25,105 nucleotides of DNA from a virus, in IMG/VR virus record IMGVR_UViG_3300031539_000291, positions 1-25,105 of that record; one strand, 5' to 3'. Below are positions 1 to 25,105 of this stretch, piece by piece (position 1 is the first letter of the stretch; each line of letters opens with the position of its first letter). A program made the position numbers and the translations under genes. Below the pieces are notes generated by a model. That model worked only from the letters and a program-made list of their open reading frames with translations, made no database searches and had not been told where the DNA came from.

Positions 1-437
1 CCATCATAAACACTATTTGTTCGTCTAGTTAAAAATACATATGCATAATTACTAATAAATGTCCATTGGTTCATTTGTATCATTGGAACGTTTGATGCTG
101 TTCCATCCTGAACCGATAGAAAATCACTATGCGCAAGTCCATTATCATGTATAATAATTACATTAACAGTACGAATTTGAGTTTGTTGTATTGAGGGTGG
201 GAAAATCGTTCCGGGTGGATATGGTAAGAAAAGCCCAATAATACCACTTGAGGCACTAGTATCCATATTCCAAGCACCAATTGGTGATGTTATATGCTTA
301 AGTTCATTGTCAGCCAAATAGCTTTTAAAGTTAGGCATTGTTATGTTCTTAAAGGGACTTCCAACTTTACCAAAAACTAATTTATCGGTATCAACTGGTG
401 TTCCTTCTAAAAGTCCAAATAATTTCTTGTCTCCCAT
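1..437 (-). CDS. Incomplete structural-type protein (N-terminal 145 aa only)
   Basis: An open frame starts at an ATG (435-437) 2 nt after the stop of the preceding small gene and runs off the window edge, so only the first 145 residues are visible. They begin MGDKKLFGLLEG and are rich in aromatic and beta-type stretches, with a Pro/Gly-rich segment (LPYPPGTIFPP) near residue 78 and many Asn/Thr residues. There is no signal peptide or membrane segment. It is the last visible member of the baseplate unit that begins with the gp25-like gene, so a role in baseplate or tail-fibre attachment is likely by context. I do not recognise the family. The start is supported by the tight spacing. Confidence 0.7.
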   Translation of the reverse strand, partial: MGDKKLFGLLEGTPVDTDKLVFGKVGSPFKNITMPNFKSYLADNELKHITSPIGAWNMDTSASSGIIGLFLPYPPGTIFPPSIQQTQIRTVNVIIIHDNGLAHSDFLSVQDGTASNVPMIQMNQWTFISNYAYVFLTRRTNSVYD

Positions 438-439
438 AA

Positions 440-715
440 TTATTGGTATGTAAATTTATCGTTATTATAATCTGTAAAAATAGAACCATCATTATCCGTC
501 AGATAATATGTTATTTCTGGCGGTACTGGTGGAACTGGAGGTATTGGTGAAACATATTCAACATATGCATCAAAAAATCCAAAATCATGTGCTAATTGTT
601 TCAATCCAAATTTTAAATGGTAAATAGCATATAAATTAGGAATAATTATTACACCACCAGTATTTGTTTTTCCTGTAGTTACTGCTTGTAATATTGTTTT
701 TTTTAATCTCTCCAT
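440..715 (-). CDS. Small proline-hinge protein in the baseplate operon, function unknown
   Basis: This 91-residue protein has its ATG overlapping the stop of the gp6-like gene by one base (TAATG), indicating translational coupling. Residues 1-55 look globular. A Pro-rich hinge (PIPPVPPVPPE, about residues 57-67) follows, then a short acidic/aromatic tail (YYLTDNDGSIFTDYNND). Such a layout fits a small virion linker or adaptor, but there is no recognisable family signature. The context between a baseplate wedge protein and another structural-looking gene is the only functional evidence. Confidence 0.65.
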   Translation of the reverse strand: MERLKKTILQAVTTGKTNTGGVIIIPNLYAIYHLKFGLKQLAHDFGFFDAYVEYVSPIPPVPPVPPEITYYLTDNDGSIFTDYNNDKFTYQ

Positions 716-2562
716 TATTCAACATTCTTCCTCAACAATACTTTAATATCTTTTTCTGGGTATTTTATTTCAAACATTGAATCCCTTGTTGAATAAATTG
801 TGTTATTTTCAATTTTAATTTCACCTGTGCTAGTATTCGTAATTGCTTGTGCAATTGTATTATTTGAATACTGGTCACCTACCTTATTAAACACTTTAAT
901 ATTAATAATATTAATAACACCATTTACTCCACTAATCTTATTTCCCAATTTACTTAAAAATAAATCTTGATTCATTTCATGAGAATTAATATCCAAATAA
1001 TCTCTAACTATTGAAATTATATTATTGGCAATCTGATTATCTGCGGTATTAGTAACATAAACATCAATTTCAAAACCTAAATTATATATTTTACCATTGT
1101 TGATTTCAATATAATCATTAACCATCCTAAATTCCGTTAAATATTCAGCAATATTAGTATTCATAATTGATGTACTACTGTTATCTAATTTACCTTCAGC
1201 ATTAATACCTAGAGTTGAAATCAACACTTTATTATTTATTTTAAATGTGTTAATTCTGAATGGTGAACCATACTTCCCGGGCATTTTATAAACCTGTATT
1301 TTATAATCAGTTAAACTAACATCCCTATTTTGACTAGAAAAATTATATTTAACTAAATACCTTATTTGTTCTGTGGTTAATCCATCGTTTCCACCAATAG
1401 CTGGAATAGGATTTGTTGTATTTAAACTTCTACGAACAGCTTGATTATATTCACTACGAGAACCATTAATTTCTAAATTATATGCACCAAGTTGTGTTAA
1501 CACATCTGCTCCAATATTAGAAGCGATACCACCACCTGTCCTATATTTAACAAATAATGTATGATTTGCTTTTAATCTCTCACCCAAAGCTGTATTATTT
1601 AAAAAGTTTTCAAGAAAATAACGATTACTAACTCCTTCTTTTAATAAACCATCTTTAAAAGCATTGACATCTGAATCACCAGAACCAAAAGTTAATTTGC
1701 AGAAACCATTAGGTGTATATTCTTTTAAGAATTTTTTTGTAACATCAATCCATTTACCAACCTTTAAATTATTAGTGTTGGTATTTGCAGATGAACTATA
1801 TGAATCTTCAACAAAAACACGTTGTTGTGCCAAAGCATCAACCTCATAAAATTTTTCACCTAATTGTACATAATCAACTTCCGTTGGATTTGTTGACCAA
1901 TTAGTACCTTGCATCAAATATACACTTTCAATTTCAATAACATCTGGGTCAGGAAGCGTAAATGAAAAAAATGGTGTAACATCACTAATATTAATAATTT
2001 TCTTGAAAGTACTTGTACCACCATTTATGACAACTTCTCTTTTTGTAACATTATAACTAACAGGAATACCATTAGTATCAAGTACGGGTATAATACTTCG
2101 ATTAGGGTCACCTAAACTACTAAGCGGTGAATTCCAATCAATATTTTCTTGTGTTTCAAATATTTTACCACCACCAAGTACTTGTGCACCCGCCTTTAAA
2201 ACTGGATAGTAAGTAGTATTTGGTGTATTTCCAAGAACAGGCACACTAACAGTGAAATCAACAACAGTAACACTTGGTCTTCTTGCTGGGATATTGAATC
2301 CCATATTTTTTGCTATATTTACAATACTAGCTCTTTGTTGTGCATATTCTAATTGAGTTTCTTGAAATGCTCTATCAGTATTAACACTAAGATTGTTAGT
2401 AACACCTGCGTTTAAATCGATAAGCATAGCACCAACGTTTGAATCAGTGAAATCTGAAAATATTTCAGAATATGTTTGACGAATCAAACCAATTAAGTCG
2501 GTTCTAATTTCTCCGAAAGTTCTGCTTCCATATTGAATTACATTTGTTATTTCTGTTGCCAT
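715..2562 (-). CDS. Baseplate wedge protein, gp6 / baseplate-J-like
   Basis: This 615-residue protein looks like the T4 gp6 / phage P2 J family, which forms the ring of the contractile-tail baseplate wedge. The N-terminus (about residues 1-95) has the typical opening: a helical stretch 'FGEIRTDLIGLIRQTYSEIFSDF' type followed by DSNVGAMLIDLNAG and a long helix with ERA/QQRAS-like residues leading to 'AKNMGFNIPARRPS'. Beta-rich domains follow, including a region near residues 400-430 (GGNDGLTTEQIRYLVKYNFS) that matches the conserved core of gp6-like proteins. The gene lies 13 nt after the gp25-like gene and 1 nt overlaps the next gene. The length is close to that of T4 gp6 (660 aa). The wedge role is inferred from family and neighbours. 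Confidence 0.85.
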   Translation of the reverse strand: MATEITNVIQYGSRTFGEIRTDLIGLIRQTYSEIFSDFTDSNVGAMLIDLNAGVTNNLSVNTDRAFQETQLEYAQQRASIVNIAKNMGFNIPARRPSVTVVDFTVSVPVLGNTPNTTYYPVLKAGAQVLGGGKIFETQENIDWNSPLSSLGDPNRSIIPVLDTNGIPVSYNVTKREVVINGGTSTFKKIINISDVTPFFSFTLPDPDVIEIESVYLMQGTNWSTNPTEVDYVQLGEKFYEVDALAQQRVFVEDSYSSSANTNTNNLKVGKWIDVTKKFLKEYTPNGFCKLTFGSGDSDVNAFKDGLLKEGVSNRYFLENFLNNTALGERLKANHTLFVKYRTGGGIASNIGADVLTQLGAYNLEINGSRSEYNQAVRRSLNTTNPIPAIGGNDGLTTEQIRYLVKYNFSSQNRDVSLTDYKIQVYKMPGKYGSPFRINTFKINNKVLISTLGINAEGKLDNSSTSIMNTNIAEYLTEFRMVNDYIEINNGKIYNLGFEIDVYVTNTADNQIANNIISIVRDYLDINSHEMNQDLFLSKLGNKISGVNGVINIINIKVFNKVGDQYSNNTIAQAITNTSTGEIKIENNTIYSTRDSMFEIKYPEKDIKVLLRKNVE

Positions 2563-2575
2563 TATATTTTATATT

Positions 2576-2974
2576 TTAAAAATTCAAATCAATATTACCT
2601 TCTTCATTAAGTGCTCCTTCTTCATAAGTAAACTTAATATTAACATTAAGTTGATTTTCACTTATAGGATTTCCTTCTTCATTATTATTCCAATTAAAAG
2701 TTACTGAAGTAATTTTAACTTCAGGAATATATAATCCTACCGTATTTTTTATTTCTTCTTCAACATCACTAGCAGTCAGATTATCATTAGGTTCGAAGAT
2801 GTATTTCAAAAGATTTGTTCCATAATCTGGTTCATAATACCTTTCATTTCTTTGTGTCAATAATAATAACAATAAATTGGAACTATATGAATCTTTACTT
2901 ACTTGATTCATTTGAATAAAACTCCTAGTTTCGTTATTATCTTTAAAAGGATATGTAATATTATACGAATTCAT
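2576..2974 (-). CDS. Baseplate wedge protein, gp25-like (lysozyme-fold family)
   Basis: This is a 132-residue protein of the gp25/GPW family that sits at the inner baseplate of contractile tails and helps start sheath assembly. The diagnostic segment is LLLLLTQRNERYYEPDYGTN (about residues 36-55), followed by LLKYIFEPND, matching the family pattern 'L...RGER...P.FG..L..ylFEP'. A C-terminal beta segment follows (VEEEIKNTVGLYIPEVKITSV). I chose the ATG at 2972-2974. The frame is open upstream to 3019, but that extension runs through the promoter motif at 2989-2997 and into the terminator, so it cannot be coding. It is first in its transcription unit and followed by the gp6-like gene. Confidence 0.88.
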   Translation of the reverse strand: MNSYNITYPFKDNNETRSFIQMNQVSKDSYSSNLLLLLLTQRNERYYEPDYGTNLLKYIFEPNDNLTASDVEEEIKNTVGLYIPEVKITSVTFNWNNNEEGNPISENQLNVNIKFTYEEGALNEEGNIDLNF

Positions 2975-2987
2975 TATAATTGATTTT

Positions 2988-2998
2988 TTATAAATACT
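2988..2998 (-). promoter_or_regulatory. Late-promoter-like motif AGTATTTATAA
   Basis: The coding strand reads AAGTATTTATAA 14 nt before the gp25-like start codon and just after the terminator of the preceding gene. It is one of seven exact GTATTTATA copies in the window, all placed before the first gene of a unit. Confidence 0.75.
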
Positions 2999-3003
2999 TA
3001 AAC

Positions 3004-3034
3004 AAAAAAATCCCGACAAATTTGTTTGTCAGGA
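3004..3034 (-). terminator. Intrinsic terminator after the 3056-3511 gene
   Basis: On the minus strand a 10-bp stem TCCTGACAAA / TTTGTCGGGA with one U-G wobble and the loop CAAA is followed by seven T residues. It ends the unit 4926-3056, and the gp25-unit promoter motif lies directly behind it. Confidence 0.9.
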
Positions 3035-3055
3035 TTCATATTCTAAGTCTAATTA

Positions 3056-3511
3056 TTATCCTTTTCTTTTTCCACCTTTTTTTGTTCGTGCTTTCTCTGC
3101 ATCTTCTCTTTGCTTTTTATCGTCAAAAAGACTTTTAATTGATTCGTGTAAAGAAATTATTGTATTATCCCCATACTTTTGAAGTACACCAGTATGTGTA
3201 TTGAAATTTGGTTTTTCCAGAGAAACAGCATCACTATCACTTACACATACTCCAGCAAGACATTCATCAATTGCTGTTTCTTGCATATCAAGGGGTAAAC
3301 CCTCAAGAATTTCTTCATTTAAAACAACCACAAAATTAACTCCTTCTGTAAGAACCTCTATAATATCATTTGCTTTTACGATTTTATATAATTCTTTTTG
3401 TTTATCATTACAAAGAACTTCAAAAATAATCCATTGTGGAATACTAGTTTTATTTCTAACACTATCAAATAATGCAACTACGTCATTAGACGCTTTTTCA
3501 ATTTTAGCCAT
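3056..3511 (-). CDS. Conserved-looking phage protein, function unknown
   Basis: This 151-residue protein has an N-terminal alpha/beta region with a hydrophobic core (IPQWIIFEVLCNDKQKELYKIV, then VVVLNEEILEGL). A helix then reads MQETAIDECLAGVCV (about residues 77-91), and the C-terminal tail is strongly basic (KKGGKRKG). The layout 'VVVLNEEIL...MQETAIDECLAG' resembles the strand-helix order of zincin-like phage proteins, but the HExxH zinc motif is missing, so I do not assign an enzyme activity. It overlaps no neighbour, lies 4 nt after the upstream stop and is the last gene before a terminator. It is probably a virion or assembly protein by position. Confidence 0.7.
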   Translation of the reverse strand: MAKIEKASNDVVALFDSVRNKTSIPQWIIFEVLCNDKQKELYKIVKANDIIEVLTEGVNFVVVLNEEILEGLPLDMQETAIDECLAGVCVSDSDAVSLEKPNFNTHTGVLQKYGDNTIISLHESIKSLFDDKKQREDAEKARTKKGGKRKG

Positions 3512-3515
3512 AAAT

Positions 3516-4013
3516 TTATTTTATTATTGGTTTATATTTCGATTTAATTTCTTTGATTTTTAATATAAGGTCAACAAATCTTGGGTCTTTAGCTTCAAAT
3601 TCTTCATCAAATCGAGATTCGAGTCCATCAGCGAATTCAAACATATCACCAATACTTGCTTTTACCATAGCTTCAATATCCATCAAAGTTATTAACTGTT
3701 GATGAACCATATTTTCATGGTCAGCAATTTCCTTATTTTTTCTCTCTTCATCTTTAAGAGCTTTCATTTTTTCCTCATACTTAGAATTAAGTTCTAATGC
3801 TTCTTCTTCAGAAACAGCTTTACTTTCTTTCGATTCCTCACTACTAGCTTCACGTTTCATAAGACTTTCCTTAAGTTTCTCAATGTCGGCTTCAGTACCA
3901 TTTCCTATTTTACTCTCAGCCAATTTATTGATTTCAAGTATTTTTTTCGCTGCCTCTGAATTAAATTCTTCATTTTCCACAGCATTTTTTAATTTTTCTA
4001 AAAAGTCACTCAT
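3516..4013 (-). CDS. Charged coiled-coil protein, function unknown (virion or scaffold-like by context)
   Basis: This 165-residue protein is mostly helical, very rich in Glu and Lys and with heptad-like spacing across about residues 1-110 (for example EADIEKLKESLMKREASS and ALELNSKYEEKMKALKDEE). A less charged helix follows around residues 112-140 (LMDIEAMVKASIGDMFEFADGL). I start it at the ATG at 4011-4013 (MSDFLEKLKN). The frame extends to a TTG at 4037, but that overlaps the previous stop and is a poor candidate. No family is recognised. The composition resembles scaffold or tail-assembly helper proteins, which is inference only. Confidence 0.7.
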   Translation of the reverse strand: MSDFLEKLKNAVENEEFNSEAAKKILEINKLAESKIGNGTEADIEKLKESLMKREASSEESKESKAVSEEEALELNSKYEEKMKALKDEERKNKEIADHENMVHQQLITLMDIEAMVKASIGDMFEFADGLESRFDEEFEAKDPRFVDLILKIKEIKSKYKPIIK

Positions 4014-4029
4014 TTTGTTTAGTTTTTTA

Positions 4030-4926
4030 TTACCCAATAGTTTCTATTTCAATTCCACTAAATTTTAATACTTCATGGGTATTATTATAAATTATTCTTT
4101 TCTTATATTTATTAATTCCAAATCCGATTAGTTTTCCATATTCATCACGAATAAAAACTTGTTTAATATCAATAATTTGCTTGAAAATATCTGAATCATC
4201 ATCAAGTTCATTTGTTTTAAAATGTAAAGGAATAAAAAACTCTAATTGTCGATGTTCAAAACCAATCTTTTTCACATGAAGAAATTCTGTTAATTCTTCA
4301 ATTTTATTTAAAATTTTCTGATTATCACGAATACCAAGAATAGGGAATTTGAAAGTCTTTGACTGGTTTTCTAAATCAAGAACTTCAAATTCTCCATTAT
4401 TTTTTTCTTTAACAACATCAAGTGCATTAACAATACCAACCTCAATTGGTATATTATTAAAAATATACATAATTTCCAAATCATCATCCTTTGTACGTCT
4501 TTCTTCAAACTCCATAGCAATAACCTCACCTAAAGTTTTCCCAACATGCTTATGTTTATCATCAAAAAAACCATAGTGTTCATATCGTCTACCCCAACGG
4601 TCTTTCATACCATAAGAAGTTCCATGTTTATCAGCAGCAACTGCCATTTGATGTGGAGTTGCTGTTTTTATGAACTTATCTGCTTTTTTTAATACTTCAT
4701 AATAGTCTTTAACATATTTTTCATCGGTTTGTCCAACATAAAACTTTTCAAGCAACTGATTATGATTACGCATTCTCTGAGTGTGTTTATTTCTTTCATC
4801 CAGATTGTTGGGGTCAGCTTTAAGGATTTCTTGCTCAGTGTTATAAAGAGCAATACCGAGTGTAACCATTATTAATCGATACTTGAAGTAAACCCAAAGA
4901 ATTATATTTTGAAAAATTTTAGGCAT
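4030..4926 (-). CDS. Unrecognised protein of about 298 aa at the head of a virion unit
   Basis: The protein has an N-terminal helical part (residues 20-75, with many charged residues), a middle with KHGTSYGMKDRWGRRYEHYGFFDDKH-type aromatic and basic residues, and a beta-rich C-terminal half (for example IPIEVGIVNALDVV and FEHRQLEFFIPLHF). The middle looks like a nucleic-acid or protein contact surface, but I know no family for it. Two ATGs are possible: 4926 (overlapping the stop of a 9-codon mini-reading frame by one base) and 4869 (MVTLGIALYN), which removes a hydrophobic 19-residue start. I keep 4926. It is followed by the coiled-coil gene, so a structural role is likely but unproven. Confidence 0.65.
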   Translation of the reverse strand: MPKIFQNIILWVYFKYRLIMVTLGIALYNTEQEILKADPNNLDERNKHTQRMRNHNQLLEKFYVGQTDEKYVKDYYEVLKKADKFIKTATPHQMAVAADKHGTSYGMKDRWGRRYEHYGFFDDKHKHVGKTLGEVIAMEFEERRTKDDDLEIMYIFNNIPIEVGIVNALDVVKEKNNGEFEVLDLENQSKTFKFPILGIRDNQKILNKIEELTEFLHVKKIGFEHRQLEFFIPLHFKTNELDDDSDIFKQIIDIKQVFIRDEYGKLIGFGINKYKKRIIYNNTHEVLKFSGIEIETIG

Positions 4927-4955
4927 TATATTTTAATTTGTTCTAAAAATTTCAT
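4926..4955 (-). other. Possible leader mini-reading frame (MKFLEQIKI) coupled to the next gene
   Basis: A 9-codon frame begins at an ATG at 4953-4955 and its TAA overlaps the ATG of the 4030-4926 gene by one base, the same TAATG arrangement seen between real gene pairs in this window. It lies 29 nt after a near copy of the late motif. It may be chance in AT-rich DNA. Confidence 0.25.
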
Positions 4956-4983
4956 AATTTTTTGTTTTTGTATGTGTTATTAT

Positions 4984-4993
4984 TAATAAATAC
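4984..4993 (-). promoter_or_regulatory. Near copy of the late-promoter-like motif (GTATTTATTA)
   Basis: The coding strand reads TGTGTATTTATTAATAA, one base different from GTATTTATA, between the glycosyltransferase stop and the gene starting at 4926. It lies inside a weak TGTGT/ACACA inverted repeat. It is farther from the start codon than the exact copies unless the mini-reading frame is counted. Confidence 0.45.
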
Positions 4994-5005
4994 ACACATC
5001 TTAAT

Positions 5006-6388
5006 TTATTGAATTACTAACCCCCTAATGACCACTGATTTATAAAAATTAGCACGTTCTTTTGTCACATATTCTAAATTATATTTTTCTTTGAAATCCT
5101 CATATAATTGTTCACCTAGACGTTTACGTAAATCAGCATCTAATATCAACTGTTTCAGATATTTCTTCCAATATTTATGGGCATTTTTCTTATTAGGGAT
5201 TAATACACAATTTTCCATGTGCCTACCATGTACATTATATGGTGGAATATCACTACAAACAATAGGAAGTTTTCTTGTCCAACACTCAACTTGTTTCAAA
5301 TTAGATTTTTTTATGTTAAAATCATTATCTGCAAGTGGTGCTAAAACAATATCTGTTTCATCTAATACTTGAGCATAAGTATTAGCTTTCTGAGTCCATC
5401 TTCTTCCAAAATTACCTTCATTTTCATACCTAACATTCCTTTCAAAATTCATAAGCCATTGAAGATAATCTGGATTTTCAATTAAATGGTGGTTATCGGT
5501 TAAGATTTTTTCATAAATAAGATATACGCTTTCCTTAGACTTAATGTCTCGTTGTTTACTACTAAAAACTTTATCTCTATATTTTTCTTTAATATCATCA
5601 GGAAGTCTAGGGATTTTATCTACATCACCTCTTGATTTATTAATAGCTTTCACTACTTCATGTACCCAAAGTCCTCTTTTTTCAAGCTCAGTTTTGAAAT
5701 CTTGATTAAAAGTAATATCAGTTGTACTACCTTCAGTATCCCAACCAGCAATAATTATTTTAAATTTATCTCTAGTCTCTGAATTTGCTTGTAAATAATT
5801 TATAGTATTTTCTAATTGCTGAACATCACCCATGTGAGAACTACCGGCTGCATATGTTATTCTTACTAAACCATCAGGGTCTGGTTTCCAATTATTCTGG
5901 AATTGTTTCATCCATTTAGGGTCAATACTATTGAAATAAACTTGAACATTATCTTTACCAGTTATTTTACGAATTTCATCAGCAAAAATATCTGTTGTTG
6001 TTGTGACATAATCAGCAATTTTTAGATTCTCTAAAATAGGAACATGTAATTGTCTTTCAATACTCATACCATAAAATGGATGTTGTTTATGAAGTTTCCA
6101 ATAGTCATCAATATCAACAATTAAAATAGTTCCAGCTTTTTTGAGTTCTGTCGCTAATTTTAACATTTGAGCAGTATCACTTATAAATTGACGATGATAA
6201 TGTATGATGTGAAATGATTTAAGATAATCAACGATTTTAGGGTCATTAAAATCAAGCTGTGGATTTATTTCAACATAAAAATCATCACTATGATTTCTTT
6301 CCAGTTCCATTGCAGGTGTTAGAGTTCGAAAATAATTTACACCTGCTCCATCCAAATTATAAAACAATATTCTAATTTTTCCGTTCAT
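5006..6388 (-). CDS. GT-B-fold glycosyltransferase (GT4-like)
   Basis: This 460-residue protein looks like a retaining GT-B glycosyltransferase. The N-terminal domain opens with a Rossmann-type strand and loop, KIRILFYNLDGAGVNYFRT, and contains HIIHYHR and ILIVDIDDYW (about residue 90). The C-terminal domain has the usual VRITYAAGSSHMGDV (about residue 180), a FKIIIAGWDT strand, and near residues 345-395 the donor-site-like region DIVLAPLADNDFNIKKSNLKQVE then LPIVCSDIPPY. It ends with the helix pattern DADLRKRLGEQLYEDFKEKYN typical of the family. The sugar donor and acceptor are unknown. In the phage it could decorate virion proteins or DNA. It has its own unit, after a terminator. Early or late expression is unclear because no GTATTTATA copy precedes it. 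Confidence 0.85.
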   Translation of the reverse strand: MNGKIRILFYNLDGAGVNYFRTLTPAMELERNHSDDFYVEINPQLDFNDPKIVDYLKSFHIIHYHRQFISDTAQMLKLATELKKAGTILIVDIDDYWKLHKQHPFYGMSIERQLHVPILENLKIADYVTTTTDIFADEIRKITGKDNVQVYFNSIDPKWMKQFQNNWKPDPDGLVRITYAAGSSHMGDVQQLENTINYLQANSETRDKFKIIIAGWDTEGSTTDITFNQDFKTELEKRGLWVHEVVKAINKSRGDVDKIPRLPDDIKEKYRDKVFSSKQRDIKSKESVYLIYEKILTDNHHLIENPDYLQWLMNFERNVRYENEGNFGRRWTQKANTYAQVLDETDIVLAPLADNDFNIKKSNLKQVECWTRKLPIVCSDIPPYNVHGRHMENCVLIPNKKNAHKYWKKYLKQLILDADLRKRLGEQLYEDFKEKYNLEYVTKERANFYKSVVIRGLVIQ

Positions 6389-6407
6389 ATTATAATTTTT
6401 TATAATT

Positions 6408-6426
6408 GTATTATATATAGTAATAC
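6408..6426. repeat. Perfect inverted repeat before the glycosyltransferase gene
   Basis: GTATTA and TAATAC are 6-bp arms around a 7-base TATATAG spacer, 19 nt before the glycosyltransferase ATG. It could be an operator or part of an AT-rich promoter; the sequence alone does not decide. Confidence 0.4.
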
Positions 6427-6457
6427 GAATATTCTAAAAAAATCTTGAATAATAAAT

Positions 6458-6484
6458 AAAAAAAGCCAACAAATAAATGTTAGC
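6458..6484 (-). terminator. Intrinsic terminator after the 6517-6894 gene
   Basis: On the minus strand GCTAACA and TGTTGGC pair over 7 bp (one U-G wobble) around a 6-base loop, followed by seven T residues. It closes the unit that begins with the ParB-like/ART-like gene and isolates the glycosyltransferase gene. Confidence 0.9.
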
Positions 6485-6516
6485 TTTCTTATAGTGTGTG
6501 TATTAAATTAATCCCC

Positions 6517-6894
6517 TTAAACTTTCTTTGTTATTTTTCCCTTTTTTTGTGACTCCACAGTAACTTCATCAACCGCTTCAATAATAGATTTTTTAACTTC
6601 AACAACCTTATTATTAGGTTTTTTTGATTTGGGTTTTCTAATAGCTTTAGGTTTTTTTGTGATTCTAGCAAGTTCAATGGCATCTACATCACTAATCATA
6701 ATAAGATTCTTGATTCTTAATCTATGTACCGATAATGGTAATGATGGGATGGTTAGATATACTGAATCATTTGGTTTTATATTAATAGTTTTCTTTGTCA
6801 TTTTATCAATATAATCAATTGACATCGTAGTATTGAATTTTCTATCTCGCTTTGCGAGACGATTTGTAGTATTTGTTATTTTATAAGTATTCAT
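6517..6894 (-). CDS. Small basic protein, function unknown
   Basis: This 125-residue protein has a compact beta-rich N-terminal two thirds (KFNTTMSIDYIDKM, VYLTIPSLPLSVHRLRIKNLI) and a Lys/Pro-rich tail from about residue 80 (KKPKAIRKPKSKKPNN). The tail is probably disordered and could contact nucleic acid. It starts 6 nt after the stop of the ParB-like gene and precedes a terminator, so both are one operon. No family is recognised. The N-terminal part reads like a small phage structural fold, which is a guess. Confidence 0.65.
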   Translation of the reverse strand: MNTYKITNTTNRLAKRDRKFNTTMSIDYIDKMTKKTINIKPNDSVYLTIPSLPLSVHRLRIKNLIMISDVDAIELARITKKPKAIRKPKSKKPNNKVVEVKKSIIEAVDEVTVESQKKGKITKKV

Positions 6895-6900
6895 CTTAAA

Positions 6901-7722
6901 TTATTTTAGTCCTTGAATTATTGTATTACCGTATTTTATCCCATCATATCCCATTTTCTTAGCATTTTCAGCAACAGCTTTAGTTTTCAAGTTAATAGCA
7001 GGAACATCATATTTTGTACTTATTTTTTCAAAATTAACATTTGGAAACCAACTTTTTACTAATATATCTACTGGTTCTTGACCATCTTTATAGGTTATCC
7101 CCAGAGAATTAGTATCTAATAGATTTTCAAAATCAATTTCATATTTATCAAAACCAGTTTGAGGTTTTAAACTAAAGAAATTACCAATCACTGAATTTTC
7201 TTTTATTGGTTCTTTCCTATAACCAATAATTGTTTTCTGATTTTTGTTTGGTTCTTTTTCATTCTGAGTCTCAGCATTATCTTCCTCCAACGAATCTAAA
7301 AATTGATTTTCATCATCCCCATAAAAATTAATAGTATCTTGTACCTCAACTTCTTCTAACCCTTGTGATTGTTCATATTCATAAATATCTTGAATCTTAT
7401 TTAGAATTCTACAAGCATCCATAAAATCCATATCTAATTTAACTACCATTATTGGTTTATTTTCAAACATCGCTTTAAAATAACGATGATGACCATCACA
7501 AATCTTATTATCAGCAATCCAAATTGGTTTTGAGTCATCAATATTTACACCTGAAATTTCATCAGAATAAACTAAATTTTGTGATGGTTGTATTCTATCA
7601 TTCTCAGTCGGATTAATTTGAATTACATTATAATTAATATTCTCATCATCCAATTTTCCCAATATAATTTCATATGATAAATTTAATTGTGGTAGATGAT
7701 ATGGTCTCCCGTTTTTTAGCAT
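6901..7722 (-). CDS. ParB/sulfiredoxin-like domain fused to a putative ADP-ribosyltransferase-like domain
   Basis: The N-terminal part (about residues 10-115) carries IWIADNKICDGHHRYFKAM, with the DGHHRY box (76-81) of the ParB/Srx superfamily, whose members bind nucleotides or DNA. An acidic linker rich in Glu, Asp and Asn (about 115-165) follows. The C-terminal part (166-273) has GYRKEPIKENSVIGNFFSLKP and ends with KKMGYDGIKYGN; an early YR, a middle FFS and a late GYDG are the pattern of ART-like domains in phage polyvalent proteins. The ART call is tentative because catalytic residues cannot be fixed without alignment. It is the first gene of its unit, 14 nt after an exact late motif. T4 also packages ARTs (Alt), so a host-modifying role is plausible. 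Confidence 0.6.
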   Translation of the reverse strand: MLKNGRPYHLPQLNLSYEIILGKLDDENINYNVIQINPTENDRIQPSQNLVYSDEISGVNIDDSKPIWIADNKICDGHHRYFKAMFENKPIMVVKLDMDFMDACRILNKIQDIYEYEQSQGLEEVEVQDTINFYGDDENQFLDSLEEDNAETQNEKEPNKNQKTIIGYRKEPIKENSVIGNFFSLKPQTGFDKYEIDFENLLDTNSLGITYKDGQEPVDILVKSWFPNVNFEKISTKYDVPAINLKTKAVAENAKKMGYDGIKYGNTIIQGLK

Positions 7723-7735
7723 ATTCTGAATTTTA

Positions 7736-7746
7736 TTATAAATACT
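7736..7746 (-). promoter_or_regulatory. Late-promoter-like motif AGTATTTATAA
   Basis: The coding strand reads GAGTATTTATAA immediately after the HAD-gene stop codon and 14 nt before the ATG of the ParB-like/ART-like gene. The spacing equals that before the gp25-like gene. Confidence 0.75.
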
Positions 7747-7747
7747 C

Positions 7748-8362
7748 TTATTTTATTTTATGAATTTCTTCATTAATCATTTTTAATAAAATATTAGTAC
7801 TTTCCATTAATTGGACTTTATCGTTATTAACATAATAGATATGATATTGAATATCTGGAGATAATTTATCTTTAATTTTAGTATATTCTGCAATTTTATT
7901 TTGCATTCCACCAGCAAAATCATCATAAACAACAATCTCTTTAAGGTCTTGATTATAGTTTTCAATTCTTAGAATAACATCACCTTTATCTGCTGAACCT
8001 TTTTTTGTTATAAGTTCATCCACAACAATCCCATTTAACCTTAAAATATTTTCAAGTTCGGGACGAAGTTTTTCCATACGAGAAGTTAAAATAATCGTTG
8101 TAGTATCGGGGTCAGCCATATCATTCTTCAATAGTCTCAATATGTTTGGAAATGGTTTGATATCAAACACATTAGTATCAAGACTTTCCTTACGACCCCA
8201 CCATCCTTGATATGGATATGGTTGTCCTGTCTTTTCTTCCCATTCTTTTTTACCTGTCTCAGGCATAGGACTATCGATTAATGTTCCATCAAAGTCGAAC
8301 ACAGAAAGCCTTTTCATGATATATAGATTTTTTTCGTAATCATATACTGCTAATCTTTTCAT
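7748..8362 (-). CDS. HAD-superfamily phosphatase, resembling the HAD domain of 'Swiss Army Knife' RNA-repair proteins
   Basis: This 204-residue protein has HAD motif I as VFDFDGTLIDSP (nucleophile D23, acid D25), motif II as ILTSRM (near residue 95) and a later acidic motif VVYDDFAGG. Right after motif I come P-x-P, a Trp and GWWGRKESL, the layout I associate with HAD_SAK-type domains. The likely reaction is phosphoester hydrolysis, perhaps of a 3' or 5' RNA end. Its start overlaps the stop of the PD-(D/E)XK-like gene by 4 nt (ATGA), so translation is coupled. The first 15 residues (MKRLAVYDYEK) imitate the next 11 (MKRLSVFDFDG), so an alternative start is the ATG at 8315-8317. Confidence 0.78.
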   Translation of the reverse strand: MKRLAVYDYEKNLYIMKRLSVFDFDGTLIDSPMPETGKKEWEEKTGQPYPYQGWWGRKESLDTNVFDIKPFPNILRLLKNDMADPDTTTIILTSRMEKLRPELENILRLNGIVVDELITKKGSADKGDVILRIENYNQDLKEIVVYDDFAGGMQNKIAEYTKIKDKLSPDIQYHIYYVNNDKVQLMESTNILLKMINEEIHKIK

Positions 8363-8859
8363 TTAAATATTGTTGTCATTATGAATTTATTAATATCACT
8401 AAATGGTACTACAACAACAATGTCTTGACGACCTGTTCTCTTATATCTATAATAAGCAATTTCCCCTAAATTATTGGGTTTAAGATATACATAACCAGTT
8501 GGATTTATTATTTTCTTTTCGGTAAAATTTTTAATATTCAATCTATGTATTAAATCAAAACGGTCTTCTCTATCAAAGGCAATTGCATGTGCCTTACCAT
8601 TAATCCAACCATCTCTACCATCAACTGTTTGAAATTCAATCCAAGTAAACCCATCTTTGTGACATTCTTTAGATTTAACATCAACAAGTGCCTCTTTACC
8701 ATCCTTAATTAACTTAACATCCCAATGCTCATATTTATCTTGGTACTTATTCGGTCTAATACATTTATATCCATCACGTATTGCTAATTCAATAAAATAA
8801 TCCTCGACCTTTTGAGCTTCAGAATATTTTTTATTTTGTAGTTTAACTAAATTTGACAT
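8359..8859 (-). CDS. PD-(D/E)XK-like nuclease-fold protein
   Basis: This 166-residue protein has the core order of small PD-(D/E)XK enzymes. An N-terminal helix with E19 (AQKVEDYFIELAIRDGY) is followed by EHWDVKLIKDGKEALVDVKSKE. The D of WDV and the D-V-K triplet about 15 residues later fit the metal-binding D...(D/E)xK pair. TWIEFQTVDGRDGWINGKAHAIAF (about 71-95) completes the sheet and is typical of phage members. A cut on DNA or RNA is plausible; the substrate is unknown. It lies between the multidomain repair protein (1 nt overlap at TAATG) and the HAD gene (4 nt overlap), so all three are one coupled operon. Confidence 0.6.
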   Translation of the reverse strand: MSNLVKLQNKKYSEAQKVEDYFIELAIRDGYKCIRPNKYQDKYEHWDVKLIKDGKEALVDVKSKECHKDGFTWIEFQTVDGRDGWINGKAHAIAFDREDRFDLIHRLNIKNFTEKKIINPTGYVYLKPNNLGEIAYYRYKRTGRQDIVVVVPFSDINKFIMTTIFK

Positions 8860-11800
8860 TATTCTTCCTCACTTACTTTACCTATTAGTGTCATTGGAAA
8901 ACCAAGTGGTTTCCAATCAGTTAATTTATTTGACATGACTGGTTTACCACCAGCATTTCGATTTACGGCTATGGTAATATGTGGTTTAGTATTTTTTGAT
9001 GTATAACCTTCAACACCAACAGCAAACACTAAACTACTTATTGCATAATCCACAACATTTAGAGTAATTATTTTATCTTCAAGTAAATCATATTTTTCCT
9101 GAGACTCTTCTGGAAGCTTACCTAATTTTATTGTCATATGATGTGCAAAAACATCCCAACCTTCAGGTATCATCGGTGTGAATAACTGAATTAGTTTTGT
9201 TCTGGATTCATCATCAAGAACCACTGCACTATAACTTATTTTTTTCACAGGTTCTTCTTTTAAAATATCTTTATCATTTAGTTTTAAAATTGATTTTTTT
9301 TCTTTTTTTGTTGAAAACACCAATTCATCACCAACCAACATACGATTTTTTTCAAATTTTTTTACATATTTTTCCCCTGCATCTTTTTTTACATAAGCTA
9401 TTGTTATATGTCCATGATATTCTGGATAAGTAATTTCACATGGTAATTCACGCATTTTAGAATTCATTTTATTTAAAATTCCTTTATTAATATCCATTTT
9501 TACAACATCAAATGCTTCATTTTCAAATATTGAAATACCATTAATTTCAACCTTAATCGGTTTTAAATCAAAATTTTTCTCATACAAATCAAACACCTTT
9601 TCTGCATTTACGTTATTATGAAAACCATATAATATTGTTGCATGTGGTTCAGTTTCAATTCCAAATTCATTATTTTTTTCGTAAATATCTTCTTTTTTTA
9701 TTATAGAAGTAATTTTCTTCCATTTAGGAATATCGAAAAACAACATAAGTGCACCATATTCAATTTGCTCATCACCCTCATTTATTGTTTCTTTTAATTG
9801 TTCAGGGGGCTGATTTACCAAAGATAATAATTCTTCACGAGTATTCCTAACATCATCATTATATATTTTCATTAACATGCTTTTCTGCATATCACCAATC
9901 TCTTTACCACGTAAACCAGCATCCATTAAATCATTACCGTTCACAGCTAACTCATTTACAGTTTTTGGGTATTTACCCGCTAATAATTCCTGTGCTGCAA
10001 CCTGTAAATTCTCTGGTAATATTTTACTATTTAGAACATCAGTTCCTTTACTTTTAATTACCATATTATGTGCTGCCGTTCTATTTATCATTTTATTAGT
10101 ACTTTCAACAGGCATCCCAACTGAAAGACCTTCAATTTCATCGATAATATCATTATCACCTCTGAAATATTTCTTATAGAATTCAACAGGTGATGTTGCG
10201 TCATGTGAAAGCAAATAAATATATTCACCAAGCGTTGTAACTTTATCCCAAACATTATTCGCCAATAAACCAGCATCAACACCCATATTCCTTAAAATTC
10301 CACTATCTTTTAGTAAAAAAGCACCCTTAAACTTATCACCCTTTTCAACAATCTTTTCGATTTCAATTTGAATTCTTTCATTATCAATAGTATTGATTTT
10401 ATCAGCATTAGCTTTAATTTCCTTATATGTATTGGGGTTAATTTCCATATTAAATCTACTGGCAAATTGAATTGCTCTTAACATTCTTAATGGGTCATCA
10501 ATAAATGATTTTGGATGAGTAATTTTAATTTCACCTGATTTTAAATCAGCAACACCATTAAATGGGTCGATAATATTCCCATCCATATCTTTAGCAATAG
10601 CATTAATTGTAAAATCTCTACGCTCTAAATCCTTTTCAATCGGTAATCTATAATCTGCCGTAATTTCAAAATCATTATGCCCCTCACCAGTAGATACTTC
10701 GGTTCTTGGTAGTGCTATGTCGATAACGTCAGTCTCTGAACTTTCATCACCACCTTTTGGTATGAATTTAGTTACAGCAAAACTATTACCGACAGGTTTT
10801 ACTGTACCATATTTTTTTAATATTTGTGTAAGTTTATCTTCAGGAATACCTCTAACAATAATATCAAGGTCTTTACTATCTTTTCCCAGATATTCATCAC
10901 GAACAGCACCACCAACAGCATAGATTTGACCACCGAGTTTTTCGACTTCGGCTCTAAATGGTAATTCCTGTATGGTTTTTATGTTTTCATTCATAGGTAC
11001 AAGACTACTAAAATATTCCTTAATATCCAAATTTTTTATTTCTTCTCCAATGATTTGAGCTAATTTTCCAGTACTTTCAGCATCTCTTGTGTTAAATCCA
11101 ACATGATTTCTTTCAGGGTTATACCATTCTAGGTAAATATAATTACTACCATATTTAACTAAGTCAGCAAATATTGTTTTAAATACTGAAACCACCCTTT
11201 TTTTATCATGACCATTTAGATTAAGTTCACCATTAAAATTCTTATATTCAAATATAACTCTAACCCAACCATCTTCAAGTGCTTTATCAAAAACCCTATC
11301 ATAATCCCAAGAAAATTCTTCATCTTTATATTGTCGCATTATGAGAGCTTTATGATTGAGTTTAGGAACTTCAATAAAACGGTTATCTGGTGAAACCCAT
11401 GCCCAAAAAGTTCTACTATGTGGAACACTTGTTTCATTAACGCTTCCAAATTCCAAATTATTAATATCTCCTTGATTACAAGCAACACTCGTATTACCTA
11501 AACCACCCAAACGACATTTCTTTTTCACTTTTACTGTTTTCGAACCTGTTCCAAACGATTTGTTTCTTTCTTCCAATTTATACTCATCTTGTGTTGCATC
11601 ACCATCAATATGATTATATTCAAGGTCTTCATACATTGCACTATTAGCATTGAGGTTATTATTAATACTTGGAGAAGTATCGTTTGTATTATATGCAGGG
11701 AAATCATCTTGATTAATAGCGTTGTCAGTTGTAAATTTAGAACTTCCGTCTTCACTAATTTTTAATGTGTCTCTATTAAAGAAGCCACGTCTTATTAGAT

Positions 11801-12740
11801 ATTCTTGAAGTTTCAATAAATTATTATAGAATTTAGGTTTATTTTCAACGATATTTAATACCTCACCCATATTATTAATACATTCATGGAAACTATCAGT
11901 AAGAACAGGAAGACCTTCGACTGCACCATCAGGGTAAGTATCTCGATTTGAAACAAAATTAATAAATTCTTCATTAATAACACCACTACCATCACTTACA
12001 CTATATGGAACTTGTGCCCACATACCTGTTCTAATTTCATTTCCACCACCGATATCACTGAGTATATCATCATTTCCATCAGCATTATTAAATAACTCAT
12101 ACATGCGATATTGAGGTTGTTGTTTTCTATCAGGACTATAATGTGTATTATAAACTTCATCATTAAGACCGTAGTCAGTCAAAACAATTGATGGTTGACC
12201 GTCTCGAAGTACTTCACCATAGCTGCTGGGTCTTCCCATATCACCAACACTTTGACTATAGTTTACAGCAAAATTAATTAAGTCACTACTAAATTCATTT
12301 TCCCAAAAAAATTCTTTCATTTCAGGAGTTTGACTGAAAACTGTTCCTCTACCCTTATTTTGATTTATCTCATTTTTTAAAAAATAATATAAATCATTAA
12401 GACTTGGAATTCCTGTAAGTTGTTTGATTCTGTTTTCGGTAACCTTCTTTCCCTTTTCTGATAACAACCAACTATCATCTTCAGCACTATCAAAAATTTC
12501 TGTTACAATATGTTGAGTATCCCTATAATAACCAGCACCAGCTTCTGCTTCGTTTTGTGCAACACCTTTGGCATTCTTAGCAAGTTTTAAAACTCTCTGA
12601 CCATCAATATCGTACACAATTCTTCCACTACCACTGCCGATTCTGGTTAGGTTTTCATTTGCATATTTAATTCTACCCGCAAATGATTTTATATTTGAAA
12701 GTTCAGGTAAAAAGTTTTCCTTAAATTCAACATATGTCAT
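8859..12740 (-). CDS. Multidomain protein: kinase-like fold, unknown domain, CCA-adding/poly(A) polymerase, two 2H phosphoesterase domains
   Basis: In this 1293-residue chain, residues 30-195 look kinase-like: a glycine loop GSGSGR (35-40), K52 and VLTDYG (186-191, DFG-like). Residues 440-560 form a domain I cannot name (FWAWVSPDNRF, GWVRVIFEY). Residues 590-980 are a class II CCA-adding enzyme/poly(A) polymerase: GGAVRD (610-615), DLDI (624-627), RRDFTINA (707-714), DDPLRMLRA (748-756), ERIQIE (788-793), plus the C-terminal helical part with NGNDL. Two 2H domains follow, each with two H-x-T motifs: HAT 1033/HIT 1111 and HMT 1201/HIT 1254. 2H enzymes act on 2',3'-cyclic phosphates or 2'-5' bonds. 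Together they could mend and re-tail cut tRNA. INE-G at 986-989 separates the polymerase from the 2H part. The gene has a late motif. Confidence 0.85.
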   Translation of the reverse strand: MTYVEFKENFLPELSNIKSFAGRIKYANENLTRIGSGSGRIVYDIDGQRVLKLAKNAKGVAQNEAEAGAGYYRDTQHIVTEIFDSAEDDSWLLSEKGKKVTENRIKQLTGIPSLNDLYYFLKNEINQNKGRGTVFSQTPEMKEFFWENEFSSDLINFAVNYSQSVGDMGRPSSYGEVLRDGQPSIVLTDYGLNDEVYNTHYSPDRKQQPQYRMYELFNNADGNDDILSDIGGGNEIRTGMWAQVPYSVSDGSGVINEEFINFVSNRDTYPDGAVEGLPVLTDSFHECINNMGEVLNIVENKPKFYNNLLKLQEYLIRRGFFNRDTLKISEDGSSKFTTDNAINQDDFPAYNTNDTSPSINNNLNANSAMYEDLEYNHIDGDATQDEYKLEERNKSFGTGSKTVKVKKKCRLGGLGNTSVACNQGDINNLEFGSVNETSVPHSRTFWAWVSPDNRFIEVPKLNHKALIMRQYKDEEFSWDYDRVFDKALEDGWVRVIFEYKNFNGELNLNGHDKKRVVSVFKTIFADLVKYGSNYIYLEWYNPERNHVGFNTRDAESTGKLAQIIGEEIKNLDIKEYFSSLVPMNENIKTIQELPFRAEVEKLGGQIYAVGGAVRDEYLGKDSKDLDIIVRGIPEDKLTQILKKYGTVKPVGNSFAVTKFIPKGGDESSETDVIDIALPRTEVSTGEGHNDFEITADYRLPIEKDLERRDFTINAIAKDMDGNIIDPFNGVADLKSGEIKITHPKSFIDDPLRMLRAIQFASRFNMEINPNTYKEIKANADKINTIDNERIQIEIEKIVEKGDKFKGAFLLKDSGILRNMGVDAGLLANNVWDKVTTLGEYIYLLSHDATSPVEFYKKYFRGDNDIIDEIEGLSVGMPVESTNKMINRTAAHNMVIKSKGTDVLNSKILPENLQVAAQELLAGKYPKTVNELAVNGNDLMDAGLRGKEIGDMQKSMLMKIYNDDVRNTREELLSLVNQPPEQLKETINEGDEQIEYGALMLFFDIPKWKKITSIIKKEDIYEKNNEFGIETEPHATILYGFHNNVNAEKVFDLYEKNFDLKPIKVEINGISIFENEAFDVVKMDINKGILNKMNSKMRELPCEITYPEYHGHITIAYVKKDAGEKYVKKFEKNRMLVGDELVFSTKKEKKSILKLNDKDILKEEPVKKISYSAVVLDDESRTKLIQLFTPMIPEGWDVFAHHMTIKLGKLPEESQEKYDLLEDKIITLNVVDYAISSLVFAVGVEGYTSKNTKPHITIAVNRNAGGKPVMSNKLTDWKPLGFPMTLIGKVSEEE

Positions 12741-12755
12741 ATTATAAACATTTTA

Positions 12756-12766
12756 ATATAAATACG
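12756..12766 (-). promoter_or_regulatory. Late-promoter-like motif CGTATTTATAT
   Basis: An exact GTATTTATA lies 16 nt before the ATG of the 1293-aa multidomain gene and shortly after the terminator at 12792-12816. Confidence 0.75.
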
Positions 12767-12791
12767 GAATTTAAGGTAAAAGAATTAAAAG

Positions 12792-12822
12792 AAAAAAGCG
12801 GTATTAACTTACTGCTTTTTTT
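12792..12822 (-). terminator. Intrinsic terminator after the 12804-13532 gene
   Basis: On the minus strand AGCAGTA pairs with TACCGCT (7 bp with one mismatch) around a 6-base loop and is followed by six T residues. The stem overlaps the last codons and stop of the gene. The plus strand reads as well (G-U instead of the mismatch, seven T), so it may act in both directions. Confidence 0.75.
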
Positions 12823-13532
12823 GCTTTATTTTTTGCTTGGATTTCTTTAATGGTTTGTATCACCACATCCTTTATTAAATCACGATTCTCGTTTAGAACT
12901 CCTTTAATTCTTTCAATAGCATACATTTCAATTATTGTTCCCTTAATTGCTTCATCGAAGATAGGTCCTAGATTCTGTTGAAGATGTGAATTAACTATCT
13001 GTTGTACGCTTTCAATCAATACAGCTTCATTTATTTGTGCCGATGGTATTCCTGTTGTTTGTGCAGGTGCTTCTTGTTGTGGTAAAGATGTTAATAATTT
13101 TTGTCCATTATAATTAACAACAGGATTTGTTGCTCCTACTGTTGTATTTCCAGCATTAAAGTTTTGAATGCTTTCAACTAATGTTCGTTTTCTTTTGGCT
13201 TCAAGGTCAGCAAATAATTGGTCATCTCTTTCAGGAGACATATCAATTTTTTTACGTATTTCTGGTTGTTGACGTGGAGCAACAGTTTCATTAATTTTAT
13301 GTATTGGTGCACCATCTTTTTTCTGACTCACCGTATTCTCAACAACCTTAATTAAATTACTTGATGGGGTTTCAACTCCATTCTCAAGTGATTTAACTAA
13401 CCCATGTAAAAATGTGTCTCGTGGTACAGCACCAACCGATTCACCAAGATTAGAAGAAGTAGAATATTTACTTTTTTTTTCATTAGCAATCTCAGCCTTT
13501 AATTTATTTAAATCTATTTTATTATTAGCCAT
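12804..13532 (-). CDS. Helical protein with (I)NE linker sites, function unknown (likely virion component)
   Basis: This 242-residue protein has a low-complexity, Pro/Gln/Asn-rich middle (about residues 75-165) and a long amphipathic helical C-terminus (AVLIESVQQIVNSHLQQ, then IKGVLNENRDLIKDVV) ending in a Lys-rich tail. Two linker sites read KINE-T (80-83) and QINE-A (167-170), matching an (I/L)-x-E cleavage pattern exactly at the border of the helical domain. No known family is recognised. It begins 22 nt after a late motif and ends at a terminator, so it forms its own one-gene unit. A head or internal-protein role is inferred from regulation and neighbours. Confidence 0.72.
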   Translation of the reverse strand: MANNKIDLNKLKAEIANEKKSKYSTSSNLGESVGAVPRDTFLHGLVKSLENGVETPSSNLIKVVENTVSQKKDGAPIHKINETVAPRQQPEIRKKIDMSPERDDQLFADLEAKRKRTLVESIQNFNAGNTTVGATNPVVNYNGQKLLTSLPQQEAPAQTTGIPSAQINEAVLIESVQQIVNSHLQQNLGPIFDEAIKGTIIEMYAIERIKGVLNENRDLIKDVVIQTIKEIQAKNKAKKAVS

Positions 13533-13553
13533 TTTATAATTTATTATATTTTT

Positions 13554-13564
13554 TTATAAATACT
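13554..13564 (-). promoter_or_regulatory. Late-promoter-like motif AGTATTTATAA
   Basis: The coding strand reads GGAGTATTTATAAAAAA directly behind the WYL-gene stop and 22 nt before the next ATG. Confidence 0.75.
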
Positions 13565-13567
13565 CCA

Positions 13568-14491
13568 TTATTTGAAAAAGGTTATCTTTTTATATGGAAT
13601 TGTTGGTTTTTCTGTTTCACTAACCTCAGTTGGAGTTTGATTTAATGTTGTTTGAGTTTGATTTAATTTATCATTAAAAAATTTATCGTCTTGTTGTTTA
13701 TTAGTATTTACTAAAGAATCATAAAGTTGTGGTAAATTACCAACAATTGCAATATCAGGAATATTTTGTCTATCTTTATCTTTAACTTGAATTAATTGGA
13801 AATCTTTTTTATCATCAATTACCACTAAATAATTACCATGACTAGTTTTATGTACTCTACTAGCAATATCACGTAGTTTAGTTACATCATCAGCAGTAAT
13901 TTTTCTTGCGTTCTTATTTCCTCTTCTAATACTATCCCATTTCGCTCTATCTCTATCACCTCTTGAAATTTTATCACCTTTAAATTCTCTATCATAAGTA
14001 TAATCGAAATCGGGTTCATTTTTTGTTGAAACATAAGCAATAATACTCGTCATGTCTTTATCACCACCTTCATGATATCCAGCAGGTATCATCGGTAAAC
14101 CATTCGCATCATTAAATTTTTTCCCTATTGGGTATATTTTTGATATTTTTGATACATCGAACATCCTCCATCCCGGTTTTGAACCTTCAGAATCTGTCCA
14201 ATAATCATGATGTTGACTATCAGTACGTGTTGGTTTATTATCGAAATGCCAACTATTTCTTGGATTATCTTGCCATGCTCTTAAAACAGTGTTTCCCGCA
14301 GTACTTGTTCCTAGAACATATGGTCTTATTGTACGATAACCAGTTTTATTTTTATCATCACCATTATAATAAAGATAAATCCATTCATGATTCTCAATAG
14401 CTTTGACAATATTGTCTTGGCTAACGCCTTCAGTTATAAGATGACGAAAGTTTTTTATGTTTTCAAATAATATTTTTGTTTCTTCACTCAT
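13568..14491 (-). CDS. WYL-domain-like protein without a DNA-binding domain
   Basis: Residues 26-120 of this 307-residue protein resemble a WYL domain, an SH3-like sheet that binds ligands or nucleic acid and usually controls bacterial regulators. The motifs are the helix IVKAIENHEW, the strand IYLYYNG, TIRPYVLGTS, LRAWQ (70-74) and GWRMFDVSKISKIYPIG. There is no helix-turn-helix. The first 25 residues (ILFENIKNFRHLITEGVS) form a helix ending in ITE-G (19-22), which resembles a cleavable head-packaging tag. The middle (about 175-235) is charged and basic, with RDRAKWDSIRRGNKNARK, and the tail is Gln/Thr-rich. The ATG overlaps the stop of the repeat-protein gene by one base. The function is unknown; it may be an internal or injected protein. 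Confidence 0.68.
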   Translation of the reverse strand: MSEETKILFENIKNFRHLITEGVSQDNIVKAIENHEWIYLYYNGDDKNKTGYRTIRPYVLGTSTAGNTVLRAWQDNPRNSWHFDNKPTRTDSQHHDYWTDSEGSKPGWRMFDVSKISKIYPIGKKFNDANGLPMIPAGYHEGGDKDMTSIIAYVSTKNEPDFDYTYDREFKGDKISRGDRDRAKWDSIRRGNKNARKITADDVTKLRDIASRVHKTSHGNYLVVIDDKKDFQLIQVKDKDRQNIPDIAIVGNLPQLYDSLVNTNKQQDDKFFNDKLNQTQTTLNQTPTEVSETEKPTIPYKKITFFK

Positions 14492-15072
14492 TAAACTGTA
14501 CTATTCCCAAAACCATATTCTTTACTTTTAGTATAAAGACCAGAATTCTTAGCTAACATACATTCTCTGTTAGCAAAATCAATACTTGTCCCAGCTTCCA
14601 TACCAGCACTTTCTGGTTCTCTACCTTTCTCATCACCATCTGCCATTGTATCTGGTGATGCTGGTAAATATTGATTAGTAGAACTATAACCATCAGCATT
14701 TTTAGCCATCATACAATTTCTGTTAGCGATATCGGTTTTTGTTCCAATACTTCCACCTTCTTGTTCTGGTTCTCTACCCTTATCATCACCATTAGAAAAA
14801 CTATCTGCATGACCTGCACCATATTCGTTACTTCTTGTGTAGCCATCAGCATTTTTAGCCATCATACAATTTCTGTTAGCGATATCGGTTTTTGTTCCAA
14901 TACTTCCACCTTCTTGTTCTGGTTCTCTACCTTTATCATCACCGTCAGAAATTGTATCGGAAGTAGCTGGGCAATATTCATTCCCGGGAGAGTGCCTAGC
15001 ACTGTTCTTAGCAATTGAACATGTTCTATAGTCTTCACTATTTTCTAATAATCTGCTGCTTTCATCTGCCAT
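14491..15072 (-). CDS. Protein of 51-residue tandem repeats, each with one Cys
   Basis: This 193-residue acidic protein is made of about 3.4 repeats of 51 residues. Each unit contains RxCMxAKNxxxY, then an EY-containing variable stretch, then DGDDKGREPEQEGG and SIGTKTDIAN. Two DNA copies of about 90 bp (near 14690-14780 and 14843-14933) are almost identical, so the repeat grew recently. There is one Cys per unit at the same place, and no membrane segment or signal. The repeat family is not known to me. The regular Cys and acidic loops suggest an extended repeat or a metal- or disulfide-linked fibre in the virion. The gene starts a unit, 31 nt after a late motif, and is coupled to the WYL gene. 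Confidence 0.78.
   Translation of the reverse strand: MADESSRLLENSEDYRTCSIAKNSARHSPGNEYCPATSDTISDGDDKGREPEQEGGSIGTKTDIANRNCMMAKNADGYTRSNEYGAGHADSFSNGDDKGREPEQEGGSIGTKTDIANRNCMMAKNADGYSSTNQYLPASPDTMADGDEKGREPESAGMEAGTSIDFANRECMLAKNSGLYTKSKEYGFGNSTV
14543..15009 (-). repeat. 153-bp tandem repeats inside the repeat-protein gene
   Basis: About three units of 153 bp (51 codons) are in frame. The segment running from GATAAAGGTAGAGAACCAGA through the GGAAGTATTGGAACAAA region to the Tyr codon of ADGY is nearly identical in two copies, while the third is diverged. The period is a multiple of three, so length changes keep the frame. Confidence 0.85.
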
Positions 15073-15102
15073 TTTGTGTGTGTTAATTTTTTTATTGTTT
15101 AT

Positions 15103-15113
15103 TTATAAATACT
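15103..15113 (-). promoter_or_regulatory. Late-promoter-like motif AGTATTTATAA
   Basis: The coding strand reads AAAAGTATTTATAAATAAAC immediately behind the Nudix-gene stop and 31 nt before the repeat-protein ATG, the longest spacing in the set. Confidence 0.72.
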
Positions 15114-15114
15114 T

Positions 15115-15897
15115 TTAATCATATTTTTTAAATACAAGAGTGATATATTCGATTAAATGTGGAACTAGTTCAAGAAATTCCATTTCACTTATATCATACC
15201 AACCATATTTTACATTCTCTTTCATATCGAGTTCAACATCAGTATCATCACCTTCATATCGACAAGCAAAAACAGTTTCTTCACTATCAGCGTGTCTTTC
15301 AATACTAAAAGATTCAATAAAATTATTTATTTCTAAACCAGTCTCTTCTTTAATTTCTCTTTCACATGCTTTCTCTGGGGATTCTCCTTTTTCAATACTA
15401 CCACCTACAAGTGCCCATTTATCTGGCATCCATTGGTCCTGAAAATCTGAACGTTTTAATAATAAAATTTTATTATCATTATTTACAATAACAGCAACTG
15501 CGTTTTTATCTTTCTCTTTTTTCTTAGCTTCATTAAGTCTTGGTGTTTGTTGTGGTTTTAATTCTGAATTATTAGTATTTGAATTAACATCACGTCTAAT
15601 ATTTTTCGACCTAGCAACACCTGCTCTATCTTGATTCAATGTAGTTTCAATAAATGCTTTCATTAATTGACCACCAGCAAGATTAAATTGGTTTGGGTCA
15701 CCTGTTTGAGTATTGAAGTAATCGAAAAAATTTTTCAATCTCTTAAGTGTTTGATAAGTCAAATAACCATTATTAAGCATGAATTTAGCTCGTTTAACGC
15801 CTTCTCCTGTCGGATTGGATACCAAGGATGCTTGAATACCTTTAAGTACTTCAGGTGGTATCTTATATGTTTTATCGTATAATTCCTGATTAGCCAT
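15115..15897 (-). CDS. Nudix hydrolase fused to an N-terminal phage domain
   Basis: Residues 1-100 of this 260-residue protein form a helical domain (IPPEVLKGIQASL, GVKRAKFMLNNGYLTYQTLKRLKNFFDYF) that I do not know outside phages. A linker (101-130) contains RLNE-A (120-124). Residues 130-260 are a Nudix domain with a complete box (166-188): G, then five residues, E172, then REIKEETGL. The reaction would be hydrolysis of a nucleoside diphosphate linked to another moiety; the substrate is unknown (candidates are NAD-like, capped RNA or mutagenic nucleotides). The ATG overlaps the upstream gene by 8 nt. The linker site would free the enzyme from its N-terminal part if it is cut by a head protease. 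Confidence 0.88.
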   Translation of the reverse strand: MANQELYDKTYKIPPEVLKGIQASLVSNPTGEGVKRAKFMLNNGYLTYQTLKRLKNFFDYFNTQTGDPNQFNLAGGQLMKAFIETTLNQDRAGVARSKNIRRDVNSNTNNSELKPQQTPRLNEAKKKEKDKNAVAVIVNNDNKILLLKRSDFQDQWMPDKWALVGGSIEKGESPEKACEREIKEETGLEINNFIESFSIERHADSEETVFACRYEGDDTDVELDMKENVKYGWYDISEMEFLELVPHLIEYITLVFKKYD

Positions 15898-16534
15898 TAT
15901 TAATCTCCAATAAATTAATTAGTTTATTCTTATCTTTAGTTTCTAATTTATTAATTAAACCAGCAATTTTCTTGATTTTTTTATCGCTAACTTCTCCATC
16001 ATCAGATTTTTTTGACATTTCATCTTCAGACTTAGTAACCATTATATCTTCAACAACTTTAGATTCTGCAATATTTTCTTTGAATTGTTCGTCAAGATTT
16101 TTTAATGAATTTTCAAAATGTTTTTCAATAACCTTAATTATTTTACTTGCCCATTCAACACTATGTTTCATAGATTCGTCTGAAATTTCACCATCAGTAA
16201 CATGTTTCCTATAATCAGGTTTTATGCTTTTAGGATTTCTAAAATAATGACTTAAAATATCAATATATCTTTTGTTCATAAGGTCAACTAAATCATTTTC
16301 CAATTCGGCTTGACCTTGATTTTTATCTTCACCTTCCATGAATGGCATTAATGTGAAACCAAAACGACCTAACATATCATATCTAAACGGTTGTGTTCCA
16401 ACTTTAGCGTTATAGTCAGTTGTATTATTTGCAGCAGTCTCTAAATCGCTGCCATTTGAGGGCATATCGTCATTACTAATTAATTCACCATTACCATTAA
16501 TAATTTCATCAATTTCTTTCTTCTTATATTCCAT
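15890..16534 (-). CDS. Unrecognised acidic protein, probably a virion or head component
   Basis: This 214-residue protein has a low-complexity N-terminus (residues 1-40, Asn/Asp-rich), a central conserved-looking block TDYNAKVGTQPFRYDMLGRFGFTLMPF (about 38-65) and a helical block AELENDLVDLMNKRYIDILSHYFRNP, followed by long charged helices. There is no signal peptide and no catalytic motif. It is the first gene of the unit that contains the Nudix fusion, 16 nt after an exact late motif. The RYDMLGRFGF block is the best handle for a database search. I do not assign a function. Confidence 0.68.
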   Translation of the reverse strand: MEYKKKEIDEIINGNGELISNDDMPSNGSDLETAANNTTDYNAKVGTQPFRYDMLGRFGFTLMPFMEGEDKNQGQAELENDLVDLMNKRYIDILSHYFRNPKSIKPDYRKHVTDGEISDESMKHSVEWASKIIKVIEKHFENSLKNLDEQFKENIAESKVVEDIMVTKSEDEMSKKSDDGEVSDKKIKKIAGLINKLETKDKNKLINLLEINNG

Positions 16535-16549
16535 GATGGGTTCTTTTTC

Positions 16550-16560
16550 ATATAAATACT
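16550..16560 (-). promoter_or_regulatory. Late-promoter-like motif AGTATTTATAT
   Basis: The coding strand reads GAAGTATTTATATGAAAAAG in the short gap behind the polymerase stop, 16 nt before the ATG at 16532-16534. Confidence 0.75.
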
Positions 16561-16568
16561 TCTAAATA

Positions 16569-19500
16569 TCAATATGCACCATCACCACCATCCGTAACAT
16601 CAAAATATTCATTTTCGTTGGCAATACTTTCTTGTTCTTCAATATAATCATCAAAAGCATCTTTAGATTTATCAACTTGTGCAAATAAAATTTCCATTGT
16701 ACTATTAGCTGGAATACCATATTTTTTCTTAAACTCTTTAAAATATCTTTCTCTTTTATTAGCTTGTGCTTCAAGATAAATTTCCTTATCCGTTTTTTTC
16801 CCTAATTCAGTACTCTCAAGTGCATTAATTTTTGATTGTTTTTCTTCCCTCAATTTATCTAATTCAATTTCAACATCACTTTTTGGTACATCTACATTAC
16901 TTCTAATAATTTGCATATAAACACCATTAAAAGCAGCAACATGATATTGACTATCATCTTTAATTAAAACTAAATCACTTGCCTGATAATTATCATTAAT
17001 CGATTTAATTTGAGCTTTATTATTATTATTATTCATTAAATCATTAAGATGATTCAAAGCATTTTCATATATTTCATAATGCACTTTATAATCATCACGC
17101 ATTTTAAACCCATCCCATACAAGTCTTGGGTCATAACCTGTTTTATTCCAAAAATCAACTTCCATTTCTTCAAGATGCATAGATTCATCAAAATCATCAA
17201 GGTCAAAATTTTTCAACACTAATTGGTCTGAGGTAAACATTTCTTTTTTCAATTCACCCTTTCTTTCACCCTTTTTAATAATACTAACCAATATTTTCTT
17301 CGCAACATCAGGTTCAAAACCAACCAAAATTGATTTAACTTTAGAATTAAATGCTGCAAGATATTTTTCATAATTATATGTACCTCTCATTTCAGGATTT
17401 TCTTGAAGGTCTTTATTACTAATTAATTCCGAAGCCATTCTCATTTCACCAGTTTCTTTATCCTTAATTTCTTTTGATTCACCATGTGATTTTACATACC
17501 CTGTATTAACATAATATATAACACTGTCTAATTCAGGTTCTTGTGGCATATAATTAATAATTAATTTTTCTTTATCTAAAGGTGTTAAAGTATCTTCTTT
17601 TTCTTTATCATACTGCACCTTATCTTTATGAATCTCAAAAAGCTCAACAGCTTGTTCAGCACGTCTTTTTATTAGAAGTTCCATATGTGCTTGCATTGCT
17701 TTAGCTCTACCATTCTTATCGTTACCCCTATTTTTATAACCTTTAAGTGTTATTTTAATCTTACTCTTACTCGCAATTTTTTTCAAAGGTATTTGCATAT
17801 ACCTAATATCTTCGGCATAATTATGATAATAATCAACAAATTCTTTACCTTTTCCATGAAGAATAAGGTCGAGACCTTTATCGATAAATTCTTCAATATA
17901 TTCTGGCATTGCTTTAGATTTTATTGTATTACCAGTTAATTTAATTTTTTCTTTCATTTCACCAGTCTTCTTATCTTTGACCAGTGAAAGTGTTGCATAA
18001 TTAATACGAGCAAGATTCAAACAAGACTCACTTTTACCATCATCATCAACACTCATATATGGTTTAGGCATTTCGGTAGCGTTGAAATATTCGATAAGTG
18101 CAGAGATACCAGTTTTTCCATTATACTGCCACATATCTTCAATTGCACCCTCACTTGCACCCTCACTTACACCATCATTTGTTACTCTAATATTTGTCAT
18201 GTCGGGAATCTGGAAGTTAACACCATCAGTTACAGCTAATAAAGCAACACATCCAAATTTACTAAACCAGTGAATTGCATGTCTTAGTTGAATTCTAGCT
18301 GTAGCTGTAATTCTTCCAGCACAAACATTATCAGACCAATTAAAACTAATATGAGAACCCAATGCACCATAAAGCGAGTTGTTAAGAATTTTAATAGGCA
18401 ACTGCTTAACCTTAAACATTGCAATATCTTCTGAAGTTAATTTATTATTAACATATTTATCATATACTTCAGGGTCAAGTTGTTGTAGAAGTTCAATTTC
18501 TTCTTTATCAAGTTCAGCACCACTACCCATTTTCTTATAAATGTTACGAGTAGTTGTCATATATAACAACATCCTCTGCATAACACCAGTAATGTCGAAT
18601 ATTGGAAACACATTATCAGTTAATTGAATCATAGGATAAAGTGATGCATAATCAATCTTAATTAGTTTTGTGATATATCCTTTTTTATATGTTCTTGCTA
18701 AACCACCACTAAAATGTTCATACTTATCAGGAATTGGAATAGCTAAATCATTCTCATAACTCCAAGCAGTTAAAAGTAAATTCCAAACTGCTGCCGTACC
18801 CATTGTGCATATTCTCTGATATGTGGTAGGTACTATTTTAGCAAGCATAAATGATGATTGATTATATAGTTCATCAACCTGTTCTGTTTCCCAGAGGTCA
18901 TCAAGCAAGTATTGTTTAACAAGTTTTTTACCACCAATAAAAATACTTAATTTTTTATCAACACAGTTCGCTTTATACCAACTAATAAAATCATTATTTT
19001 CCTTAAGGAATTTATTCCTATAGACTTTATATTGTTCCGTTGATAATTTGGCTTTATTGATTTGTAATTTATAAAGATTTAATGAAACATCCTGAAACTC
19101 ATCTGGAATCTCAACATATTCATTTTTTTCATTACAAAGAAATACTTTATTTTCATTATAAAACCTACCAATATCGTTATCTTCACCCTTAATATATGTT
19201 CTATTTTCTCTAGCAAAATGCTCAAACTTAGCAACATACTTCAAATTTGTTTTTTTCAAATCAGTATTCACAGCAGCAGTTCGTTTTGCTGCATGTAATG
19301 TATCAATAAGAGAATATCCCCACATTTTTGTTGCGGTATATTTGTCAGCAGTATTACCATACTTAACACTAGTACCACCTTTTCTACTAAGATTAAATCC
19401 TTCTTTAAGACTTGTAGGAACTTTAGTTATATCCATTCCAAGCATTTTCGCTCTTCCAAGAATAAATTCCATATCAAAATCTTCTGAGTTATGTCCTAAA

Positions 19501-20267
19501 ATAACAGCAGGTCTAATGTGGTCAACTAAATTAAAAAAATCTTGAATTAATCTAATTTCAGATTCATTATCATCACGTTTATCAACCTCTAATATTGTTT
19601 CATAACCCCTATTATCCCTAACACCAATCGCAAACATTCTGGCAATCTGATAACGTAAACCAGTTGTTTCAATATCGTATGTTAAACGATGAACTTCCTT
19701 ATATTGTTCATAACCCTTATAAAGCCTTGATTGTGTAGAAATAAAAAATTGTTCCTCTAGTCTTGGTGAATAAAAGAAATCACGATTTTTGTAAACAATT
19801 CTATTTTTCTCGTCCCTGACAAGTTTACCTTCTTCATCAAAAAGTTTTTCAAATGGGTCAAGTCCACCATCTCTTAAAAATTCAGTAATATCATTACTTG
19901 ACCTATGACTGGTTATTTTATAACAATAACCATCAACCAATCTTTTTTGATTACCAGTTTTTAATTCAGTAATCTTAATACCATACTTAATTTTCTTACT
20001 TTCAATATAAGACTCATCTCTACCAACATATAATTCTCTACCAAATTTAGATAAATCTTTCATGTATCTGAAAGGTTGATATCTTATCTTCTCAATTTTT
20101 GGTTTTTGATTTGGTTCATGAATTACACATTCAGCAATATCCGTTCTTGGGTCGGTCTCAACATTAACCAGATATTTAATCTCACTATTATAACCTTCAA
20201 GAAATCCTTTAATTTCACCAAGGACTTCATGTTTATTCATCTGTTTTTTTACTTTAGGGTCTAACAT
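16569..20267 (-). CDS. Family B DNA polymerase with 3'-5' exonuclease, variant motif C
   Basis: This 1232-residue replicative polymerase carries the exonuclease motifs DIETTGL (198-204), GHNSEDFD (258-265) and YLLDD (453-457). Polymerase motif A is IDYASLYPM (538-546) and motif B is KILNNSLYG (626-634). At motif C the usual DTDS is replaced by VTDGVN (679-684): the Asp matching the essential second one (D623 of RB69) is kept, the first is Val. The protein is about 330 residues longer than T4 gp43, with extra blocks at about 350-450 and a charged C-terminal region beyond about 900. No late motif precedes it. It lies 64 nt behind the nuclease-like gene, so it may be read from an upstream promoter. 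The ATG follows an A-rich leader. Confidence 0.92.
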   Translation of the reverse strand: MLDPKVKKQMNKHEVLGEIKGFLEGYNSEIKYLVNVETDPRTDIAECVIHEPNQKPKIEKIRYQPFRYMKDLSKFGRELYVGRDESYIESKKIKYGIKITELKTGNQKRLVDGYCYKITSHRSSNDITEFLRDGGLDPFEKLFDEEGKLVRDEKNRIVYKNRDFFYSPRLEEQFFISTQSRLYKGYEQYKEVHRLTYDIETTGLRYQIARMFAIGVRDNRGYETILEVDKRDDNESEIRLIQDFFNLVDHIRPAVILGHNSEDFDMEFILGRAKMLGMDITKVPTSLKEGFNLSRKGGTSVKYGNTADKYTATKMWGYSLIDTLHAAKRTAAVNTDLKKTNLKYVAKFEHFARENRTYIKGEDNDIGRFYNENKVFLCNEKNEYVEIPDEFQDVSLNLYKLQINKAKLSTEQYKVYRNKFLKENNDFISWYKANCVDKKLSIFIGGKKLVKQYLLDDLWETEQVDELYNQSSFMLAKIVPTTYQRICTMGTAAVWNLLLTAWSYENDLAIPIPDKYEHFSGGLARTYKKGYITKLIKIDYASLYPMIQLTDNVFPIFDITGVMQRMLLYMTTTRNIYKKMGSGAELDKEEIELLQQLDPEVYDKYVNNKLTSEDIAMFKVKQLPIKILNNSLYGALGSHISFNWSDNVCAGRITATARIQLRHAIHWFSKFGCVALLAVTDGVNFQIPDMTNIRVTNDGVSEGASEGAIEDMWQYNGKTGISALIEYFNATEMPKPYMSVDDDGKSESCLNLARINYATLSLVKDKKTGEMKEKIKLTGNTIKSKAMPEYIEEFIDKGLDLILHGKGKEFVDYYHNYAEDIRYMQIPLKKIASKSKIKITLKGYKNRGNDKNGRAKAMQAHMELLIKRRAEQAVELFEIHKDKVQYDKEKEDTLTPLDKEKLIINYMPQEPELDSVIYYVNTGYVKSHGESKEIKDKETGEMRMASELISNKDLQENPEMRGTYNYEKYLAAFNSKVKSILVGFEPDVAKKILVSIIKKGERKGELKKEMFTSDQLVLKNFDLDDFDESMHLEEMEVDFWNKTGYDPRLVWDGFKMRDDYKVHYEIYENALNHLNDLMNNNNNKAQIKSINDNYQASDLVLIKDDSQYHVAAFNGVYMQIIRSNVDVPKSDVEIELDKLREEKQSKINALESTELGKKTDKEIYLEAQANKRERYFKEFKKKYGIPANSTMEILFAQVDKSKDAFDDYIEEQESIANENEYFDVTDGGDGAY

Positions 20268-20331
20268 TTCAGTTTTATTTAAATTTCCATATGTTTTTCT
20301 ATAATATTATTTATTGAATTAACTATATTAT

Positions 20332-20805
20332 TCATTTGATGATTAACATCACCTGTTTCTCCTTAATTTTTTCTATTACCTCAGTTAAAATTTTAACAGT
20401 TTCAATGATTTGATTATCAACGTCTTTTAGAAAATCTAGTTCATTAATTCTAATTATATGACAATTATGAATCTCAGTTAGATATTTTTCACGTATCATA
20501 TCACTCTTTTTATGTTTAGTTTTTCTATGATATTTTTCGTCCCATTCTATACAAATATTATATTCTTCAATATAACCATAATATCCACCACTCTTTATGT
20601 TCTTGTTATACACTCTATACATAAGAACCTTTTCATTACCACAGACATCACATTTTACATGTAATTTACAATGACTACCTAATTTTAAATCACATACCTT
20701 TATTAACACTATTGTACCAATCCCAGTATAGGTATAACCCAAATCAACTAAATATTTTTTATTTGATGCATGCCATTTTATTTCAACAAATTCATCTAAA
20801 ATCAT
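20332..20805 (-). CDS. Putative Vsr/EDxHD-type (homing) nuclease-like protein, possibly shortened
   Basis: This 157-residue protein begins with a helix-strand region including a CDVCGNEK zinc-knuckle half (about residues 52-59). It continues with EEYNICIEWDEKYHRKTKHKKSDMIREKYLTEI (about 80-112) and HIIRINELDFL. The order 'IEWDEKYH...KSDMIREKYL...IIRINE' matches the catalytic stretch of Vsr/DUF559/EDxHD-like nucleases found as free-standing phage homing enzymes. Only one CxxC pair is present, and the join at SGGYYGYIEEY looks abrupt compared with related longer proteins, so an internal deletion is possible. It follows the ribbon-helix-helix gene by 25 nt and precedes the polymerase, a common homing-enzyme site. 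Confidence 0.55.
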   Translation of the reverse strand: MILDEFVEIKWHASNKKYLVDLGYTYTGIGTIVLIKVCDLKLGSHCKLHVKCDVCGNEKVLMYRVYNKNIKSGGYYGYIEEYNICIEWDEKYHRKTKHKKSDMIREKYLTEIHNCHIIRINELDFLKDVDNQIIETVKILTEVIEKIKEKQVMLIIK

Positions 20806-20830
20806 TCATATTTATATTAATTTTCAAGTA

Positions 20831-20995
20831 TTATTTCTTAATATCAATCTTACCTTCAATATCCTTTTTAATTAAAAATCTTAATCTTTTTGACAATGAT
20901 AAACCGTTCTCATCACAATATTGTTTATATTTTTCATTTAACAATTTGGAAATTCTAATAGTTAACGTCCCGATTAATACTTTTTCTCTTTTCAT
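20831..20995 (-). CDS. Small ribbon-helix-helix protein (54 aa), putative DNA-binding regulator
   Basis: The protein starts MKREKVLIGTLTIRISKLLN and continues with KYKQYCDENGLSLSKRLRFL to residue 54. The strand TLTIRIS is followed by two helices with the turn NGLSLS, the pattern of Arc/MetJ/CopG-like ribbon-helix-helix proteins. These dimerise, with the strand entering the DNA major groove. The start at 20993-20995 lies 23 nt after an exact late-promoter-like motif, which supports it as a real gene despite its size. It stands directly before the nuclease-like and polymerase genes, so it may regulate them or the phage promoters. The DNA target is not visible. Confidence 0.75.
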   Translation of the reverse strand: MKREKVLIGTLTIRISKLLNEKYKQYCDENGLSLSKRLRFLIKKDIEGKIDIKK

Positions 20996-21017
20996 TTTGT
21001 TAGTGCTTTGTTATTAC

Positions 21018-21028
21018 ATATAAATACA
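21018..21028 (-). promoter_or_regulatory. Late-promoter-like motif TGTATTTATAT
   Basis: An exact GTATTTATA lies between the helicase stop and the ribbon-helix-helix ATG, 23 nt before the latter. The preceding base is T, where most copies have A. Confidence 0.7.
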
Positions 21029-21036
21029 TGATAATT

Positions 21037-22848
21037 TTAAAAAAGATTATTATTTTCGTACTTTTCCTTAATTTTCTTAATTACATCCCCAAACACAGAT
21101 TCTTCAGCATTTGAAGAATACTCTTCGTTATCAATAACCTTTGAGACTTCAGATTGTTTCGATTCAATTAAATTATAAACATAAGCATCAATAGTATTGG
21201 TAATGATAATAGGATAAATAACCACATTATTTTTTTGTCCTATTCTGAAAATTCTTGCAGCAGCTTGTGAATATTCACCTAACGAATATGGTAGCGTAAG
21301 TAAAAACATTTTAGATGCAGCAGTTAATGTAATTCCAAAATTACCTGATGAAAAAGTGGAAAGAAATATTTTAATGTCACTATTATTATCTTGGAAAGAG
21401 TTAATCGCATTATTTCTATCCTCAATTTTCTCATCACCAGTATGTAATACTGAAATATTAGGATATTTGTTATGTATAGTTTTTAAAGTATCTTTAAAAA
21501 CATCAAAAATAACAACCTTTTCGCCACACTCTAAAATATTATCAATTAATTCATATATATAATTTATTTTACTATGTGATGTATATTGTCTTAATCTTAG
21601 CATTACAGTAAGTGCATTTTTTTCCTCTGCTTTAGTAAATTCATTATACACACCCAATTCAATCTCATCATATGTTTTTTGTTCAGAATCATCCAACTCT
21701 AACATTATTTTTTGATATGTTTTGTCTGGAAGAGAATCTATTACATCTTCAATTTTTTTCCTATAAACAAATGGTGATATCTTATGAAACAACTCTTCAA
21801 ATTTAGTGTTTGCTTCATCAACTGTCCAACCATATCCCCCATTAATGTCACGAAACATTCCCAAATAATATGAATAGAAATATTTTTTTGTTGTAAATTC
21901 TAATGGACTTATTTCATGTAAGACATTATAGAGTTCTTTTGCTCTATTAACTATTGGAGTACCAGATAGGTATGCAGAAAACCTATTATTGTTTCTAAAA
22001 ATATTGTCATTAAAAATTCTTTTATAGTTTTTAAAAATATTGGTTTTACTATTCTTAATTTTTTGACATTCGTCTAAGATTAGTGCGTCAATGACATTTA
22101 TATTTAAATCTCTCCATTTTTTATTGGCATAATCCTTATTACTTGAATTAAAAAAATCGTAATTTATGATTATATAACGAGCATTTTCAATACCACAATC
22201 ATTTTTTTTCCAATTAACAATATACACACTACTGTTCGAAAATTTTTTTATTTCATTACGATAATTAAACATAAGACTTTTGGGTGTTATTACTATAACC
22301 CTTTCAAAACCGTTCATCTCACATGCAGCAATAGCCGACAAACTTTTACCAGTACCCATATCTAGTGCGAGAAGCGTATTTTTCACTGTGGACATGAATA
22401 GTGCAGCTACTATCTGGTGTGGATAAAGTTTAGTCCCCTCTTTTAAAAACGCATGTAATTTTTCACTATATTCTACATAAGTCTCTTCCAGTTCTTGTTT
22501 ATATTTAACCCAATGTTCTTTCTTTACATTGAGTTTAGCAATAAACTTACGTTTTTCAAGTTCTTTTATTTCTAGTTTTTTAACTTGATTGATGAAAATC
22601 TTACGACTTTCATCATTACCGAAATCAAAATGAATCTTCTTTGAACCCTTATATCTTTTAATTAACGCAAATACGGATATCGTTTTTACCTCCCAACATA
22701 ACATACCAGCATTCCATTTACGAGTATCATCTGGTAAGTTTTTAATACGTTGTTGAAGTTGGTCATTAATGGGATATCTGAGGTAATACCATTCAGTTCT
22801 CCTAATCCTCTCACAGTTAACGATAAACGGCATCTTGCTTAATTCCAT
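21037..22848 (-). CDS. SNF2-family (SF2) DNA helicase/translocase
   Basis: This 603-residue protein has all main SNF2 motifs: Walker A LDMGTGKS (about 162-169), the Ia-like VIVITPKSL, box II LILDECQKIKN (257-267), III SAYLSGTPIVN (about 291-301), then the second RecA lobe with VVIFDVFKD, VLHTGDEK, FLSTFSSGNFGITLTAA and motif VI QAAARIFRIGQK. The first 130 residues (RTEWYYLRYP, KWNAGMLCWEV) resemble the HARP-like N-terminus of annealing helicases. In T4-like phages such an enzyme (UvsW-type) helps branch migration, recombination and origin control. A host-type promoter stands 17 nt before the ATG, so early expression is likely. An alternative start is the second Met (MPFIV). Confidence 0.9.
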   Translation of the reverse strand: MELSKMPFIVNCERIRRTEWYYLRYPINDQLQQRIKNLPDDTRKWNAGMLCWEVKTISVFALIKRYKGSKKIHFDFGNDESRKIFINQVKKLEIKELEKRKFIAKLNVKKEHWVKYKQELEETYVEYSEKLHAFLKEGTKLYPHQIVAALFMSTVKNTLLALDMGTGKSLSAIAACEMNGFERVIVITPKSLMFNYRNEIKKFSNSSVYIVNWKKNDCGIENARYIIINYDFFNSSNKDYANKKWRDLNINVIDALILDECQKIKNSKTNIFKNYKRIFNDNIFRNNNRFSAYLSGTPIVNRAKELYNVLHEISPLEFTTKKYFYSYYLGMFRDINGGYGWTVDEANTKFEELFHKISPFVYRKKIEDVIDSLPDKTYQKIMLELDDSEQKTYDEIELGVYNEFTKAEEKNALTVMLRLRQYTSHSKINYIYELIDNILECGEKVVIFDVFKDTLKTIHNKYPNISVLHTGDEKIEDRNNAINSFQDNNSDIKIFLSTFSSGNFGITLTAASKMFLLTLPYSLGEYSQAAARIFRIGQKNNVVIYPIIITNTIDAYVYNLIESKQSEVSKVIDNEEYSSNAEESVFGDVIKKIKEKYENNNLF

Positions 22849-22864
22849 ATTTCTATTTAATTCA

Positions 22865-22897
22865 CAAAGTTAATCAATAATTTATAATAATTCAATG
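22865..22897 (-). promoter_or_regulatory. Bacteroidota-type promoter (TTG-N20-TAACTTTG) of the SNF2 gene
   Basis: The minus strand carries CATTG, 20 nt, then TAACTTTG, an exact TAnnTTTG element of the Bacteroidota primary sigma factor with correct spacing. The predicted start of transcription is about 10-15 nt before the helicase ATG. Confidence 0.72.
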
Positions 22898-22942
22898 TTT
22901 ATTCAAAAAATCTTTCACAATGAACAACAAATGAATTATTCA

Positions 22943-22952
22943 AGTATTTATC
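22943..22952 (+). promoter_or_regulatory. Late-promoter-like motif AGTATTTATC on the plus strand
   Basis: This is the only plus-oriented copy, and it lies 16 nt before the ATG of the only plus-strand gene. It differs from the others in the last base (C for A). Its orientation shows which strand the motif serves. Confidence 0.65.
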
Positions 22953-22968
22953 TTAAAAGTAGTTAATT

Positions 22969-23631
22969 ATGAAATCAGGTGTTTATATAATTAAAAATTG
23001 TATTAATGAAAAACTATATGTTGGTAGTTCTAAAAATATTAATGAACGATGGGTAAAACATAAATTTACACTAAATAATAAAAAGCATTGTAATAAACAT
23101 TTGAATAGTGCATGGAATAAATATGGTGAAAATAATTTTAAATTTTCGGTCATTGAATATGTTGAATTAGATAAATTGATTGAAAGAGAACAATATTATA
23201 TTGATTACTATAACGCCTGTGATAAAAACATTGGATATAATATTGCACCCCAAGCTGGAACTAATTTAGGGTGGCAACCATCAGTAAGCACGAGAAAAAA
23301 AATGAGTGAAAGTGCAAAGAAAAAACCGCCAGTCACCGAAGAAACTAAAAAGAAATTAAGTATAGTTCATATGGGAAATAAAAATGCATTAGGTAGCATT
23401 AAAACGACAGAAATGAAGAAAAAACAGTCGGAATTAATGAAGGGTACAAATCAGGGTGAAAAAAATGGTATGGCAATTACTAATAAAAATGAAGTTATTG
23501 CTATACGAAATGACTATAATAATGGTATGACGTTATCACAATTACAAACAAAATATAATAAAAAGAATTCATTCACATATCAAATTGTTAAAAGATTAAG
23601 ATGGGAATGGTTGGAACAACCAGTTAAATAA
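22969..23631 (+). CDS. GIY-YIG homing endonuclease with NUMOD-type repeats
   Basis: This 220-residue enzyme opens with the GIY-YIG nuclease core: GVYIIKN (GVY 4-6), KLYVGSS (YVG 17-19, a YIG variant), R27 in NERWVKHK and a Glu in LIEREQYY (72-74) as metal ligand. Lys/Ser/Thr-rich NUMOD3-like DNA-binding segments follow (STRKKMSESAKKK, TEETKKKLS, about 106-160), then a C-terminal helix-turn-helix (GMTLSQLQTKYNKKNS) ending RWEWLEQ. It cuts DNA at a preferred site and spreads its own gene. It is the only plus-strand gene, it has a late-type motif as known for I-TevI of T4, and its end overlaps the convergent gene by 8 bp. Confidence 0.88.
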   Translation: MKSGVYIIKNCINEKLYVGSSKNINERWVKHKFTLNNKKHCNKHLNSAWNKYGENNFKFSVIEYVELDKLIEREQYYIDYYNACDKNIGYNIAPQAGTNLGWQPSVSTRKKMSESAKKKPPVTEETKKKLSIVHMGNKNALGSIKTTEMKKKQSELMKGTNQGEKNGMAITNKNEVIAIRNDYNNGMTLSQLQTKYNKKNSFTYQIVKRLRWEWLEQPVK

Positions 23632-24043
23632 CACTAGTTTTTGTAATACTATCAGAAATTTGAATATTTATTTGATTTTGGGTAGGTAATGTAATTTTAC
23701 CACACCCATATTCCGTATTTAAAAAATCGACAACAAACTCACCATAATATCTTCCAGTCTTAGCTGTTTGTGATAATTTGAACTTATAAGTCAATGTATA
23801 TTGTAGTTCATCAGGATATTCAGGTCTGTTATTATTAACAACAAGATTCCCAGCAACATTGGCAATACGATAATTACCAGTATCAGCTTCTATCATAGAG
23901 AATGTTACAGCACAGTTTTCAAGCATATCCTCAGTAATATCATATTGCTCCATTGTGAATTGAGTCAAAGGATATTTTAAAACTGGCAGTGTACTGTCTT
24001 TTTTAATAAAAAAATTATTAATATTGAATGTTGAGTAATCCAT
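23624..24043 (-). CDS. BppU-like beta-sandwich protein, probable baseplate/fibre adaptor
   Basis: This 139-residue, beta-rich protein has the layout of the N-terminal BppU-type domain: FFIKKDSTLPVLKYPL (about 11-26), then CAVTFSMIEADTGNYRIANVAGN (47-69) and GRYYGEFVVDFL (about 97-108), ending in a KITLPTQNQINIQIS strand. BppU-like proteins link baseplate and receptor-binding protein. The ATG overlaps the stop of the membrane-protein gene by one base and the fibre-like gene is two genes upstream, which fits the role. The family call rests on pattern only. Its stop overlaps the homing enzyme gene by 8 bp on the other strand. Confidence 0.6.
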   Translation of the reverse strand: MDYSTFNINNFFIKKDSTLPVLKYPLTQFTMEQYDITEDMLENCAVTFSMIEADTGNYRIANVAGNLVVNNNRPEYPDELQYTLTYKFKLSQTAKTGRYYGEFVVDFLNTEYGCGKITLPTQNQINIQISDSITKTSVI

Positions 24044-24450
24044 TATCCTATTTCTTCGTCAGCATTTTCACCCGAAATTATTCTTTCAGCTTCCATTATT
24101 TTTTTTCTATTGGCTTGAACTGTCTTGATTTTATTCTTGGCTGTTGCTCCAATACCATCACCAATAAGACCCATCATCAAGGCTTCGAAATAAGTAAATT
24201 CGTGTCCAACAAATTCAATATAGAATCTAAATAAAACATATGTTGATAATATTGTCGCTAAATATCTACGCCAATTATCTTTCAACCAGAATCTCCACTT
24301 CCATTTCTTAGGGGTTTTAGTTCCTAATTTATCTCTTGAACTTGTTTCATTTAAACCATAAATAATATATCCTATCATAATAAACCATGCAAATCCAAAT
24401 AGTTGAACCCAAGTATATGTCCCAAAGATTACTTCAAAAATTTCACTCAT
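24043..24450 (-). CDS. Small membrane protein, holin candidate
   Basis: This 135-residue protein has two clear hydrophobic segments (about residues 14-33, LFGFAWFIMIGYIIYGL, and 61-80, RYLATILSTYVLFRFYIEF), separated by a basic, Trp-rich loop (KKWKWRFWLKDNWRR). A weaker hydrophobic stretch with GLIGDGIGATA follows (about 84-102), and the C-terminus is charged. Two or three membrane spans with a charged tail fit a phage holin or another inner-membrane protein. No endolysin is seen beside it, so the holin call is weak. It lies between the fibre-like and BppU-like genes in one unit. Confidence 0.6.
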   Translation of the reverse strand: MSEIFEVIFGTYTWVQLFGFAWFIMIGYIIYGLNETSSRDKLGTKTPKKWKWRFWLKDNWRRYLATILSTYVLFRFYIEFVGHEFTYFEALMMGLIGDGIGATAKNKIKTVQANRKKIMEAERIISGENADEEIG

Positions 24451-24463
24451 AATTTCTGTTTAA

Positions 24464-24473
24464 TATAAAAACT
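24464..24473 (-). promoter_or_regulatory. Degenerate late-type motif AGTTTTTATA
   Basis: It differs by one base from AGTATTTATA and lies 13 nt before the ATG of the membrane protein, close to the 14-16 nt seen in other units. AT-rich sequence makes a chance match possible. Confidence 0.4.
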
Positions 24474-24488
24474 ATTATTTTTCCTTTA

Positions 24489-25105
24489 TTAACTATGAAT
24501 ATATGCAAGATTAAAAATAGCATTAAGAAAAGTAGCATCAGTTCCATCAGCAATATAAACTTGGATTTGAAATGCATCTCCAGCATTTGCTTCTAAATAT
24601 AATGGTACAGTAACATTAGTATAATTACCACTACCTTGCCCCGTAGCTCCTATTTTATAACCAGATTGTGTTGCTTGGGTTACATTATAAATTCTAAATA
24701 AATAGTCTTTACCGTTTCCACCTTCAAATGTAATAGATAAAACTCCTGAATAATCTGCTGCATTAGTAAGAATTAACTCATCATCAACTATACTAATACC
24801 ACTTGCTTCTATTCCAGTCCATAAAGTGTTTCCAGAATTAGTTATAAATGTCCAACTAGCTACACCGATTGAAAGAGTTTCTGTTTCATCTTGGAATCCA
24901 CCATAAGCATGCCATATAGAAGATTGTTTTAGTTGTTCTCCTGTTATGTTTCCAGTACTAGTTAAATCATGACTACCTAAATCCACATCAGTAGTTGCAC
25001 CAGTATATGGTACATAATTACTAGTTTCTCCACTTATTTGACTTGTAACCCATCCCTTATCAACTAATGAATAATCATTGAAATTATCACGATAATTATC
25101 ACCAT
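24489..25105 (-). CDS. Incomplete fibre/receptor-binding-type protein (C-terminal 205 aa)
   Basis: The frame is open to the window edge, so the start is missing. An internal GTG at 24984-24986 is not a real start because the reading frame continues upstream. The first visible residues (GDNYRDNFNDYS, SLVDKGWVTSQISG) lead to YVPYTGATTDVDLGSHDLTSTGN, a linker module common in fibre-like proteins of Bacteroidota phages. The rest (about 140 residues) is beta-rich and Gly/Ser/Thr-rich (LSITFEGGNGKDYLFRIYN, GATGQGSGNYTNVTVPLY), like a C1q/TNF-like jelly-roll receptor-binding head. It probably binds the host surface as a trimer. It is the first visible gene of the unit with the membrane protein and BppU-like genes. 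Confidence 0.75.
   Translation of the reverse strand, partial: GDNYRDNFNDYSLVDKGWVTSQISGETSNYVPYTGATTDVDLGSHDLTSTGNITGEQLKQSSIWHAYGGFQDETETLSIGVASWTFITNSGNTLWTGIEASGISIVDDELILTNAADYSGVLSITFEGGNGKDYLFRIYNVTQATQSGYKIGATGQGSGNYTNVTVPLYLEANAGDAFQIQVYIADGTDATFLNAIFNLAYIHS

Follow-up and report, generated by a model that had tools for sequence, protein, structure and literature searches.

Polyvalent proteins, found in phages and conjugative elements and set out by Iyer et al. 2017 (PMC5512222), combine shuffled domains in one chain that is predicted to be packaged and injected. The parts of that paper drawn on here place kinase-like, Pol-beta NTase, GNAT and ART-PolyVal domains in the repertoire, and discuss the release of domains by embedded peptidases, likened to RNA-virus polyproteins. 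In T4, gp21 cleaves after L/I-X-E (PMC9026906).

The window analyzed here is a 25-kb IMG/VR fragment (25,105 nucleotides); genome-wide genes were read from relatives. We propose, with a probability of about 0.5, that its 1293-aa gene encodes a late-expressed cargo polyprotein of the polyvalent type from a clade of huge, T4-like tailed phages; the prohead protease would cleave this chain, and its pieces would be injected along with the DNA. New here is the enrichment, in sequence comparisons, of module junctions in the T4 prohead-protease consensus L-x-E/I-x-E; cleavage and injection are what we infer.

Organization of the locus

All window features given below are on the minus strand. The polyprotein gene (8859..12740, 1293 aa), which has homologues in relatives, is an uninterrupted open reading frame (ORF). 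The start of the next ORF, encoding a PD-(D/E)XK-like protein (8359..8859, 166 aa), takes the last base of the polyprotein stop codon (TAATG), an arrangement of translational coupling; relative L135 has the same kind of 1-nt overlap. A 4-nt overlap joins this ORF to that of a putative SAK-type HAD phosphatase (7748..8362, 204 aa). The coupled operon described in a sequence-only reading of the window is thus borne out by the intact ORF and the two overlaps. That reading's PD-(D/E)XK-like label is weaker than stated (NOV_C, a sub-threshold 15.6 bits versus a cut-off of 22.1), with the ORF itself standing and syntenic in some relatives. The HAD protein scored slightly below threshold with PF10307 (25.2 bits, cut-off 25.6) and matched phrog_415 (polynucleotide kinase, E 6e-6); its syntenic family is conserved. 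Further context is provided by baseplate wedge genes (gp6-like and gp25-like, 715..3019; family scan and synteny) and by a neighbour with a WYL-like segment and a leader-like FRHLITE↓G (13568..14491; arrows mark predicted cuts), which is syntenic in relatives. Neither the PD-like nor the WYL-like neighbour had a match in the phage collection. A near-identity search among isolate phages found nothing; domain-level alignments were needed because an IMG/VR scan with the whole protein also came back empty.

Modules of the chain

The chain begins with a leader-like MTYVEFKENFLPE↓L (aa 1-13, 12702..12740), in which TY-x-EF resembles T4 TYQEF; the N-terminal LPE is absent in some relatives, which have FLADF or FLDKF instead. 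It is followed by a kinase-like module (aa 14-330, 11751..12701), delimited by conserved motifs and a structure model. The glycine-rich loop, KLAKN, GDMGR and DYG are conserved in the alignment of relatives, the best Foldseek match had E 9.6e-4 with kinase-like top rows, and the best PDB neighbours were kinase-fold enzymes (VIA: Z 6.6, 79 aligned, rmsd 3.6). Motifs and neighbours agree with the kinase-like region proposed earlier, on a model with a mean pLDDT of 63. A linker conserved among relatives and containing KKKCRLGGLGNTSVACNQGDINNL (aa 331-436, 11433..11750) leads to the WAWVSPD module (aa 437-585, 10986..11432), recognized by alignment and structure model and found in tandem in some relatives. 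Its model (pLDDT 81) had no Foldseek match below E 0.2 and middling gelsolin-like matches only (Z 5.4, rmsd 3.8, 92 aligned).

The next module (aa 586-988, 9777..10985) is, by Pfam, PHROG and motifs, a class II tRNA nucleotidyltransferase (CCA-adding enzyme). Its CCA/poly(A)-polymerase head matched PF01743 (aa 606-738, E 1.1e-21, 77.9 bits versus a cut-off of 23), its RNA-binding part matched PF12627 (aa 764-818), and there was a match to phrog_2244 (E 6e-61). GGAVRD, SKDLDI and RRDFTINA, corresponding to the GGxVRD, DxD and RRD motifs of the class, are all intact, as had been claimed.

Two candidate 2H phosphoesterases complete the chain, and the earlier assignment of both HxT motifs to each of them held. 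2H-1 (aa 989-1162, 9255..9776), Acb1-like by profile, carries HAT at 1033 and HIT at 1111 and matched PF13563 at 27.2 bits. 2H-2 (aa 1163-1293, 8862..9254) carries HMT at 1201 and HIT at 1254, both invariant across 12 homologues. The two HxT/S motifs apiece are those expected of 2H phosphoesterases. PF08302, the fungal tRNA-ligase phosphodiesterase (CPD), matched 12 of 12 2H-2 members (best 8.7e-8); against its cut-off of 23 bits, the window copy scored below (18.7) and those of L135 and L143 above (33 and 25.6). By these profiles, we assign 2H-2 to the CPD family; a sequence-profile search for a solved relative of 2H-2 gave none.

Shuffled architectures and a constant repair core

The kinase-like N-terminal module is complete in at least 40 huge-phage contigs. 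Complete ORFs of these relatives span 740 to 2688 aa and consist of the kinase-like module followed by shuffled modules, so that the compact, fixed five-part enzyme originally envisaged is replaced by one of many arrangements. One relative's contig was binned in a Bacteroidota MAG. A GNAT module occurs in L137 and L138, L015 has GNAT together with ART-PolyVal (43.3 bits versus a cut-off of 31.2), and some relatives have a second kinase-like module inserted at the joint equivalent to aa 330. The chain has at least two unrelated predicted enzyme domains, as in polyvalent proteins; the relatives possess domains from that class's repertoire, of which the window chain itself has only the kinase-like and Pol-beta NTase ones.

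Across 31 loci, the CCA enzyme, 2H-2 and the HAD phosphatase occurred together in 28, fused or neighbouring, whereas 2H-1 is optional (13/31). Relative G018 has 2H-2 fused behind a P-loop kinase (AAA_33), a pairing like that of Trl1. Family scans of the 25-kb window revealed no RNA ligase, as the sequence-only reading had noted, and its guess of a ligase elsewhere holds in relatives, which have Rnl1 and Rnl2-type RNA ligase genes. The relatives also carry many tRNAs, mostly without an encoded CCA; G001 has 46 tRNA predictions, 3 of them ending in CCA, and an Rnl1 gene inside its tRNA array. Comparison of the loci thus shows a modular make-up around a nearly constant set of CCA, 2H-2 and neighbouring HAD genes. 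RNA-end repair as the constant core of these loci is well supported by the domain assignments, because of this co-occurrence, the ligases and the many tRNAs without CCA. This part of the earlier tRNA-repair proposal stands, with PF08302 adding to it; a tRNA-repair role for both 2H domains is unproven because 2H-1 is optional and nearest to Acb1.

Relation of 2H-1 to Acb1

Among solved structures, the 2H-1 profile lies closest to Acb1 (6.8e-5). The Acb1 Pfam model matched 6/6 2H-1 members, the generic PF13563 doing at least as well, and the window 2H-1 alone scored 26.9 bits against the Acb1 cut-off of 27. Aromatics occupy two of the four Acb1 nucleobase-stacking positions, and no clear counterpart of the lid residues E141/W147 was seen in 2H-1. 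The PHROG match of 2H-1 is T4 57B, the Acb1 family; the PHROG label "RNA ligase" was rejected as its function.

With this kinship, the locus might serve mainly in counter-signalling, 2H-1 cleaving CBASS-type cyclic oligonucleotides, other modules modifying host proteins and the CCA enzyme being accessory. The profile, Pfam and PHROG results all agree with such a role. We nevertheless regard it as the least probable of the explanations weighed, given a 2H-1 found in only 13/31 loci beside nearly constant CCA, 2H-2 and HAD, E141/W147 without clear counterparts, and PF13563 matches no worse than those of the Acb1 model.

Probable late expression and motifs at the joints

The polyprotein locus has a conserved position, flanked by baseplate genes on one side and by DNA polymerase on the other. 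A promoter-like motif, GTATTTATA (12757..12765), lies about 20 nt upstream of the start of the polyprotein gene and also precedes P242, P193, P214 and a ParB-like gene. The relevant motif is GTATTTAT on the coding strand, not TATAAATA: the former precedes 39 ORFs in G001 versus 1.9 expected, including portal, terminase and a scaffold-like gene next to gp23. The T4 late promoter TATAAATA, considered as a window signal, was not enriched (9 versus 7.9 expected). Comparison thus shows a promoter-like motif common to the polyprotein and head genes, and this, with the synteny, points to expression late, alongside virion genes, a possibility that the sequence-only reading had left out of account.

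Junctions were defined from the data as alignment starts (n = 296 in 36 non-redundant polyproteins). [LI]xE occurred at 177 of the 296 versus 107.9 ± 8.3 at random positions, a comparison that can be biased towards short motifs common to the sequences, as the junctions are alignment starts. Of all the a.b residue pairs at junctions, L.E ranked first (97 versus 28.8) and I.E second (73 versus 34.9). Before selected module anchors, the strict motif was present in 26/33 cases against a background of 27.5%, and before the anchor of the DKY module in only 2/7; [LI]xE is also present inside folded domains by chance. The window chain has six predicted internal prohead-protease sites. Four are strict: ISE↓D (aa 328-330, 11751..11759), where relatives have INE↓G-type sites; LEE↓R (aa 389-391, 11568..11576), the point of GNAT insertion in L137; INE↓G (aa 986-988, 9777..9785), between the CCA enzyme and 2H-1; and LKE↓E (aa 1160-1162, 9255..9263), between 2H-1 and 2H-2. 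Two are relaxed, with V or M at P3: VNE↓T (aa 434-436, 11433..11441), the same VNE preceding ART in L015, and MNE↓N (aa 583-585, 10986..10994), located by sequence comparison.

The chains thus carry L/I-X-E at their putative processing points, in the short linkers that join the exchangeable modules, as S77 substrates do, and the enrichment at junctions is shown by comparison across the relatives. The carriers G001, G005, G008 and G014 encode an S77 protease, and their gp23 homologues have an INE↓S-type motif in the N-terminal part. S77 presence is not discriminating, because phages with leaderless 2H-1 carry it too. "Polyprotein-like" in the sequence-only reading was thus a good intuition for another reason, the protease-site motifs at the joints.

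A polyvalent-type protein could also be packaged and injected uncut as one chain, like the N4 virion RNA polymerase, with linkers as flexible tethers. The domain repertoire, the baseplate-gene synteny and the promoter motif common to head genes are all compatible with such delivery; we consider it improbable, as L.E and I.E exceed all other residue pairs at junctions and the carriers encode a T4-type protease.

Leaders of stand-alone modules

Stand-alone 2H-1 proteins had [LI].E leaders in 29/44 cases versus 24% of controls. Of these leaders, 8/44 had precisely the register of T4, Y..F[ILM].E, versus 1/1105; MKNYKQFIKE↓S, for example, compares with T4 MKTYQEFIAE↓A. The ART module is a separate gene in G001, preceded by the leader LLNE↓, and inside a polyprotein the same module is preceded by the linker SVNE↓. 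Across all G001 ORFs, N-terminal [LI].E leaders were not enriched, and their link with the promoter motif was modest (p 0.003 or 0.06, by pattern used). The clade's unfused 2H-2 genes (MNNISYSAVVLD...), HAD and PD-like protein lacked an L/I-x-E leader; packaging of these enzymes would therefore not be necessary when they are unfused. Unfused CCA genes likewise lacked a leader.

Such leaderless 2H-2, CCA and HAD would suit a stand-alone RNA-end-repair machine that works uncut in the infected cell and restores tRNAs broken by host nucleases, as would the nearly constant trio, the CPD family of 2H-2, the kinase-CPD fusion in G018, and the ligases and tRNA arrays of relatives. We judge this explanation unlikely, if the most credible of the alternatives: it leaves L-x-E/I-x-E at the joints unexplained, and does not account for ART/GNAT swapping or for leaders on stand-alone modules.

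Role of a proposed cargo polyprotein

In its more specific form, which we hold tentatively and at somewhat less than even odds, the cargo-polyprotein reading has the chain targeted to the prohead, cut at L/I-x-E joints and injected as separate proteins, repair preceding phage gene expression and modules moving between the chain and leader-bearing genes. In the general reading, the chain would pass into the core of the prohead and be cleaved at its joints by the S77 protease while the capsid matures; the freed enzymes would be ejected together with the DNA into the next host cell. There, 2H-2 would open 2',3'-cyclic phosphates and HAD would remove the phosphate; 3' ends would be restored by the CCA enzyme, and breaks would be sealed by a phage ligase synthesized in that cell. 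Like Acb1, 2H-1 may instead act by destroying cyclic-oligonucleotide alarm signals. The variable modules, such as ART, GNAT and the second kinase, would represent rotating counter-defence cargo.

If so, the head-maturation protease doubles as the processor of a delivered polyprotein, and RNA-repair enzymes are carried in the particle, ready against tRNA-cutting defences from the first minute. Most huge-phage genes are unknown, and the L-x-E joint with the Y..FI.E leader would then be a sequence rule predicting injected proteins of these phages. The comparison also singles out CCA, CPD-type 2H and HAD as enzymes conserved together.

Comparison with known systems

Polyvalent proteins, too, are phage-encoded chains made up of many enzymatic domains in shuffled order (PMC5512222). 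The difference lies in the joints, which here carry predicted sites for the prohead protease, a separate phage protein, in place of embedded peptidases, and in the constant CCA, CPD-type 2H and HAD core, absent from Iyer et al. in the portions of text available, where "CCA" does not appear (PMC5512222). Fungal Trl1, a tRNA ligase with a kinase-CPD pair, and the RNA healing systems of phages share with this locus the CPD family of 2H-2 and one P-loop kinase fusion; here the chain is without a ligase, ligases lying elsewhere in the relatives' genomes, and includes a CCA enzyme. Acb1 (T4 gene 57B) and 2H-1 have in common both HxT motifs, YPxYxPHIT as their context and an aromatic residue at position W74, a likeness from sequence in which the C-terminal lid residues of Acb1 were not found. 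The huge-phage CCA enzyme LR756504 (388 aa) is 42% identical over the whole enzyme; such enzymes stand alone there and form a module here. T4 IPI-IPIII and Alt, finally, have short N-terminal leaders, their capsid-targeting sequences, in the same Y..FI.E register, cut by S77 after L/I-X-E, and are also late genes, Alt-type ART genes adjoining baseplate genes. They are single cargoes, whereas here one chain links many putative cargoes, separated by predicted sites.

Domain organization of the polyprotein

The 25,105-base window, which is the entire IMG/VR record, is a fragment of a larger phage. The operon recognized in the sequence-only reading was recovered: the 1293-aa ORF (8859-12740, minus strand), the ORF of the PD-(D/E)XK-like protein, and the HAD ORF were all found and are translationally coupled, while the PD-(D/E)XK label itself remains weak. 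Profile searches confirmed the proposed tRNA nucleotidyltransferase (CCA; PF01743, 1.1e-21; phrog_2244, 6e-61) and the first 2H domain (2H-1), and both HxT motifs reported for the second (2H-2) are invariant in 12 homologues. A glycine-rich loop, KLAKN, GDMGR, and DYG give the first 330 aa a kinase-like look; a low-confidence model of the N terminus (pLDDT 63) drew top Foldseek matches that were nearly all kinase-fold enzymes (best E 9.6e-4; Z 6.6).

A family of modular chains

Against about 50,700 phage records, tblastn matched single domains only; the nearest CCA, 2H-1, and HAD relatives came from uncultured phages of about 480-640 kb. Profile-guided scans of IMG/VR recovered 136 sequences related to the N-terminal module, of which about 40 span it in full, and on this sequence evidence the polyprotein is a family, not a singleton. 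Complete polyproteins span 740 to 2688 aa, with a kinase-like start and conserved linker followed by exchangeable modules, among others a second kinase-like domain, ART-PolyVal, GNAT, and the window's WAWVSPD module (tandem in some).

Among the regions read, nine (L135-L142, L144) share a common gene order, namely, DNA polymerase, P214, NUDIX, P193, WYL-like, P242, polyprotein, (PD), HAD, ParB-like, and glycosyltransferase, which continues to baseplate gp25 and gp6 where regions reach that far and which includes gene insertions and some losses. L143 belongs to a more distant phage. The contig of one relative (62% identity) lies in a Bacteroidota MAG bin, which hints at a Bacteroidota host for the clade.

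The window's P193 protein (14491-15072; 193 aa) contains a unit repeated in tandem about three times, and its relatives are 79-95 aa long. A GIY-YIG homing-endonuclease-like gene at 22969-23631 is the sole large plus-strand gene there. In L137, L139, L140, and L141, the polyprotein region is broken into at least two genes with homing-endonuclease-like ORFs between them.

RNA-end repair core

Of the 31 loci in which the end of the polyprotein ORF is complete, CCA, 2H-2, and HAD occurred together, fused or in nearby genes, in 28, including the window (for one locus counted, L223, HAD was taken from the region's gene reading), and 2H-1 was present in 13. The fungal tRNA-ligase phosphodiesterase family was matched by 2H-2 in 12/12 members (best 8.7e-8). 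In the genome of one relative (G018), 2H-2 follows an AAA_33 P-loop kinase in one fused protein, the same kinase-then-phosphodiesterase order as in the healing half of Trl1. Elsewhere in their genomes, polyprotein carriers encode Rnl1 (G001, G008, G014) and Rnl2-type ligases (G001, G005, G008, G002); in G001, which has 46 tRNA predictions, only 3 with a CCA end, Rnl1 sits within the tRNA array. RNA-end repair as the constant theme of the chain is a well-supported prediction from linkage, because the CCA, 2H-2, and HAD association, the phosphodiesterase family match, the kinase fusion, the ligases, and the tRNAs all point to it.

By its profile matches, 2H-1 is different from 2H-2. The closest solved relative of its profile is Acb1 (6.8e-5), and PF13563 and the Acb1 model were each matched in 6/6 members. 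The PHROG it matches is labelled 'RNA ligase' and is the same family as T4 57B, identified as Acb1 by Hobbs et al. (PMC9117128). No Acb1 lid residues were visible in 2H-1, and its substrates may be cyclic oligonucleotides, RNA ends, or both. A fusion in LR745206 (L004:4992-6308) joins a 2H-1, which carries a MKLKKYKQFIKES leader, to a region resembling a DnaQ-like exonuclease. Further 2H-1 relatives are embedded in other phages' ORFs of roughly 3000 aa (L057, L063, L065, L089), likely other polyvalent-type proteins.

Prohead protease motif at module joints and in leaders

Junctions were defined without reference to any motif, as the starts of local alignments among 36 non-redundant polyproteins (n = 296). 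[LI]xE was found at 177 of them, compared with 107.9 ± 8.3 for random positions, and its frequency peaks sharply at the junction itself. In a blind test of all a.b residue pairs, L.E was the most enriched at junctions (97 versus 28.8) and I.E the second (73 versus 34.9). The consensus of the T4 prohead protease gp21 is the same, L/I-X-E (PMC9026906). In the window polyprotein, strict candidate sites are ISE 328, LEE 389, INE 986, and LKE 1160, and VNE 434 and MNE 583 are candidates at relaxed P3.

Four polyprotein carriers have an S77 (gp21-type) protease gene. Around residues 57-60, the gp23 homologues of these carriers show INE|S (bar, predicted or known cut), and other relatives have LTE, LQE, or INE at that place. 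The T4 gp23 cut site is FLTE|A; in the gp23 alignment, the relatives' motif and the T4 site share the N-terminal region, not column for column. In G008 and G005 (L132, L133), an in-frame, intein-like insert apparently splits the prohead protease gene, whose halves lie about 1.2 kb apart within one 650-aa frame. The NUDIX protein of the window (15115-15897) may be a two-part cargo, since its N-terminal part is conserved and LNE|A directly precedes the NUDIX domain.

Stand-alone 2H-1 genes often begin with short leaders resembling the capsid-targeting sequence of T4. Of 44 different leaders, 29 contain [LI].E, a pattern seen in 24% of 1105 control ORFs, and 8 have the exact T4 register, Y..F[ILM].E, versus 1 of the 1105 controls. 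Examples are MKNYKQFIKE|S and MKKYLEFIKE|A, alongside MKTYQEFIAE|A, confirmed in T4 records. Modules move between the chain and leader-bearing genes: one ART module follows LLNE| as its own gene in G001 and SVNE| within the L015 polyprotein, and ART, 2H-2, and 2H-1 are three adjoining genes with similar MIKLK... leaders in L061.

Probable late expression

In the window and in most relatives read, the polyprotein is preceded by GTATTTAT at a distance of about 20 nt; in one relative, CTATTTAT takes its place. In G001, it was found 11-45 nt upstream of 39 ORFs versus 1.9 expected, including gp25, portal (phrog_213, 5.7e-52), terminase (1.6e-32), a scaffold-like gene adjoining gp23, the polyprotein, and a number of leader-bearing stand-alone genes, ART among them; its association with leaders was modest (two leader patterns gave p = 0.003 and 0.06). 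From the identity of the genes downstream, we infer that GTATTTAT is a late promoter, and late expression of the polyprotein is probable. Being strongly position-enriched, the motif could be a means of cataloguing the clade's late genes.

Comparison with known systems

The modular family, its repair core, and the motif at its joints are solid. We infer further that the polyprotein is cut by the prohead protease and injected. Against this reading, the N-terminal LPE of the polyprotein is not fully conserved, and the presence of S77 does not discriminate. Also against it, 2H-2, HAD, and PD-like proteins encoded by separate genes in the polyprotein clade have no leader, so that packaging of the repair enzymes does not necessarily follow. 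A limited literature search, which leaves absence unproven, turned up no account of this chain with its repair core, and none of sites for the prohead protease separating its modules. In its mode of working, the polyprotein would resemble the Alt/IP cargo of T4. By domain make-up, it belongs with the polyvalent proteins, for which packaging has been predicted and, in some cases, release by embedded peptidases (PMC5512222).
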